Part shown: positions 1-64,000 of the stretch, one piece after another | How the letters are laid out: every line of letters starts with the position of its first letter | Numbering within the stretch: position 1 is the first letter of the stretch | NCBI GenBank assembly: GCA_947478405.1 | Contig: CANJVX010000002.1 | Location: forward strand, 1-64,000 | DNA: 64,000 nucleotides | Source of the DNA: Beijerinckiaceae bacterium | GTDB taxonomy: Bacteria; Pseudomonadota; Alphaproteobacteria; Rhizobiales; Beijerinckiaceae | Reading direction: 5' to 3' | Notes under the pieces: model-generated | What the model was told of the DNA's origin: nothing | The model's input: the letters and a program-made list of their open reading frames with translations, nothing else | Database searches by the model: none | Translations under genes and position numbers: made by a program

Positions 1-1297
1 AATGAATCCGGTCATCATTCAATCCAAAGCCGATCATCAGCGCATCAATGCCGAGATCCTTTTTGAACAAGCCGACAATCGGAATCGAGCCGCCCGAACC
101 TGAGAGCACTGGCTCTTTGCCCCATTCGGAATGTAGAGCGCGGCGCGCGCGGCCCAAGGCTTCGGACGAGAAGGGTAAGATGAGCGCAGGCGAAGCCCCA
201 TGCGAAAGAAAATGCACTTTTGCATCACCTGGCAGACGCGCCTTCACAAAGTCGCGGAAACTCGCCAATATTTTTTCAGGATCTTGCTGGCCGACCAGTC
301 GGAAAGAAAATTTCGCACTCGCCTGCGCGGGCAAAACAGTCTTTGAGCCCTTACCTGTATAGCCGCCAAAAATGCCATTCACATCGCAGGTCGGGCGCGA
401 CCAGATTTTTTCCAACACGCTGCGATCTGTCTCGCCCGCTGGCACGGACAGACCCACATTGTTGAGAAAGGCGGCTTCGTCAAAATCCAGCTGGCGCCAT
501 TGCTCGGCCACGCCCTCGGGCAATTCTTCGACGCCCTCATAAAAACCCGTCAGCGCCACGCGCCCGCGCGTGTCGTGGATATCGGCAATGATGCGCGACA
601 AGACATGAATCGGATTGGTGGCAGGCCCGCCAAACATGCCTGAATGTAAATCACGCGAAGCAGCTTCGATCACCACTTCTTCCAGCACGAGGCCGCGCAA
701 CATGGTTGTGATGGCAGGCGTATCCTTGTTCCACATATTAGTGTCGCACACGAGCATGAGATCAGCTGAGAGCTCAGCCTTATTGGCCGCAAGAAAAGCC
801 GGCAGCGAGGGCGAGCCGGTTTCTTCTTCACCCTCGAAGAGAATGGTCACATCGCAGGGCAGATCGCCACCGGTCTCGCGAAAGGCGCGGCAGGCTTCGA
901 CAAAGGTCATCAACTGGCCTTTGTCATCGGCTGCCCCCCGCCCGATAATGCGTGCGCCATCGCTGGAGAGATGGGGCTTGAACGGATCGGTCTCCCACAG
1001 CTCCAGCGGATCGGCCGGTTGCACATCGTAATGGCCATAGAAAAGCACATGGGGCACATCACGCCGCTTGGCTTTTGCATGAGCGACAACCATCGGGTGA
1101 CCCGCGGTCGCACGCAGAGATGCCTCAAAGCCCAGGGTTTTCAATTCATTGACAAGCCATTGTCCAGCGCGCGCACAATCGGGGGCAAAAGCGGGATCGG
1201 TCGAGACCGAGGGGATCGCCAGCAGGCCCAACAAACGTTGCACAGCCCCATCGCGATTGTGATCAATGCGGGCGAGAACGTCAGTGATGGAGGTCAT
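1..1297 (-). CDS. M20 family metallopeptidase (dipeptidase-like), partial
   Basis: A zinc-dependent M20-type peptidase that would cleave dipeptides or N-acyl amino acids in the cytoplasm. The ATG is at 1297 and the frame stays open to the left edge of the window, so the C-terminus is missing; about 432 codons are present, nearly the usual full length. Visible family marks are GHYDVQP (first zinc histidine and aspartate), GRGAADDKGQ (bridging aspartate) and EGEEETGSP (catalytic and metal-binding glutamates), plus the C-terminal GFGLNDD segment typical of M20 dipeptidases. The real substrate cannot be read from the sequence. It is divergent from the small gene at 1449, with a degenerate palindromic repeat between them. 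Confidence 0.9.
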   Translation of the reverse strand, partial: MTSITDVLARIDHNRDGAVQRLLGLLAIPSVSTDPAFAPDCARAGQWLVNELKTLGFEASLRATAGHPMVVAHAKAKRRDVPHVLFYGHYDVQPADPLELWETDPFKPHLSSDGARIIGRGAADDKGQLMTFVEACRAFRETGGDLPCDVTILFEGEEETGSPSLPAFLAANKAELSADLMLVCDTNMWNKDTPAITTMLRGLVLEEVVIEAASRDLHSGMFGGPATNPIHVLSRIIADIHDTRGRVALTGFYEGVEELPEGVAEQWRQLDFDEAAFLNNVGLSVPAGETDRSVLEKIWSRPTCDVNGIFGGYTGKGSKTVLPAQASAKFSFRLVGQQDPEKILASFRDFVKARLPGDAKVHFLSHGASPALILPFSSEALGRARRALHSEWGKEPVLSGSGGSIPIVGLFKKDLGIDALMIGFGLNDDRIH

Positions 1298-1340
1298 GAG
1301 AGAATCCTGATTTTCTGATGATCAAGTGTCGCAAATTCTT

Positions 1341-1424
1341 GCCCTCTTTGCGAGCGTGACGAAACACACAGATGTCATTTGAGGCCTCTGGATTGCTTCG
1401 CCTTCGGCGCGCAATGACGATATA
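1341..1424. repeat. Two-armed palindromic repeat (REP/BIME-like), degenerate copy
   Basis: The right arm (ctggattgcttcg...cgcaatgacg) is well preserved, while the left arm is decayed to ctttgcgagcgtgacgaaac. It belongs to the dispersed family that recurs about every 4-5 kb in this window, always between genes. Confidence 0.7.
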
Positions 1425-1448
1425 ATCGATGAAAAGGAGACCCTTCCT

Positions 1449-1820
1449 ATGCAGGACATGATTGCACGCATTGCCGCAGCCTCCGGGCTCGATGCCGCCA
1501 AAGCTGAAGAGGCCGCCGGACTGGTTCTGGCCTTTCTGCAAAAAGAAGCCCCCGGCCCTGAGATGGATCGGGTTCTGGCTGGCATCCCCGGTGCGAGCGA
1601 GCTGGCTGGCGCCCATGCGGGCGGCGGGGGTGGCAGGCTGATGGGCATGTTTGGTGGCGGCCTGATGGGGCTGGCGGGACAGCTCTCCGGCCTCGGGCTC
1701 GGCATGGGCGAGATGCAGGCTGTCGGCCGCGAGTTATTCGCCATTGCACGGGAGGTCGCGGGCGAGGACGCCGTGGGCGAGATTGCGGGTGCTATTCCGG
1801 GTCTCTCCCAATTTACCTGA
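1449..1820 (+). CDS. Small glycine-rich protein of unknown function
   Basis: A 123-residue protein starting at ATG 1449 behind a good aaaaggagacc Shine-Dalgarno stretch. The N-terminal half is alanine-rich and helical. The middle (about residues 55-80) is a run of Gly/Met/Leu (GGGGGRLMGMFGGGLMGLAG), which could be a flexible or membrane-associating segment, and the C-terminus is again helical. It resembles small DUF937/DUF2780-type proteins in composition only, and I do not assign a function. It precedes the methylmalonyl-CoA mutase genes on the same strand by about 100 bp, so it may share their transcript. Confidence 0.6.
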   Translation: MQDMIARIAAASGLDAAKAEEAAGLVLAFLQKEAPGPEMDRVLAGIPGASELAGAHAGGGGGRLMGMFGGGLMGLAGQLSGLGLGMGEMQAVGRELFAIAREVAGEDAVGEIAGAIPGLSQFT

Positions 1821-1916
1821 GACGCCCAGACTACGACTTCTGATGAGTGGCCCATTGCGTTGCAACATGCGAGAAAGGCGGGGATTTCTTCCCGCCATTC
1901 GGATGTGTGACGCAAA

Positions 1917-3674
1917 ATGGTGCAGACCCAAGAGCCGACCTTTGCTGGCGCCTTTCCTGCCGCCGATGAGGCCCATTGGAAAAAGCTTGTCGACCATGTC
2001 CTGAAGGGCGCGCCTTTCGAAAAGCTGGTTGGCCACACCTATGATGGCATTGCCATCCAACCTCTCTACCCGCGCGCGCGCGCCGCCACGCCTATGGCCA
2101 GCGCGCATGAAGGGGGCTGGCACAGCCTCGCGCGCATCGACCATCGCGATGCCCGCAGCGCCAATGAACAAGCGCTGACCGATCTCGAAAATGGGGCACA
2201 GGGTCTGGCTCTGGTTTTTTCCGGAAGCACTGGCGCCTATGGATTTGGCCTGCAACCCGACGCCCAAACGCTCGACCATGTGCTCGACAATGTGGTGCTC
2301 GAAACGGGCCTGCCCATCGAGATGGATGCGGGCCCGCCAGGAACCGCGCTGGCGCAAGCGCTGGATGCCATCGTCACCGCGCGCAAACTTTCTCCCCCCG
2401 ACCTGCATGTGCATTTCGGGCTCGACCCTTTGCATGAAAATGCCGATGTAATCGCCACAACCGCGCTGCGCCTGAAAAAGGCGGGCTATCAGGCGCCCAT
2501 GATCGTTGCGGACGCTCGGCGTGTGCATATGGCTGGCGGCACCGAAGCGCAGGAGCTGGCGCTGGCGCTCGCCTCAGCGCTCACCTCTTTGCGCGCGCTG
2601 GAAAAAGCGGGCTCTTCGCTGAATGAGGCGCGCGCGCTGATCTCTTTTCGGTTGGCGGCCGATGCTGACCAGTTTCTCACGATCGCAAAAACACGCGCCT
2701 TGCGCCGCCTGTTTGCGCGCGTGGAGGACGCCTGTGGCCTGACACCAAAACCAATCCACCTCCACGCCGAAACGGCCTGGCGCATGATGACGCGCCGCGA
2801 CCCTTATGTGAATCTCTTGCGCACCACGACCGCCGCCTTTGCCGCAGGCCTTGGTGGCGCCGATCGCATCAGCATTCTGCCCTTCACACAGGCGCTGGGC
2901 CTGCCCGATGTGTTCGCGCGACGCCTTGCGCGCAACACGCAGCTTGTCTTGCTGGAAGAAGCAAACCTTGGCCGCGTGGCAGATGCCGGCGCCGGTTCCG
3001 GTTGTATTGAAACACTCACCGATGAATTAAGCGAGGCTGCATGGCGGCTGTTCCAGCAATCGGAAAAAAACAGCCTGCCACTTTTTCTTCTGTCACTGTC
3101 GGCAGAAGTCAAGAAATCTGCGAGCATACGCCTGACGAATATTGCCAAGCGCAAAGAACAGCTAACAGGCACCAGCGAATTTCCCGATGTACATGAGGGT
3201 GCAGTGGAAGTCCTCGCACCAACGCATGCGTTGACGCGAGATGCTTTCTTCCCGCCCATGCGTTTGTCCCAAGACTTCGAAGCCTTACGCGACCGTGCAG
3301 ATGCCATGAGACCGCGCCCGAAAATCTTTCTCGCCACACTGGGCACCGTGGCAGATTTTACTGCGCGTGCGATGTTTGCTAAAAACGTCTTCGAAGCGGG
3401 CGGCATCGAAGCTATTATCCATGACGGCGGTGATCTTACGGTCGGCTTTGCCATATCCGGCGCCAAGCTCGTGTGCCTTGTCTCCAGCGACGCGCTTTAT
3501 GCCGAGCAGGCCGTGACTGGAGCCAAAGCGCTCGCACCCAAGGCCACTAAAATCTATCTCGCTGGACGCCCCGGGGAACTCGAAGCGAGCTTGAAACAAG
3601 CCGGTGTCTCCGGATTCATTTTCGCAGGCTGTGATTTGGTTGAAATTCTAAGTGATGCATTAAGCCAAGTGTAA
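1917..3674 (+). CDS. mutA: Methylmalonyl-CoA mutase, small (beta) subunit
   Basis: The non-catalytic partner of the adenosylcobalamin-dependent mutase that interconverts (R)-methylmalonyl-CoA and succinyl-CoA. The 585-residue length fits the small subunit, and the next gene is the catalytic subunit. It has the TIM-barrel mutase domain (about residues 20-430; VNLLRTTTAAFAAGLGGAD and LARNTQLVLLEEANLGRV are recognisable). The C-terminal cobalamin-type Rossmann domain has lost the DxHxxG cobalt-ligand motif; its place is taken by the HDGGDLTVGF region, as usual for this subunit. A palindromic repeat of about 90 bp separates it from mutB. ATG 1917 has only a weak ribosome site. Confidence 0.93.
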   Translation: MVQTQEPTFAGAFPAADEAHWKKLVDHVLKGAPFEKLVGHTYDGIAIQPLYPRARAATPMASAHEGGWHSLARIDHRDARSANEQALTDLENGAQGLALVFSGSTGAYGFGLQPDAQTLDHVLDNVVLETGLPIEMDAGPPGTALAQALDAIVTARKLSPPDLHVHFGLDPLHENADVIATTALRLKKAGYQAPMIVADARRVHMAGGTEAQELALALASALTSLRALEKAGSSLNEARALISFRLAADADQFLTIAKTRALRRLFARVEDACGLTPKPIHLHAETAWRMMTRRDPYVNLLRTTTAAFAAGLGGADRISILPFTQALGLPDVFARRLARNTQLVLLEEANLGRVADAGAGSGCIETLTDELSEAAWRLFQQSEKNSLPLFLLSLSAEVKKSASIRLTNIAKRKEQLTGTSEFPDVHEGAVEVLAPTHALTRDAFFPPMRLSQDFEALRDRADAMRPRPKIFLATLGTVADFTARAMFAKNVFEAGGIEAIIHDGGDLTVGFAISGAKLVCLVSSDALYAEQAVTGAKALAPKATKIYLAGRPGELEASLKQAGVSGFIFAGCDLVEILSDALSQV

Positions 3675-3689
3675 CAACAGGCGTAGGCT

Positions 3690-3781
3690 TCGTCATGGCG
3701 AGCAACGCGTAGCAATCCAGAAGCCTCACGTGTTGATCAGGATTGCCGCGTCGGGCCTTAAGGGTCTTCTCGCCATGACGC
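3690..3781. repeat. Two-armed palindromic repeat (REP/BIME-like)
   Basis: Inverted arms cgtcatggcgagcaa.../...ctcgccatgacg flank inner gcaatccag/caggattgc sequences and a central cacgtg. It lies between mutA and mutB and could fold in the joint mRNA. Confidence 0.75.
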
Positions 3782-3804
3782 GCGTGAATTGAGGATGGTA
3801 TGTC

Positions 3805-5955
3805 ATGAGCAGCATTCCGAACTTTGCTGATGTCGCGCTCGACAATGTGCGCGTGCCCGCGCCTGAGAGCACAGATGTGCTGTGGCAGACGCCTGAAAAA
3901 ATCGGCGTGAAGAATGTCTACGCGCAAGCGGATGTCTCTGGGCTCGATTTTCTCGACACCTATCCGGGTGCTGCACCTTTTCTGCGTGGCCCCTATCCGA
4001 CCATGTATGTCAACCAGCCTTGGACGATCCGCCAATATGCGGGCTTTTCAACGGCCGAAGATTCCAATGCTTTTTATCGCCGAAATCTCGCAGCCGGCCA
4101 GAAGGGCCTGTCAGTGGCCTTCGATCTGGCCACACACCGCGGTTATGATTCCGATCATCCGCGCGTGGCAGGCGATGTCGGCATGGCGGGTGTGGCAATT
4201 GATTCCATCTATGACATGCGCACTTTATTTTCCGGCATTCCGCTGGATCAAATGTCTGTCTCGATGACGATGAACGGCGCGGTGCTGCCCGTGCTGGCGC
4301 TTTATATTGTGGCGGCCGAAGAACAGGGTGTGTCGCAGGATAAATTATCGGGGACGATCCAGAACGACATTCTCAAAGAATTCATGGTGCGCAACACCTA
4401 TATTTATCCGCCCCTGCCCTCGATGCGCATCATCTCGGATATTTTTTCCTACACGTCACAGCATATGCCGAAATTCAATTCGATTTCGATTTCCGGCTAT
4501 CACATGCAGGAAGCTGGCGCGACGCAGGATCTGGAGCTGGCTTACACTCTGGCCGATGGCGTTGAATATTTGCGCTCTGGCATTGCAGCTGGACTCAATG
4601 TCGACACATTCGCGCCGCGCCTGTCCTTCTTCTGGGCGATTGGCATGAATTTCTTCATGGAAGTGGCCAAGCTGCGCGCCGCGCGCTTGATCTGGGCCAA
4701 TTTGGTGAAGGGCTTTCATCCGAAATCCGACAAATCGCTGGCGCTGCGCACCCATTCGCAGACGTCCGGCTGGTCGCTCACCGCGCAAGATGTGTTTAAC
4801 AATGTCATGCGCACGCAGATTGAAGCCATGGCCGCAACCCAAGGCCACACGCAATCTTTGCACACCAATGCGCTGGATGAGGCTTTGGCTTTGCCAACCG
4901 ATTTCTCGGCTCGCATTGCACGCAACACACAGCTCTTCCTGCAGCAGGAAAGCGGCACCACGCGCATCATTGATCCCTGGGGCGGCTCTTTCTATGTCGA
5001 GCGCCTCACAGCCGATCTCGCCAAACGCGCCATGAGCCATATTGAGGAAGTCGAAAAGCTCGGCGGCATGGCCAAAGCTATTGAAGCGGGCATTCCGAAA
5101 TTGCGCATTGAAGAAGCCGCAGCCCGCACACAGGCGCGCATCGATTCTGGCCGCCAAGCTGTGATTGGTGTGAACCTGTTCAAGCCCGATCAAGAACAAT
5201 CGATTGACGTGCTGAAGGTCGACAATTCGGCCGTGCGCGCCAGCCAGATTGAAAAGCTGAAGCGTTTGCGTGCCGAGCGCAATGAGGCCGAAGTGGAAGC
5301 CAAGCTCGACGCGCTGACGAATGGCGCGGCCGGCACGGGTAATTTGCTCGCCCTGTCGATTGATGCGGCGCGCGCCAAAGCAACCGTGGGTGAAATCTCG
5401 CTTGCTTTGGAAAAAATATTCGGTCGCCATGCCGCAAAAATCCAGACAATCAGCGGCATCTATAAAGACGAGGCCAGTCCATCAGCTGTGGAACGTGTGC
5501 AGCGCGTCACACGGGCCTTTTTTGAAAATGAAGGTCGCAAGCCGCGTATTCTCATCGCCAAAGTTGGCCAAGACGGGCATGACCGTGGGCAAAAGGTCGT
5601 GTCTTCAGCCTTTGCTGATCTGGGCTTTGAAGTCGATATCGGGCCTTTGTTTGCAACACCCGATGAAGCGGCCCAGCAGGCCATCGACAATAATGTGCAT
5701 ATTGTTGGCATCTCCTCACTCGCTGCAGGCCATCTGACACTTGTGCCGGAATTAAAAGACGCGCTGTCGAAGAAAGGCCGCGCGGACATTATGATTGTGG
5801 TGGGTGGCGTTATCCCGCCGCAGGATTTTCAAGCGGTGCGCGATGCAGGGGCGTCAGCCATATTCCCGCCAGGAACGGTGATTGCGGATGCCGCTGAGCA
5901 GCTGATTGACGAGCTGAACGTGCGTTTGGGCTACGCACAGAAGCAGCCGCAATAA
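3805..5955 (+). CDS. mutB: Methylmalonyl-CoA mutase, large catalytic subunit
   Basis: Catalyses the B12-dependent carbon-skeleton rearrangement between (R)-methylmalonyl-CoA and succinyl-CoA, feeding propionyl-CoA or ethylmalonyl-CoA pathway carbon into the TCA cycle. The 716 residues hold the substrate-binding TIM barrel (start about residue 40, with the [19 protein letters not shown] block) and a C-terminal cobalamin domain with D590-x-H592-x-x-G595 intact, H592 being the cobalt ligand. The start ATG 3805 has a gaggatgg ribosome site. Length and motifs are complete with no sign of frameshift. No B12 riboswitch is seen upstream of the pair. Confidence 0.97.
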
Positions 5956-5972
5956 GTGCAACACCTCCCTCT

Positions 5973-6078
5973 CCGTCATTGCGAGCAGGCCAAAGGCCGA
6001 CGCGGCAATCCAGTGCACAGACCTTTTGTCGTATGCGCTATGGATTACCGCGTCGCTTCGCTCCTCGAAACGACGGCA
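5973..6078. repeat. Two-armed palindromic repeat (REP/BIME-like)
   Basis: ccgtcattgcgagc...gcaatccag on the left and tggattaccgcgtcgcttcgctcctcgaaacgacgg on the right. The right arm has diverged. It lies between the convergent mutB and lipoprotein hydrolase genes. Confidence 0.7.
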
Positions 6079-6085
6079 GAAATCG

Positions 6086-7243
6086 CTAATTCATCGGCAC
6101 AAGCGGCGGCGTCTGTGCGGGGGGCACGTCCACTTCGGCAGGCACGCGTGACCTTGCATCGATCACAGCTGTGACACCGGCATCTTCACGCGCCATGCCG
6201 AGTTGCGCGCCAATCGTGCGCACCACGGCAGGCACATCGCCGTAAAGCGAATGACCGATAAAGCCAGATGATTTTCCCGAGAGATCATAGACTTTCACAC
6301 CCAATTGCCCGAGTTCATCACGCTGTTTGGCATTGCGCGGATCCATCGCACCCACACGCGGGCGTGCACCCGCAATCTTGCTCGATAGATTAAGAGCGCG
6401 ATCATTAGCGGACACGAAAATCGACACATTCGCGCCCGGCATCCGCGCCAATTGTGTCTTGAAGACCGCAAGATCAATATCAGGGGAAGCAAGCATCACA
6501 TCGCCGAGCCGATTGCCAAGATTACGCGAACCTGCAATTGAATTTTCGCGCAAAGCTTCCATGGCAAGCCACGATCCCATTGAATGTGCCAGCACATGGA
6601 CACGCCCCACACCTTCCAATTGGGAGAGATCGCGCATTAGCTTCTGTAACGCATCGCGCGATGCAGTCGCACTTTCCTTGTCGGAGACATAAGAGAAGAG
6701 ATCGGATTTCGAAGGCCAGGTGAAGAGCACCGCCACGCCGCCAAAGCCGCCATCATGCACAAGCTGCGCCAGACGAAAGCGCGCTTCATTTTGCGACGTG
6801 TTGAAGCCATGCACATACAATAGAATATCGCGGTTTGAACCGATGCGGCCTGACAGATAGGTCGAGACCTGCAAACGGAAATCTTCCGGATCGAGTTCGT
6901 GGCCGCCTAGCACTGCAAAATGTTTTTCAGGACTTGGCTTGCCGAAGGACGGCTCCTCGATCTCGCCCGGCTTATGGTCGCGCGGTACAGAGACCATGGA
7001 GATGGAATAATGGGCGCCACCATCATTAGAGCTTTCTGCCTGCACATTGATGGTCTCGCGCCGAGTGGAGGCGATAAAGATCGGCGACACTCGTGCACCT
7101 GCTGCCTGCGCAGCAAAAGAACCGGCAGACGCGCTCATGCGTGCTTCCGGCGGGCCAAAGCAGCCTCCAAGGAATGTCGGCAGCGCGAGCACGCAGACAC
7201 AGGCGAGTGCTTTATGCAGACGAGGGCGGGCGGGCGGGTTCAA
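6086..7243 (-). CDS. DUF900-type alpha/beta hydrolase, predicted lipoprotein
   Basis: A predicted envelope-anchored esterase/lipase-like hydrolase of unknown substrate. It starts at TTG 7243, which is preceded by an AGGA ribosome site; no ATG fits better. Residues 1-28 form a lipoprotein signal ending in the lipobox FLGGC with Cys28. The hydrolase core shows an oxyanion-type YVHGFN motif, the nucleophile elbow AHSMGS, an ASPDID segment suitable for the acid residue, and a late GHSLYGD histidine. The 385-residue length is normal for this family in Rhizobiales. It is convergent with mutB. Confidence 0.85.
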   Translation of the reverse strand: MNPPARPRLHKALACVCVLALPTFLGGCFGPPEARMSASAGSFAAQAAGARVSPIFIASTRRETINVQAESSNDGGAHYSISMVSVPRDHKPGEIEEPSFGKPSPEKHFAVLGGHELDPEDFRLQVSTYLSGRIGSNRDILLYVHGFNTSQNEARFRLAQLVHDGGFGGVAVLFTWPSKSDLFSYVSDKESATASRDALQKLMRDLSQLEGVGRVHVLAHSMGSWLAMEALRENSIAGSRNLGNRLGDVMLASPDIDLAVFKTQLARMPGANVSIFVSANDRALNLSSKIAGARPRVGAMDPRNAKQRDELGQLGVKVYDLSGKSSGFIGHSLYGDVPAVVRTIGAQLGMAREDAGVTAVIDARSRVPAEVDVPPAQTPPLVPMN

Positions 7244-7419
7244 AATCTGTCCTGACTATTCTGGCCTCTTGTCAAAGCGCGTAATTCTTTCTGGACCGTT
7301 AATGTGCAGATCAAGCGCGACCCTGAGACACATCAGATGAAGGGCAAAGGTGACGAGAATGGGGCGCAGGCCCTCTCCCGCACTCGCAAAAGCTCTGATG
7401 TGCCTTTAAGGTACCGCAG

Positions 7420-7992
7420 ATGAAGACCCTCCTCCTCACCGGCTTTGGGCCGTTTCCCGGCGCTCCTGAAAATCCCACGGCGCAGATCGTGGCCGCGCTC
7501 GCAGACACGCCGCTACCCGACACACATCTCATCACCCGCGCGCTGCCTGTCATCTGGCACGCAGCTGAAGCCCGGATGGCCGATCTGATCTCGCAAACCA
7601 AGCCTGACGCCATTTTACATCTGGGCCTCGCCACACAGCGCCACATCATCAGTGTCGAGAATCGGGCGCGCAATGAATGCACACGCCTTCTGCCCGATGC
7701 AGACGGTGCCTGCCGATCCTCGGGCACAATCGATCCACAGGGGCCGGGCCTACGCCACGTGCGCGTGGATGGAGCCAAGATCGTCGCCACCCTGCAAGCA
7801 CGCGGGCTTGAGGCTGAACTATCTGATGATGCGGGTGATTATCTTTGCAATCACACGCTCTATATGTCGCTGGGCTCACATGTGCCGCGGGTCGGCTTTA
7901 TCCATCTGCCAGCACCCAGTGCACGCATGGATCTGTCTGCCATGACGCAAGGCATTGCCGATGTTCTGCGAGAGCTTGCGAGAGTGAATTAG
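7420..7992 (+). CDS. pcp: Pyroglutamyl-peptidase I (C15 family)
   Basis: A cytoplasmic cysteine peptidase that removes N-terminal pyroglutamate from peptides. The 190 residues show the family opening TGFGPFPG (residues 7-14) and a complete probable catalytic triad: E80 in SVENRA, C143 in DYLCNHTLY and H162 in GFIHLPAP. ATG 7420 is the first codon of the conserved N-terminus. It ends by overlapping the opposite-strand small gene by a few bases. Confidence 0.9.
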   Translation: MKTLLLTGFGPFPGAPENPTAQIVAALADTPLPDTHLITRALPVIWHAAEARMADLISQTKPDAILHLGLATQRHIISVENRARNECTRLLPDADGACRSSGTIDPQGPGLRHVRVDGAKIVATLQARGLEAELSDDAGDYLCNHTLYMSLGSHVPRVGFIHLPAPSARMDLSAMTQGIADVLRELARVN

Positions 7993-8237
7993 CGCAGCGC
8001 GCGCATGCCTTGCGGCGGTGATGCAATCTGCACGCAATCACGACGCCCTGATTCCAGGCAGCGTTGTTGGCGCTCATACTCCGTCATCGCACGTACGGTC
8101 CAAGCCATGCTGATGGCGAGCACGAGCAAAAAGACGGCTGCGACGAGATTCACGAAATCGCGCTGGGCATAATCCACCTCAGCCGGTGGAATAACCGGCT
8201 CGTCGGCGGGGCAAGACAGGTTTTGCCGGCTCAGCAT
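7989..8237 (-). CDS. Small single-pass membrane protein, unknown function
   Basis: I prefer ATG 8237 (82 residues; GAGG seven bases upstream); a longer form from TTG 8303 is possible. One hydrophobic segment (NLVAAVFLLVLAISMAWTV, about residues 29-47) is followed by a short basic tail with two cysteines (QRCLESGRRDC). I do not recognise a family. It is tail-to-tail with pcp. Confidence 0.5.
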   Translation of the reverse strand: MLSRQNLSCPADEPVIPPAEVDYAQRDFVNLVAAVFLLVLAISMAWTVRAMTEYERQQRCLESGRRDCVQIASPPQGMRALR

Positions 8238-8308
8238 GGGGCGCCTCAAAGGCAGATGCGGGAGTAGTCTGGCGCGGGCCAAGCCGATGAGCAAGCCCTC
8301 CAAAGTCT

Positions 8309-8339
8309 AAAAAGGCGGCAAAGCCAAAGCTGTGCCGCC
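8309..8339 (-). terminator. Rho-independent terminator after the CoA transferase genes
   Basis: Read on the minus strand, GGCGGCA - 12 nt loop - TGCCGCC is followed immediately by TTTTT. It sits just past the stop codon of the CoA transferase beta-subunit gene. Confidence 0.75.
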
Positions 8340-8346
8340 CTACATA

Positions 8347-9117
8347 TCAGGCGGCATGCGCCGCTTTGGTGCGGGCCTGAATGTCGCGCAGCACTTCAAG
8401 CTCTTGGGCTGTGGGTGCGGGCGTCTCGCTGCATGCGCCAGCAAAGCGTGGCGTCCAGCCGCAATTTTCTGCAATTTCCTCGCGCGTCACGCCCGGATGG
8501 ATCGAGACGATGGTCATTTCCTTCGTCTCAGCATCCGGCTCAAACACGCACATATCGGTGATGAGGCGCGTGGGGCCTTTGCTCTTCACGCCCATGGCAC
8601 GGCGCTCTGCACCTGTGGGCCCGTGGCCCATGGAGGTGATGAAGGGCAGCTTGTCCAAGAACGCGCGCTTGCCCATGGCCATAGTGATGAAAATTTCGCC
8701 GCAATTGGTGGCGATTTCAGGCGCACCGCCACCGCCGGGCAAACGCACCTTGGGCTTGGCATAATCGCCCACAACAGTCGTGTTGATATTCGCAAACTTG
8801 TCGATCTGCGCGCCGCCCAGAAAGCCGACCGTGATGCGACCACCCTGCAGCCAATAGCGGAACATTTCGGGCACTGACACGGTGGTGAGTGCCGTCTCGC
8901 AGAGTTCACCATCGCCGATCGAAAGCGGCAAGACATTCGGGCGCGTGCCGATTGTTCCTGATTCATAGATCAAAGTGATCTGCGGCGCATGCGTCAAGCG
9001 CGCGAGATTGCAGGCGGCGGACGGCGCGCCAATGCCCACAAAACACACATCATCATTTTTCAGTGCGCGTGCGGCGACAATGGTCATCATTTCATTGCGG
9101 GTGAAATCGGCCATCAT
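8347..9117 (-). CDS. CoA-transferase family protein, subunit B
   Basis: Beta subunit of a class I CoA transferase (glutaconate/3-oxoacid CoA-transferase fold), which moves CoA from a donor such as succinyl-CoA to an organic acid. The 256 residues contain YESGTIG with E52 as the probable catalytic glutamate, and a glycine-rich RLPGGGGAP loop. The ATG overlaps the stop of subunit A (ATGA), so translation is coupled. The long GDGELCET...NINTTVVGDY pattern is also that of the IpdB-like branch, whose mycobacterial members hydrolyse ring intermediates of steroid breakdown, so the substrate is open. A terminator follows. Confidence 0.85.
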   Translation of the reverse strand: MMADFTRNEMMTIVAARALKNDDVCFVGIGAPSAACNLARLTHAPQITLIYESGTIGTRPNVLPLSIGDGELCETALTTVSVPEMFRYWLQGGRITVGFLGGAQIDKFANINTTVVGDYAKPKVRLPGGGGAPEIATNCGEIFITMAMGKRAFLDKLPFITSMGHGPTGAERRAMGVKSKGPTRLITDMCVFEPDAETKEMTIVSIHPGVTREEIAENCGWTPRFAGACSETPAPTAQELEVLRDIQARTKAAHAA

Positions 9118-9968
9118 CAGACACTCCCCTTCTTCGCATGCGCGGCAAAAGACTCAGGCGTTTTGTCGAGAACATTGTCCTTCATCCACGCCAAGAATGT
9201 GTCGCGATCACGCGAGATCTTGTCCCAGGCGATGTAGAAAGAATTGTCGCGCTTGTAATAGCCCTGCGCATAAGAGGGATGCGCACCACCCACGACATGG
9301 GAAATGGCGCCCACCGTCCAATGCGGCAAGACAACAGAATTGAACGACGGCGGATTGAGCTTGTCGACAATCTCTTCCACCGTGACAATGGTGCGCTTGG
9401 AGGCGAGCACGACTTCCTTCTGGCAGCCGGTAATGCCCTCAATCAGAACATTGCCTTCGCGGTCCGCGCGCTGCGCGTGGATGATGCCGACATCGGGGCG
9501 GTGGGCTGGCACAGTGGCCAGCACTTCACCCGTATAGGGGCAGGTGACGCTTTTGATTTTCGGATTCACCTTCGGCAGATCAACGCCGAGATAGCCGCGC
9601 AAAACTGCGAAAGGCAGATTGGCTGCACCTGCTTCATAAGCGTTGGCCATAGCGGCATGCGAATGTTCTTCGAGCGCGAGCGCATTGGGCCAGCCATTTT
9701 CCACCGCATCACGCAGGCGATGCGTCGAGCCGACACCGGGATTGCCGCCCCAGGAAAAGACCAGCTTGTCCGCGCAGCCCATGCCGATCATCTGGTCATA
9801 GATGAGATCGGGAGTCATGCGGATGAGGGTGAGGTGCTTACGCCCCTGACGGATAATTTCGTGTCCGGCAGCAAAAGGGATGAGGTGGGTAAACCCCTCC
9901 ATTGCGACCGCATCACCATCACGCACATTCTGCGCGATCGCCTCGGCAAGACCCATGAATTTGGCCAT
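9117..9968 (-). CDS. CoA-transferase family protein, subunit A
   Basis: Alpha subunit (283 residues) of the two-subunit CoA transferase. It carries the SWGGNPGVGS loop typical of glutaconate-type and IpdA-like alpha subunits and a conserved EEHSHAAMANAYEAGA block. ATG 9968 has a GAGGAAGG ribosome site. An IclR-type 15-bp palindrome ends 18 bp upstream of the start, and a second, weaker copy lies just beyond it, so the operon is probably regulated by the IclR protein encoded 6 kb away. Substrate unknown: 3-oxoadipate, glutaconate or an IpdAB-like ring intermediate are all possible. Confidence 0.85.
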   Translation of the reverse strand: MAKFMGLAEAIAQNVRDGDAVAMEGFTHLIPFAAGHEIIRQGRKHLTLIRMTPDLIYDQMIGMGCADKLVFSWGGNPGVGSTHRLRDAVENGWPNALALEEHSHAAMANAYEAGAANLPFAVLRGYLGVDLPKVNPKIKSVTCPYTGEVLATVPAHRPDVGIIHAQRADREGNVLIEGITGCQKEVVLASKRTIVTVEEIVDKLNPPSFNSVVLPHWTVGAISHVVGGAHPSYAQGYYKRDNSFYIAWDKISRDRDTFLAWMKDNVLDKTPESFAAHAKKGSV

Positions 9969-9986
9969 GTCAGCCTTCCTCTACAT

Positions 9987-10001
9987 GTTCTCAATACGAA
10001 C
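9987..10001 (-). promoter_or_regulatory. Probable IclR/PcaR-type operator 1 (CoA transferase promoter)
   Basis: On the minus strand it reads GTTCGTATTGAGAAC, with GTTC/GAAC inverted half-sites. It is very close to the known PcaR/PcaU type of 15-bp operator and matches 13 of 15 bases with the site at 16211-16225 beside the iclR gene. Confidence 0.6.
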
Positions 10002-10005
10002 AATC

Positions 10006-10020
10006 ATTCGGATGGTGAAC
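10006..10020 (+). promoter_or_regulatory. Possible second IclR-type half-conserved operator
   Basis: ATTCGGATGGTGAAC matches the 16211-16225 site at 11 of 15 positions and follows operator 1 after four bases. Tandem sites are common for PcaR-like regulators. Weaker than the other two. Confidence 0.35.
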
Positions 10021-10083
10021 ATTATAAGCGGCGGCATTTGACGGGGCAATGGGGAAGAGCTGCGCGTGGTCTGGAAAGATGGG

Positions 10084-10118
10084 CGCTATGGATTGCTTCG
10101 CTTCGCTCGCAATGACGA
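10084..10118. repeat. Half copy of the palindromic repeat
   Basis: Only the right arm is present: tatggattgcttcgcttcgctcgcaatgacg. It lies between the CoA transferase promoter and the terminator of the upstream operon. Confidence 0.65.
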
Positions 10119-10124
10119 GTACAA

Positions 10125-10150
10125 AAAAGGCGGGCTTGAGCCCGCCTTTT
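10125..10150 (-). terminator. Rho-independent terminator after the liv/metE-like operon
   Basis: Perfect 12-bp stem AAAAGGCGGGCT / AGCCCGCCTTTT with a 2-nt loop; on the minus strand it runs into six T residues. It separates the ABC transporter-methyltransferase operon from the CoA transferase operon. Confidence 0.85.
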
Positions 10151-10169
10151 GTGAAGACCAAAGGAAAGC

Positions 10170-11273
10170 TTACTTCCCCCAAACTTCCTGCGCGACTTGC
10201 GCCACCAGGCGCAGTTTTGCCCATTGTTCTTCCTCGGCGAGCGTATTGCCCTCTTCGGTCGAAGCGAAGCCGCATTGCGGCGACAGGCAGAGCTGATCGA
10301 GCGGCGCATATTTTGACGCCTCTTCAATCCGGCGCAGCAGATCATCGCGCGTCTCGAGCACGCCCGTCTTCGAGGTCACCAGACCCAGCACCACATGCTT
10401 GCCCTTGGGCAGGAAACGCAGCGGCTCGAAACCACCCGAGCGGTCATTGTCCCATTCCATGAAATAGCCATCGGCATGGACCTGATTGAACAACAAATCC
10501 GCAATCGGCTCATAGCCACCCGACGCCACAAAGGTCGAGCGGAAATTGCCGCGGCACAGATGCATGGTGATCGCCAGATCATCCGGACGACCATCAATCG
10601 CTGCATTGATCATGCCCGCATAAATCTCGCCCTGCTTGGTCGGATCATCACCACGCGCAGCCAACATTTTGCGTTGCTCAGGATCGCACAAATAAGCGAA
10701 GGAGCAATCGTCCAACTGCAGATAACGGCAACCTTCCGCATAGAAGGCGTGCACCGCCTTGCGATAGGCCTGACCCAGATCGTGATAGAAGGAATCCATC
10801 TGCGGATAGACGCCCATATTGATCATCTTGCGACCGCCGCGATAATGCAGCATGGACGGCGAGGGAATGGTCATTTTCGGCGTTTGCTTGGTGTGCTCTT
10901 TCAAAAAGCGGAAATGCGCCAGCATCGGATGATCGGCGAAATCCACGCGCGCGGTGACGCGCGGCGCCTGTGCTTTCGTCTGCACGCCCGCAAACTGGAT
11001 GCCCTGATCGACATCGATCAGATCGACGCCTTCAAGTGCGCCCAGAAAATCGAAGTGCCACCAGGCACGGCGATATTCGCCATCCGTCACGGAATGCAGT
11101 CCGATCTCTTCCTGCTTGGCGATGACTTTCTTGATCTCGACATCTTCTGTCGCCTTGAGATCGGAGCCGGAAATATCACCCCGCGCATGTTTGATGCGCG
11201 CATCTTTCAACGCGGCCGAGCGCAGGAGTGAACCAACATGATCGGCGCGGAAGGGCGGCTTGGTGCGTTGCAT
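10170..11273 (-). CDS. Cobalamin-independent methionine synthase II family protein (MetE C-terminal-like)
   Basis: A zinc enzyme built only from the C-terminal barrel of MetE (367 residues from ATG 11273, chosen for its GAGGAC ribosome site; TTG 11303 is the alternative). The zinc ligands are present: H238-x-C240 in MHLCRGN, E273 in MEWDND and C334 in SPQCGF. Full-length MetE is about 750 residues, so the N-terminal domain is absent. The family includes short homocysteine methyltransferases and the epoxyalkane:coenzyme M transferase XecA of similar size, so the thiol and the alkyl donor cannot be read from the sequence. It is the last gene of the liv operon, about 30 bp after livF, which suggests it acts on the imported compound. 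Confidence 0.8.
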   Translation of the reverse strand: MQRTKPPFRADHVGSLLRSAALKDARIKHARGDISGSDLKATEDVEIKKVIAKQEEIGLHSVTDGEYRRAWWHFDFLGALEGVDLIDVDQGIQFAGVQTKAQAPRVTARVDFADHPMLAHFRFLKEHTKQTPKMTIPSPSMLHYRGGRKMINMGVYPQMDSFYHDLGQAYRKAVHAFYAEGCRYLQLDDCSFAYLCDPEQRKMLAARGDDPTKQGEIYAGMINAAIDGRPDDLAITMHLCRGNFRSTFVASGGYEPIADLLFNQVHADGYFMEWDNDRSGGFEPLRFLPKGKHVVLGLVTSKTGVLETRDDLLRRIEEASKYAPLDQLCLSPQCGFASTEEGNTLAEEEQWAKLRLVAQVAQEVWGK

Positions 11274-11306
11274 GTGTTTGTCCTCAGGCTTGAAAGTCGC
11301 CAATGC

Positions 11307-12038
11307 TTAATGCGCGCCGGGCGTTCCGGCAATCCCCATGATATTGGCCAATCGGACAGTATCTTCGGCCAATTCTGCAGACGGGCCTTGGTGCACAATT
11401 GTGCCGCGATCCAGAATGATCGCCCGCTCGGTAAGCGGCAAAATCTTGCGCGCGCTCTGCTCGACAATGATTGCAGCCATGCGCTCTTCCACCACGATAC
11501 GGCGGATCGCGGCCAGCAATTCGTCGACGATGATGGGCGCGAGACCTTCCAGCGGCTCATCCAGCAAAAGCACACGCGGATTGAGTGCGAGCGCACGACC
11601 AACCGCCAGCATCTGCTGTTCGCCACCTGACAATTGCGTACCAAGGTTGCGCTTGCGCTCGGCGAGGCGCGGGAACAATTGATAGATGCGCGCCGACGAC
11701 CATGGGCCTTTGATAGCCACGGCCGTGATGTTTTCTTCCACCGTCAGCGAACGGAAAATATTGCGCTCTTGTGGCACCCAGCCAATGCCAGCCATGGCGC
11801 GCTGATCAGGGCGCAGCTTGGTGACATCAGCGCCTGCCAGATGAATGGTGCCAGAGCGGCGGCGCGTGAGGCCGATGATTGTATTGATGAGCGTCGTTTT
11901 ACCTGTGCCATTGCGACCTAGCAAAGCGAGCGCCTCACCTTCCTTCAGCGAGAAGGAAATATTCTGCAACACTTGCGCTTCGCCATAACCGGCGGCGATG
12001 TTGTCGATCTGGAGGAGATCAGACATGTTGTCAGACAT
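11307..12038 (-). CDS. livF: Branched-chain amino acid-type ABC transporter ATP-binding protein LivF
   Basis: One of two ATPases driving a LIV/HAAT-type importer. Walker A is GRNGTGKT, the signature is LSGGEQQ and Walker B is LLLDEPLEGL. The reading frame is open further upstream, but the family N-terminus is MSDLLQIDNIAAGYGEAQ; I take ATG 12038, which overlaps the livG stop, with ATG 12026 as alternative. About 240 residues, normal for LivF. The transported compound is probably not simply leucine, given the methyltransferase at the end of the operon. Confidence 0.92.
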   Translation of the reverse strand: MSDNMSDLLQIDNIAAGYGEAQVLQNISFSLKEGEALALLGRNGTGKTTLINTIIGLTRRRSGTIHLAGADVTKLRPDQRAMAGIGWVPQERNIFRSLTVEENITAVAIKGPWSSARIYQLFPRLAERKRNLGTQLSGGEQQMLAVGRALALNPRVLLLDEPLEGLAPIIVDELLAAIRRIVVEERMAAIIVEQSARKILPLTERAIILDRGTIVHQGPSAELAEDTVRLANIMGIAGTPGAH

Positions 12039-12792
12039 GGACATCCTCCTCGCCCAGATAGACTTGGCGCACGCGCGGATCATTGGCGATTTCTTCGGGC
12101 GTGCCTTCGACGAAGAGGCCGCCATTGACAAGCACCGAGATCGATTTTGCGAAGCGGAAGACGAGATGCATGTCGTGCTCAATGAGGATCAGCGCGACCT
12201 CTTTGGGGAGCGCCGCCACCACATCGAGAATCTGCTCGCGCTCATGCTCCGGCACGCCAGCGGCGGGTTCATCAAGCAACAGCACTTTGGGCTTTTGCGC
12301 GAGCGCCACCGCAATTTCAAGCAAGCGCTGCTTGCCATAGGCAAGCTGGCCCACGCGGTGATGCGCAATATCGGAAATGCCGAGCTGGGCCAGAAGCGCC
12401 ACCGCTTCATCGACAAAGTCGGTGCGCGCGCCAACGGGGCGCCACCAGCTTGCGCCCTCACCTTCGCGCTCGGCGATGGTGAGCATGAGCGTTTCAATCG
12501 GGGTGAGATCGGCAAAGAGCTGGTTGATCTGAAACGTGCGTGCAAGCCCCGCATGCGCGCGCTTGCGGGCCGACCAATGGGTGACATTGGCGCCATCGAG
12601 AAAAATCTCGCCCGAGGTCGGCGTCAGCACGCCGGACAAGAGATTGATGAACGTCGTCTTGCCTGCGCCATTAGGGCCGATGAGCGCATGGCGCGCACCC
12701 TCAGGCAGGCTGAAGGTGACATGATCTGTGGCGGTAATGCCGCCAAAGCGTTTCACCAGATCGCGTGATTCAAGCAGGATGCGCGGGCTCAT
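12031..12792 (-). CDS. livG: Branched-chain amino acid-type ABC transporter ATP-binding protein LivG
   Basis: Second ATPase of the importer, 253 residues from ATG 12792, which overlaps the livM stop as ATGA. Walker A is GPNGAGKT, the signature region is LAYGKQR and Walker B is LLLDEPAAGV, followed by the LivG-type EHDMHLVF switch histidine. The C-terminal VRQVYLGEE ending is typical of LivG. Confidence 0.93.
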   Translation of the reverse strand: MSPRILLESRDLVKRFGGITATDHVTFSLPEGARHALIGPNGAGKTTFINLLSGVLTPTSGEIFLDGANVTHWSARKRAHAGLARTFQINQLFADLTPIETLMLTIAEREGEGASWWRPVGARTDFVDEAVALLAQLGISDIAHHRVGQLAYGKQRLLEIAVALAQKPKVLLLDEPAAGVPEHEREQILDVVAALPKEVALILIEHDMHLVFRFAKSISVLVNGGLFVEGTPEEIANDPRVRQVYLGEEDVHV

Positions 12793-13817
12793 GATGCGCC
12801 TCCCTTGCGACGCCAGGCTGCGAGCATATTGCCAAGCAGACCCAAAATGCCGCCACGCACGAAGAGAACCAGCGCGACGAGTGTAACGCCCAACCAGAAC
12901 TGCCAATATTGCGGCGTAATATTGCCCAGCACATCTTGCATGGTGCGGAAGATGATGGAGCCCAGCAATCCGCCATAAAGATGGCCAGCACCACCAAAGA
13001 CCAGCATCAGCATGGCATCAGCGGAGCGATGGAAGGCGACATAATCGGGTGAGGCAAATTGCGTGGTCTGCGCTGCGAGTGCCCCCGCGACGCCCGCGTA
13101 GAAAGCCGCGACCGTATAGACCGCCACAAGGCGCGCATTGACCGGCATGCCGATGGCGCGCGTGCGCAGCATATTGCCTTTGATCGCTTGCAGCGAAAGA
13201 CCGAAAGGCGATTTCACCAAAGCGCGCGCAACGACAAAGAGCACGAAGAGCACAACGAGCGAATAGACAAAGGCCACACGTCCAAACAGATCAAACTCCC
13301 AGATGCCAAGCACGGCAGAGGGCAGCACGCCTTGCAAACCATCTGACCCGCCGGTGAGCCATTTCATCTGGTTGACGACTTCATCGACAATCAGCGCGAC
13401 ACCGAGCGTCACCATGAGGCGTGTCATGTCCGAGCCGCGCAGCACCAGAAAGCTTGTGGCAAAACCAATGACAGCGGCTGCACCACCACCGATGAAAAGA
13501 CCGATGACGGGATCACTCCAGAGCGTCGTGCCCATGCCGTGTTTGGCAGCAAGCCCTGCTGCATAAGCGCCAATGCCAAAGAATGCGCCCTGCCCCAATG
13601 TCACAATGCCAGCATATCCCAGAACAAGATCAACCGAGAGCGCGACAAGGCCGAGAATGGCGATTTCGCTGAGCAGCGAAAGTTTCGTCGGGAACAGCCA
13701 GTAACAAGCGAAAGCCAAAATCCAGAAGATGATTTCAGCCACACCCCAGCGCGAACGCCCGAGCAGAACGGCACGCGCGCGGGTTGCTTCAGGTGAAGGA
13801 GTGATGGCGCTCATCAT
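12789..13817 (-). CDS. livM: Branched-chain amino acid-type ABC transporter permease LivM
   Basis: Inner-membrane permease of the importer, 342 residues with about 9-10 hydrophobic segments. The family block YAGIVTLGQGAFFGIGAYAAG (about residues 65-85) and the EAA-like loop SPFGLSLQAIKGN are present. It starts four bases after the livH stop and overlaps livG, so the operon is tightly coupled. Confidence 0.93.
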   Translation of the reverse strand: MMSAITPSPEATRARAVLLGRSRWGVAEIIFWILAFACYWLFPTKLSLLSEIAILGLVALSVDLVLGYAGIVTLGQGAFFGIGAYAAGLAAKHGMGTTLWSDPVIGLFIGGGAAAVIGFATSFLVLRGSDMTRLMVTLGVALIVDEVVNQMKWLTGGSDGLQGVLPSAVLGIWEFDLFGRVAFVYSLVVLFVLFVVARALVKSPFGLSLQAIKGNMLRTRAIGMPVNARLVAVYTVAAFYAGVAGALAAQTTQFASPDYVAFHRSADAMLMLVFGGAGHLYGGLLGSIIFRTMQDVLGNITPQYWQFWLGVTLVALVLFVRGGILGLLGNMLAAWRRKGGAS

Positions 13818-13821
13818 TCCC

Positions 13822-14682
13822 TCACTTGGCTGCTGCGCGGGCGAAGAGCCCTTGCGGTCGCACGATCAGAACAACAACCATGATCGTGTAGATGATGAAA
13901 CCACCAACCGCTGGTACATAATATTTGCCCGCGACATCGGCCACGCCGAGCAGAATGGCGGCGAGGAATGGGCCCGTAATTGTGGTTGTGCCGCCGACCG
14001 AAATCACGATCAGAAAGTAGATCATATATTTCAGCGGGAATGTCGGATCGAAGGAGATGATGCCTGTGCCGAGCGCGCCGCCAAGCCCCGCAAGGCCCGA
14101 GCCCACCGCAAACGTCACCGCAAAGATGCGCGTCACATCAATGCCCATGCCGCGCGCGACGCGACCATCATCGACCGCTGCGCGCAGGCGCGAACCAAAA
14201 CGCGTCATGGTGAGCACGAGTTGCAGCGAGACCACCAGCAATCCGCAAATGGCGATGACGAAGACACGATAGACGCCGATGGAGGCGCCCAGAAACGAAA
14301 AACGCCCGGTGAGATAGTCTGGCAGATTCACAATCTGCTGGTTGGCGCCATAGGCGTAATCCACCACAGCAATCGAGATGAAGACGAGGCCGATGGAGAA
14401 GAGCACTTGGTCGAGATGCGTCTTGTCATAGAGATGGCGATAGAGCGTGCGCTCAAGGACGAGGCCGAGCACAGCCGCAAAAATGAAAGCCGCGGGCAGG
14501 CACCAGAGAAAGGGCACGCCAGCTTTCTGCATCAAAGTGATGGTCAGATAACCACCCGCCATAGCGAAAGTGCCATGCGCGAGATTGATGAAATTCATAA
14601 GGCCGAGCGTGACGCACAGGCCCACTGCCAGAATGAACAGCAGCATGCCATAGGCAATCCCGTCGAGAAGAATGGTCAGCAA
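13822..14682 (-). CDS. livH: Branched-chain amino acid-type ABC transporter permease LivH
   Basis: Permease partner of LivM, 286 residues, eight or so membrane spans. The start codon is TTG 14682 (LLTILLDGIAYGM at the conserved LivH N-terminus) behind an aagga ribosome site. The LivH block GLMNFINLAHGTFAMAGGY is intact. A repeat and a strong hairpin lie between it and the binding-protein gene upstream. Confidence 0.92.
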   Translation of the reverse strand: MLTILLDGIAYGMLLFILAVGLCVTLGLMNFINLAHGTFAMAGGYLTITLMQKAGVPFLWCLPAAFIFAAVLGLVLERTLYRHLYDKTHLDQVLFSIGLVFISIAVVDYAYGANQQIVNLPDYLTGRFSFLGASIGVYRVFVIAICGLLVVSLQLVLTMTRFGSRLRAAVDDGRVARGMGIDVTRIFAVTFAVGSGLAGLGGALGTGIISFDPTFPLKYMIYFLIVISVGGTTTITGPFLAAILLGVADVAGKYYVPAVGGFIIYTIMVVVLIVRPQGLFARAAAK

Positions 14683-14703
14683 TGCAAGTGTCCTTGAATG
14701 GGC

Positions 14704-14783
14704 CCGTCATTGCGAGCGTGAGCGAAGCAGACCAGCGGCCTCACGTGTTGCCTCTGGATTGCTACGTTCCTCACAATGGCGGC
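14704..14783. repeat. Two-armed palindromic repeat (REP/BIME-like)
   Basis: cccgtcattgcgagcgtgagcgaagcag...cacgtg...ctggattgctacgttcctcacaatggcgg. It sits inside the liv operon between the binding-protein gene and livH, an mRNA position typical of REP-type stabilising elements. Confidence 0.7.
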
Positions 14784-14803
14784 GGGGTACATAATACCCC
14801 GCC
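14781..14803 (-). other. Intra-operon hairpin downstream of the binding-protein gene
   Basis: Perfect 9-bp stem GGCGGGGTA/TACCCCGCC with a 5-nt loop, 10 bases after the binding-protein stop. On the coding strand no T-run follows, so it is more likely an mRNA 3'-end protector or partial attenuator than a full terminator. Confidence 0.5.
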
Positions 14804-14813
14804 GTCAAAAAAC

Positions 14814-15980
14814 TTAGTTCGAGCCCTTCACATTCGGGATCGTGGCGAATTCGACGTTGTAAAGCTGGCCATCGACCTTCTTCACTTCGCGAACATAGAC
14901 ATTCTGCGTGATGTCGCGCGTTGTCGCATCAATCGATATCGGGCCGCGCGGCGAAACCAAAGCCAAGCCCTTCATCGCTTCCACGAGTTTGGTGCCATCC
15001 GTATCGCCCTTGGTCTTTTCCAGAGCCTTGTAGATCGCAGCCATGCCATCGAAACCACCGACCGACATGAAGTTCGGACGCATGTTGTTATTGGCCTTCA
15101 AGAAGGCCGCCACATAGGCTTTGTTCTCGGGGCTGTCATGCGCGGCGGAATAATTATGCGAGGTGATCATGCCGATCAGCGCATCGCCCATGCCGTTGAG
15201 TTGGTCGTCATCGGTCACGTCACCCGTGCCGATGATTTTGATGCCAGCCTTGGCGAGTTCGCGCTCACCCACCTGCTTCATCAGGCTCGCACCCTGGCCA
15301 GAGGGCACGAAGAGGAAGAGAGCATCGGGCTTCAGATCCTTGGCCTTCTGCAAGAAGGCCGCGAATTCCGGATTCATCATCGGGGCGCGCAATGTGTCGA
15401 GCACCTTGCCGCCCTTGCCTTCGAATTCAGCCTTGAAAGCTTTTTCCGAATCCAGACCCGGGCCATAATCGGAAACCAGTGTCACAACCGTCTTGATGTT
15501 GTTGGCTGCCGACCATTGCGCCATAGGGGCTGTGTTTTGCGGCAGCGTAAAGCTGGTGCGCACGAAATAGGGCGATGACGCGACAATCGTCGAAGTACCA
15601 GCCGCCATGATCACGGCAGGAACTTTCGCCTGCGAGGCGACGGGGCCAACGGCGAGCGCCAGCGGCGTCAGGCCGAAGCCCGCCAGAAACGCGACCTTGT
15701 CATTGACGACCAGTTCCGTAGCCAGACGTTTCGACTGGTCAGCCGCACCCGTGTCGTCCTTGATGATGATTTCGATCTTCTTGCCCGCAACGGTGGTGCC
15801 GTTCTGCGCCATCCACAGGCGGACACCTGCTTCAATCTGGCGACCGGTCGAGGCCGAGGGGCCTGTCATGGGAAGGATGAGACCCACCTTCACCACTTCC
15901 TGTGCGGAAGCGGCGGAAATGCCTGTGGCGAGAGCAAGACCGGCCACGCCGATGCTCTTCAGAATCTGTCTGCGAAACAT
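14814..15980 (-). CDS. ABC transporter periplasmic substrate-binding protein (LivK-type)
   Basis: Receptor of the HAAT-type importer. I take ATG 15980, which starts MFRRQILKSIGVAGLALATG and gives a clean signal peptide cleaved after SAASAQ (about residue 23); the longer open frame upstream is not protein-like. The mature part begins EVVKVGLILPMTGPSAS, the usual start of type I periplasmic binding folds. About 388 residues, normal. First gene of the operon livK-H-M-G-F-metE-like. The ligand is unknown. An IclR-type operator lies 231 bp upstream in the divergent intergenic region. Confidence 0.9.
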   Translation of the reverse strand: MFRRQILKSIGVAGLALATGISAASAQEVVKVGLILPMTGPSASTGRQIEAGVRLWMAQNGTTVAGKKIEIIIKDDTGAADQSKRLATELVVNDKVAFLAGFGLTPLALAVGPVASQAKVPAVIMAAGTSTIVASSPYFVRTSFTLPQNTAPMAQWSAANNIKTVVTLVSDYGPGLDSEKAFKAEFEGKGGKVLDTLRAPMMNPEFAAFLQKAKDLKPDALFLFVPSGQGASLMKQVGERELAKAGIKIIGTGDVTDDDQLNGMGDALIGMITSHNYSAAHDSPENKAYVAAFLKANNNMRPNFMSVGGFDGMAAIYKALEKTKGDTDGTKLVEAMKGLALVSPRGPISIDATTRDITQNVYVREVKKVDGQLYNVEFATIPNVKGSN

Positions 15981-16210
15981 TCTGTCCTCCCAAAAAAACC
16001 TGCGCCTTTTTTGGCGGGCTTCCTGACATGTTGGCCATTGCGGCCAAGCCTGATTTAGGTCCGTCTCCAAGGCGCGACAAAAGTCCCTTTCTACCCGAGC
16101 AATCATTTCGCCCAAGAATCGAAAGAGACAGTTCCATGCCGCGCCCCGAGCGCCTGGGGAGAGCTAATCGTGCATGAGCCATGTGAGCAAGCCCGACACT
16201 CATTCGAAGT

Positions 16211-16225
16211 GTGCGTATTGTGAAC
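16211..16225 (+). promoter_or_regulatory. Probable IclR/PcaR-type operator beside iclR and the binding-protein gene
   Basis: GTGCGTATTGTGAAC, 13/15 identical to the minus-strand site in front of the CoA transferase genes. It lies 55-73 bp upstream of the iclR start, in the 300-bp divergent gap to the binding-protein gene, a fit for autoregulation plus control of the transporter. Confidence 0.55.
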
Positions 16226-16279
16226 AAATCTTCGTTTATGCGACCATCGTACAATGACTTGGCCGAATCCTCAGGCCCA

Positions 16280-17083
16280 ATGAGACGAAAACGCCCGATG
16301 AACACACCGACCCCTGCCCCCATTTCCCCGGATGATCCATCCTATATTTCGGCTTTGGCGCGCGGCCTTGCGGTCATCCGCAGCTTCGGGGCGGGGCGTG
16401 AAAAACTGACTTTGGCTGATATTGCGCGCGCAACCGACCTGCCGCGCGCCACCGTGCGCCGCTCGCTGCTGACTCTGCAGGCGCTTGGCTATGTGGCGAA
16501 TGACGGCAAGCATTTCATGTTGACGCCGGGTGTTCTGTCGCTGGGCTATGCCTATCTCTCCTCGACACCTTTGCCGCGCGCCATACAGCCGACTTTGGAA
16601 GCGATGAGCGAGAAGACAAACGAGAGTTCGTCCTGCGCCATTCTCGATGGCGGCGAGATTGTCTATGTCGCGCGTGCGGCCACACGACGCATCATGTCGG
16701 TGGGGCTGTCCACTGGCTCGCGTCTGCCTGCTTATTGCTCGTCCTTAGGGCGCGTCTTGCTGGCCGCTTTGCCCGAGGCCGAAGGGCGCCGCCTGTTGAT
16801 GGCGATGAAGCGCGAAAAGCTGACGCCGCAGACGATCATTGATGTCGATGCTTTGATGAAAGTTATCGCGCAAGTGCGCGCCGATGATTACGCGATTGTC
16901 GATGAAGAACTCGAAATCGGCCTGCGCTCAATTGCGGTTCCCGTGCGCAATGCAGCGGGGCAGATTGTAGCGGCGATGAATATCGGCGTGCAGACAGGGC
17001 GCATCTCACGCGAAGGGCTGATCAAGGATATTCTGCCCGTATTGCGCGGGGCTGCCGAGAGCGTGGCGCCAGCTTTGATTTAA
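16280..17083 (+). CDS. IclR family transcriptional regulator, PcaR/PobR-like subgroup
   Basis: A helix-turn-helix regulator with an N-terminal winged helix (LTLADIARATDLPRATVRRS, about residues 45-64 of the 267-residue form) and a C-terminal IclR effector domain with the SSCAILDG and RLPAYCSSLGR blocks. The YISALARGLAVIRSFG opening is characteristic of the PcaR/PcaU/PobR group that controls aromatic-acid and beta-ketoadipate genes. The start is ATG 16280 or 16298. It is divergent from the transporter operon; matching 15-bp sites here and before the CoA transferase genes suggest it controls both. Confidence 0.85.
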   Translation: MRRKRPMNTPTPAPISPDDPSYISALARGLAVIRSFGAGREKLTLADIARATDLPRATVRRSLLTLQALGYVANDGKHFMLTPGVLSLGYAYLSSTPLPRAIQPTLEAMSEKTNESSSCAILDGGEIVYVARAATRRIMSVGLSTGSRLPAYCSSLGRVLLAALPEAEGRRLLMAMKREKLTPQTIIDVDALMKVIAQVRADDYAIVDEELEIGLRSIAVPVRNAAGQIVAAMNIGVQTGRISREGLIKDILPVLRGAAESVAPALI

Positions 17084-17205
17084 CCCTCTCCCAGAGGGAG
17101 AGGGTCGATGCGGAGCATCGGGGTGAGGGGTTAGGCCCTCAAGCAGCTGTATTGTAACCCCTCATCCGGCCACTCCGTGGCCACCTTCTCCCTATGGGAG
17201 AAGGT
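17084..17205. repeat. Double-hairpin intergenic element between convergent genes
   Basis: Left hairpin ccctctcccagagggaga, right hairpin accttctccctatgggag, with a core containing gtgaggggtt / aacccctcat as a larger inverted repeat. A second copy at 43324-43452 also lies between convergent genes. It probably serves as a two-way terminator. Confidence 0.7.
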
Positions 17206-17209
17206 TTTA

Positions 17210-18061
17210 CTATCTTCCATCATCTGCTTCGCGGATCACTTGCGGCTCACGCGCTTTTGCGGCAGCTTCTGCAAACGGCAAAGATTCATCCCAGTCTTTG
17301 CCCACAAAACGCTGGCCCGTGATATGCGCCGCCTCATCAGATGCAAGCCATAAAACAGGCGGCACGATAATCTCCGGCTCCAGCACCACGCGTCCTGTTT
17401 TCTGCGCTGATTGACGGCCCATGTCGGACAGAAAATCTGTATTGGTCGCACCACCGGGCAAAACGGTGTTCACAGTTACGCCTGTGCCCTCAAGATCTTT
17501 CGACCAGATCAAAGTTTCGGCTTCAATCGCCACCTTGCTCACACCATAGGGCGAGTTGTTGCGCCGCTGCATCGTGTTCAGCGAGGTCGTGACATTGATG
17601 ATGCGCCCCTTATTACCAGCCTTGATGAGGTGAGGGGCTGCATAATGCGACATAAAAAATGTGCCCACCACATTGGTGAGAATAATCTCGCGCCAGACCA
17701 TCGGATCGGCCTCATAAAACTTCAGCGATTTGGTGCGCGGGGAACGCTCCAGATGCACAGGCCCCTTGCCCGCATTGTTGACAAGAATGTCGAGCGAACC
17801 AAACAGACGCACAGCCTCGTTGACCGTGCGTTCGCAATCGGCCGGATTGGTAATGTCGCAAGGCACGCCGAGCACGCGTCCGCAGCCCGGCTGGCCCGCC
17901 ACCTCGCGCGTTGCCATGCCCGTCGTGCCGCCATCCACATCGGCATAGAGAACATGCGCGCCCGCACGTGTGAGCGCATGAGCGATCGCCTTGCCGATGC
18001 CGCGTGCAGCACCTGTCACAATGGCCACGCGCCCTTCAAGCCGCAGATCGCTGGTTGGCAT
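17210..18061 (-). CDS. Short-chain dehydrogenase/reductase (SDR)
   Basis: A NAD(P)-dependent oxidoreductase, 283 residues from ATG 18061, chosen because a GGAAAGGAAG ribosome site precedes it and the protein then starts MPTSDLRLEGRVAIVTGAARGIG. The cofactor motif TGAARGIG, the NNAG motif, the catalytic serine region NVTTSLNT, and the pair Y-x-x-x-K (YGVSK) are all present. The substrate is unknown. It is not obviously part of an operon, since its neighbours are on the other strand. Confidence 0.88.
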   Translation of the reverse strand: MPTSDLRLEGRVAIVTGAARGIGKAIAHALTRAGAHVLYADVDGGTTGMATREVAGQPGCGRVLGVPCDITNPADCERTVNEAVRLFGSLDILVNNAGKGPVHLERSPRTKSLKFYEADPMVWREIILTNVVGTFFMSHYAAPHLIKAGNKGRIINVTTSLNTMQRRNNSPYGVSKVAIEAETLIWSKDLEGTGVTVNTVLPGGATNTDFLSDMGRQSAQKTGRVVLEPEIIVPPVLWLASDEAAHITGQRFVGKDWDESLPFAEAAAKAREPQVIREADDGR

Positions 18062-18191
18062 GGTTTCTTCCTTTCCTGAATTTCGGGAGAACATAGCGGG
18101 CATGACGCCGCACCGAAACACCCTCCGCTCAAGGGGGAAGGGAAACGGGCACCACCCCATTGACTCACCAGCTGAAAAGGAGTTTTGATAA

Positions 18192-18206
18192 GAACAAATC
18201 ATGAAC
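18192..18206 (+). promoter_or_regulatory. LexA box (alphaproteobacterial type) at imuA
   Basis: GAAC-N7-GAAC (GAACAAATCATGAAC), the direct-repeat SOS box of alphaproteobacteria. It overlaps the ATG at 18201, which argues that translation starts at the next ATG (18222) or that LexA sits directly over the start region. Confidence 0.8.
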
Positions 18207-19058
18207 AAAGGCTTATCACCGATGTCGGGCAACGGCAGTGCGGACAGGATCCGTTTTCTCCGCGAGAGGATTGCGGGGCTGGAACGAGCAGGTGGGGCCG
18301 CTGGGCCCGCGCCTCTGCGCCACCATGCCTTCGGACGAGAGGGGGCGGCTTGTGCGCTCGACCGGGCTTTGGGCGGGCTCGTCTCCGGCGCGCTTTATGA
18401 GGCCGCCCCCGCCCGCATGGGCGACAATGCGGCCGCCACAGGCTTTGCACTGGCGCTCGCCAGCCGCCTGGCCGCCTGCGATGAGGCGCCGGTCATTTTC
18501 ATCAGCGACGAATTTTCCACCCGCGAGACCGGCGCGCCCTATGGGCCGGGACTGGCCGCCCATGGGCTCGATCTCTCGCGCCTTCTTTTTGTGCGCAGCA
18601 TGGGTGCGCAGGATCTGCTTTGGGCGCTGGAGGAAAGTCTGCGCGCGGGTGCGGCAGCTTGTGTGGTTGCTGATCTGGGTTCGGCCGCACGTGGCTTTGA
18701 TCTGGTGGCGGCGCGACGCATCACGCTCGCGGCGCGCATGAGTGGCACGAGCGCTGTGCTTATTCACCCGCCGGCCTCTTTCAATAAGCCTATGGCGCAA
18801 AATGGTGCGCGCATGCGCTTTGAAATTCGCAATGCGCGCTCCGCTGAGCCGCATGCCTGTCTGCGCCCTGTGCCGGGGCCCGCACATATCTCCATCCGCT
18901 TTGCCAAATCCGTCATGGAAGCCGGACAGATGCGCGGCATCGATACGGATATTTTCCGCACCCTGATCTGGGATCACCAATATGGCTTCTTCCGCGACGC
19001 TCTATCTCTCGCTGCATCTGCCGCTGCTCGCTCTGGAGCGGACCGGAATTTCGCCTGA
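18201..19058 (+). CDS. imuA: SOS mutagenesis protein ImuA
   Basis: RecA-like protein of the damage-inducible mutasome with ImuB and DnaE2, acting in translesion synthesis. 285 residues from ATG 18201, or 278 from ATG 18222; the second start is favoured because the LexA operator covers the first ATG. The N-terminal LRERIAGLE and the GALYEAAP...GFALALA segments match ImuA proteins. Its 3' end overlaps imuB by 77 bp, so the cassette is tightly coupled. Confidence 0.9.
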   Translation: MNKGLSPMSGNGSADRIRFLRERIAGLERAGGAAGPAPLRHHAFGREGAACALDRALGGLVSGALYEAAPARMGDNAAATGFALALASRLAACDEAPVIFISDEFSTRETGAPYGPGLAAHGLDLSRLLFVRSMGAQDLLWALEESLRAGAAACVVADLGSAARGFDLVAARRITLAARMSGTSAVLIHPPASFNKPMAQNGARMRFEIRNARSAEPHACLRPVPGPAHISIRFAKSVMEAGQMRGIDTDIFRTLIWDHQYGFFRDALSLAASAAARSGADRNFA

Positions 19059-20550
19059 ATTTTCCCGACCCCGCGCTGCAATTGTGAAAGAGAAAGGCGC
19101 CCAGCGCCTGTTCTGCATCGATCCGCTGGCGCAGCGCATGGGGCTGATGACCGGCCAGTCGCTCACCGATGCGCGCGCCATCGTGCCCGATCTGCAAGCC
19201 ATCGATCATGATCCCCAAGCCTATCGAAAAAGACTTATCGCGATTGCTGATTGGTGCCGCCGGTTCACGCCGCTCGCCGCACTCGATGCGCCCGATGGCG
19301 TGATGCTCGACATTACCGGCGTGACGCATCTCTTCGGCGGGATTTCTGCCTTGATGCGCGACATGGAAACACGGCTCGCCCGCCAAGGCATCACCAGCAT
19401 CACGGCTGTTGCTGCCACGCCTGAAGCTGCTTGGGCGCTGGCGCGTTTTGGTAAAACGCGCATCGCACCGGATGAGGCAAAAGCTTTGCAACGTATCCTC
19501 TCACCGCTGCCAGCCGCGGCATTGAGGCTGGATGACAGTACATGCGCCGCGTTGGCGCGGGCGGGTTTGAAACAGATTGGTGATATTCACATGCGCCCGC
19601 GCGCACCTATTGCAGCACGCTTTGGCGATGGTATTTTCATCCGCCTTGATGGCCTGCTGGGGCTGGCAAAAAATCCCATCTCGCCGCGTTTTGAAGCGCC
19701 CAGCTATATGGCTGAGCGTCGCTTTGCTGAGGGCATCGCCACGCGCGCGCAGATTGAGGAGACGATAGCAGCTCTGGCCGTTGATCTGTGCGCGATGCTG
19801 GAGCGCCACGGCGAAGGCGCGCGGGAATTCTGCGCCACTCTTTTTCGCGTCGATGGCGCGGTGCGCCATATTCATGCCGGCACTAGCCGTCCTGTGCGCG
19901 ATGTGAAAAGCATCAGCCGGCTGTTTCACGAACGGTTGGAAGCAGCCGGCAAAACCCGCGACGAAGACCCGCTCGACATGGGCTATGGTTTTGACATCAT
20001 CCGCTTGGCCGTCACCGCAGCCGATGCGCTGAATCCAACCCAAAATGTTTTGAAACAGACGGACACACATGCGCGCGCGCAAGAAGAACGCGCCGCGCGC
20101 ATGGCAGATCTGGTAGATCGACTGGGCGCGCGGCTGGGCCAAAGCCGCGTGCTGCATTTTCACGAAGGCGACGATCATTGGCCTGAACATGCCGTCATCA
20201 TGCGCCCTGCTGCCCAAGCGCCGCCGAAAGCTTTTGCTATGGGCGAAAGCTTTGCGGCCGAGAGACCTTTGCGCCTGTTTGAACGGCCCGAACCCGTGGA
20301 AGCCATTGCCTCCGTGCCCGATGGGCCACCCATCCGTTTTCGCTGGCGTCGCCTCATGCATGAAGTGAATGCCGTGGAGGGCCCGGAGCGCATTTCACCC
20401 CATTGGTGGCGACAAGAAGCCCAAGCCCTCACCCGCGATTATTTCCGCATCGAAGATACCAATGGCACCCGCTTCTGGCTGTTTCGCGAAGGGCTTTACG
20501 CCAGCGAGACAGCGCGCCCACGCTGGTATGTGCACGGATTATTTGCGTGA
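18982..20550 (+). CDS. imuB: DNA polymerase Y-family protein ImuB
   Basis: Y-family polymerase-like scaffold (522 residues) that links ImuA, DnaE2 and the beta clamp. The N-terminus YLSLHLPLLALER replaces the catalytic FxxxDAFFAS-type block of active Pol IV/V, and the palm motif reads LDITGVTHLFGG, so it is probably catalytically inactive, as known for ImuB. A palindromic repeat of about 90 bp separates it from dnaE2. Confidence 0.93.
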   Translation: MASSATLYLSLHLPLLALERTGISPEFSRPRAAIVKEKGAQRLFCIDPLAQRMGLMTGQSLTDARAIVPDLQAIDHDPQAYRKRLIAIADWCRRFTPLAALDAPDGVMLDITGVTHLFGGISALMRDMETRLARQGITSITAVAATPEAAWALARFGKTRIAPDEAKALQRILSPLPAAALRLDDSTCAALARAGLKQIGDIHMRPRAPIAARFGDGIFIRLDGLLGLAKNPISPRFEAPSYMAERRFAEGIATRAQIEETIAALAVDLCAMLERHGEGAREFCATLFRVDGAVRHIHAGTSRPVRDVKSISRLFHERLEAAGKTRDEDPLDMGYGFDIIRLAVTAADALNPTQNVLKQTDTHARAQEERAARMADLVDRLGARLGQSRVLHFHEGDDHWPEHAVIMRPAAQAPPKAFAMGESFAAERPLRLFERPEPVEAIASVPDGPPIRFRWRRLMHEVNAVEGPERISPHWWRQEAQALTRDYFRIEDTNGTRFWLFREGLYASETARPRWYVHGLFA

Positions 20551-20560
20551 TGAATTTCGA

Positions 20561-20653
20561 CCGTCATTGCGAGCATAAGCGAAGCAATCCAGATCGATTC
20601 ACGCGCGGGCTGATGGATTGCCGCGTCGGCCTGCGGCCTCCTCGCAATGACGG
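20561..20653. repeat. Two-armed palindromic repeat (REP/BIME-like)
   Basis: ccgtcattgcgagcataagcgaagcaatccag ... tggattgccgcgtcggcctgcggcctcctcgcaatgacgg. It sits between imuB and dnaE2 inside the SOS operon. Confidence 0.75.
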
Positions 20654-20665
20654 CGAGAGAGTGCC

Positions 20666-23600
20666 ATGACCTATTGTGAACTCGCCGTCACAACCAATTT
20701 CTCCTTCCTGCGCGGGGCTTCGCATCCTGAAGAAATGGTGGGGCGTGCGGCAGAGCTGGGGCTGTCTGGCATTGGTATTGCCGATCGCAATTCACTCGCT
20801 GGCGTGGTGCGCGCCCATGTCTTTGCGCGCGAGAACAAAGATAAAATCGGTGCGCTGCGCCTGGCCATCGGAACGCGCCTCGTCTTTGCTGACGGCACGC
20901 CCGATCTTCTCGCATATCCGCAAGATCGCGCGGCTTATGGGCGGCTCTCGCGGCTTCTCACGCGCGGCAATCTGCGCGGCTCCAAGGGTCATTGCATCCT
21001 CCATCTCGATGATCTCGCCGATCATGCCGAGGGCCTGCAATTTGCCCTCATGCCCGGCCCCTGCCCTGACGACACCGTCACGCAGCTGAAAGAGATCGTT
21101 CCCAAGCGCCTTTGGATAGCTGCCCACATGACCTATGGGCGGGCCATGCGCCGCGATCTCATCGCGCGCTTTGATTTTGCCGCGCGCCATCGCCTGCCAC
21201 TCATCGCCACCAATGATGTGCATATGCATGATGTGGCGCGCCGCCCGCTAGCCGACATTCTCGCCTGCACACGCGAAGGCGTGACCATTGACACAGCCGG
21301 GCGACGCCTTGCCGCCAATGCCGAGCGCCATTTGAAAACACCACGCGAAATGGCACGCATTTTCCGTGAGGCGCCAGAGGCGATCATCGAGACGCGACGC
21401 TTTCTCGACGGGCTGCATTTTTCACTCGACGAACTGGCCTATGAATATCCCGATGAATTGCGCGAAGGCTTTGCCAATGAGCAAGAAGCACTGACACATT
21501 TTGCCTGGGAAGGCGCGCGCTTTCGCTATCCCGATGGTGTGCCAGACAGAATAGCGCAGACCATCCGCTATGAACTGAATCTTGTCGCACAAATGCGCTA
21601 TGCCGCTTATTTTTTGACCGTCCATGACATTGTGCGCTTCGCGCGTGGGCGCGGGATTCTGTGTCAGGGGCGCGGCTCGGCGGCCAATTCCACCATTTGT
21701 TTTTGTCTAGGCATTACCGAGGTTGATCCGACCAAACATGATCTGCTCTTCGAGCGCTTCATCTCGCCCGAGCGCAAAGAGCCGCCCGATATCGATGTCG
21801 ATTTCGAGCACGAGCGGCGCGAAGAAGTCATGCAATATATTTATACCCGCTATGGCCGTTTGCATGCGGGCCTGACTGCAACAGTCATTTCCTATCGCGC
21901 GCGCTCGGCCATTCGCGATGTCGCCAAAGCCTTCGGCTTTTCGGAAGATGTCATCACGGCGCTGACGGGCACGATCTGGGGTTGGTGGTCAGGCGACGTG
22001 GACGAGCAAGAGGTGCGGCGCATCGGCTTTGATCCTGATGAGCCGCGCCTGCGTCAGGCTCTGAAACTCGCCGATGAGCTCACCGGCTTTCCTCGCCACC
22101 TCTCGCAGCATACCGGTGGCTTTGTCATCACGCGCGCGCGGCTTGATGAAGTCGTGCCTGTCGCCCATGCTGCCATGGAAGATCGCACGACGATTGAATG
22201 GGACAAGGATGATCTCGATTCACTGGGCATTTTGAAGATCGATGTTTTGGCGCTGGGCATGCTGTCGTGCCTGCGCAAAGGCTTTGATCTGCTGCGAGAT
22301 CATTATGGTCAGGAACTCACACTGGCCACGATCCCCTCTGAAGAGCCCTGCGTTTATGACATGATTTCGCGCGCCGATACGATTGGTGTGTTCCAGATTG
22401 AGAGCCGCGCGCAAATGTCCATGCTGCCGCGCCTCAAGCCGCGGGCCTTTTACGATCTCGTCATTGAAGTCGCTATTGTGCGCCCCGGCCCCATTCAAGG
22501 CGATATGGTGCATCCCTATTTGCGTCGCCGTCAGGGATTGGAGAAAGTCTCTTATCCCTCGAAAGAACTCGAAGCCGTGCTGGGCAAAACGCTCGGCGTG
22601 CCGCTGTTTCAAGAACAGGCGATGAAGATTGCCATTGTCGCAGCCGGCTTCACGCCCTCAGAGGCCGATCAATTGCGCCGCGCCATGGCGACCTTCAAAA
22701 AGGTCGGCACGATTGGCACCTTCCGCACCAAAATGGTCGAGGGCATGGCCGCACGCGGCTATCAGCGCGCATTTGCCGAAGCCTGTTTCCGCCAGATCGA
22801 GGGTTTTGGCACCTATGGCTTTCCTGAAAGCCACGCCGCCTCTTTTGCCCTGCTCGTCTATGCGTCTGCCTGGATGAAATGCCGCTATCCGGATGTCTTT
22901 GCCTGTGCGCTTTTGAATTCGCAGCCCATGGGCTTTTATGCACCCGCCCAAATTATCCGCGATGCGCGTGAACATGGTGTTGAAATGCGTGAAGTAGACA
23001 TCAACCATTCGCATTGGGACAATACACTTGAGGCCGAAGAGACGCGCATAACGCAGCTCAATTCCAGACATGAAAGCCAGCGCGCGCATCTGCGTGGCAC
23101 GCATGCCATCCGCATCGGATTGCGGCAGGTGAAAGGCCTGCGCGAAGCTGACATGCATGCGCTCGTCGACAAGCGCGGGCGTGGCTATGACAGCGTACGC
23201 GATCTGTGGCTGCGCACCGACCTTTCGCCATCCGTGCTCGAACATCTGGCCCAGGCCGATGCCTTCCGCTCCATAGGCCTCGACCGGCGCGATGCGATCT
23301 GGGCGGTGCGCGGCTTGAACCGCGCGGGCGACAAGGATGATCTGCCACTCTTTGCCGCCGCGCGCGCCCACGAGATCGAGCCTGATGCGCATCTGCCACC
23401 CATGCCGCCGGGCGAACATGTGGTGGAAGATTATCGCCACCTCTCCTTGTCGCTGAAGGCGCATCCCGTGTCTTTCCTGCGCCATGAACTCGATCGGCGC
23501 CGCATTTTGCGCGCGGCCGATCTCGAACATGTGCCAATGCCCAACAGCCAAACGCGCCTCCCCTCGTGGAAATTGCCGCTGGTCACGGTCGCTGGCCTTG

Positions 23601-24007
23601 TGCTGGTGCGCCAGCGTCCAGGCACGGCAAAAGGTGTTCTCTTCATGACACTGGAAGATGAAACGGGTGTCGCCAATGCGATTATCTGGCCGAAAATTTT
23701 CGAGGCGCAGCGCGCCATTGTTATCGGCGCGCGCTTTGTGGCGATCAGAGGCCATGTGCAGAATGAGGCGGGCGTGATTCATGTCATCGCCGAACATTGC
23801 GAAGATCTGACGCCCATGCTGGCTTTGCTGTCACGCCAGGGCGCCGATATTTCCAGCCTCGCGCGGGCCGATGAAGTGCGCCGTCCGCAATCTCGTGAGA
23901 AGAGCAAGCCCGCACCCCATCTCGACCTGCCTGAGGCGCCCCTTGCGCTGGATGAAAATCTCATCATCACCCGCCAAGTCTTGCCGCGCGGACGCAATTT
24001 CCATTAG
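20666..24007 (+). CDS. dnaE2: Error-prone DNA polymerase DnaE2
   Basis: C-family DNA polymerase of 1113 residues, the synthetic subunit of the SOS mutasome. Order: PHP domain (about 1-270; TNFSFLRGASHPEEMV start, IADRNSLAGVVRA), palm with the catalytic acid motif PPDIDVDFEHER (about residues 372-383) and GRGSAANS (about 335-342), fingers, tandem helix-hairpin-helix region, and a C-terminal OB fold (LVTVAGLVLVRQRPG). The length equals other DnaE2 proteins and no frameshift is seen. It is probably co-transcribed with imuAB under LexA. Confidence 0.95.
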   Translation: MTYCELAVTTNFSFLRGASHPEEMVGRAAELGLSGIGIADRNSLAGVVRAHVFARENKDKIGALRLAIGTRLVFADGTPDLLAYPQDRAAYGRLSRLLTRGNLRGSKGHCILHLDDLADHAEGLQFALMPGPCPDDTVTQLKEIVPKRLWIAAHMTYGRAMRRDLIARFDFAARHRLPLIATNDVHMHDVARRPLADILACTREGVTIDTAGRRLAANAERHLKTPREMARIFREAPEAIIETRRFLDGLHFSLDELAYEYPDELREGFANEQEALTHFAWEGARFRYPDGVPDRIAQTIRYELNLVAQMRYAAYFLTVHDIVRFARGRGILCQGRGSAANSTICFCLGITEVDPTKHDLLFERFISPERKEPPDIDVDFEHERREEVMQYIYTRYGRLHAGLTATVISYRARSAIRDVAKAFGFSEDVITALTGTIWGWWSGDVDEQEVRRIGFDPDEPRLRQALKLADELTGFPRHLSQHTGGFVITRARLDEVVPVAHAAMEDRTTIEWDKDDLDSLGILKIDVLALGMLSCLRKGFDLLRDHYGQELTLATIPSEEPCVYDMISRADTIGVFQIESRAQMSMLPRLKPRAFYDLVIEVAIVRPGPIQGDMVHPYLRRRQGLEKVSYPSKELEAVLGKTLGVPLFQEQAMKIAIVAAGFTPSEADQLRRAMATFKKVGTIGTFRTKMVEGMAARGYQRAFAEACFRQIEGFGTYGFPESHAASFALLVYASAWMKCRYPDVFACALLNSQPMGFYAPAQIIRDAREHGVEMREVDINHSHWDNTLEAEETRITQLNSRHESQRAHLRGTHAIRIGLRQVKGLREADMHALVDKRGRGYDSVRDLWLRTDLSPSVLEHLAQADAFRSIGLDRRDAIWAVRGLNRAGDKDDLPLFAAARAHEIEPDAHLPPMPPGEHVVEDYRHLSLSLKAHPVSFLRHELDRRRILRAADLEHVPMPNSQTRLPSWKLPLVTVAGLVLVRQRPGTAKGVLFMTLEDETGVANAIIWPKIFEAQRAIVIGARFVAIRGHVQNEAGVIHVIAEHCEDLTPMLALLSRQGADISSLARADEVRRPQSREKSKPAPHLDLPEAPLALDENLIITRQVLPRGRNFH

Positions 24008-24033
24008 TGCGCATTCGTGACTATGATTGGCCC

Positions 24034-24942
24034 ATGAGTGCACCTGACATTCCCTTCAATAAAGAGCCGCCCGGCCCTGCTGGCGAAGCTGCGCGCCTAT
24101 CACCCTTGGTGCGCCGCGTGCTTGCGCCCAACAAGGGGCCTTTCACCTTCACGGGCACCTGCAGCTATCTTGTGGGCGAAGGCAAAGTCGCGGTGATCGA
24201 TCCGGGCCCAGACGATGGCGGCCATATCGAGGCTTTGCTCGCGGCCACCAAAGGCGAGCGGGTTGCGGCCATTCTCGTCACCCATACACATCGCGATCAT
24301 TCGCCCGGCGCGCGGCTTTTGCAGGCGCGCACAGGTGCACCGATCATTGGCTGCGCCACACATCATCCTAATCCCGATCCGCCATCGGGCCGTCTTGATG
24401 CAAGCCATGATCTCGATCATGCGCCTGATCAAATGCTGCAAGATGGCGACAAATTTCATGGCGATGGATTCACACTGGAAGCCATTGCAACACCGGGACA
24501 CGCCTCCAACCATCTCGCCTTTTCTTTGCCCGAAGAGAACGGGCTCTTTTCAGGCGATCATGTGATGGCTTGGTCGACGAGCATTGTCGCACCGCCCGAT
24601 GGCAAGATGACGGATTATATGGCCTCGCTCGACAAACTCGCCTCGCGCAGCGAGAGCATCTATTGGCCAGGTCATGGCCATGCCCTCACCGAGCCGCAGC
24701 GCTTTGTGCGCCTGCTTGCCATGCATCGCCGCCAGCGCGAGGCTGCCATATTGGAACGGCTCGCCCAGGGTGATCGGTCCATCCCCGAGATTGTGCGCGT
24801 GATCTACAAGGGTGTGGATGAGCGCTTGCATCGTGCAGCAGGCCTGTCGGTGCTGGCCCATCTGGAAGATCTGGTGGAGCGCGGGATGGTGGTGTCGGAT
24901 GCCGGCGCGGCAACCGAGGTGGCGGGCTTTTCATTGCGCTAG
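24034..24942 (+). CDS. Metallo-beta-lactamase fold hydrolase with C-terminal winged helix
   Basis: A LACTB2-type MBL hydrolase. The zinc motif HTHRDHSPG is followed by GHASNHLAF and GDHVMAWS metal residues and the late YWPGHG histidine; the last ~70 residues form a small helical/winged domain (BLACT_WH type). ATG 24034 gives the sensible start, although a GTG at 24007 overlaps the dnaE2 stop and would couple the two. Family members act on RNA or on small ester/thioester substrates; the substrate here is unknown. Confidence 0.85.
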   Translation: MSAPDIPFNKEPPGPAGEAARLSPLVRRVLAPNKGPFTFTGTCSYLVGEGKVAVIDPGPDDGGHIEALLAATKGERVAAILVTHTHRDHSPGARLLQARTGAPIIGCATHHPNPDPPSGRLDASHDLDHAPDQMLQDGDKFHGDGFTLEAIATPGHASNHLAFSLPEENGLFSGDHVMAWSTSIVAPPDGKMTDYMASLDKLASRSESIYWPGHGHALTEPQRFVRLLAMHRRQREAAILERLAQGDRSIPEIVRVIYKGVDERLHRAAGLSVLAHLEDLVERGMVVSDAGAATEVAGFSLR

Positions 24943-25018
24943 CACCCACGAGACGAAGCGCCTGCTTGCCACCGGCCCTTGCGCAGGACTAATTTGATGG
25001 CAGGACAAAGCGGAGGAC

Positions 25019-25483
25019 ATGATGGCGCATGAAGCCGATGCAGTGCGCGTCTGGTTCCGTCTGCTGCGCTTGCAGACGCGGATCAATCTCGCCATCACCC
25101 AGCGCGTGCGCGAGCTTGGCCTGTCTGTGCCCCAATGCGACGTGCTCACCACACTGACCGAGCGCGAAGGCATCAGCCAGCAAGATTTGGCCGCGCGCCT
25201 CTATGTCACCAAGGGCAATATTTCAGGTCTGGTTGACCGGCTGGAAGCCGCCCAACTTGTCGAGCGCCGCTCGATTGAAGGGGATCGCCGCTCTCATGCG
25301 ATCTATCTCACCGCGCAAGGCCGCACACTGGCTGAAAAAGGTATCGAGGTGCAGCGAAGCTTCGTGCTCGACACGCTGGGGCGCATGTCGGCGGACGATC
25401 TGGCCAAGTTTGAAAACCTGCTGGTGATGACGCGCGATCACGTGCGCGAAGGCGCCCAGACGAATTTCTCAGCTGCGCGCTGA
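25019..25483 (+). CDS. MarR family transcriptional regulator
   Basis: A 154-residue winged-helix repressor. The HTH is ISQQDLAARLYVTKGNISGLVDRLE (about residues 45-70) followed by the wing D-R-R-S (EGDRRSHAIYLT). ATG 25019 follows a gcggagg ribosome site. It overlaps the HAD gene tail-to-tail by 15 bp. Its targets are not visible, though the metallohydrolase gene just upstream is on the same strand. Confidence 0.88.
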   Translation: MMAHEADAVRVWFRLLRLQTRINLAITQRVRELGLSVPQCDVLTTLTEREGISQQDLAARLYVTKGNISGLVDRLEAAQLVERRSIEGDRRSHAIYLTAQGRTLAEKGIEVQRSFVLDTLGRMSADDLAKFENLLVMTRDHVREGAQTNFSAAR

Positions 25484-26197
25484 GTGGCGTTGCGCCCGAT
25501 GCCCACGAATGAAATCGGGCACATCATGCGCACAATCGAGAACATGATCGGCTTCCAGCGCCAAATCTTCTGACAAAGCAGGGCCCGTGAGAACGGCAAT
25601 CGCCACAGCGCCTGCCGCACGTGCCGCCCGCAGATCTGCCAGCGTGTCACCCACAACTGCAATGCGCTCGGGAGCGATGTTGAAGCTCGCCGCAAAGGCC
25701 GTGATCATGCCGGGTGCCGGTTTGGCGCCAAAGCCTGAATCCTGTCCCGCCAAAAAATCAAGATCTTCGGCAATGCCCAGAAGTCCCGCCTGCAGGCGCA
25801 CCGACTTTTCGGAATCATTGGAGACAATGCCAAGCTTCAAGCCCATGCCGCCCAGTTCAGCAAACAGCGCGGGAAGATCACCAATGGGGGTGAGTGTTTC
25901 CAGCGCGATGATGCGAAAGAGCCCACCGATCTCCTCATAAAGGCGATCCAGATCACGCCGCCCCAAAGCCTCCGCCCAGAGCGGACCGTAATCGGCCAGC
26001 GACCCCGACAGGCAGGGCGAATGGGGGCGAAAGCTTTTATCGCGCGCGTTGAAGCCGCTGACATCGGCCAGACGGCGGAAAGCAGCGGTGTCGCCTGCGG
26101 CCAAAGTCAGCATCACTTCATGCGCGGCTGCACCCCAGGTGCGGTCGAAATCGACCAGCGTCCCGTCTTTGTCAAAGAGAATGGCATCAAAAGACAT
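25469..26197 (-). CDS. HAD family hydrolase (phosphoglycolate phosphatase-like)
   Basis: A cytoplasmic phosphatase of the haloacid dehalogenase superfamily, 242 residues from ATG 26197 (MSFDAILFDKDGTLVDFD; the upstream extension is unlikely). Motif I is DKDGT, motif II is IVSNDSEK, then a lysine-containing GFGAKPAPG and motif III GDTLADLRAARAAGA. The cap domain lies between motifs I and II. It resembles Gph, but the exact substrate cannot be assigned. Confidence 0.85.
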   Translation of the reverse strand: MSFDAILFDKDGTLVDFDRTWGAAAHEVMLTLAAGDTAAFRRLADVSGFNARDKSFRPHSPCLSGSLADYGPLWAEALGRRDLDRLYEEIGGLFRIIALETLTPIGDLPALFAELGGMGLKLGIVSNDSEKSVRLQAGLLGIAEDLDFLAGQDSGFGAKPAPGMITAFAASFNIAPERIAVVGDTLADLRAARAAGAVAIAVLTGPALSEDLALEADHVLDCAHDVPDFIRGHRAQRHSARS

Positions 26198-26578
26198 GGC
26201 CGGACGCATCCCGGAGGGGCTCACGCAAAGTCATTTTGCGCATGACACAGCTTATGCCCGATGAGGAATGAAAAGAAGCCTAAGCACTGGCCAGAAAGGG
26301 CAGCAGGGCCCAGAGCGACCGTCATGGCGAGTGTCAGCGCAGCAAGGCCAGTCCTGAAAGACCGCGACCCGCGCCACCTCTCCCGTCCTTGCGAGCGCAG
26401 CGAAGCAATCCAGGGGCCTCACGTGCAGCTTCTGGATTGCTTCGCCTTCGGCTCGCAATGACGGCCCTGAAAGAGCAAGCGTCAGCGAAACTACGGTGGA
26501 AAACTGGCTTCAGTTAATCCAGCCTTAACCCCGATGCGCGACGATGCGTCAGTCGGTTACGCGCGTTGAGTATTTGCC
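26198..26578. other. Intergenic region, 381 bp
   Basis: It holds a copy of the palindromic repeat (26383-26465) and a decayed upstream fragment with cgtcatggcgag at 26321-26332. The remaining A/T-richer part just before 26579 probably carries the promoter of the small gene, but I see no convincing -35/-10 pair. No RNA gene is recognised. Confidence 0.5.
26383..26465. repeat. Two-armed palindromic repeat (REP/BIME-like)
   Basis: ccgtccttgcgagcgcagcgaagcaatccag - cacgtg - ctggattgcttcgccttcggctcgcaatgacgg. One of the best preserved copies, with both arms and the central cacgtg. Confidence 0.8.
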
Positions 26579-26773
26579 ATGTCCGAAATTGAAATTTCCA
26601 AACCCGTGCCACACGCCACAGAAGACGCACGCGCCCTGCTGGCGCGGCTCTACCACGAGATTGGCACATCAGCTGTGGCCGCCGCTTTGCAGATGTGCGA
26701 AGCGCCCGAGGCCAACCTGAAGGCTGCGCCTGATCTGGCCGTGGCCCTCCGCGGCGATGATATCGCCGCGTAA
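26579..26773 (+). CDS. Small conserved-looking protein, unknown function
   Basis: A 64-residue acidic, helical protein (MSEIEISKPVPHATEDARALLARLYHEIG...). No signal peptide, membrane segment or metal motif. The codon pattern matches its neighbours and the start follows a plausible spacing. The stop is 5 bp from the converging L,D-transpeptidase stop. No family recognised. Confidence 0.55.
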   Translation: MSEIEISKPVPHATEDARALLARLYHEIGTSAVAAALQMCEAPEANLKAAPDLAVALRGDDIAA

Positions 26774-26778
26774 AGCAC

Positions 26779-27387
26779 TTATTTCACGATCACTTTGGTG
26801 TTGAGCGCGACGCGGGTGTAGAGGTCGATCGCATCGACATTGAGCATGCGGATACAGCCCGACGAGGCTTCGCGCCCAATTGTCTCCGGCTCATTGGTGC
26901 CGTGGATACGGTACAGCGTGTCGCGACCGTTCGCGTCATACAAATAGAGAGCGCGCGCACCCAGGGGATTATCCGGTCCGCCATTCAGCCCGCCTGCTAC
27001 AGCCGTGGGGCGCAAATGCGGCCAGCGCTGTACCATTTCAGCGGGCGGCGTCCAATGTGGCCATTCGGCCTTGCGGCGGATGGTGGCAGAGCCCTTCCAA
27101 CCATAGGCCTCTGACCCAGTGGCCACGCCATAGCGCATAGCGCGCTTATTGGGCAGCACATAATAAAGGAACTTCATATTCGTATCGACGACGATGGTGC
27201 CCGGCACCTCACCCGTCGGATCATCGATCTCATAGCGCTGATAATTCACATCGAGTTCGAAATCGGGAACCTTGGCGATGAAGTCACGGTCGCGCGCGCT
27301 CATCGAAGGATCGGGGACGCCCTTGAAATTGCAACCGGCGAGAAGGAGGGTGGCCGCACAAAGGGCCAAGGCAGGCAATAATTTCAT
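26779..27387 (-). CDS. L,D-transpeptidase (YkuD domain), lipoprotein
   Basis: A cell-wall enzyme that forms 3-3 peptidoglycan crosslinks or attaches proteins to peptidoglycan in the periplasm. From ATG 27387 (MKLLPALALCAATLLLAGC) it has a lipoprotein signal with the lipobox LLAGC. The YkuD catalytic signature HGTNEP...SSGCIRM is complete, with the nucleophile Cys in SSGC. About 202 residues, the usual size for short alphaproteobacterial Ldts with family-typical RRKAEWPHWTPP block. Confidence 0.92.
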   Translation of the reverse strand: MKLLPALALCAATLLLAGCNFKGVPDPSMSARDRDFIAKVPDFELDVNYQRYEIDDPTGEVPGTIVVDTNMKFLYYVLPNKRAMRYGVATGSEAYGWKGSATIRRKAEWPHWTPPAEMVQRWPHLRPTAVAGGLNGGPDNPLGARALYLYDANGRDTLYRIHGTNEPETIGREASSGCIRMLNVDAIDLYTRVALNTKVIVK

Positions 27388-27585
27388 CGCAGGCGACACG
27401 CTCCCGATTCGCTACATTTCCGAATGATTCGCGTTCCTGATAGCATAAAGAGCGGGCGAAGCTCTGTTGCATTTGCGAAAAAATCAAGATGAGGCAAAGC
27501 TGACACAGCATAAGGCACCGACAGCCAGCACGCCTAAGACCCCCCTCTTCGCCGGTGACCAGAAAATGCAAGATAGGGTACGAAC

Positions 27586-28524
27586 TTGAATACGCTCATC
27601 CTCTCCCATCGCGATTGTCTGGACCATGATATGGGGCCCGGCCATCCCGAGCGGCCCGACCGCGTGCGGGTGATCGAGCGCATTCTCGAACATGAGCGCT
27701 TTCAGACGCTGCTGCGCGACGGGGCTCCTCTGGGCACGCGCGAGCAGATTTTGCGGGTTCATCCGGAAGCCCATCTGCGCCAGATCGAGGATAACATCCC
27801 CCATCAAGGCCTTGTGCACCTGGACGGCGATACCAGCCTGTCACCCGGCACATTCGAAGCAGCGCTACGCTCGGTGGGAGGTGCCTGTCTGGCGGTGGAT
27901 GAAGTCATGGCGCGCAAGGTCGACAATGCTTTTGTCGCCACACGCCCGCCCGGCCATCATGCGGAAATCGCCACCGCCATGGGCTTTTGCTTTTTCAACA
28001 ATGCCGCCATTGCCGCGCGCCATGCACGCGAAGTGCATGGCGCCGAGCGCGTTGCGATCATGGATTTCGATGTGCATCACGGCAATGGAACGCAGGATAT
28101 TTTCTGGAACGATCCGCATGTGCTCTATGCGTCCACCCATGAAATGCCGCTCTATCCGGGCACCGGCGCATTGAATGAAACGGGCGAACACAACAACATT
28201 TGCAATGCGCCTTTGTCGGCGGGCGATGACGGTGCCCATTTCAAACAGGCGATGAACACGCGCATCCTGCCAGCGCTTGAGGCTTTCTCACCCGATCTTG
28301 TCATCATCTCTGCAGGCTTTGATGCCCACGCGCGCGACCCGATTGCCAATATTAATTTGGTCGAAAGCGATTTCGCTTGGGCAACAGGCAAGCTGATGGA
28401 GATTGCCGAACGCAAAAGTGGCGGGCGGATTTTATCCCTGCTCGAAGGCGGCTACGATCTGGAAGCACTCGCACGATCAGCAGCCGCCCATGTGATGATG
28501 CTGGCGGGTATGGCCGGGCGGTAA
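27586..28524 (+). CDS. Histone deacetylase family protein (acetylpolyamine amidohydrolase-like)
   Basis: A zinc-dependent deacetylase of the arginase/HDAC fold, probably acting on small acetylated amines rather than histones. 312 residues, start codon TTG/ATG region at 27586 before MNTLILSHRDCLDHDMGPGHPE. The active-site signature is clear: RPPGHHAE (the two His), DFDVHHGNGT (zinc Asp/His), SAGFDAHARDP and the C-terminal LEGGYDLE loop. Stand-alone gene between the Ldt and aroC genes. Confidence 0.92.
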   Translation: MNTLILSHRDCLDHDMGPGHPERPDRVRVIERILEHERFQTLLRDGAPLGTREQILRVHPEAHLRQIEDNIPHQGLVHLDGDTSLSPGTFEAALRSVGGACLAVDEVMARKVDNAFVATRPPGHHAEIATAMGFCFFNNAAIAARHAREVHGAERVAIMDFDVHHGNGTQDIFWNDPHVLYASTHEMPLYPGTGALNETGEHNNICNAPLSAGDDGAHFKQAMNTRILPALEAFSPDLVIISAGFDAHARDPIANINLVESDFAWATGKLMEIAERKSGGRILSLLEGGYDLEALARSAAAHVMMLAGMAGR

Positions 28525-28566
28525 ATTTCATCCGTCATTGCTTCGCCTTTGGCTCGCAGACGGTAA

Positions 28567-29679
28567 CTATTGCTCGAATGGCCAAGCGCGCGGAACGCCA
28601 ACTTGCGCGCGGTGGCGCATCATCGCGTCGGCCAGAACAATCGCCATCATCGCTTCACCCACGGGGACGCCGCGAATACCAACGCACGGATCATGCCGAC
28701 CCTTGGTGCGCAATTCGACTTCTGCCCCCGTACGATCGACCGAAAGGCGCGGCGTGAGAATGGACGAGGTCGGCTTCACTGCAAAACGCGCGACAACCGG
28801 CTGGCCGGTCGAAATGCCGCCCAAAATGCCGCCCGCATGGTTGGACAAAAAAACAGGTCTGCCATCGGCACCCATGCGCATTTCATCCGCATTGTCTTCG
28901 CCGCTCAGTGCCGCGGACGCCATACCATCGCCAATCTCGACGCCTTTCACAGCATTGATCGACATCAGCGCAGAAGCCAGTTCGGCATCGAGCTTGCCAT
29001 AGATGGGAGCGCCCCAACCGGCTGGCACGCCTTCGGCAACCAGTTCAATCACCGCCCCGCAGGATGAGCCCGCTTTGCGCACGCCATCGAGATAGGCTTC
29101 CCAATCAACTGCTGCTTTCGCATCGGGGCAGAAGAAGGGATTGTTGTTCACTTCGTTCCAGTCGAAGCGCGAACGATCAACCTTGTGTGGGCCCATTTGA
29201 ACAAGCGCACCACGGATCGTCACGCCGGAAATGATTTTGCGCGCAATGCCGGCAGCCGCAACACGCATGGCGGTTTCGCGCGCAGATGAACGCCCACCAC
29301 CGCGATAATCGCGGATGCCATATTTCGCATCATAAGTGAAATCGGCATGGCCCGGCCGATAGGATTTGGCGATCTCGCCATAATCTTTCGAGCGCTGATC
29401 GACATTGTCGATCAGTAGGCCGATGGAAGTTCCAGTCGTCACCATGGTGCCAGAGCCGTCATCCATAACGCCCGACAGGATCTTCACCTGATCAGGCTCC
29501 TGACGCTGCGTGGTGAAGCGCGACTGGCCAGGTCGACGCTTTTCAAGCCAGACCTGCAGGTCTTCAGGCGCCAAAGGAATGAGCGGCGGCACGCCATCGA
29601 CAATACAGCCAATAGCGGCCCCATGGCTCTCGCCATAAGTCGTGACGCGGAAAAGGTGACCGAATGTATTGTGCGACAT
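28567..29679 (-). CDS. aroC: Chorismate synthase
   Basis: Final shikimate-pathway enzyme: EPSP to chorismate, with reduced FMN. 370 residues from ATG 29679 ([20 protein letters not shown]); the frame is open upstream through a repeat and that part is not protein-like. The three family signatures are seen: [14 protein letters not shown] at the N-terminus, [17 protein letters not shown]-type motif in the middle ([13 protein letters not shown]) and [10 protein letters not shown] near the end. Complete. Confidence 0.96.
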
Positions 29680-29730
29680 GAAAGCTTTTCTAAAAGCAAG
29701 CACGGCGGTTGGCAATGACGGTCCTGAAAG

Positions 29731-29822
29731 AGTGCGCGCCCCCCTCAAGGGGGAGGGGGAGGGGGAGCGACACGCGCAATCAAACTCCCTCCCCCTTGAG
29801 GGGGGGGTGGGGTGGGGGTCGA
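29731..29822. repeat. C/G-rich inverted repeat between aroC and the NRPS gene
   Basis: Arms cccccctcaaggggga and tcccccttgagggggggg enclose a spacer. It belongs to the same kind of intergenic palindrome as 49484-49596 and 56129-56180. It probably folds in the mRNA between two same-strand genes. Confidence 0.6.
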
Positions 29823-29867
29823 GCCATCTCTCCCTTGATGGCGAGCGTGAGTGGAGCAAGAACGGCG

Positions 29868-32800
29868 CTATTTTCCGGAAAATTCCAACGCCACAGCGGG
29901 AACAGCCGGTGAGCCAATCCATTCTGTATGGGGGGGGATATGCTCGCCCTTCATGACAACGGTCAACGGACCCAGACGCGCGAAATCGCCGATTTGCGTG
30001 TCGTACAGCACTGTTGCATTGGCGCCCACGGTCACACCATTGCCCACCTGAATCCGGCCGACCTTCATCACGCGGTCTTCATACAGATGCGTCTGCAAGG
30101 CGGAGCTGCCGTTCAGCACAACGAAATCTCCGACCGTCACGCAATCGAATTCCGTGATGTCGGTCATGTTCATGTAAACACCCTTACCTATCTTGGTGCC
30201 AAACATACGCAGCACCATCGGCAAGAAGGGCGTGCCGCGCAAATGCTCAATCAGCACTTTGCCAGCCAGCCCCCAGTAGAGAACGGCCACCGCTTCTGTG
30301 CGCATGGCCCACCACGACCACATCGGCATGACGATCGGTTCATATCGCCCCATGGTCACCCATTTGAATACAACAACAACCAACGTCACAGCGACCGAGA
30401 TGAAAGTGGAGGCAAGGACGAAATTGACCCCCAAAGAATACCATTCACCCGCAAGAAGATCCGCGCCAAAATATTCTACCGCCCAAGTGCCGAAGGTGAT
30501 GAAGAGCATGGTCGAGAGCGACACATGCACGGCTTCAAACAAAGCGCGCGCGGCCTTCTTCCAAAACGGTGGCTCATAGGTCCAGTTTTCCGATAGAGCA
30601 TCGAATTTCTGGCGCACGGGTAATTTGATCGGCGGCGATCCAAACCATGTGTCGTTCGGGCTCATCTCATGATTTTCAGGCGGCTTTGATTTGATGCCAA
30701 TCAGCGCGCCTCTGGGAATGATCGATCCCGGCGGCACTACTGCATCATTGCCGACAAACACATTGGCGCCAGTCTTAACCTTTTTCAAAACCATCCATCC
30801 ACGCCGAATGTCTTCGTCGCCCAGCATGACTTCATCGGCGATGAAATTCTTCTCGCCGATGTCCACAAGATCGAAGCGGCCTGCCAGATTGGTGGAGATT
30901 TCTGCGCCCTTGCCAATCTTGGCACCCATCAAGCGATACCAGGCGCGCATATAGATTGTGGCGAAAAGCGAGGTCAGCGTTTCCAGCGTGATTTCGGTGG
31001 CAAGCGCCACCACCCACATGCGGAAATAAAACCAGCTATGGACCGAATAGCGACCCTCTTTCACGCGCGGCAAAACAATCCAGCGCACACAAGCAATAAA
31101 GGCCACTGTGACCAGCACCATCACAAAGGCCGTGGGCCAAGCCAGCAGCGGTATCGAGGCCATATAGATGACACGATCAAGCGAGGCGGTGCCGACAAAT
31201 TCATCCAGCGTGTTAAAAAACCAGAAAGCCGGGAAGATCGGCAACATGCCAATCGGCGGGATCGACAGCATGGCCACGGTGTAACAAAAAGCCTGCAAGG
31301 CACGCTGCCAAGGCGTTGTCTGCGGAAACTCATCCATGACGGATGGATCGTTCACGCCGACCTTGCGTCCGGGGCTTCCATCCCAGATTTCGAAATCAGG
31401 AATTTGCGTGCCGGCCGGAACCGCGGTGAGATCTTTCATCTCCGCGCCATCGCCCAGACGCACACCGCCCTCAAGCACACAGGACGAGCCTATATAGGCA
31501 TCCCTGCCAATGTAAACCGGTTCAATGATCAGCTCATTGCCCACCACGCGAGCATTGGTGATTTCGGTCTTGCCGCCTACACAACAGCCTTCGCCGAAAG
31601 TGATGAGATCAATGGCGCCGGAATCAAAGTCACTGATGATCGCGTCTTCGCCCACCTGTGCGCCGATGGCGCGCAGATAAATGCGCATCAGGGGCGAGGC
31701 CTGAAACCATTTGAGATGCGTCAGACCGATGAGTCTCTGCGCCAGCCACCAGCGGAAATAATAAACGCCCCACAAAGGATAGCGGCCGACCCTGGTGCGC
31801 CCGAGGATCAGCCACTTGCCGACAATCGCCAGAATGATCGTGAAAATCGTGATGCAGACATAGACACCAAAGAGCGAGATAATTTCTGAAAAAATGCTGG
31901 CATCCGGGCTGGTCAGCAGCATGTAGGAAACAAACACGCCCAGCCATTGCGCCGTCATCAGCGCAATGATGAAGGGCAGCACAATTGCCTGCGCCAGACC
32001 GCACAAGAAACGCCGCGCAAAGGGCGGCGGCACAAAAGACAGATCCCGCACCGCTGCGACATGGGCGAATTTCGTGTCCAGCATTTCGCCCAGAGCGAGC
32101 AGATTACGCGTGTCATAGATATCTTGCAGTGTGATGCCGGCCAGCGCCGGGGACTGGCGCACCAGCGACACAAAACGCGCAGCCAGCAGCGAGTGGCCGC
32201 CAAGATCGGTAAAGAAATCGGCATCAAAGGGAATGGCCTGCGGCGGCAACACGGCCTTGGCTGCGGCCAACAAAATGGCTTCCGTGGGCGTGCGCGGATC
32301 TTCCTGCTCTTCGGTGGTCGCTGTGCTTGTCAGCTGAGCGCGCTTGAGCTCGTTACGATTGATCTTTCCGGAGGAGAGGCGTGGCAGCTCGTCCACTTCC
32401 TCGAATCGTCCTGGCACCATGTAGGCCGGCAGACGCTCGCGCAAAATGGTGCGCAGATTGCGCGCATCAATCGTCACTTGCGCGGCTTTGTCAGCCACCA
32501 GAAAGGCGACGAGTTCATCGACCTCCTGTTCTTTGCGCATAACAACAGCCGCCTGCACAATGCCGGGAATATCGGTGAGCTTGGCTTCGATCTCGCCGAG
32601 CTCCACCCGGAAGCCACGGATCTTCACCTGATCATCAATGCGACCATGGAAAGACAATTCGCCATTGGCTTCCATCACCACGGCATCGCCCGAGCGATAG
32701 AGCACGGGATCATCGCCATCGGCGGCGAAAGGATTGGCGATGAATTTTTCCGCTGTGAGTGGCGTACGGTTAAGATAGCCCTTGGCCACACCCGGCCCGC

Positions 32801-33926
32801 CAATCAGCAATTCACCCTCGATGCCACGCGCCACAAGATTGAGAGCATCATCGACAACATAGCAGCTGTAATTGGCAATCGGCTTGCCAATGGTGATCGC
32901 TTCACCAGGACGAACCTCGGTAGCTGTTGCCACGACAGTGGCTTCGGTTGGGCCATATGTGTTGAAAATCTTGCGGCCCGGCCGCGACCAACGCTGTGGC
33001 ACAGACGGCGGACAGGCTTCGCCCCCCAGCAGGATCAAACGGATCGAGGCGATATCGCGCGGCAACATGGCAAGAAGTGTCGGCACAGTATCGAGCACAG
33101 TGATGCCAGCTTCATCCATCACGGCAGGTAGATTATCCGTCTCGCCCATAATCTTGGGTGTCGCAACAAAGAGCGCCGCGCCCACAAGATAGGGGATCCA
33201 GATTTCTTCCATCGACAGATCGAAAGCCACAGATGCGCCTTGGAAGACGACATCATCAGCGCCAATGCCATAGAGCGCATTGGCCGAGCGCAGATAATGG
33301 CAAATGTTGCGGTGGGTGATGACAATGCCCTTGGGCATGCCGGTCGAGCCCGACGTATAGATCATGTAGGCGGGCATGTCGGGCCGTACGCCCAGCGCGC
33401 GCGCATCGACAATTGACGCATCATCGAGATTGTCGAGGTCATACGCGCCGACAATCGGGCACGGCATGTTGAGTGTCAGATTGCCAGCATGAAAATCATC
33501 CGACAGAAGCAGTTTGGCGCTCGCATCCTGCAAACACACAGCAATGCGTTCCGGCGGTGCGTCCGCATCGAAGGGCAACCAGGCAGCGCCCGTCTTGGTG
33601 ATGGCAATTTGCGCGACCAGAAGATCAACACCGCGCGGCATCCAAAGGCCCACAACGTCGCCGGGCCTGACACCACGCCGCAACAGACCGCGCGCAACGG
33701 ACGTCGCCGCGCGATCCACTTCGGCATAAGTGAAATGATGACCCTCGACCATATGGCAGGGATCATCAGGCATGCGCGCGACGGTGGCGGCAAAAATCTC
33801 GGGCAGCACTTCGTCACGAATGAAATCATCGCGCTTTGGCCCGCGCAGAATGGCGGGAACAAAGGCAGCGTCATCGGGGAGAAGATCTTGCGGGCCGTGG
33901 GTCATGTCGCGGATGGGCTGACGCAT
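29868..33926 (-). CDS. Pls/PosA family membrane nonribosomal peptide synthetase
   Basis: A 1352-residue single-protein synthetase of the epsilon-poly-lysine synthetase type. Order: adenylation domain about 20-530 (A3 [10 protein letters not shown] 191-200; A4 FDLSMEE 235-241; A5 YGPTE 324-328; [20 protein letters not shown]; invariant Lys521 in SSGKINR), carrier domain about 550-620 with Ser579 in LGGHSLL, then six hydrophobic segments (about 641-672, 678-708, 876-905, 919-953, 1131-1155, 1163-1193) and three left-handed beta-helix modules (about 755-850, 1000-1080, 1240-1335). There is no classical condensation or thioesterase domain; in this family the tandem C-terminal modules do chain elongation. 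Aligned by eye to GrsA, the pocket reads D236 L237 E240 D279 L299 G301 T323 V331 V332 K521, favouring a basic amino acid (inference). ATG 33905 is an alternative start. No phosphopantetheinyl transferase gene is nearby. Confidence 0.9.
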
Positions 33927-34101
33927 GTCGGGCTTTCAAGAAAGCGGCGGGGTTTCAAAACCCGTCAGACAGTCAGACGCACGCCCTCCTCTCGAACCCG
34001 AAGCCAAGCTTTCCGAATCCATGCCGGAAGCCCCAGAAAGATAAAACAGAAAGGGGATGAATGGCACCAGAATAGCGCTTTCTTGTGCGCCTATCCTGCC
34101 C

Positions 34102-34707
34102 TCATATCCAGCGATATTGGCCCGCCTCAAAAACAAGCACCCGACCCTGCCAGATATCGCAGACGGGCGCGCGTTCCGTGGGGACTGCGCAAAGCATGTG
34201 CAAAAGACACCGCGCCACGCCTCCATGCGCCACGGCAATCGTGTCGCGCTCGATGCCGGCGAGCCATGGCTGCAGGCGCTTTGCACACATAGCGTAGCTT
34301 TCGCCCTCCGGGGGCTGCATGTGCCACTTGTCCGCCTCACGCTGGCGCGCCCCTTCGGGATCATGCTTCTGGACTTCGGGCCAGGTCAGACCTTCCCAGC
34401 GTCCGAAAGTGATTTCGACGAGCGCCGGTTCTAACCGATAGTTGAAAGGGTCAAGGCCAATGGCACCGCGTGCCAGCTCCATCGTGCGCCTTGCGCGCGA
34501 GATGGGCGAGCAAACGAAATCGAAAAGCTGCAAAGCTTGCGCTGAACGGCCCAGAATACGCCCGATCGTGCGCCCCGCTTGCTCGGATTGGGCAAGACCC
34601 TTGGCATTGAGGGGAATGTCATGTTGTCCCTGCAGGCGACCCTCGACATTCCAGTCGGTCTCGCCATGGCGAAGGAAGATGAGGCGATGGGGCAGTTCAA
34701 AGATCAT
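34102..34707 (-). CDS. Histidine phosphatase family protein
   Basis: A phosphoglycerate-mutase-like phosphatase, 201 residues. The catalytic RHGETDWN motif lies near residue 13-20, with a second histidine in VAHGGVAR and the acid residue in the EITFGRWEG segment. Substrate unknown; bacterial members act on sugar phosphates, cobalamin precursors or phosphoproteins. It follows fabI (41 bp gap) on the same strand and may be co-transcribed with it. Confidence 0.88.
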   Translation of the reverse strand: MIFELPHRLIFLRHGETDWNVEGRLQGQHDIPLNAKGLAQSEQAGRTIGRILGRSAQALQLFDFVCSPISRARRTMELARGAIGLDPFNYRLEPALVEITFGRWEGLTWPEVQKHDPEGARQREADKWHMQPPEGESYAMCAKRLQPWLAGIERDTIAVAHGGVARCLLHMLCAVPTERAPVCDIWQGRVLVFEAGQYRWI

Positions 34708-34747
34708 GGGCGCGCATCAACTTGTCCGTCGCTCGCGCCCCTGATGA

Positions 34748-35575
34748 TCAATCCTTGCCGACACTAATGTCGGGGGCGGACGGGTTCTTCATGCCAACAA
34801 CATGATAACCCGCATCAACGTGGAGGATTTCGCCGGTCATGCCCTTTGACATGTCCGAGAGAAGGAAGGCAGCAGTGTCGCCCACTTCCTCAATTGTCAC
34901 GGTGCGACGCAGCGGCGCGTTATATTCATTCCACTTGAGAATATAGCGGAAGTCGCCAATACCAGAGGCCGCCAGCGTCTTGATGGGTCCGGCCGAAATC
35001 GCATTGACGCGGATGTTCTTCTCGCCGAGATCGGCTGCGAGATAGCGCACAGATGCCTCCAGCGCAGCCTTGGCCACGCCCATCACATTGTAATGGGGCA
35101 TCCATTTTTCAGCGCCGTAATAAGACAGCGTCAGCAGCGAGCCGCCGTCCGTCATCAGCTTTTCAGCGCGCTGCGCGACTGCCGTGAAAGAGAAGCACGA
35201 GATGTTGAGCGACTTGTTGAAATTGGCTTCCGACGTATCGACATATCGTCCCGTAAGCTCGTCCTTGTCGGAGAAGGCGATGCAATGGACGACGAAGTCG
35301 ATCTTGCCCCACAGGCGCTGCACTTCGGCAAAGGCAGCATCGATGGTGGCTGGATCGGTCACATCGCAATGGCCGACGACATGCGCGCCCAGTTCAGCCG
35401 CCAGCGGACGCACGCGCTTTTCCAACGCGTCACCCTGAAAGGTAAAAGCCAGTTCCGCGCCCGCTTCCCGTGCAGCCTTGGCAATGCCCCAGGCGATGGA
35501 ACGGTTGTTGGCGACGCCCATCACGAGGCCGCGCTTGCCAGCTAAAATGCCGGAGGTGGGGAGGGCTTGGGTCAT
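34748..35575 (-). CDS. fabI: Enoyl-[acyl-carrier-protein] reductase (NADH), FabI
   Basis: Reduces trans-2-enoyl-ACP in the last step of each fatty-acid elongation cycle. 275 residues from ATG 35575 (MTQALPTSGILAGKRGLVMGVANNRSIAWGIA), with an AGGAT ribosome site. FabI marks are the divergent cofactor motif GVANNRSIAWG, the Y-x6-K active site (Y...MGVAK in the SYYGAEKWMPHYNVMGVAK stretch), and the AGPIKTLAASGI loop. The C-terminal tail runs to GKD. Complete. Confidence 0.95.
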   Translation of the reverse strand: MTQALPTSGILAGKRGLVMGVANNRSIAWGIAKAAREAGAELAFTFQGDALEKRVRPLAAELGAHVVGHCDVTDPATIDAAFAEVQRLWGKIDFVVHCIAFSDKDELTGRYVDTSEANFNKSLNISCFSFTAVAQRAEKLMTDGGSLLTLSYYGAEKWMPHYNVMGVAKAALEASVRYLAADLGEKNIRVNAISAGPIKTLAASGIGDFRYILKWNEYNAPLRRTVTIEEVGDTAAFLLSDMSKGMTGEILHVDAGYHVVGMKNPSAPDISVGKD

Positions 35576-35808
35576 ACGGATCCTGACAGAAACGGGTGCC
35601 GACCGGGTGTTTCCCCGAAGGTCGCACGCGCGCGCTTGCAAACTACCCTCGCGTTTAAGCGAGGCTTGCCCTGAAGGCAAGCACCGCCACGCCGGGCAAA
35701 GCATCCGAAAAAAGCGGGCAAAGCCAGAAAAATACGGCTAGGATTTTGGCTAAGTGTTTGCTAAACTATTTTTATTGATCACGAAATTAGGTTATTAGGT
35801 GCTTTTCT

Positions 35809-36273
35809 GTGCCACATCCTGACGCACTCACCCGCTTTCTCCCCGACCTCCGGCGCTTCGCTGCTGCGCTGACGGGCTCGCCCAGATCACGCGCGGACGA
35901 ACTCGTCCTGCGGGCCCTGCGCGATGTGATGGTCAAAGCCCCGGAAGCCGGGGATGGTGCCGGCGATGACCAACTCAAAAGGGGGCTGCGCGCAAATCTG
36001 GCGCATTTGGCTCATGTGCAGGTGCCAAGGCACCCAGCCGCGAATGCCAACGCCTTTGAAACCGCCCTTCTCGATCTGCCGAGTACCCATAGAGCTGCGC
36101 TGATACTCATATGCGTGGAAGATTGCACCTATGAGGAAGCCGCACAGACACTTGGCGTCAACCGCGCCGTACTGATCGGGCGTCTGGCTGCTGCACGACA
36201 ATTGATGGCACGGCGCCTGCAGGAGGAAGCGCGCAGTGATGAAGCACCCCCCTATCTGAGGCTGGTCAAATGA
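35809..36273 (+). CDS. ECF-like RNA polymerase sigma factor (degenerate region 2)
   Basis: A 154-residue protein starting at GTG 35809. The C-terminal half is a clear sigma region 4 (DLPSTHRAALILICVEDCTYEEAAQTLGVNRAVLIGRLAAARQLM; HTH about residues 105-140). The N-terminal part looks like a shortened region 2 (FLPDLRRFAAALTGSPRSRADELVLRAL). The next gene overlaps its stop (ATGA) and looks like an anti-sigma factor. It could be a functional ECF factor or a small regulator derived from one; which stress it answers is not visible. Confidence 0.7.
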   Translation: MPHPDALTRFLPDLRRFAAALTGSPRSRADELVLRALRDVMVKAPEAGDGAGDDQLKRGLRANLAHLAHVQVPRHPAANANAFETALLDLPSTHRAALILICVEDCTYEEAAQTLGVNRAVLIGRLAAARQLMARRLQEEARSDEAPPYLRLVK

Positions 36274-36725
36274 ATTTCGGCCGCTTCGTCTCCGATGCCG
36301 AACTCTGCGGCTTTCTCGATGGCGAAGTCTCGGCCGCGCGCGCATCCGAAATTGCCGCGGCTGTGCGCTCCAGTCCGGACCTGCAAAGGAAGCTAAGAGC
36401 TTGGCGTGAACAAAGCCAATGGCTGCGGGCAAGTTTCGGCCGCATTGCGCAAGAACCGGTACCCGACATGCTGAGGCAAGCAGTGCCTGCTCATCGCTTG
36501 CCGTCAGTCGCACATGAATATGTTTTGCCACCATCAGCACCGGTCGCCCAAAAATATGCGCGCGGCGCGGATATCGCGATCTGGAAATTGTTGGTCATCA
36601 GCTTGATAGGTCTATTTCTCGCCACCGCGCTTTATGCCGGTGGCGTGGTGACGGGTACACAAGCCTGCGCCCCCACGCTCATCCAGAAATGGATGGATCA
36701 ACCCAAATCCTTGCGCGGATCATAG
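36270..36725 (+). CDS. Anti-sigma factor-like membrane protein
   Basis: 151 residues. The N-terminal ~60 residues (VSDAELCGFLDGEVSAARASEIAAAV...SPDLQRKLRAWRE) have the layout of anti-sigma N-domains, but without the HxxxCxxC zinc motif. One transmembrane segment lies near residues 108-130 (IWKLLVISLIGLFLATALYAGGVV). The short C-terminus would face the periplasm. Overlap with the sigma gene (ATGA) supports a sigma/anti-sigma pair. Its 3' end overlaps the converging DnaJ-like gene by about 28 bp. Confidence 0.7.
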   Translation: MNFGRFVSDAELCGFLDGEVSAARASEIAAAVRSSPDLQRKLRAWREQSQWLRASFGRIAQEPVPDMLRQAVPAHRLPSVAHEYVLPPSAPVAQKYARGADIAIWKLLVISLIGLFLATALYAGGVVTGTQACAPTLIQKWMDQPKSLRGS

Positions 36726-37672
36726 GGCCGTGTGGTCTGCCAATGGCGCATCAGATCTTCGAGTTCGGCCGAGGCCTGTTCAGGCATCATGATGCGCGGC
36801 GTGACCAGAAGGTCGCCCGCCGCCTTGCCATCACCCGCCGGAAGCCCCTTGCCGCGCAAGCGCATCGTCTTGCCCCCTGTCGCACCAGCTGGCAGCGACA
36901 TTTCTACTTTTCCCGACAAGGTCGGCACCTGCACTTTGCCGCCGAGCACTGCTTCATAAAGCGTGATCGGCAAATCGAGACGCAGATCATGTCCCTCGAC
37001 ACGGAAATAAGGATGGCGGGCGATTTTCACGGTGATCATAGCATCGCCCGCGGGCCCGCCTGCTTGTCCCGGCTGCCCCTGCCCCTTGAGGCGGATCTGT
37101 TTGCCATCTTCAATGCCGGCAGGCACGGCAACATCAAGCGTTTTGCCATTGGGCAGGCTCACGCGCACGCTTGTTCCAAGCACGGCATCGGGCAGTGAAA
37201 TGATGACGTTTTCGACCACATCGGGCCCGCGTTGGGGCTCGGCATTGGCCTGCTGTCGACGCCCGCGCCCGCCAAACAGATCAAAGAAATCGCTGGGATC
37301 GAAACCACCGCGCCCGCCGCCGGCTGCGCGACCGAAGGGAGAGCCGCCGGCATTAAATTCGAAATTCTCAAAACCGCCGCCAGCGCCCCCGGCACCCGCG
37401 CCACCGCGCCGGAACGGACCGCCCGCGCCAAAGCCCTCAAAGCCGCGCGGCTTGCCCTCGGCATCAATCTCGCCACGGTCAAATTGCGCGCGCTTCTTCT
37501 CATCGCCCAGAATCTCATAGGCCGACGACACTTCGGCGAATTTTTCCTGCGCCTTGGGGTCGCCCGTGTTCTGGTCGGGATGATGTTTTTTGGCGAGCTT
37601 GCGGAAAGCCTTTTTCACCTCGTCGGCCGAAGCCGACTTGGCCACCCCAAGCACTGAATATGGATCACGCAT
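36698..37672 (-). CDS. DnaJ-like co-chaperone (J domain plus substrate-binding domain, no zinc finger)
   Basis: A CbpA/DjlA-type Hsp40 of 324 residues from ATG 37672. The J domain is residues 1-65 (DPYSVLGV...KLAKKHHPDQN with the HPD motif). Next comes a long Gly/Phe-rich linker with F/G and GGAGG repeats (about 85-170), then the C-terminal client-binding domains (DVVENVIISLPDAVLGTSVRV...). The CxxCxGxG zinc domain of true DnaJ is absent. It would assist DnaK. Confidence 0.9.
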   Translation of the reverse strand: MRDPYSVLGVAKSASADEVKKAFRKLAKKHHPDQNTGDPKAQEKFAEVSSAYEILGDEKKRAQFDRGEIDAEGKPRGFEGFGAGGPFRRGGAGAGGAGGGFENFEFNAGGSPFGRAAGGGRGGFDPSDFFDLFGGRGRRQQANAEPQRGPDVVENVIISLPDAVLGTSVRVSLPNGKTLDVAVPAGIEDGKQIRLKGQGQPGQAGGPAGDAMITVKIARHPYFRVEGHDLRLDLPITLYEAVLGGKVQVPTLSGKVEMSLPAGATGGKTMRLRGKGLPAGDGKAAGDLLVTPRIMMPEQASAELEDLMRHWQTTRPYDPRKDLG

Positions 37673-37954
37673 GAATGAGCCCAATTTGGCCCCCGCCCAA
37701 TCAAATGGCACGGGGGGGTTCGTCTCGACCTTTATGTGGTGGCAAAGGGCTCCGGCGCAAGACCGAACCGACAACAGTCTTAAGACGATTGGCCCCCAAA
37801 GCGGCGCCAAAGGCTTGAGCCCAACGGGACGCGGCCGCCACCATCGCGCCATGGGGCTTTCCCGTGTACAGCTTATTCAGGTCCGATGGGACAAGGGCTG
37901 CGTATGCTGGCCATCAGCCCGAAACATCAATCCCGCAAAATGTGAACTGACCGC

Positions 37955-38557
37955 ATGACCCCTGATTTTACCGAAAGCGCCGAACCCTTCGACCTCTTCG
38001 AGCAATGGTTTGCCGAGGCCCGCGCGAAAGAGATCAATGACCCCAATGCCATGTGCCTGGCCACAGTCGATGCACAAGGCCTGCCCGACGCGCGCATGGT
38101 GCTGCTGAAAGGTCTGGAGCCGCGCGGTTTTGTTTTCTATACCAATAGCGAAAGCGCCAAGGGCAGCGAGCTGTCTCACAATATGAAGGCTGCACTCATC
38201 TTCCATTGGAAGTCGCTGCGCCGTCAGGTGCGCGTGCGCGGGCCTGTCGAATTGGTGAGCGCGGAAGAAGCCGACGCCTATTTCAACTCGCGCCCGCGCG
38301 ACAGCCGCATTGGTGCATGGGCCAGCAAACAATCGCGTCCGCTGGAAAGCCGCTTTGCTTTGGAAAAAGCCGTGGCGCGCGAAGCGGCACGCTTTGGCCT
38401 TGGCGATGTGCCGCGCCCACCCCATTGGAACGGCTACCGCATCCGCCCCGTGCAGATTGAATTCTGGCATGACCGCCCCTTCCGCCTGCATGATCGCGTG
38501 ACCTTTTTCCGCGATGAACCAGACGGCGCATGGCGCAAGGATAGGCTCTATCCGTGA
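37955..38557 (+). CDS. pdxH: Pyridoxamine/pyridoxine 5'-phosphate oxidase
   Basis: FMN-dependent oxidation of PNP/PMP to pyridoxal 5'-phosphate. 200 residues with the family pattern: [57 protein letters not shown] and the C-terminal signature [14 protein letters not shown]...W..DRLYP. The stop overlaps the next gene's GTG start by 4 bp, so translation of the NUDIX protein is probably coupled. Confidence 0.95.
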
Positions 38558-39000
38558 GCCGCCTTTATCCAGACCGGCCGATTCTGGCGGCGAGCGTCGC
38601 CGTGTTTCGCAATGGCAAAGTGCTGCTTGGTCTGCGCAGAAATCCGCCTGCGGCAGAGGTCTTTTCACTTCCCGGTGGTGTGGTGGAAATTGGCGAGACG
38701 CTGGAAGAGGCCGCCTTGCGCGAGCTGATGGAAGAGACGGGCGTCAGCGCGCAGATCATCGGCTTTGCCGGACATACGCAAGTGATCGACTGCGATGAAG
38801 CGGGGCACGTGCGCCGCCATTTCGTCGTCACAACTTTTGCCGCACTTTGGAATGCTGGCGAGGGAACACCCTCAGCCGAAGCACCGCAATTGAAATGGAC
38901 TGATCCGCAGGCGCTCGGCGAATTGCCGGTCACGCCCAATTTGCAAAACATCCTCGATGCAGCCTGTCACGTAATCAGGGCTGACGGTGTTGGCGGCTGA
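38554..39000 (+). CDS. NUDIX hydrolase
   Basis: A 148-residue nucleoside-diphosphate-linked hydrolase starting at GTG 38554 inside the pdxH stop. The Nudix box is complete: [24 protein letters not shown] (about residues 42-65). The alphaproteobacterial neighbours of pdxH are often of this ADP-ribose/NADH pyrophosphatase-like group, but the substrate is not determined here. Confidence 0.88.
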
Positions 39001-39083
39001 AGTGGGGTTCCGGGGCCGCTGTTAACCTTTCCACAAGACATGTGTCGCAACGGCAAAGCAGGCGCGCTAATCTGCGCCCCGTG

Positions 39084-39341
39084 ATGATTGACCCGATACT
39101 TTCCCTCATTGAAGACCCGGAAACGGCCGAGAACCGCCGACAGGCACTCGGATTCGTGACAGAAGCTTTCGCTGACGCCATTATGGCGGGCGTCGAGAGC
39201 GAAGATTTTGCGCATGCGGCCATTTTTGCGGCTTTGCAGGAACTGGTGGCCATTCACGGCGAAGATCACGCCGCGACTTTTGCCAAAACACTCCCCCAGC
39301 GCATCATCACCGGCGAATTTTCCCTCACCCATCGCCATTGA
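39084..39341 (+). CDS. Conserved-looking small protein, unknown function
   Basis: 85 residues from ATG 39084 (MIDPILSLIEDPETAENRRQALGF); a longer start at 39042 is less likely. Predicted all-helical, acidic, soluble; no motifs. Similar small proteins sit in Rhizobiales genomes, but I cannot name a family. It lies between the NUDIX and YgfZ genes on the same strand. Confidence 0.6.
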   Translation: MIDPILSLIEDPETAENRRQALGFVTEAFADAIMAGVESEDFAHAAIFAALQELVAIHGEDHAATFAKTLPQRIITGEFSLTHRH

Positions 39342-39414
39342 AGGCAGGCTTGAGGCTTGCGCCTCGCCATTCCCGCCTTAAGTTCATGTCACGCGCAGCA
39401 AGGAGCACGTGACC

Positions 39415-40245
39415 ATGGCATCAGCTTACCTCGACGATCGCAGCCTGCTGCGCATCGCCGGAGAGGATGCCCGCGTTTTCCTGCAAGGGCTCGTCACCTG
39501 CAACATGGATAAGATCAACCTGACGCAAGCGGGCTTTGGCGCGTTGCTCTCGCCGCAAGGCAAGATCCTTTTTGATTTTCTCATCGTTGAAGATGCCGAA
39601 GGTTTTCTGCTCGACACCGCCTCTGCGCAGGCCGAGGCGCTGGCCAAGCGGCTGGGCATGTATCGCCTGCGCGCACAGGTGACGATTGCCGCCCAGCCAG
39701 AGCTTGGCGTGCTGGCGGGATGGGATGGCACCCCCCTGCCAGGCCTCTCCTATGATGATCCGCGCCATACTGGCCATGATGCGGGCCTTGGGCGGCGCGC
39801 CATTGTGGAGCGCAGCCAAGCGCAAGGCACAGCCAGCGCCGATGACTATCACGCCCACCGCATTGTCTGCGGCGTGCCGGAAGCGGGACGCGATTTCCCC
39901 TTCGGCGAAATCTTTCCCCATGATGCAGATATGGACTTGATCCTGGGGCTCGATTTCAAAAAAGGCTGCTATGTCGGGCAGGAAGTCGTCTCACGCATGG
40001 AACATCGCGGCACGAGCCGCAAACGCATCCTGCCCGTTCTGCTGCGCGGACCTGCCCCTGCACCCGGCACCGCCATTATGGCGGGCGAACTCGCCATCGG
40101 GACGCTGGGAACTTCGGCAGCCAATGGCCATGCGCTGGCCCTGATACGTACCGACAGGGCGGAAGACGCCATTTCGGCCGGCACGGCCCTGGTGGCTGGT
40201 GCGGCGATTGTGGAATTGCACCCCGACCACATGGCCAAAGGCTGA
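39415..40245 (+). CDS. ygfZ: YgfZ/GcvT-domain folate-binding protein
   Basis: A tetrahydrofolate-binding protein that supports assembly or repair of certain iron-sulfur enzymes. 276 residues from ATG 39415 (AGGAG ten bases upstream). The hallmark K-G-C-Y-x-G-Q-E motif (KKGCYVGQEVVSRMEHRG) is intact with its cysteine; the N-terminal ARVFLQGLVTCNM block is also typical. Complete. Confidence 0.9.
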   Translation: MASAYLDDRSLLRIAGEDARVFLQGLVTCNMDKINLTQAGFGALLSPQGKILFDFLIVEDAEGFLLDTASAQAEALAKRLGMYRLRAQVTIAAQPELGVLAGWDGTPLPGLSYDDPRHTGHDAGLGRRAIVERSQAQGTASADDYHAHRIVCGVPEAGRDFPFGEIFPHDADMDLILGLDFKKGCYVGQEVVSRMEHRGTSRKRILPVLLRGPAPAPGTAIMAGELAIGTLGTSAANGHALALIRTDRAEDAISAGTALVAGAAIVELHPDHMAKG

Positions 40246-40288
40246 TCAACCCTTCCACCCCGCCTCTTGCGCTTGTAAAATCGGCACC

Positions 40289-40915
40289 ATGAATGAGCGC
40301 GCACTTCGCACCCATGTGATCTTCCCCGACGGACGCGCCCGCTGTCCGTGGCCGGGCGACGACCCTTTATATCTGCATTATCACGACACCGATTGGGGCG
40401 TGCCCGAATGGGATGATCGGGCTCTCTTTGAAAAACTCATTCTCGATGGATTTCAAGCCGGGCTCTCGTGGATCACCATTTTGCGCAAGCGCGAGAACTT
40501 TCGCGCCGCCTTCGATGGCTTCAACCCAGAAAAAATGGCGCGCTATACGCCCCGCAAGATTGAAAATCTGATGGGGGATGCTGGCATCGTTCGCAACCGC
40601 GCCAAGATCGCAAGCAGCGTCACATCGGCCCGCGCCTGGCTCGCCATTCAGGAGCAACAGGGCTTTTCGAATTATCTGTGGGATTTCTTCGACGGAAAGC
40701 CTATCCAGAACAATCTGCGCAAAATGGGGGACATGCAGACGCAATCGCCCCTGAGCGTCACGATCAGCAAGGGCCTCAAACAGCGCGGCTTTAATTTCTG
40801 CGGACCGACGATCATTTACGCTTTCGCGCAGGCGGTGGGCATGTTCAATGACCATCTCGTCGGCTGCCATTGCCACGCCAAATGCCTGAAACTGGCCAAA
40901 AGGAAAAACCACTGA
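40289..40915 (+). CDS. tag: DNA-3-methyladenine glycosylase I
   Basis: Base-excision enzyme removing 3-methyladenine from DNA. 208 residues from ATG 40289 (the open frame upstream is not protein-like). Tag marks: RCPWPGDDPLYLHYHDTDWGVP with the first zinc ligand region, FQAGLSWITILRKRENFR, and the C-terminal zinc residues in LVGCHCHAKC. The stop overlaps the next ATG (TGATG). Confidence 0.94.
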   Translation: MNERALRTHVIFPDGRARCPWPGDDPLYLHYHDTDWGVPEWDDRALFEKLILDGFQAGLSWITILRKRENFRAAFDGFNPEKMARYTPRKIENLMGDAGIVRNRAKIASSVTSARAWLAIQEQQGFSNYLWDFFDGKPIQNNLRKMGDMQTQSPLSVTISKGLKQRGFNFCGPTIIYAFAQAVGMFNDHLVGCHCHAKCLKLAKRKNH

Positions 40916-41538
40916 TGGCCCCTCGCAAGGAACCACCCCGCGCTTGGCAGCGCATGCTCTCCGGCCGCCGGCTTGATTTGCTCGACCCGTCTCCTCTGGA
41001 TGTCGAGATCGAAGATATTGCCCATGGTCTGGCGCGCGTGGCGCGCTGGAACGGGCAAACACATGGCCCCCATATTTTCTCGGTCGCGCAGCATTCTGTG
41101 CTGGTCGAGCATCTTGCTGGCCATCTCGACCCGAATATTTCTATCCGAACGCGGACAATCGCGCTTTTGCATGACGCACCTGAATATGTGATCGGCGATA
41201 TTATCTCGCCCTTCAAAACAGTGGTCGGTGAAACCTACAAGGATGTGGAATCGCGTCTGCAGGCAGCCATTCATTTGCGTTTCGCACTGCCCGCGAAACC
41301 AACGCAAATGGCGGCCAAACTCACCAAGGCTGCGGACCGGGCAGCAGCCTATATCGAAGCCACACATCTGGCCGGCTTTACCGTGGAGGAAGCCGACAAA
41401 TATTTCGGCCGCCCCGATATGTCCCTGCGCGATATTGAAAATTGGCTGCAGCCTATTTCCTCGCAGCAAGCGGAGGATATTTTTCTCACGCGCTTTCGCG
41501 CGCTTGAAGCAGAATTTGGGAATGAGGCAGAAACATAA
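40915..41538 (+). CDS. HD-domain hydrolase (YfbR-like 5'-nucleotidase family)
   Basis: A 207-residue metal-dependent phosphohydrolase, start ATG 40915 overlapping the tag stop. HD residues: H in IFSVAQHSV, the HD pair in ALLHDAPEY, and a late D in KAADRAAAYIEA. Its size and the WNGQT...QHSVLVEHL pattern resemble YfbR-type deoxynucleotidases. It is coupled in a four-gene chain ending in NadQ. Confidence 0.82.
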   Translation: MAPRKEPPRAWQRMLSGRRLDLLDPSPLDVEIEDIAHGLARVARWNGQTHGPHIFSVAQHSVLVEHLAGHLDPNISIRTRTIALLHDAPEYVIGDIISPFKTVVGETYKDVESRLQAAIHLRFALPAKPTQMAAKLTKAADRAAAYIEATHLAGFTVEEADKYFGRPDMSLRDIENWLQPISSQQAEDIFLTRFRALEAEFGNEAET

Positions 41539-42053
41539 TGCCCGCCATCCATGTCTGCCCCCTGTCAAAGCTCGAAGAGACCGCGCAAGCCATTGGCGCG
41601 AAGAGCCTTGTCACGCTGATCAATGTGAACACGCAGGTGGAAACTCCCACCGGTATTGATCGCGCGCGCCATCTCTTCGTCGGCCTCTCTGACATTACGC
41701 AGGCCATGGATGGACATGTGCTGCCAGAGACCGACCATGTGGCGCAATTACTCGATTTCGTTCACGCATGGGATCGACGCGAACCTTTGTTGATACATTG
41801 CTATGCCGGCGTCTCGCGCTCGACAGCAGCCGCCTATATTGCTTATTGCGCCCTGCATCCACAGGCCTGCGAGCATGAAGCAGCGCGGCGCCTGCGTGAA
41901 CGCTCACCCAGCGCCACGCCCAATGCGCGGTTGATTGAACTGGCTGATGCGCATCTCAAGCGCGAAGGCCGCATGATAGCCGCCATTGCCGCGATCGGGC
42001 GCGGCGAAGATTGTTTTGAAGGCGCGCCCTTTTGCTTCGAGGTCGCGGCATGA
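41538..42053 (+). CDS. Tyrosine/dual-specificity-type protein phosphatase
   Basis: 171 residues with the cysteine phosphatase loop HCYAGVSRS (H-C-x5-R-S; about residues 94-102) and a general-acid region near RARHLFVGLSDI. This group of small bacterial phosphatases is poorly characterised; substrates could be phosphoproteins or small phosphates. Its start overlaps the HD gene stop (TAATG) and its stop overlaps nadQ (ATGA). Confidence 0.82.
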   Translation: MPAIHVCPLSKLEETAQAIGAKSLVTLINVNTQVETPTGIDRARHLFVGLSDITQAMDGHVLPETDHVAQLLDFVHAWDRREPLLIHCYAGVSRSTAAAYIAYCALHPQACEHEAARRLRERSPSATPNARLIELADAHLKREGRMIAAIAAIGRGEDCFEGAPFCFEVAA

Positions 42054-43033
42054 GCGGCAAAACTCCGCTGCCCATCGAGATTGGTCTCACCGCTGCCATT
42101 GTCGCGGTAAGCAACATGGCCGACGATACGCCAGAACCCATGATTCTGGTCGCACGCGAGACCGCGCCCAAAAACTCGACTGCTTTGCCCTCGGGTCCGT
42201 TCGATCCGGTTTTGCATCGCACATTTGAGATTGGTCTGCGCGCCTGGGTGTCCGAACAGACCGGCGTGCCAATGGGCTATGTCGAACAGCTCTACACATT
42301 CGGTGATCGCGGTCGCCAGGCGGAAGTCGGAGATCGCGAACCCCATGTTGTGTCGGTCGGCTATCTCGCCCTCACGCGCACCGGCGAAATTGCGCAGGAA
42401 GCGCCCGATGCGACCTTCCGCAACTGGTATGTTTTCTTCCCTTGGGAAGATTGGCGCGATGGTCGCCCCGACATGCTCGACCGGTTGCTGCTGCCACAAC
42501 TTGAAAACTGGGCGGCAGATGAAAGCGCGCCAACGGCCGGCCGCCTCTCGCGCCGCGAGCGGATGAAACTTCTTTTTGGTACCGATGGCGGAGCCTTCGA
42601 CGAAGAAAGCGTGCTGGAACGTTATGAGCTTGTCTATGAAGCAGGGCTTGTTGAAGAGGCGCACCGCGATGGCCAGGCCGCACATGGTTTGAAGGCTTTG
42701 CAATTAGGCGAAACGATGCGCCACGACCACCGCAGGATTCTGGCAACCGCCATGGGCCGCTTGCGCGCGAAAATGAAATATCGCCCCGTGATTTTCGAAT
42801 TGATGCCCGAGACGTTCACGCTGACGGATCTGCAACAGGCGGTCGAGGCGATATCGGGCCGTCATTTGCATAAGCAGAATTTCCGCCGACTGGTGGAAAG
42901 TTCTGCAGTGGTCGAGGCCACCGGCGAAATGAGCCATGCCACAGGCGGGCGGCCTGCCGCGCTCTTCCGCTTCCGCCGAGAGATTCTGCAAGAGCGCCCC
43001 GCGGCCGGATTGCGCGTGGGCGCGCGCACCTGA
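42050..43033 (+). CDS. nadQ: NAD biosynthesis regulator NadQ-like (NrtR/Nudix-related)
   Basis: 327 residues from ATG 42050. The N-terminal ~200 residues are a Nudix-like fold whose box is degenerate (RTFEIGLRAWVSEQTGV in place of GX5EX7REUXEEXGU), so it is probably a ligand sensor, not an enzyme. The C-terminal ~100 residues (PETFTLTDLQQAVEAISGRHLHKQNFRRLVE) form a winged helix. This is the COG4111 type, called NadQ in proteobacteria, controlling de novo NAD genes. Two matching palindromes precede nadA in this window and are the proposed targets. Confidence 0.85.
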   Translation: MSGKTPLPIEIGLTAAIVAVSNMADDTPEPMILVARETAPKNSTALPSGPFDPVLHRTFEIGLRAWVSEQTGVPMGYVEQLYTFGDRGRQAEVGDREPHVVSVGYLALTRTGEIAQEAPDATFRNWYVFFPWEDWRDGRPDMLDRLLLPQLENWAADESAPTAGRLSRRERMKLLFGTDGGAFDEESVLERYELVYEAGLVEEAHRDGQAAHGLKALQLGETMRHDHRRILATAMGRLRAKMKYRPVIFELMPETFTLTDLQQAVEAISGRHLHKQNFRRLVESSAVVEATGEMSHATGGRPAALFRFRREILQERPAAGLRVGART

Positions 43034-43072
43034 ATCATGCTAGAGATGATGTGAGACTTGAGGATTGCAGCC

Positions 43073-43321
43073 GTGAGCGAGACACCCAAAGACATTGCCG
43101 AACTCCCCTTCGAAGAGGCTCTGCGCCGCTTGGAGGAGATTGTTGCACAGCTAGAGGGCTGTCAGGTACCGCTCGAAAAAAGCATCGAGATTTACGAGAC
43201 GGGCAATCACCTGCGCACGCATTGCGAAGCGCTGCTGAAAAATGCCGAAGCACGGATCGAGAAGATCACGCTATCGGCAAATGGTGCAGCAAAAGGCACA
43301 GAGCCGCTGGACGTGGAGTAA
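43073..43321 (+). CDS. xseB: Exodeoxyribonuclease VII small subunit
   Basis: 82 residues from GTG 43073 (VSETPKDIAELPFEEALRRLEEIVAQLE), a coiled-coil protein that caps XseA and lets exonuclease VII degrade single-stranded DNA. The conserved FEEALRRLEEIV...LEKSIEIYETGNHL pattern is complete. A longer TTG start at 43058 is possible but lacks family support. xseA is not in the window. Confidence 0.9.
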   Translation: MSETPKDIAELPFEEALRRLEEIVAQLEGCQVPLEKSIEIYETGNHLRTHCEALLKNAEARIEKITLSANGAAKGTEPLDVE

Positions 43322-43323
43322 GC

Positions 43324-43452
43324 CCCTACCTTCTCCCAGAGGGAGAAGGTGGCCGCGCATGCGGCCGGATGAGGGGTTACGATCTAACTGCGTGAGGGCA
43401 TAACCCCTCACCCCGGCGCTCCGCGCCGACCCTCTCCCTCTGGGAGAGGGTG
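43324..43452. repeat. Double-hairpin intergenic element between convergent genes
   Basis: Left hairpin accttctcccagagggagaa, right hairpin ccctctccctctgggagagg, and an inner ggatgaggggtta/taacccctcacc inverted repeat. Same element as 17084-17205; again between two converging genes (xseB and glyS). Confidence 0.7.
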
Positions 43453-43455
43453 GGA

Positions 43456-45597
43456 TCACCCGCCGATCTTGGAAAAATCCGCCACTGTGTGAACCGCGCC
43501 ACGCAAGGCTGAGAGCAGGCGCAGGCGGTTGAGGCGTTTGCCCGCATCCGCATCATTCACCGTGACATCTTCGAAGAATTTATCGACCGGTGCGCGCAGA
43601 GCCGCCAGCGCTTTCATCGCGCCCGCAAAATCTTCCTTCGCGACACAAGCCGCAGCCGCTGATGTGGCAGAGGCCACAGCGCCCGCCAATGCCTTTTCAG
43701 CATCGGGCGCATCGGCGCGACCTTGATAGACCGCGGTATAATCCGCGTCCTTATCTTTCTTCTCTTCGGCTTTGAGAATATTCGCCGCACGCTTGTAGCC
43801 CGCGAGTAAATTCTTGCCGTCTTCGCTGTCGAGGAAAGCCGCGAGCGCTTCGACGCGTTTGACGATCATCAACAGATCATCCTGACCATCAAGGGCAAAG
43901 ACCGCGTCGATCAAATCATGCCGCGCACCCTTGTCGCGCAGATAAACCTTCAAGCGATCGGCAAAGAAAGCGAGAAGATCAACGCGCGCGTCCGCATTGG
44001 CGCCGCCCGGCAGCGCGCCTTGCGCACCAGCAACCACTGCATCAAGTCGCAAACGCAGATTGTTTTCCAAAACAATGCGGATGACACCCAGCGCCGCACG
44101 GCGCAAAGCATAAGGATCTTTCGAGCCCGTGGGCTTTTCATCAATCGCCCAGAAACCTGCCAGCGTATCGAGCTTGTCAGCCAGCGCGACCGACAACGAC
44201 ACAGGGTCAGAGGGCACATAATCGCTTGGGCCTTGCGGCTTGTAATGCTCTTCGATCGCGGCGGCGACTGACGCATCCTCGCCCTGCAAAAGCGCATAGC
44301 GGCGGCCCATCAGGCCTTGCGTCTCTGGAAATTCACCCACGACTTCGGTCATCAAATCCGCTTTGGCGAGAGTCGCTGCACGTGCGGCCTTCGCCGCATC
44401 AGCGCCGACAAGTTTCGCCAGATGTTGCGCCAGCGCGACAATGCGCTCCACGCGTGCACCCTGCGTGCCGAGCTTTTCGTGGAAGACGACATTCATCGCC
44501 TTCAACTTTTCCAAACGCTGGTCGAGCGGCTTGGCAGCCTTATCCGCATAATCGGGCAGCGGCTTGCGGTCCGTTTCCCAGAAATAAAGCGCATCCGACA
44601 GGCGGGCGCGCACGACGCGGCCATTGCCGGCTGCAATCGCCTTGCCATTGTCGGTGGCGACAATGTTGGAGACGAGCAAAAACTTATTGGCCAGCGCGCC
44701 ATCTTTGGCATCACGCTTTTTCAGCACGAAACATTTCTGGTTGGCACGAATGGTGGCGCGGATGACTTCGGCGGGAATATCGAGAAAAGCCTCGTCAAAT
44801 TCGCCCATCAACACGACAGGCCATTCAACAAGACCGGCCACTTCATTAAGCAGGCCTTCGTCTTCGACAAGTTCCATGCCTTGTGCGAAAGACAGATCTT
44901 TCGCATCTGCCAGAATGATTTCTTTGCGGCGTGCGGGATCGAGAACGACTTTCGCCTTCTCCAACGCGCTCACATAATCATCAAAGCGGCGCACTTTGAT
45001 CGGGCCGGGTGCCAGAAAACGATGACCATAGGTGATGTCGCCCACGCTCACACCATCCAGCGTGAAAGGCACAATCTCCGGCTCTTCCGTCTCAGGACCA
45101 AAAGTCGCGACAATGGAATGCAGCGGGCGCACCCAGCGCAAGGCCTCAGGCTTGGCTGAGGCCGCGCCCCAGCGCATCGATTTCGGCCATGGGAAGTTTT
45201 TCAAAACGGCGGGCAGAACTTCAGCCAGCACGTCGATGGTGGCGCCGCCCTTTTTCTCGACAATGGCGACATAGAACTCACCCTTTTTCGGGTCGCTTTC
45301 AATGGTCGCCTGATCGAGCGAGGTGAGGCCTGCGCTTTTCAAAAAGCCTTGCACGGCAGCATCCGGCGCGCCGACGCGGGGGCCTTTCTTTTCTTCGCGC
45401 ACATCGGGCTGCTGTGCGGGAAGACCTGCAATATGAAGTGCCAGACGACGCGGTGTTGCAAAGGACGCCGCGCCTTCATAAGTCAAACCGCGATCGACAA
45501 GCGCCTGCGTGACCAATTTCCGCAAATCTTCGGCCGCCTGCGCTTGCATGCGCGCCGGGATTTCTTCGGAAAAGACTTCAAACAGAAGATCAGGCAT
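43456..45597 (-). CDS. glyS: Glycyl-tRNA synthetase beta subunit
   Basis: The 713-residue beta chain of the heterotetrameric bacterial glycyl-tRNA synthetase, carrying tRNA recognition and editing-like HD and anticodon-binding regions. Starts [18 protein letters not shown] at 45597, the conserved N-terminus; contains [19 protein letters not shown] and [17 protein letters not shown] blocks typical of GlyS. Complete. It follows a CDGSH gene that separates it from glyQ. Confidence 0.96.
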
Positions 45598-45625
45598 TTT
45601 CGCTCATCGCTCGCGAGAAAGATTT

Positions 45626-45865
45626 TTAGATTTTGCCGTGTGTGCCGTCGCAGAGCGCGCCGTTCACCGAATGTTTGCAGCCGCAGAAATGCGCGGTGCG
45701 GTCTTTGGGGGCTTTCCACTCAACGGGACGGAAATCCGTGCCCTTGTGCGAGCCATCGCAAAACGGCTGGCTGGCAGACTTGCCGCACGAACACCACCAA
45801 TAGGATTCGCCAGCCTTCACTTCGACCGAATAAGGCGCCTTTTGTGCAATCACAGGCTCAGACAT
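45626..45865 (-). CDS. CDGSH iron-sulfur domain protein (two CDGSH motifs)
   Basis: 79 residues. First cluster motif C-x-C-x2-S-x3-P-x-C-D-G-x-H (CSCGKSASQPFCDGSH, about residues 25-40) is complete and would bind a [2Fe-2S] cluster with three Cys and one His. The second (CGCKHSVNGALCDGTH, about 61-76) also keeps three Cys and His. It lies between glyQ and glyS with ~15-28 bp gaps, so it is probably in the same transcript. Function unknown; mitochondrial relatives (mitoNEET) pass clusters or sense redox. Confidence 0.88.
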   Translation of the reverse strand: MSEPVIAQKAPYSVEVKAGESYWWCSCGKSASQPFCDGSHKGTDFRPVEWKAPKDRTAHFCGCKHSVNGALCDGTHGKI

Positions 45866-45880
45866 GTTGCTCTCCTTGCA

Positions 45881-46798
45881 TCAACCGGCGGCGCCGGCTT
45901 CTGTTTTCAACCAAGCGGCGCCACAGGCTTTCGCCAATTCGCGCACGCGCAAAATATAGCTCTGGCGTTCCGTCACCGAGATCACGCCACGCGCATCCAG
46001 CAGATTGAAGCGATGCGAGGCTTTGATGCATTGGTCATAAGCGGGCAACACCATCAGATGGCGTTCGCCAGCATCCCCTTTTTCAAGCAGCGCTTTACAT
46101 TCGGCTTCCGCATCTTTGAACTGCTGAAACAGAAGTGTCGTATCCGCATGTTCAAAATTATGGCGCGAATATTCCTGTTCGGCTTGCAGGAAGACATCGC
46201 CATACGTGACTTTGTCCGTGCCTTCGAGGCCGTTGAAGTTCAGGTCGTAAACATTCTCGACGCCCTGCACATACATAGCGAGGCGCTCGAGGCCGTACGT
46301 CAATTCACCCGAGACGGGCGAACATTCAATGCCCGCGACCTGCTGGAAGTAAGTGAATTGCGAGACTTCCATGCCATCGCACCAGCATTCCCAGCCAAGA
46401 CCCCAGGCACCAAGTGTCGGGCTTTCCCAATCGTCTTCGACAAAGCGGATATCATGCAGCCTGGCGTCAACGCCGATGGCTTCGAGTGAGCGCAGATAGA
46501 GATCCTGCAAATCGGGCGGTGACGGCTTCAGGATGACTTGAAACTGGTAGTAATGCTGCAAGCGGTTCGGGTTCTCACCGTAGCGGCCATCTTTGGGGCG
46601 GCGCGAGGGCTGCACATAGGCGGCCTTCCACGGCTTTGAGCCGAGCGAGCGCAAAGTTGTGGCGGGGTGGAACGTGCCTGCGCCCACTTCCATGTCATAG
46701 GGCTGCAAGATGACACAGCCCTGCTCCGCCCAGAATTTCTGCAGCGTGAGAATGAGGCCTTGAAAGGAGCGCGCAGGGTCGAGCGCGGCATTCGACAT
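45881..46798 (-). CDS. glyQ: Glycyl-tRNA synthetase alpha subunit
   Basis: Catalytic subunit (305 residues from ATG 46798, [23 protein letters not shown]) that activates glycine. Class II motifs: [22 protein letters not shown], the ARTRIPRRD-type region as [26 protein letters not shown], and [19 protein letters not shown]. Complete and collinear with the family. Confidence 0.96.
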
Positions 46799-46976
46799 GA
46801 GAAAAGCCTTGGATGTTGGAGGCGCCAATTGCGGCGCAACGTAAAGAGCAGGCCGCAGGCGGTCAATTGCCGCCTGAACCATAGATGAACGCGCGCCTCA
46901 GGCCCTGTTCAGCCGCCGCTCGCTACTTCTCATCATAACGCCTCATGAAAGGCGCATCATCGGAGGAGAAAGCATC

Positions 46977-47237
46977 ATGACCTTCACAAAACTCGGGATG
47001 GCAGCGGCCCTCATCATCGGCCTTACGGGCGCGGCCAGCGCCTTGCCGATGCAGGCCCTAGAGCGTCCTGCTGCGCCTATTGAGACCGTGCAATGGGGGC
47101 ATGGTCATGGTTGGGGACATGGTGGACGCGGACATCATCATCGTTGGCACCATCACGGCCCGCGCTGCTGGACGGAGCGGATCGTCCACCGAACCCCGTG
47201 GGGCCCGCGCGTAGATCTTCGGCGGGTGTGCAGGTAG
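46977..47237 (+). CDS. Small exported histidine/glycine-rich protein
   Basis: 86 residues with a signal peptide (MTFTKLGMAAALIIGLTGAASA, cleavage about residue 22-24). The mature part has a GHGHGWGHGGRGHHHRWHHHG block (about residues 41-61) with roughly ten histidines, then a basic tail ending in one cysteine. Start has a gaggagaaag ribosome site. Metal binding in the periplasm is plausible; no characterised family recognised. Confidence 0.65.
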   Translation: MTFTKLGMAAALIIGLTGAASALPMQALERPAAPIETVQWGHGHGWGHGGRGHHHRWHHHGPRCWTERIVHRTPWGPRVDLRRVCR

Positions 47238-47248
47238 CCTCTCAGTCC

Positions 47249-47333
47249 GTCATTGCGAGGAGCCGTAGGCGACGAAGCAATCCAGTGCCACACGTGAGGC
47301 CTCTGGGTTGCTTCGCTTCGCTCGCAATGACGG
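47249..47333. repeat. Two-armed palindromic repeat (REP/BIME-like)
   Basis: ccgtcattgcgaggagcc...gaagcaatccag - cacgtgaggcctctgggttgcttcgcttcgctcgcaatgacgg. Complete copy between convergent genes. Confidence 0.8.
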
Positions 47334-47339
47334 CAGAAA

Positions 47340-48086
47340 TCACCAGTTTATGCACCCTTCCCCCCGGTGGATGGCCTCCACCAAGGGGGTGAAGCGCCCG
47401 TCTGCTTCATGCAAAACCAAGGGCGGGCGCAGTTGGAAAGGTGCGCGGCTGCCTTTTTTGGCGCGGATCAACACGCGGCTCGCATCCTCACCCGCATGCG
47501 GATGCACGGGGATCACACGCACCCCGCCCGTGCGGCCTTTGAGGGCCTCCAACAGCTCGGGCAGGCGATCTGCCCGATGAATGAGAAAGATCTCGGCCTG
47601 CGCAGACCCAATCGCCACACAGGCACGGATCCAGCTCTCAATACCGCCAATCTCGTCAAACACATGGGCGCGGGCCCGCAGGCTATCGGGCGAGGCGCGG
47701 CCCTCCCCCGGATCGAGAAACGGCGGGTTGGAGATAACAATGTCAGCCGCCCCGTCTTCCAGTCCGGCTGCGCGGCGGCTTTTGGCATCCAGCAGATCGC
47801 AGGCCATCACCCGCCCTTTGAGGCCATTGCGGGCCAAATTGGCCTCGGCCAGCGCTGCCAGCTCCGGCTCGCGCTCAATCAGCAAGAGGTCGAGACCGGG
47901 CCGCACTAGCCCCGCGACAAGGCCGGCTGTGCCCACGCCTGCGCCGGCATCGGCCAACAGGCCCCCCACATCGGGGGGCACGGCAGCTGCGAGCAGAATT
48001 GCATCCGTCCCCGCGCGATGGCCGCGAAGCGGCTGTTCGAGCTTGAGCCGCCCGGCGAGCAAAAGGTCGATCGCTGTCTCAGACAT
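47340..48086 (-). CDS. tRNA1(Val) adenine N6-methyltransferase-like (TrmN6 family)
   Basis: A SAM-dependent methyltransferase, 248 residues from ATG 48086. SAM-binding motif I is LLADAGAGVGTAGL; the catalytic adenine-N6 motif NPPF (ISNPPFLDPGEG) is intact. RGHRAGTDAILLAAAVPP is typical of TrmN6/YfiC proteins, which modify A37 of tRNA1(Val). Start overlaps the DUF2007 stop region by 8 bp, so the two are probably co-translated. Confidence 0.85.
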   Translation of the reverse strand: MSETAIDLLLAGRLKLEQPLRGHRAGTDAILLAAAVPPDVGGLLADAGAGVGTAGLVAGLVRPGLDLLLIEREPELAALAEANLARNGLKGRVMACDLLDAKSRRAAGLEDGAADIVISNPPFLDPGEGRASPDSLRARAHVFDEIGGIESWIRACVAIGSAQAEIFLIHRADRLPELLEALKGRTGGVRVIPVHPHAGEDASRVLIRAKKGSRAPFQLRPPLVLHEADGRFTPLVEAIHRGEGCINW

Positions 48087-48303
48087 GGGTGAAATCACAC
48101 TCAAAACCCGCCCCGCTTATCAGCTCACGGGCGCGCGCCGCCTGATGGGCCTCGACCATGAAGCGGCGGGGCAAAAAGCCCAGCGACCCTTCCATGGCGC
48201 TCATATGCTGATCGGCCACAGAGAAAGACACCCCGGCAGAGGTCAAAAAAGCCTCGATGGCCGAGATCAGGACGAGGTCATTGGTGCGGAACAATTCGAC
48301 CAT
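48079..48303 (-). CDS. DUF2007 (signal-transducing PII-like) small protein
   Basis: 74 residues from ATG 48303 (MVELFRTNDLVLISAIEAFLTSAGVSFSVAD). The alternating helix/strand pattern and the ARELISGAGFE ending match DUF2007 proteins of unknown function. It overlaps the methyltransferase start and is head-to-head with the polyprenyl synthase gene. Confidence 0.8.
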   Translation of the reverse strand: MVELFRTNDLVLISAIEAFLTSAGVSFSVADQHMSAMEGSLGFLPRRFMVEAHQAARARELISGAGFECDFTHV

Positions 48304-48435
48304 GCGACCACGGTTGAGGGAGCAAGATGCGGGAAAGATAAGCGCCTCCAAGGCTCTTAGGCTTTTGGGCTCTTGCCGAGCCCCTGCGATCTCCCTAGTT
48401 TGCCGCGTCTGAAGAGTAAACAGAAGGGCCTCCCC

Positions 48436-49449
48436 GTGGGCGTCGTCATTCCGCTTGAAGAAAAGTCGGCCGAAGCCGGCATTGCCCGCCTTTTGGGTCT
48501 GGTGCAGGCCGATATGGAGCGCGTCAATGCGATGATCCTGTCGCGCACGGGCTCCGATGTGACGATGATTCCGGAAGTCGCCAACCATCTGATCTCATCA
48601 GGCGGAAAACGCTTGCGCCCGATGCTCACCATCGCGACCGCCGCGCTCAACAATTATAAGGGCGAAGGCCAGATCAAGCTCGCAGCCTCCGTCGAATTCA
48701 TGCATACGGCGACGCTCTTGCATGATGATGTCGTGGACCAATCCGACATGCGCCGCGGCAAACTCGCAGCGCGCATGCTGTGGGGCAATGAAGCCAGCGT
48801 GTTGGTGGGCGACTTTCTGCTCGGCCAGGCTTTCAAAATGATGGTGGAAGTGGGCTCGCTCACCTGCCTCGATATTCTCTCCACCGCAGCAGCCGTGATC
48901 GCCGAAGGCGAAGTGATGCAGCTCTCGGCCGCCAAAGATACGGCGACAACCGAAGATGCCTATCTCGCCGTCATCCGTGCCAAAACAGCGGCCTTGTTTG
49001 CGGCAGCCTGCGAAGTCGGCCCTGTGCTTGCGGGGCAATCGCGCGAACATGTGGAAGCCTGCCGCAGCTATGGCATGAATCTGGGCGTGGCGTTCCAGCT
49101 CATCGATGATGCGCTCGATTACGGCGGCACTGCCGCCAAGCTTGGCAAAAATGTCGGCGATGATTTCCGCGAAGGCAAAATCACTTTGCCGGTTGTTTTG
49201 TCGTTCCGTCGTGGCTCGGAAGAAGAACGCAATTTCTGGCGTCGCACGCTGGAAAAAGGCGATATTCAAGACGGCGATCTGGAAACAGCGCTGGCGACCA
49301 TGCGCAAGCACCGTGCGCTGGATGACACAGTGGAGCGCGCACGCCATTACGGCGCCATGGCGCGTGATGCGTTGGAAATTTTTCCGGCCTCCGACTGGAA
49401 ACAAGCTATGCTCGACGTGGTCGATTTCTGCATCGCGCGCGCACACTAA
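48436..49449 (+). CDS. ispB: Polyprenyl diphosphate synthase (octaprenyl/decaprenyl type)
   Basis: Makes the long isoprenoid tail of ubiquinone. About 337 residues; I choose GTG 48436 (VGVVIPLEEKSAEAGIARLL), though the frame is open to 48373. First aspartate-rich motif DDVVD (LLHDDVVDQSDMRRG), second DDALD (FQLIDDALDYGG), and GGKRLRPML are all present. The chain length cannot be set from the sequence; decaprenyl (Q10) is usual for alphaproteobacteria. Confidence 0.92.
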   Translation: MGVVIPLEEKSAEAGIARLLGLVQADMERVNAMILSRTGSDVTMIPEVANHLISSGGKRLRPMLTIATAALNNYKGEGQIKLAASVEFMHTATLLHDDVVDQSDMRRGKLAARMLWGNEASVLVGDFLLGQAFKMMVEVGSLTCLDILSTAAAVIAEGEVMQLSAAKDTATTEDAYLAVIRAKTAALFAAACEVGPVLAGQSREHVEACRSYGMNLGVAFQLIDDALDYGGTAAKLGKNVGDDFREGKITLPVVLSFRRGSEEERNFWRRTLEKGDIQDGDLETALATMRKHRALDDTVERARHYGAMARDALEIFPASDWKQAMLDVVDFCIARAH

Positions 49450-49483
49450 CCAACAGCCGTCATCATGACGGGTGAGGTGACAC

Positions 49484-49596
49484 AACCCCCACCCCGCTCT
49501 GCTGCGCAGAGTCGTCCCTCCCCACAAGGGGGAGGGAGAAGAACTGCGCAACCTGTCCCCCTCCCCCTTGTGGGGAGGAGCTAGGGGTGGGGGTCG
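49484..49596. repeat. C/G-rich palindromic repeat before kup
   Basis: Two arms, acccccaccccgctctgctgcgc...tccctccccacaaggggga and ccccctcccccttgtggggagg...aggggtgggggt, form a long hairpin; half of the other repeat family (ccgtcattgcgagcc) follows at 49615-49640. Confidence 0.65.
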
Positions 49597-49720
49597 CGCG
49601 CTTTTTCCGATCCGTCATTGCGAGCCGAAGGCGGAAAAAGCCTCTTGCGTGCAGTGCAGCACAGGCGTAAACCGCTCACCGCCCGGCCGTGGTATCGCGG
49701 TCCTTACGTGGTGTGCTCCT

Positions 49721-51661
49721 ATGAGCGAACAGCATACAGACGCCCTTCAGCCGTCACTTCCTGCTGAAGACAAGACCTCCACCAAAACACAAACGCAACA
49801 TAGCAAAAGCAGCTTCTGGCTGATGTTCATCGGCTGTATCGGCGTCGTCTATGGCGACATTGGTACGAGCCCGCTCTATGCCTTTCGTGAAGCCATGCTG
49901 GCCGCCGGCGCGGCGCATAATGGCGTACAACGCGATGATGTGATCGGCATTCTCTCGCTGATCCTCTGGTCGCTCACCATCATCGTCACGCTGAAATATG
50001 TGATCATCTTGCTGCGCGCCGACAATGATGGCGAAGGCGGCACGCTTTCTTTGATGGCACTCGCGCAACGTGCCATGGGCCGCCATTCAACACCTGTCTT
50101 TTTGCTCGGCGTCATCGGTGCCTCGCTGTTCTTTGGCGACAGTATGATCACGCCGGCCATTTCCGTGCTCTCGGCGGTGGAAGGTTTGAAACTCGTCACA
50201 CCGGCTTTCACGCCTTATGTGCTCGCCATCACCATTGGCATCATCATCGGTCTGTTTCTGGTGCAAAAGCACGGCACTGCAGCGGTGGCGACGTTCTTTG
50301 GACCCATCACCCTTGTTTGGTTCGTGATGCTGGCGCTTGGCGGCTTGCGGCATATTGCCGATGATCTTGCCATTCTGAATGCGATCAACCCGATCTATGC
50401 TGTGCGCTTTCTCGCGCAAAACGGCACGCTGGGCGTGATTGCTCTGGGCTCCGTCTTCCTGGCTGTGACAGGTGCGGAAGCGCTTTATGCGGATATGGGG
50501 CATTTTGGCCGCAAGCCCATCCAGCTTGCCTGGATCGTGCTTGTCTTTCCAGCACTCGCTCTGAACTATCTCGGACAAGGCGCGCTTGTGCTCGCCGATA
50601 AGGATGCGCTCGAAAATCCGTTCTTCCTGCTCTATCCGGAATGGGCTTTGCTGACGATGGTCATACTCGCCACAGTGGCGACGATCATTGCCAGCCAAGC
50701 TGTGATCACGGGCGCTTATTCTTTGTCACGACAAGCCATTCAGCTCGGCCTTTTGCCGCGACTGGAAATCCGCCACACATCGGCTGAACAGGAAGGCCAG
50801 ATCTATCTGCCGCAGATTAATATGATGCTGCTGATCGGTGTGCTGTTCCTTGTTGTGTTGTTCGGCTCGTCCGACAAACTCGCCACCGCTTATGGCATTG
50901 CGGTCACGGGCACGATGGTGGTGACGGCGTGTCTGGCCTTCATCGTCGTCTGGCGCTGGTGGAAATGGCCCGTCTGGGCTGCGGGTGCCCTCATGCTGCC
51001 CTTTCTTGTGATTGACGCGATTTTTCTGGGCGCCAATCTCGTCAAGATTCTTGAAGGTGGCTATGTGCCGCTCGGCATCGGCATTTTCTTCATGATCTGC
51101 ATGTGGACGTGGATGCGCGGCACAAAAATCCTGCGTGAGAAAATACACAAGGATGACATTGCCCTCACCGAGCTCATCGCCATTCTGTCGAAAAAGCCGC
51201 CCCAGACTGTCAAAGGCACAGCGGTGTTTCTGACGGGTGACCCTGAGACGGCGCCGCCTGCGCTCATGCATTCTCTGAAACACTACAAAGTGCTGCATGA
51301 GAAAAATGTCATGTTGACGGTGATCAATTCCGACGCCCCGCGTGTGGCCGACGAAAACCGCATCCGCATGGAAGAGATCAATGATCAATTCATGCGCGTG
51401 TTCATGACCTTCGGCTATATGGAAGAACCCAATGTGCCAAAGGCTTTGTCACAATGTCGCAAGATGGGATGGCGGTTCGACATTATGTCGACCTCCTTCT
51501 TCGTTTCGCGACGCACGCTCAGAGTAGCCCGCAATCACGCCATGCCGCTCTGGCAGGACCAGCTCTTCATCCGTCTTGCCCATAATGCAGCGGATGCGAG
51601 TTCCTACTTCCAGATTCCGACAGGACGCGTGGTCGAGATCGGCGCGCAAGTGTCGGTGTAA
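49721..51661 (+). CDS. kup: Low-affinity potassium transporter Kup
   Basis: Inner-membrane K+ uptake protein, 646 residues from ATG 49721; the open frame upstream runs through repeats and is discarded. About 12 hydrophobic segments follow the family opening [21 protein letters not shown] (about residues 35-55). Other KUP marks: [32 protein letters not shown], and a C-terminal cytoplasmic domain starting near residue 460. Complete. Confidence 0.94.
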
Positions 51662-51749
51662 CCGTCTTTGCGAGGAGCAACGCGACGAAGCAATCCAGAA
51701 AGCCACACGTGAGGCCTCTGGATTGCTTCGCTCTGCTCGCAATGACGGG
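51662..51749. repeat. Two-armed palindromic repeat (REP/BIME-like)
   Basis: accgtctttgcgaggagc...gaagcaatccag - cacgtgaggcctctggattgcttcgctctgctcgcaatgacgg. Complete copy between the converging kup and ispE genes. Confidence 0.8.
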
Positions 51750-51755
51750 AAAGGT

Positions 51756-52634
51756 CTAGCGCAACAGCGCGGACTTCACCCACCATTCGGGATGATCGCG
51801 GCGGATGACACAAGCCGCAGCTTTCGCCGCGCGGCAATCTTCAAATAAAGCAAAGCATGTCGCGCCCGAGCCCGACATGCGTGCGAGTTTGGCGCCCCGC
51901 GCCGCTGACAATACCGCCAGACAATGACCCACCACAGGCGCTAGCACGCTGGCCGCATCTTCCATATCATTGCGCGCTTTTTTCATGGCGCTGAGCAAAG
52001 TCTCGAAAGAGGGCTGCCCATCCAGCACGGGATGCGCACCATAGCCACTCACCGCCCCGGGCTTGAGCCCAATGCGCGCAAAAACCGCGCGTGTCTCCAC
52101 CGGCACACCGGGATTGACCAGCACAGCAAACAGCCGTGGCAATGTCATGAGCGGACCTAACCGCTCGCCGCGCCCCAACATCATGCGCGCTTGCGCCACA
52201 ACACAGACGGGCACATCGGAGCCAATCTCGCAGGCCGCTTCATGCACGCGCGCATCATCAAGGGAAAGGCCATTGAGCCGCGCGAGCAAACGCAAAGCGG
52301 CCGCCGCATCTGAGGAGCCCCCGCCAATGCCAGCTGCCACCGGCAGCCGCTTGAAGAGATGAAAGCGCCCGCTCTTGAGGCCCGGCACACGCGCGCTGAG
52401 TGCGCGCGCTGCGCGCAACACCAGATTGTCGTCGAGCGCGCCCGCATTCCCCGCTGTCGGCCCTTCGAGATCAAGCGACAAAGCCTCGTCAGGATGCAAA
52501 GTCAGTGTGTCGCCACCACCTGTAAAAGCCACAAGGCTTTCAAGCTCGTGAAAACCATCCTCGCGACGACCCACAATCTGCAGACTGAGATTGATCTTCG
52601 CCGGGGCGCGTTCAACGAGAGGCGTGGCCGACAT
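51756..52634 (-). CDS. ispE: 4-diphosphocytidyl-2-C-methyl-D-erythritol kinase
   Basis: ATP-dependent kinase of the MEP isoprenoid pathway (CDP-ME to CDP-ME 2-phosphate). 292 residues with the N-terminal PAKINLSLQIVGRREDGFHEL block and the GHMP phosphate loop PVAAGIGGGSSDAAA, plus the late ARMSGSGATCFALF motif. Complete. It starts 5 bp after the TPR gene stop. Dxs, the first enzyme of the same pathway, ends the window. Confidence 0.95.
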   Translation of the reverse strand: MSATPLVERAPAKINLSLQIVGRREDGFHELESLVAFTGGGDTLTLHPDEALSLDLEGPTAGNAGALDDNLVLRAARALSARVPGLKSGRFHLFKRLPVAAGIGGGSSDAAAALRLLARLNGLSLDDARVHEAACEIGSDVPVCVVAQARMMLGRGERLGPLMTLPRLFAVLVNPGVPVETRAVFARIGLKPGAVSGYGAHPVLDGQPSFETLLSAMKKARNDMEDAASVLAPVVGHCLAVLSAARGAKLARMSGSGATCFALFEDCRAAKAAACVIRRDHPEWWVKSALLR

Positions 52635-52639
52635 CGAAA

Positions 52640-54391
52640 TCAGCCGCCGTCTTTCGCAGATGGCGTACTCGCTGCATTGGGCGTCGGCTCATCGGCGAGG
52701 CCCTTTTCAATCTTCACCAAAATATTTTCCAGATCTTCCGGCTCGGGATTGAGATCGCGCGCGTGGTTCCACTGGAACTGGGCCTCTAACTTGCGGCCCA
52801 CACGCCAATAAGCGTCACCCAGATGATCATTGATCACGGGATCAGAGGCCTTTAGCTCAATGGCTTTTTCCAATTCGCGCACGGCTTCGGGATATTGGCC
52901 CAAGCGATAATAGGCCCAGCCGAGACTATCGATAATATAGCCATCGGTGGGACGCAGCTCGACCGCATAGCGCAGCATTTTGAACGCTTCAGGCACATTC
53001 ATGCCCTGATCGACCCACGAATAGCCCAGATAATTGAGAACGAGGGGCTGATCAGGAAAAAGCTCCAAAGCCTTTTTGAAATCGGCTTCCGCCTTGGGCC
53101 ATTGTTTCGAGCGCTCATAAGAAATGCCGCGCGCGTAATAGGTCGACCAGTCACTGCGACTACCTGCGGACAGGGTGAGTGCCCGCGTATAAGTGTCGGC
53201 GGCTTCCGCAAATTGCTTGCGCGAGCGCTGCAGATTGGCGAGTGCCAAAACGGTTTCAATGTCTTTCGGGCGCTGCAGTGTCAGCGCGCGCAAATGTTTC
53301 AGCGCATCATCAGAACGACCTGCTGCTTCCAGCAGCAGACCAATTTGCACTTCGGCATTTTCATAGAGCGGGGACGATGGCGGCACGAGTTCATAAACAC
53401 GGATCGCCTGTTCATTCTGCTTCATGCGCTCATAGACATCGGCAAGTGTCGCCAAGGCCAGGCCATGCTGGGGATCAAGCGCCAGTGCCAGTTGCAGGTA
53501 GATCATGGAGGCCAGATCATCGCTCTGGCGCCCGCCGATGGAGCCCAGCCCGTAGAGCACTTCAGCAGCGCCACGCTGCGCATCATGCACCAGAGGCGCG
53601 ACAGGCTTGCCGCTTTTCACAGCATCAGCGCCAGCGCGGATCACCGGATTGGGGGGCGACAGGCGATCGAAAGCTTCATAAGCAGCCAGTGCGTCGTTCG
53701 TTCTGCCCGCGCGCGCCATAATGCGCCCATAAGCGTCAACAATGCGAATGGTTGATTTGTCTTCGCTATAAACAGACGAGATGCGGCGTTGCGCATCAGC
53801 ACGCCGTCCCGCGACATCAAACATCAGCGCGGCGTGATAATCGCGGAACAAGCCGAAACGTTCGTCCTTCAGCTTGTCGACCGATTCCACAGCCCGCTTC
53901 ACGTCGCCGGCGCCGACATAGGTCCATGCGCCCAGCAAAGTAGCGGTTACATCACGCTGACGACCGCCCCCACCATTGCCAAAGGCCGCACGGGCCTGGG
54001 TATATTTTTTGTCCTTCAGGGCCTTGATGCCAAGGACAAGATGGGCAAGTCCGTTGCGCGCATCGCGCTTGATCAGCCGATCAGCGAACACGAAGGCATC
54101 ATTGATGTTGCCATTGGCGAGGGCTGCGACAAAGGCGCGCTCCATCAATTCGCCATTGCGCGGATCATAACGCAAAGCTTCGCGGAAATAGGCGGCGGCC
54201 GCCGCCGTGTCGCGTTGCGCACCAGCCGAGAGCGCTGACAGATAATTGCCAGCAGGACTTGTGGTGATTTCAAAGGCGGGGGGTGGCGCCATACTTTCGC
54301 GTGCCTGAGCGGAAACGCCCATCAAAGCGACGAGCGCACCAGCTGTGGCGAGAGAGCGAAGAATCCGGGCTTTGCGGGGCTGATGCGGCAC
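52640..54391 (-). CDS. TPR-repeat protein with signal peptide
   Basis: About 580 residues of helical tetratricopeptide repeats, exported. The start is uncertain: GTG 54391 gives a proper signal (VPHQPRKARILRSLATAGALVALMGVSAQA), while the frame is open to 54502. Many repeats of the A-x-x-x-Y/F...P pattern are visible (AAAAYFREALRYDP, AEADFKKALELFPDQP, AVRELEKAIELKASDP). Such proteins organise envelope complexes; the partner is unknown. It is followed closely by ispE. Confidence 0.82.
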   Translation of the reverse strand: MPHQPRKARILRSLATAGALVALMGVSAQARESMAPPPAFEITTSPAGNYLSALSAGAQRDTAAAAAYFREALRYDPRNGELMERAFVAALANGNINDAFVFADRLIKRDARNGLAHLVLGIKALKDKKYTQARAAFGNGGGGRQRDVTATLLGAWTYVGAGDVKRAVESVDKLKDERFGLFRDYHAALMFDVAGRRADAQRRISSVYSEDKSTIRIVDAYGRIMARAGRTNDALAAYEAFDRLSPPNPVIRAGADAVKSGKPVAPLVHDAQRGAAEVLYGLGSIGGRQSDDLASMIYLQLALALDPQHGLALATLADVYERMKQNEQAIRVYELVPPSSPLYENAEVQIGLLLEAAGRSDDALKHLRALTLQRPKDIETVLALANLQRSRKQFAEAADTYTRALTLSAGSRSDWSTYYARGISYERSKQWPKAEADFKKALELFPDQPLVLNYLGYSWVDQGMNVPEAFKMLRYAVELRPTDGYIIDSLGWAYYRLGQYPEAVRELEKAIELKASDPVINDHLGDAYWRVGRKLEAQFQWNHARDLNPEPEDLENILVKIEKGLADEPTPNAASTPSAKDGG

Positions 54392-54522
54392 GGGTGTGAT
54401 GTCTTTCTGGACGCGGGCGGGAGGCAGCGGCGCAAACCGCTTGAACCAAGAGCTTTTCAGCGTCGAACATGGCCGTTTTGTGCCCGCTCGGCAAGGGAGC
54501 AAAAGGCGGGGATCATCTGCGC

Positions 54523-56067
54523 TTAGAGGCCGGAGGCGATGAGCCGCGCCTCGCGCAGCGTGAGGCGCGAGCGGCGCGCCTGATCAGGATCACTTTCGGG
54601 GAAATCTGACCGGAAATGCCCGCCGCGGCTCTCCTGCCGTGCCAAAGCGGCCGCCACAATAATCAAAGCAGTCGTGCACATGTTGCGCAGATTGGGATTG
54701 CGCGCCTCCTGCTCGATGGCGCCAATCGTATGCAGCGCCTGACGCAAGCCCGCCTCGTTGCGGATCACGCCGCAATGCGTGCTCATCGTCTCGCGCAACT
54801 TCTGTTCAAGATGTGGCTGGGCAATGACGGGGGTTTGGGGCACGCGCGACCTGAGGAACCCCTCAACGAGGCTGACATCAAATTCATGGTGATCGCGCGT
54901 TTTGAGATCATCAGCAATGCGGGCCGCAAAGACGACAGCCTCGAGCAAAGAATTGGAGGCCAGACGATTGGCGCCATGCACGCCCGTGGAAGCCACTTCG
55001 CCAACTGCCCAGAGATTGCCAAGCGAGGTACGGCCACGCGCATCCGTCCAGATGCCACCCATATGATAATGCTGCGCCGGACAGATCGGGATGAGATCAA
55101 TCTCGGGATCAATGCCAACGGACAGGCAGATTTCGGCCACGCCGGGGAAATCTTCCATGAAGTGGGCGCCGGGATGTTTGCGCCCGTCCAGATAAGCACC
55201 GCGTCCTGCTTGCAATTCAGCAAAGACACCGCGCGCCACAATATCGCGGGGGCCAAGCTCTGCATCGGGATGCAAGGCCTGCATAAAACGCACGCCCGCT
55301 TTGTTGATCAGAACCGCGCCTTCGCCACGCAAGGATTCGGTGGCAAGGGGTGCTGGATCGCGCCCGACATCAATAGCAGTGGGATGGAATTGCACGAATT
55401 CCGCATCAGCAATAATGGCGCCCGCACGTCCTGCCATCGCGATACCTTGGCAGCGTGCTTCTTCCGGATTGGTGGTGATTGCATAAAGGTGCCCAATACC
55501 GCCGGAGGCGAGAATGATGGCGCTGGCAGCAATTTTTTCACGTCGACCATCGGAATGACGCAAAATAGCACCAATCACGCGGCCATGATGCTGGATCAAT
55601 TCTTCAGCTGTATGCGCATCGAGAATTTCGATGGAGGGCGTGGCGCGCACTTGCGCCACAAGCGCATCCATAATGGCGCGGCCCGCCATATCACCACGCA
55701 CGCGTACCACACGCCGCTCGCCATGCGCCGCCTCGCGCGATTGCAGGAAAAGGCCAGCTTCATCCTTGTCAAAAGGCACGCCGGCTTCGAGCAGATCTTG
55801 AATGCGCGCCGCAGCTTCGCGCGCCATGCCCAGCACAATATCGCGATCGCAAATGCCAGCGCCCGCGATGAGCGTGTCCAGCGTGTGCTTTTCCGGCGTG
55901 TCGCCCGGGCCAACAGCCGCAGCCACGCCGCCCTGTGCCCAGGTGGAAGACGCACCCTGTCCCAAGGTGACGGGCGCGACAAGTGTCACACGCTTGGGTG
56001 CAAGTTTCAGCGCACAGAAAAGCCCCGCAATACCGCCGCCCACGATGAGGATGTCTGAGCTGGGCAT
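54523..56067 (-). CDS. nadB: L-aspartate oxidase
   Basis: FAD enzyme for the first step of de novo NAD synthesis, aspartate to iminoaspartate, working with NadA. 514 residues from ATG 56067 (MPSSDILIVGGGIAGLFCAL). FAD-binding GGGIAGL, the QFHPTAI block, CPAQHYHMGG and GANRLASNSLLEAVVF active-site/FAD motifs are all present. Complete. It lies downstream of nadA with a ~240 bp repeat-filled gap. Confidence 0.95.
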   Translation of the reverse strand: MPSSDILIVGGGIAGLFCALKLAPKRVTLVAPVTLGQGASSTWAQGGVAAAVGPGDTPEKHTLDTLIAGAGICDRDIVLGMAREAAARIQDLLEAGVPFDKDEAGLFLQSREAAHGERRVVRVRGDMAGRAIMDALVAQVRATPSIEILDAHTAEELIQHHGRVIGAILRHSDGRREKIAASAIILASGGIGHLYAITTNPEEARCQGIAMAGRAGAIIADAEFVQFHPTAIDVGRDPAPLATESLRGEGAVLINKAGVRFMQALHPDAELGPRDIVARGVFAELQAGRGAYLDGRKHPGAHFMEDFPGVAEICLSVGIDPEIDLIPICPAQHYHMGGIWTDARGRTSLGNLWAVGEVASTGVHGANRLASNSLLEAVVFAARIADDLKTRDHHEFDVSLVEGFLRSRVPQTPVIAQPHLEQKLRETMSTHCGVIRNEAGLRQALHTIGAIEQEARNPNLRNMCTTALIIVAAALARQESRGGHFRSDFPESDPDQARRSRLTLREARLIASGL

Positions 56068-56128
56068 AAGAGGGCTTGATCCTTTTGATCTCAACGGGCG
56101 GGAAATCTACTACAAGAGGCAAGACTGC

Positions 56129-56180
56129 GCGACCCCCACCCCAGCCCAACCCCCAAGGGGGAGGGTTTAGGGGTGGGGGG
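56129..56180. repeat. C/G-rich palindrome between nadA and nadB
   Basis: cgacccccaccccagccc / aagggggagggtttaggggtggggg. Related to the repeats at 29731-29822 and 49484-49596. Confidence 0.55.
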
Positions 56181-56200
56181 GGGCGCGCACTTTTTCAGGC

Positions 56201-56285
56201 TCGTCATTGCGAGCGTGAGCGAAGCAACGAAGGGGCCTCACGTGCGGCACTGGATTGCTTCGTCGCTTTGCTCCTCGCAATGACG
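56201..56285. repeat. Two-armed palindromic repeat (REP/BIME-like) between nadA and nadB
   Basis: tcgtcattgcgagcgtgagcgaagcaac...cacgtg...ctggattgcttcgtcgctttgctcctcgcaatgacg. Complete copy in the nad operon gap, 20 bp after the nadA stop. Confidence 0.75.
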
Positions 56286-56304
56286 CCGCAAAGTTGGAGT
56301 GCTC

Positions 56305-57384
56305 TCAACCCAGATCGATCATCCGCTGAACACTCAGCCGCGCGCGGGCGGCCAGCGCCGGATCAATCGTCACTTCCTCGCGCAGATAAACGAGGCTGTC
56401 GAGAATTTTGGGCAGCGTGATGCGCTTCATATGCGGGCAGAGATTGCAGGGCCGCACGAATTCCACATGCGGCACTTCGGTCGCCACATTATCGGCCATC
56501 GAACATTCAGTCACCAGCAGCACGCGCTTGGGCGAATTCAATTTCACATAATCAATCATGGCCGCGGTGGAGCCGGCAAAGTCGGAGACTTCCACCACTT
56601 CGCGGGAACATTCAGGGTGGGCGATGATTTTCAAATCCGGATCATTGGCGCGGTATTCGGAAATCTCTTGCGCCGTGAAACGCTCATGCACTTCGCACGC
56701 GCCCGTCCAGGCGATGATCTTCACTTTGGTTTGGGCCGCAACATTTTGTGCCAGATAACGATCTGGCAAGAAAATCACGCGATCAGCACCAAAGCTTTCA
56801 ACCACTTTCACTGCATTGGAGGAGGTGCAGCAAATATCCACTTCGGCCTTCACGTCAGCCGATGTGTTGACATAAGCGACCACCGGAACACCGGGATATT
56901 GCTTGCGCAAAGCGCGCACATCCGCACCCGTGATGCTTTCAGCCAACGAGCAGCCAGCCTTGGAATCAGGGATAAGAATCGTCTTATCCGGATTCAAAAG
57001 CTTTGACGTCTCCGCCATGAAATGCACACCGCCCTGAATGATAATGTCAGCATCCGTGGTGCCAGCAAGGCGCGCGAGCTGCAGCGAGTCACCCACAACA
57101 TCGGCAACACAATTGTAGATTTCGGGCGTCTGATAATTATGCGCGAGAATCACGGCATTGCGCTCGCGCTTGAGATCATTGATCGCCTTCACATAAGGCG
57201 CGTGGAAGGGCCATTCGACAGGCGGAATGACGCGCTTCACCTTTTCATAAAGATGTGCGGTCTCGCGTTCGACCTCCGGCGTCCACACAAGCGAAGGCAT
57301 GGGAACAATGCCCAAGCGCATGGCGGCACCCGATAAAGGTTTTGCCAAAGCAGCCTGCTTTTCGAGATGGGTTTCAACCAGCAT
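56305..57384 (-). CDS. nadA: Quinolinate synthase A
   Basis: [4Fe-4S] enzyme condensing iminoaspartate with dihydroxyacetone phosphate to quinolinate. About 359 residues from ATG 57384 (GTG 57387 also possible), ribosome site gaggaggg. Cluster cysteines are seen in [22 protein letters not shown] and the C-terminal [19 protein letters not shown] and the HPECSREVV block are typical. A 19-bp palindrome ends 17 bp upstream of the start and a second lies ~95 bp further, the likely NadQ operators. nadC is not in the window. Confidence 0.95.
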
Positions 57385-57400
57385 CACGCCCTCCTCTAGT

Positions 57401-57419
57401 TATACTCAATATGAGCATA
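57401..57419. promoter_or_regulatory. Proposed NadQ operator 1 upstream of nadA
   Basis: TATACTCAATATGAGCATA: inverted half-sites TATACTC / GAGCATA with a 5-nt spacer. It lies just upstream of the nadA ribosome site and probably overlaps the core promoter (a TTGAAC sits just upstream on the minus strand). Confidence 0.6.
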
Positions 57420-57495
57420 TCTAGGTTCAAGAAAATCGCCGGGGTAGAGCCACGGCGGGTTCGGCACGCTTGGTGCCACTTTGTCATGAAAATGA

Positions 57496-57514
57496 TATAC
57501 TCTTTTCGAGCATA
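57496..57514. promoter_or_regulatory. Proposed NadQ operator 2 in the nadA / membrane-protein gap
   Basis: TATACTCTTTTCGAGCATA: half-sites identical to operator 1 with a different 5-nt spacer. The centres are 95 bp apart, close to nine helical turns, so loop formation or control of both divergent genes is possible. Confidence 0.55.
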
Positions 57515-57632
57515 AACCTAGGGGCCCAATCTCTTTTTTTTCGAGGCCGGGATCAAAAAGGGGTGTGCGATTTTCACAATCCCTGCCCACATGGGCCTTG
57601 CTTGGGGGCCAAGCCTTGGGCAAAAACAAAGC

Positions 57633-57998
57633 ATGTTGATCGTCACCGTCGCCTTTTTCATCGCCACCTCCGTCATCGGTGTGTCCCAGCTCTTCTTGAT
57701 GGAGACACCGTGGTCGGGCCTGTCTTTCCTGCTGGGTGGCATCTTTGCCTATTGGGCGGGCTCATCGCTGAAACTGGCCTTATACGCCCCGAACTGGCGC
57801 GTGCGCGGCATGGGCGTGCTAATCGCCGCCCTTTTCACCACATGCGGGACCGCAGGCATGCTGGCGACAGGTACAAGTTTCGATGCCTTTGGCCATCCCA
57901 TGCCCGGTTACGCTTGGATTCTAGCGGGGCTCATTGCGGGTATTCAAGGAACGAAACGCCGGATCTATTTGTCCGTGCCGGATGCTTCTGAGAAATAA
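57633..57998 (+). CDS. Small multi-pass membrane protein, unknown function
   Basis: 121 residues from ATG 57633 (135 from ATG 57591). Four hydrophobic segments can be drawn (MLIVTVAFFIATSVIGVSQLF; GLSFLLGGIFAYWAG; GMGVLIAALFTTCGTAGMLATG; AWILAGLIAGIQG). No family recognised. It is divergent from nadA and shares its operator region, so a link to NAD or its precursors is possible but unproven. The end overlaps the next gene tail-to-tail. Confidence 0.6.
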   Translation: MLIVTVAFFIATSVIGVSQLFLMETPWSGLSFLLGGIFAYWAGSSLKLALYAPNWRVRGMGVLIAALFTTCGTAGMLATGTSFDAFGHPMPGYAWILAGLIAGIQGTKRRIYLSVPDASEK

Positions 57999-58252
57999 GA
58001 CCGCAGGCTGGTTTCCAGGGTCGGGCGCAGCTCGACGATTGGGTCGCCGCGCTTCGAGCGATCCACTTCCGGCAAATCCAGCGACCCGAGTTTCAGATCC
58101 TTGCGCGGCTCGATCTCATCAGGATTGGCGTTGAGGTCGGCTTTGCTACCCGTCTGCAGAGACGCCATGCGCATGCGCGGGCTCTCCGCAAAAGCGGTGA
58201 CGCTGAGGACAAGGCCCAAACCAGAGGCCATAAGAAAACGCGACCGACGCAT
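57965..58252 (-). CDS. Small exported protein, unknown function
   Basis: 95 residues from ATG 58252 (MRRSRFLMASGLGLVLSVTAFAESP...), a clear signal peptide of about 23 residues followed by an acidic, proline-containing tail (IEPRKDLKLGSLDLPEVDRSKRGDPIVELRPTLE). No domain recognised. Overlaps the preceding gene's end by 34 bp on the opposite strand. Confidence 0.6.
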   Translation of the reverse strand: MRRSRFLMASGLGLVLSVTAFAESPRMRMASLQTGSKADLNANPDEIEPRKDLKLGSLDLPEVDRSKRGDPIVELRPTLETSLRSYFSEASGTDK

Positions 58253-58361
58253 GTGACCCGCAAACGCAAAACGCAACAAAGGCCATTAAGCCAGCAAGGC
58301 CTTGCAGGAGCGTTACCGGAGCTGAGACGGGGCGTGTCAGAATGGGACGCTCGCTTATCCC

Positions 58362-58452
58362 TCCGTCATTGCGAGGAGCCAAAGGTGACGTGGCAATCCA
58401 GAAGCCAAAGGTGAGTGTCCTAGATTGGTTCGCTCCCGCTCAAAATGACTGC
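58362..58452. repeat. Two-armed palindromic repeat (REP/BIME-like), partly decayed
   Basis: ccgtcattgcgaggagcc...gtggcaatccagaagcc...tagattggttcgctcccgctcaaaatgactg. The right arm has several changes. Confidence 0.65.
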
Positions 58453-58471
58453 GGCAGCGTGGTGAGGGGCT

Positions 58472-59305
58472 TTACGCCTTCTCTTCGGCCGCGTGATATT
58501 TTTTGAGGAACTCGTCAAAATCAACGGCGGGCGCCGGATAGGTCATACCGAGCCCCTCCATGTAATCCAAGGTGATCTGGGAGACGACGAGATCCCGATA
58601 CCATTTGTGATTGGCCGGAATGACAAACCACGGAGCGTCATCTGATGAGCATTTGGACAGCATGTCATCAAAAGCATTTTGGTAATCGTCCCAACGTTCG
58701 CGATCGGCATAATCAGCCGCACTCACTTTCCAGCGCTTTGCAGGATCATCGAGCCGGCTTTTGAAGCGGCTCAATTGCTCATCCTTGCTGATATGCAAAA
58801 AGAATTTGAGAATATGCGTGCCATTGTCCGAGAGAAATTTCTCAAAAAAATTGATCTCGTTGTAGCGTTTGCGCCAGACCGATTCCGGCACAAGCTTTTG
58901 AATGCGGGCAACCAGAACATCTTCATAATGGGATCGGTTGAAAATGACGACCTCGCCTTTGCCCGGCACATCACGATGCGCCCGCCAGAGGAAATCATGA
59001 TCAATCTCTGGACCAACCGGCGGCTTGAACGATGACACCCGACACCCTTGCGGGTTCATGGCACCGAAAACATTGCGGATGGTGCCATCCTTGCCGCCCG
59101 TATCAATCGCTTGCAGGCAGATCAGCAGACCTCGCCGATGCTCGGCATAAAGCAGCTCTTGCAATTGTCGAATGCGTAGATTATTTTTTTCAATCTTTTC
59201 CGGAGCACTTTTTTTGCTCTCATCACTGCCGGTGAAATCAGGATCAATTTCTGCCAATCGGACCTTGCTGCCGGGCTTGACGAGGAAGTGTTTTGAAACA
59301 TTCAT
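58472..59305 (-). CDS. ppk2: Polyphosphate kinase 2 family protein
   Basis: Transfers phosphate between polyphosphate and nucleotides. 277 residues from ATG 59305 (GGAGCG ribosome site). Walker A is DTGGKDGT, Walker B is FNRSHYEDVL, with the lid-like KRYNEINFFEKFLSDNG and the C-terminal WYRDLVVSQI. This single-domain architecture is that of PPK2 class I/III enzymes; the nucleotide preference cannot be read. A repeat follows upstream. Confidence 0.9.
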   Translation of the reverse strand: MNVSKHFLVKPGSKVRLAEIDPDFTGSDESKKSAPEKIEKNNLRIRQLQELLYAEHRRGLLICLQAIDTGGKDGTIRNVFGAMNPQGCRVSSFKPPVGPEIDHDFLWRAHRDVPGKGEVVIFNRSHYEDVLVARIQKLVPESVWRKRYNEINFFEKFLSDNGTHILKFFLHISKDEQLSRFKSRLDDPAKRWKVSAADYADRERWDDYQNAFDDMLSKCSSDDAPWFVIPANHKWYRDLVVSQITLDYMEGLGMTYPAPAVDFDEFLKKYHAAEEKA

Positions 59306-59340
59306 GTCGAGCGCTCCGGAAATAAATTGATTCAACATAA

Positions 59341-59431
59341 GCCGTCATTGCGAGGAGCCGAAGGCGACGTGGCAATCCAGAGCTCGCGCGAGAGGCTTCT
59401 GGTTTGCTTCGCTGACGCTCGCAATGACGGC
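59341..59431. repeat. Two-armed palindromic repeat (REP/BIME-like)
   Basis: gccgtcattgcgaggagccgaaggcgacgtggcaatccag - cttctggtttgcttcgctgacgctcgcaatgacgg. Between ppk2 and the small membrane gene. Confidence 0.78.
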
Positions 59432-59447
59432 GAAAAGGCGATGCGTA

Positions 59448-59714
59448 TCAACCCGCCAGCGACTGGTGCAGCACAAAATATAAAATAGCTCCGGCAAAAA
59501 AGCCTATCAGGCGTTCGTTCATTTGCAATGGTTCCATCTGGCCGGCACTGGCGCGGTTCATGATCACCAGATCCATTACCAGAGACATCATCAACAAAGA
59601 CATCATCGGTGGCACCGGCCCGTCATGAATGACTGGCCAATGCAAACTGGCAAGCCCCAGCGCCACTCCACCCAGCGCCATGGCGCCGATATAAACAATC
59701 CGGACGATCTGCAT
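59448..59714 (-). CDS. Small membrane protein coupled to ppdK, unknown function
   Basis: 88 residues, at least two hydrophobic segments (VRIVYIGAMALGGVALGLAS; LIGFFAGAILYFVLHQ) and a methionine-rich middle (PPMMSLLMMSLVMDLVIMN). Its ATG overlaps the ppdK stop (ATGA), so it is translationally coupled to pyruvate phosphate dikinase. No family recognised. Confidence 0.65.
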   Translation of the reverse strand: MQIVRIVYIGAMALGGVALGLASLHWPVIHDGPVPPMMSLLMMSLVMDLVIMNRASAGQMEPLQMNERLIGFFAGAILYFVLHQSLAG

Positions 59715-62392
59715 CAGGCTTGGCTCGCCGCTTGTTTGCCAAGTGCCGCTTGCGCAGCAGCCAGACGGGCAATCGGCACGCGGAAGGGCGAGCAGGACAC
59801 ATAATCAAGACCCGTGCGTTCACAGAAAGCGATGGAAGCTGGATCACCCCCATGCTCGCCGCAAATGCCAAGTTTGATATCGGGGCGTGTCTTGCGGCCA
59901 CGCTCCGCCGCAATTCTCACCAATTCGCCCACACCTTCCTGATCAAGTGTAACAAACGGATCGGCTGGCAAAATGCCCTTGGCTGTATAGGGGCCCAGGA
60001 ATGACGCCGCATCATCGCGCGAAATGCCGAGTGCTGTCTGCGTCAGATCATTCGTGCCAAAGGAGAAAAATTCCGCACTCTTCGCAATCTCGCCTGCGAG
60101 CAATGCTGCGCGCGGCAATTCGATCATCGTACCGACTTGATAGGGCACTTTGACGCCCGTCTCTTTTTCAACCGCCTCAGCCATGGCGACAATGCGCGCC
60201 TTGGTGAGATCAAGCTCGGCACGCGTCATGACGAGCGGCACCATGATCTCCGCGGTCACAGGCTGGCCGGTCTTTTTGCTAGCCAGCACCGCGCCTTCAA
60301 AAATAGCACGCGCCTGCATTTCGGCAATTTCGGGATAAGCGATTGCAATACGCACGCCGCGGAAGCCCAGCATCGGGTTGAACTCATGTAGCTCCGAGGC
60401 ACGGCGCTTGAGTATGGCGGCATCGGTATTCATGGCTGCTGCCACTTCAGCAATTTCTGCATCCGTATGCGGCAGGAATTCATGCAGGGGAGGATCAAGC
60501 AGTCGGATGGTCACAGGCAGTCCCTGCATGATCTCGAAGAGCTCGGCAAAATCCTGGCGCTGCATCGGCAGAAGCTTCGCGAGCGCCACGCGCCGACCCG
60601 CTTCATTATCCGCCAAAATCATTTCGCGTACAGCGATAATGCGATCGCCTTCAAAGAACATATGTTCCGTGCGGCACAGGCCGATACCATCGGCGCCGAA
60701 GGAACGCGCGACGCGCGCGTCAGCAGGCGTTTCCGCATTGGTGCGTACTTTCATGCGGCGCACTTTGTCGGCCCACCCCATCAGCGTTGCAAATTCGCCC
60801 GACAATTCAGGTTGCAGCATAGCCACGACCCCTTCGAGCACCTGGCCGGTTGAACCATCAATGGTGATGATGTCGCCCTTCTTCAGCGTGCGACCGGCAG
60901 AGGTCAGCGTTTGCGTCGCATAATCGACACGGATCGAACCTGCGCCCGACACGCAAGGCTTGCCCATGCCGCGCGCCACCACCGCCGCATGAGAGGTCAT
61001 GCCACCGCGCGTGGTGAGGATGCCGGCCGAGGCATGCATGCCGTGAATATCTTCGGGACTTGTCTCGACGCGCACCAAAATAACGCTTTTGCCAGCTGCC
61101 TTCAGCGCTTCCGCTTCGTCGGAACTGAACACCATCTCGCCACAGGCCGCGCCCGGTGAGGCTGGCAGGCCCGTCGCAATGATTTTGCGCTCGGCTTTGG
61201 GGTCAATGGTGGGATGCAAAAGTTGATCAAGGGCTGCGGGATCAACACGGGTGATCGCCTCATCCTTGGTGATAAGCCCTTCATCGGCCATTTCAACAGC
61301 AATGCGCAAGGCGGCTTTTGCGGTGCGTTTGCCGCCACGAGTCTGCAACATCCAGAGTTTGCCGCGCTCGACGGTGAATTCGAGGTCCTGCATGTCACGA
61401 TAATGCTTCTCAAGCACATGCGTGACCCGCACGAATTCATGATAAACCTCTGGCAGAGCGCTTTCCATAGAGGGTTTGTCAGAGGCGGCAGCAATACGCG
61501 CGCGCTCGGAAATATTTTGCGGCGTGCGAATGCCCGCCACCACATCTTCGCCCTGCGCATTGATCAGGAACTCGCCATAGAGTTCGTTCTCGCCTGTGGA
61601 GGGATTGCGCGTAAAGGCGACACCCGTGGCAGATGTCTCGCCCATATTGCCAAACACCATGGCCTGCACATTGACAGCCGTGCCCCAAGAGGCCGGAATA
61701 TCATTGAGCTTGCGATAGGTGATGGCGCGCTGGTTCATCCATGAGCCGAACACCGCGCCAATCGCGCCCCACAATTGCTCGTTGGGATCTTGCGGGAAGG
61801 GTTTTCCTGTCGCCTCCTGCACCTTGGCCTTGTAGCCCTGAATCACTTCGCGCCAATCAGCGGCGCTGAGATCGGTGTCGAGCATATAATTGTGGTGATC
61901 CTTAAACTCCTCAAGAATCTCTTCGAATTCATGATGGCCAACATCGAGCACGACATTGGAATACATCTGGATGAAGCGACGGTAAGAATCATAAGCGAAA
62001 CGCTCATCGCCAGCGCTTTGCGCCACGGCGGCCACAGTCGCATCATTGAGGCCAAGATTGAGCACCGTATCCATCATGCCCGGCATGGAGGCGCGCGCAC
62101 CCGAGCGCACGGAGACGAGCAGCGGATTGCTGGCGTCACCAAAGACGTGATGGGCAATCTTGCCTATGTGAGCGAGCGCGGCTTCGACCTGCGCCACGAG
62201 CTCGTCGGGATACTTGCGGCCGTGATCGTAGAAATAGGTGCAGACTTCGGTTGAGATCGTGAAGCCCGGGGGCACGGGCAACCCAAGGTTGGACATTTCA
62301 GCCAGGTTGGCTCCTTTGCCACCCAGCAGATTGCGCATTCCGCTCTCGCCCTCGGCCTTGCCGTCACCGAAGGTATAAACCCATTTGGTCAT
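59714..62392 (-). CDS. ppdK: Pyruvate, phosphate dikinase
   Basis: Reversible conversion of pyruvate, ATP and phosphate to PEP, AMP and pyrophosphate; links glycolysis and gluconeogenesis. 892 residues from ATG 62392 (MTKWVYTFGDG). N-terminal ATP-grasp (LLGGKGANLAEMSNLGLPVPPGFTI), central phosphohistidine domain with GGMTSHAAVVARGMG, and C-terminal PEP/pyruvate barrel with CGEHGGDPASIAFC. Complete. A ~230 bp divergent gap separates it from dxs. Confidence 0.96.
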   Translation of the reverse strand: MTKWVYTFGDGKAEGESGMRNLLGGKGANLAEMSNLGLPVPPGFTISTEVCTYFYDHGRKYPDELVAQVEAALAHIGKIAHHVFGDASNPLLVSVRSGARASMPGMMDTVLNLGLNDATVAAVAQSAGDERFAYDSYRRFIQMYSNVVLDVGHHEFEEILEEFKDHHNYMLDTDLSAADWREVIQGYKAKVQEATGKPFPQDPNEQLWGAIGAVFGSWMNQRAITYRKLNDIPASWGTAVNVQAMVFGNMGETSATGVAFTRNPSTGENELYGEFLINAQGEDVVAGIRTPQNISERARIAAASDKPSMESALPEVYHEFVRVTHVLEKHYRDMQDLEFTVERGKLWMLQTRGGKRTAKAALRIAVEMADEGLITKDEAITRVDPAALDQLLHPTIDPKAERKIIATGLPASPGAACGEMVFSSDEAEALKAAGKSVILVRVETSPEDIHGMHASAGILTTRGGMTSHAAVVARGMGKPCVSGAGSIRVDYATQTLTSAGRTLKKGDIITIDGSTGQVLEGVVAMLQPELSGEFATLMGWADKVRRMKVRTNAETPADARVARSFGADGIGLCRTEHMFFEGDRIIAVREMILADNEAGRRVALAKLLPMQRQDFAELFEIMQGLPVTIRLLDPPLHEFLPHTDAEIAEVAAAMNTDAAILKRRASELHEFNPMLGFRGVRIAIAYPEIAEMQARAIFEGAVLASKKTGQPVTAEIMVPLVMTRAELDLTKARIVAMAEAVEKETGVKVPYQVGTMIELPRAALLAGEIAKSAEFFSFGTNDLTQTALGISRDDAASFLGPYTAKGILPADPFVTLDQEGVGELVRIAAERGRKTRPDIKLGICGEHGGDPASIAFCERTGLDYVSCSPFRVPIARLAAAQAALGKQAASQA

Positions 62393-62622
62393 GTCGATCG
62401 TCCCCGACGGAATCACGAAAAAGGGCGTGCCCACCCTGCATACGCCCCTCTCTAGGCGCTGGACCTGAGGAGATCAATTCGCTTTGGTCCCAAGAAACGC
62501 GCTCTATGGTCGCGCTGACGTATGCCATGCGCCAATTGGCAGCCCCAGCCTGATCGTGTAAGCCAAAACACCCTATCTCATGGCTTGAAAACGCCATTTG
62601 ATCCTGATCAGAGCACCAGACT

Positions 62623-64000
62623 TTGTCCAAACCCTCCAAAACACCTCTTCTCGACCGGATTTCCACGCCCCATGACCTGCGCCAGCTCCCAGAATCCGAG
62701 CTGAAACAGGTGGCTGCGGAATTGCGGGCTGAGACCATCGAGGCGGTCTCGGTCACGGGCGGACATTTGGGTGCGGGACTGGGCGTCATTGAGCTGACGG
62801 TGGCCATCCACCACACTTTCAACACGCCCGACGACCGGCTGATCTGGGATGTCGGCCACCAGGCCTATCCACACAAGATTCTCACCGGACGGCGCGACCG
62901 TATCCGGACGCTGCGCCAGGGGGGGGGCCTGTCAGGCTTCACCAGGCGCTCCGAGAGCGAATATGACCCGTTTGGTGCCGCCCATTCCTCGACCTCGATT
63001 TCCGCCGGGCTTGGCATGGCAGTCGCGCGTGATCTGGATGGCCGCACGAACAATGTCATCTCCGTCATTGGCGATGGCGCCATGTCAGCGGGCATGGCCT
63101 TTGAGGCGATGAATAATGCCGGCGCCATGCATTCGCGTCTCATCGTCATTCTGAACGATAATGACATGTCGATTGCCCCACCCGTGGGCGCTATGTCGGC
63201 CTATCTGGCGCGGCTCAGTGCCACGCGCACCTATCTCAAGCTGCGCGATATCGGCAAGCAGCTCACACGCCAATTGCCCGCGCGCCTCGACCGCGCCATC
63301 ACCCGCGCCGTGGAACATGCGCGCGGCTATGTCACGGGCGGCACATTATTCGAAGAACTCGGCTTCTATTACGTCGGGCCTATCGACGGGCATAATCTCG
63401 ACCAGCTTTTGCCTGTGCTAAAAAATGTACGCGATACGGATGTGGGTGGGCCTGTGCTCATTCATGTCATGACGCAAAAGGGTAAGGGCTATGCGCCCGC
63501 CGAAAGCGCCGACGACAAATATCATGGCGTCAACACATTCGATGTGGTCACGGGGGCGCAGGTCAAGCCCAAGGCAAATGCGCCTTCCTATACGCGCGTC
63601 TTTGCCGATGCTTTGATCAAAGCCGCGCGCGAAGATGATAAAATCGTCGCTGTCACGGCCGCCATGCCAACGGGCACGGGACTCGATCTCTTCGGGCAAG
63701 AATTCCCCAAGCGCACCTTTGATGTGGGCATAGCCGAACAGCATGCCGTGACTTTTGCGGCGGGCCTTGCCACCGAAGGCTACAAGCCTTTCTGCGCGAT
63801 TTATTCGACCTTCCTGCAGCGCGGCTATGACCAGGTCGTGCATGATGTGTCGCTACAAAATCTGCCTGTGCGCTTTGCCATTGATCGCGCTGGCTTGGTG
63901 GGTGCTGATGGCGCAACCCATGCCGGATCCTTCGATGTTGCTTATCTTGGTATCCTGCCTGGCATGACCATTATGGCTGCGGCTGATGAAGCCGAGCTTG
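62623..64000 (+). CDS. dxs: 1-deoxy-D-xylulose-5-phosphate synthase, partial
   Basis: First enzyme of the MEP isoprenoid pathway (pyruvate + glyceraldehyde 3-phosphate to DXP), thiamine diphosphate dependent. The start is TTG 62623, the only start codon before an in-frame stop. About 459 residues are in the window and the rest runs off the right end. ThDP motif [18 protein letters not shown] and [12 protein letters not shown], the [13 protein letters not shown] block and [17 protein letters not shown] (catalytic glutamate region) are seen. A run of nine G residues at 62919-62927 encodes the conserved GGG of [10 protein letters not shown]. Confidence 0.95.

What the first reader, a model, noticed from the sequence alone, without database searches (positions are those of the whole stretch)
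29868..33926. Pls/PosA-type NRPS that may make a cationic homopoly-amino acid
Seen: an A domain with all core motifs, a carrier domain with Ser579, six membrane segments and three beta-helix modules, and no condensation or thioesterase domain. Known: this architecture is that of epsilon-poly-L-lysine synthetase and related homopolymer synthetases, mostly studied in actinomycetes. Inference: aligned by eye with GrsA, two acidic pocket residues (E240, D279) and a glycine at the 301 position suggest lysine, ornithine, diaminobutyrate or a similar basic amino acid. The gene stands alone between aroC and a phosphatase gene, with no export, tailoring or PPTase gene beside it. Polymer synthesis in an alphaproteobacterium would be little described.
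Basis: partly seen in the sequence, partly recalled or inferred. Interest (0 to 1): 0.8.

Follow-up and report, generated by a model that had tools for sequence, protein, structure and literature searches.

The report
Alphaproteobacterial Pls/PosA-type poly(amino acid) synthetase
A gene in an alphaproteobacterium encodes a membrane enzyme of the known polylysine/polyornithine synthetase family; it probably strings one positively charged amino acid into a chain, and its relatives often sit at one fixed place between household genes across the bacterium's family.

Summary
Window 29868-33926 (-) encodes a 1352-aa A-T-(TM pair, beta-helix)x3 protein that passes NCBIfam's Pls/PosA model (598 bits, cut-off 423). 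Among solved A domains it is closest to PosA, the delta-poly-L-ornithine synthetase of Acinetobacter baumannii. Pocket code: D-L-E-D-L-G-T-V-V-K. PosA's Asp (alpha-amine) and Glu (side-chain amine) are kept and a second acid, D279, is added, so a basic diamino acid is very likely (ornithine first, lysine next; unproven). The 2023 PosA paper already lists nearly this code, as a distinct signature, in Archaea, Rhizobia and Methylobacterium. Not found in the papers searched: in the GTDB family 139 of 199 genomes (34 of 43 genera) carry the polymerisation domain; 30 of 33 readable one-per-genus copies have the DLED code, 18 of these 30 lying between fabI/phosphatase and aroC. In 15 of 28 genomes without it those flanks lie within 3 kb, with no pls remnant. 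dN/dS is about 0.1. This suggests a largely inherited physiological polymer rather than a patchy antibiotic. H1280, the only histidine in residues 545-1352 invariant over 26 synthetases, is a candidate catalytic residue. Substrate, product and role are untested.

The parts
29868..33926 (-). whole gene, Pls/PosA-family synthetase, 1352 aa plus stop
   Evidence: start codon not settled
32772..33794 (-). adenylation domain, large lobe (residues 45-385)
   Evidence: PF00501, 270 bits; model matches 8g98 with rmsd 1.8, 45% identity
32364..32594 (-). adenylation domain, C-terminal lobe (residues 445-521), holds K521
   Evidence: PF13193; K521 invariant in 37 of 37
33207..33209 (-). E240, pocket acid equivalent to PosA E221 (side-chain amine)
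   Evidence: invariant in 37 of 37
33090..33092 (-). D279, second pocket acid, at PosA H260
   Evidence: invariant in 37 of 37
32091..32249 (-). carrier (T) domain, residues 560-612; Ser579 codon at 32190-32192
   Evidence: PF00550 21.9 bits, cut-off 20.8; Ser579 in 26 of 26
29904..31994 (-). polymerisation domain (residues 645-1341)
   Evidence: TIGR02353, profile 2-695 of 695
31806..32021 (-). TM pair 1 (residues 636-671 and 678-707)
   Evidence: model helices; hydropathy
31074..31313 (-). TM pair 2 (residues 872-911 and 918-951)
   Evidence: model helices; hydropathy
30351..30566 (-). TM pair 3 (residues 1121-1158 and 1162-1192)
   Evidence: model helices; only the second of the two passes the hydropathy scan
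30063..30095 (-). [11 protein letters not shown], residues 1278-1288 in the third beta-helix; Q1278, H1280, E1283, K1288 invariant
   Evidence: 26 of 26; role inferred
28567..29679 (-). aroC, downstream neighbour (start inferred from the motif MSHNTFG inside the longer ORF)
   Evidence: PF01264
34102..34707 (-). histidine-phosphatase-superfamily gene, upstream neighbour
   Evidence: PF00300
34748..35704 (-). fabI-type enoyl-ACP reductase gene (name by homology), next upstream
   Evidence: PF13561

Best explanation
The gene encodes a membrane-bound, stand-alone isopeptide homopolymer synthetase of the Pls/PosA family. The A domain binds a basic diamino acid (D236 holds the alpha-amine; E240, helped by D279 and T323, the side-chain amine), adenylates it and loads it on the 4'-phosphopantetheine arm of Ser579, which is attached by a PPTase encoded elsewhere. 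The TM/triple beta-helix domain repeatedly joins the carrier-bound carboxyl to the side-chain amine of the growing chain at the membrane; the third beta-helix (Q1278/H1280/E1283/K1288) is the likeliest catalytic site. Shown by tools: family, domain order, pocket residues, conservation, site in the genome. Inferred: diamino substrate (L-ornithine about 0.45, lysine about 0.2, diaminobutyrate about 0.1, other about 0.25), polymer formation, iso-linkage, catalytic site. The polymer is probably a long-standing physiological product of this bacterial family.
For: TIGR02353 598.4 bits, cut-off 423.1, nearly the whole model. Gap-free pocket alignment with PosA; modelled A domain on 8g98: rmsd 1.8, TM (target) 0.95, 45% identity. 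D236, L237, E240 and D279 invariant in 37 of 37 relatives. DLED clade (26 rows) 100/100 with PosA next, 100/99, in a 34-row tree. PosA with E221A or D217A had no detectable activity (PMC10522769). Sfp-type PPTase in the genome. Strong purifying selection. Six TM helices and three beta-helices.
Against: No biochemical evidence for this clade. PosA's S313, whose loss cost 183-fold there, is V332 here, as in the lysine enzyme 7wew; H260 is D279 and M218 is L237, so ornithine is not a straight transfer. Rows on long branches or of deviating composition (L085 = PosA is both) weaken the tree. By E-value the A-T model is matched first by EntF, LgrA and DhbF, which cover A and T together; 7wew ranks 45th. 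Hydropathy supports 5 of 6 TM segments. Literature says all three tandem domains are needed in Pls (passage, PMC4668381), so a single catalytic site in the third is only a proposal.
Confidence: 0.8

Rival explanations
1. The substrate is not one of the usual diamino acids: the doubly acidic pocket (E240 + D279) clamps a guanidinium or a doubly charged amino acid such as arginine or a modified lysine/ornithine, giving an undescribed polymer or a single aminoacyl product.
For: D279 is invariant in the clade and absent from the readable codes of the other types seen (DMEH, DAES, DFE[ACHY]). In the PosA paper a Bdellovibrionales homologue with another code activated arginine and no known diamino substrate.
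Against: Arginine has no ordinary side-chain amine for the isopeptide chemistry. The same paper says that bacitracin synthetase's ornithine A domain carries its acid at this very position, so an acid there fits ornithine too.
Confidence: 0.25
2. Diaminobutyrate, diaminopropionate or beta-lysine is the monomer, as in actinomycete relatives.
For: L237 is bulky, as is the Phe of the DAP/DAB enzymes (PMC10522769). A match to TIGR00238 (lysine 2,3-aminomutase-like) over its cut-off exists in the genome, so beta-lysine is not excluded.
Against: No diaminobutyrate aminotransferase over TIGR00709's cut-off in the 95%-complete assembly (best 132.6 of 401.6 bits). The beta-lysine code quoted in the paper is D G E S I S V V N K, unlike this. 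TIGR00238 also rings in E. coli and C. vibrioides, as expected of the EF-P enzyme EpmB (recalled). DFE-coded rows fall outside the DLED+PosA group.
Confidence: 0.15
3. An NRPS-like enzyme that loads a basic amino acid and transfers it singly to a lipid or envelope acceptor, without polymerising.
For: The C-terminal modules resemble single acyltransferases (CysE, maltose acetyltransferase, VatD, AntD), no TE or exporter is near, and the gene is spread through the family like an envelope trait.
Against: Members that share the whole TIGR02353 domain make polymers (PosA, Pls, PDAP; PMC10522769, PMC4668381), and the motif Q-x-H-x-x-E-x4-K is common to the DLED clade, PosA and the other types.
Confidence: 0.1
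4. A horizontally acquired antibiotic gene without lasting role, as expected for an NRPS.
For: Copies occur on Azospirillum, Rhizobium and other plasmids. Three of 34 genus representatives carry other pocket types, likely separate acquisitions. 60 of 199 genomes lack a match. Five of 30 DLED representatives lack both flanks.
Against: Shared flanks across genera (18 of 30 on both sides), dN/dS about 0.1, and distances that follow aroC and fabI about as well as those follow each other (r 0.27, p 0.054, and r 0.35, p 0.009, versus 0.31, p 0.011; 17 genera).
Confidence: 0.15

Closest known systems
PosA, delta-poly-L-ornithine synthetase of Acinetobacter baumannii (PDB 8g95-8g98; PMC10522769)
   Same: Domain order; D236, E240, G301, T323, V331, K521 of the pocket code; nearest characterised type in the tree; about 42% identity over the whole protein to an A. 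baumannii homologue with the same DMEHNGTVSK code; single-gene setting.
   Different: L for M218, D for H260, L for N280, V for S313. Substrate and product untested. Syntenic site and spread in an alphaproteobacterial family.
epsilon-Poly-L-lysine synthetase Pls of Streptomyces albulus (A domain PDB 7wew)
   Same: Architecture; D, E, G, T, V, V at pocket positions 1, 3, 6, 7, 8, 9 (alignment).
   Different: A at position 2 there, L here; S at position 4 there, D here; 35% identity in the A domain.
Uncharacterised 'D L E D I G T V T/V/I K' group named in the PosA paper (Archaea, Rhizobia, Methylobacterium and others)
   Same: Same code but for L299 in place of I; relatives here carry I, L or V at that position and T or S at position 7. 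This gene belongs with that group.
   Different: The parts read (1-5 of 8) give no substrate, genomic site or family-wide spread.
Diaminobutyrate-type synthetase by context, Streptomyces sp. NBC_01527 plasmid (L087)
   Same: Same architecture and family name.
   Different: DFECLSAVTK code, next to a diaminobutyrate transaminase and an aspartate kinase gene; here neither is beside the gene.

Membership tests
Pls/PosA (TIGR02353) cationic homopoly(amino acid) synthetases | TIGR02353 polymerisation domain over the curated cut-off | tested here: met
   598.4 bits, cut-off 423.1, profile 2-695 of 695
Pls/PosA (TIGR02353) cationic homopoly(amino acid) synthetases | One amino-acid A domain and one carrier domain, no C or TE domain | tested here: met
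   Pfam and TIGR01733 matches, no C/TE match; Ser579
Pls/PosA (TIGR02353) cationic homopoly(amino acid) synthetases | Six TM helices in three pairs, each followed by a soluble (beta-helix) module | tested here: met
   AlphaFold2 model; hydropathy alone finds 5 of 6
Pls/PosA (TIGR02353) cationic homopoly(amino acid) synthetases | Asp and Glu at pocket positions 1 and 3, stated as conserved in the family (PMC10522769) | tested here: met
   D236, E240
Pls/PosA (TIGR02353) cationic homopoly(amino acid) synthetases | Adenylation of a diamino acid and isopeptide homopolymer as product | not testable with these tools
   needs enzyme assay and LC-MS
delta-Poly-L-ornithine synthetase (PosA type, code DMEHNGTVSK) | PosA's specificity residues M218, T304, S313 | tested here: not met
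   L237, T323, V332: one of three kept; hence not filed as a PosA orthologue, though it may still use ornithine
epsilon-Poly-L-lysine synthetase (Pls type, Ala at position 2) | Ala at pocket position 2 | tested here: not met
   L237
Poly-diaminopropionate/diaminobutyrate synthetase (Phe at position 2) | Phe at pocket position 2; monomer genes adjacent | tested here: not met
   L237; no such neighbour; no TIGR00709 match over cut-off in the genome

The most novel reading that the evidence does not exclude
The DLED clade is a distinct subfamily that makes a not yet described cationic isopeptide polymer as a vertically inherited, household-like cell component of a large alphaproteobacterial family (methanotrophs, photoheterotrophs, plant and lichen associates), rather than a strain-specific antibiotic; its A domain uses a second acid (D279), and one catalytic centre, H1280 in the third beta-helix, does the polymerisation while the first two beta-helices are scaffolds.
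Probability: 0.25. Interest if true: 0.7.

Novelty: new member of a known kind. Interest (0 to 1): 0.45.

Why it matters
Homopoly(amino acid) synthetases are studied mainly as antimicrobial producers of actinomycetes, and PosA was reported as the first outside them (PMC10522769). A clade under strong purifying selection, in most of the sampled genomes of one alphaproteobacterial family and often at one site between household genes, makes the open question 'what is the polymer for in the producer?' testable by deletion in culturable relatives (Rhodoblastus, Methylosinus). The few invariant residues of the polymerisation domain, H1280 among them, give direct mutants to test how an NRPS without condensation domain makes peptide bonds.

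Tried and rejected
Diaminobutyrate by genome context: no aminotransferase over the cut-off. Beta-lysine: not excluded, a TIGR00238 match exists. Link with the neighbouring histone-deacetylase-like gene (PF00850, 27586-28524): rejected, since it also follows aroC in 10 of 15 regions without pls. A solved structure of the whole polymerisation domain: none seen; the 50 PDB matches listed of 522 (87 with E <= 0.001) have TM-scores by query length of at most 0.13; viral library, 46 matches, nothing of use. Regulation: promoter scan at chance level (2 found, shuffles 2.3), terminators 9 against 5.2. An RNA element in the pls-aroC gap: z -1.62, not pursued. A literature record of this clade's product: seven searches ran; [quoted passage not shown]

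Limits. PPTase presence rests on a protein search at E <= 1e-5 and misses divergent ones; its association with pls is not corrected for kinship. dS is 0.84-1.06, near saturation.
Full report
WHAT IS THERE. The ORF 29868-33926 on the minus strand codes for 1352 aa. Pfam finds AMP-binding (45-385), AMP-binding_C (445-521), a carrier domain (560-612) and hexapeptide repeats, and no condensation or thioesterase domain. NCBIfam TIGR02353, 'Pls/PosA family non-ribosomal peptide synthetase', matches residues 645-1341 over nearly its full length with 598.4 bits against a cut-off of 423.1. An AlphaFold2 model of residues 535-1352 from 46 related sequences (mean pLDDT 86.7, pTM 0.86) has three pairs of long helices, each followed by a beta-helix stretch. 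A hydropathy scan finds five of the six helices; 1121-1158 does not pass. Foldseek matches of this part in the PDB listing are to single left-handed beta-helix acyltransferases and carbonic anhydrases (best E 4e-5; query TM at most 0.13 in the 50 rows shown), so no solved structure of the whole domain appeared.

THE POCKET. phmmer of residues around the pocket puts PosA (8g95-8g98) first and the epsilon-poly-lysine enzyme 7wew next; the PosA alignment has no gap over 166 residues. The ten-letter code (positions by GrsA, recalled) is D236 L237 E240 D279 L299 G301 T323 V331 V332 K521. PosA reads D M E H N G T V S K (PMC10522769; same code in L085), and 7wew reads D A E S I G T V V in the alignment. 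D217 and E221 of PosA, needed for activity there, are kept. Position 2, which the PosA paper calls the chain-length ruler (Phe for DAP/DAB, Met for Orn, Ala for Lys), is Leu. S313 is Val, as in the lysine enzyme, and His260 is Asp279. The same paper notes that an ornithine A domain of bacitracin synthetase has its acid at that position. So a basic diamino acid is well supported; ornithine is first choice because of the nearest characterised kin and the Leu/Met similarity, not because of identity of pocket. D236, L237, E240 and D279 are invariant in 37 of 37 aligned relatives. The A-T model (mean pLDDT 82.0) fits 8g98 with rmsd 1.8, target TM 0.95 and 45% identity; by E-value, EntF, LgrA and DhbF, which cover A and T together, rank above it, and 7wew ranks 45th.

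RELATIVES. A scan of genome contigs gave 63 loci, 88-94% identical at the top; the nearest carry names such as 'Beijerinckiaceae bacterium' and 'uncultured Rhizobiales bacterium'. In a script over 87 rows (86 loci and the window, one locus being the window's own DNA again), 75 rows begin DLED, 8 have other readable codes and 4 are not readable that far. In a 34-row maximum-likelihood tree the DLED rows (26) form a group with 100/100 support, the A. baumannii row joins next (100/99), then a Sphingomonas plasmid row with DMEH (100/99), then DAES rows, with the DFE rows outside these; the root is by midpoint, and several rows, the A. baumannii one included, are on long branches or of unusual composition.

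SPREAD AND SITE. In the GTDB family of the genome, 139 of 199 genomes (34 of 43 genera) match TIGR02353 at E <= 1e-30, 136 over the cut-off. Over the class, 9 of 289 genomes match, 4 of these from the own family; the five others read DAES (two), DFEH (one), DLED (one), and one is masked. Among one representative for each of the 34 positive genera, 30 read DLED, two DFEA, one DMEH and one is a fragment. Of the 30, 22 have the phosphatase or fabI gene within 1.5 kb upstream on the same strand, 21 have aroC within 3.5 kb downstream, 18 have both and 5 neither. I took 28 of the 60 genomes without a match and located aroC and fabI: in 15 they lie on one strand within 3 kb. All 15 regions were read: the order fabI-(phosphatase)-aroC is kept, 12 with the phosphatase between, and no stretch resembles the pls protein at E <= 1e-5. 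So the gene is a one-gene difference at a conserved site. Over 17 genera, pls distances go with aroC (r 0.27, p 0.054) and fabI (r 0.35, p 0.009) about as those two go with each other (r 0.31, p 0.011). dN/dS against four near relatives is 0.086-0.123, versus 0.050-0.068 for aroC, 0.081-0.145 for the phosphatase and 0.030-0.066 for fabI where computable. Against a purely inherited picture stand the plasmid copies in Azospirillum and Rhizobium, three genera with other types, and 60 genomes without a match.

PARTNERS. The own genome holds one PF01648 match, a 244-aa Sfp-type PPTase on another contig; no separate AcpS was seen, so it cannot be called dedicated to this enzyme. Four carrier-domain matches were found, three in short ORFs and one in this gene, and nine AMP-binding matches. 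Over the 199 genomes a PPTase like this one was found with 107 of 139 pls-bearing genomes and 16 of 60 others (odds ratio 9.2, Fisher p 3.7e-11, not corrected for kinship). By the coordinates, in five genomes (G019, G059, G122, G142, G196) it lies at pls, the upstream cases judged by gene length; it also lies next to pls in L084, L086 and L142.

THE POLYMERISATION DOMAIN. Over 26 sequences (17 DLED, 9 of other types) the invariant residues from 545 to 1352 include one histidine, H1280, in Q-x-H-x-x-E-x4-K of the third beta-helix, together with R1240, E1259, K1326, E1328 and W1336; the first two beta-helices keep mainly glycines and prolines, and D1031 in the second. Left-handed beta-helix acyltransferases use a histidine as base (recalled), so H1280 is a candidate. 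A passage in PMC4668381 says all three tandem domains are essential in Pls; that fits either shared catalysis or scaffolding.

LITERATURE. PMC10522769 was read in parts 1-5 of 8: it names 'D L E D I G T V T/V/I K' in Archaea, Rhizobia, Methylobacterium and others as a unique signature, with no substrate given in those parts. Passages only were seen of PMC8117764, PMC12067966, PMC4668381 and PMC8506220. The seven searches showed no paper on the product of this clade in alphaproteobacteria.

VERDICT. A good member of a known family, in a recognisable but uncharacterised subgroup. The interest lies in the family-wide, site-conserved, purifying-selected gene, which points to a physiological use of a cationic polymer.

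Noticed in passing
window 29739-29805: GC-rich inverted repeat (19-base arms 29739-29757 and 29787-29805) in the gap between pls and aroC; the single strand folds only mildly better than shuffles (z -1.62). Resembles an extragenic palindromic repeat; not seen elsewhere in the window at full length.
   Followed up: partly
L110 and L129: Genomes of the same family with a Pls/PosA-type enzyme of another pocket type (DFEALG[TS]VTK), about 30% identical to the window's and without its flanks: probably separate acquisitions.
   Followed up: partly
L130: Genome of the same family with a PosA-type code (DMEHNGTVSK), 37% identical to the window protein and away from the usual flanks.
   Followed up: no
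L141 and L145: Two genomes of another alphaproteobacterial family carry synthetases with the lysine-like code DAESIGTVIK.
   Followed up: no
window 27586-28524: Histone-deacetylase-superfamily gene (PF00850) that follows aroC in many relatives, with or without pls.
   Followed up: partly
L087 6007-12726: Streptomyces plasmid with a Pls/PosA gene followed by diaminobutyrate transaminase and aspartate kinase genes, a likely poly-diaminobutyrate cluster.
   Followed up: no
window 20666-24007: Long ORF (1113 aa) that by reading looks like an error-prone DNA polymerase of the DnaE2 type; no family search was run on it.
   Followed up: no
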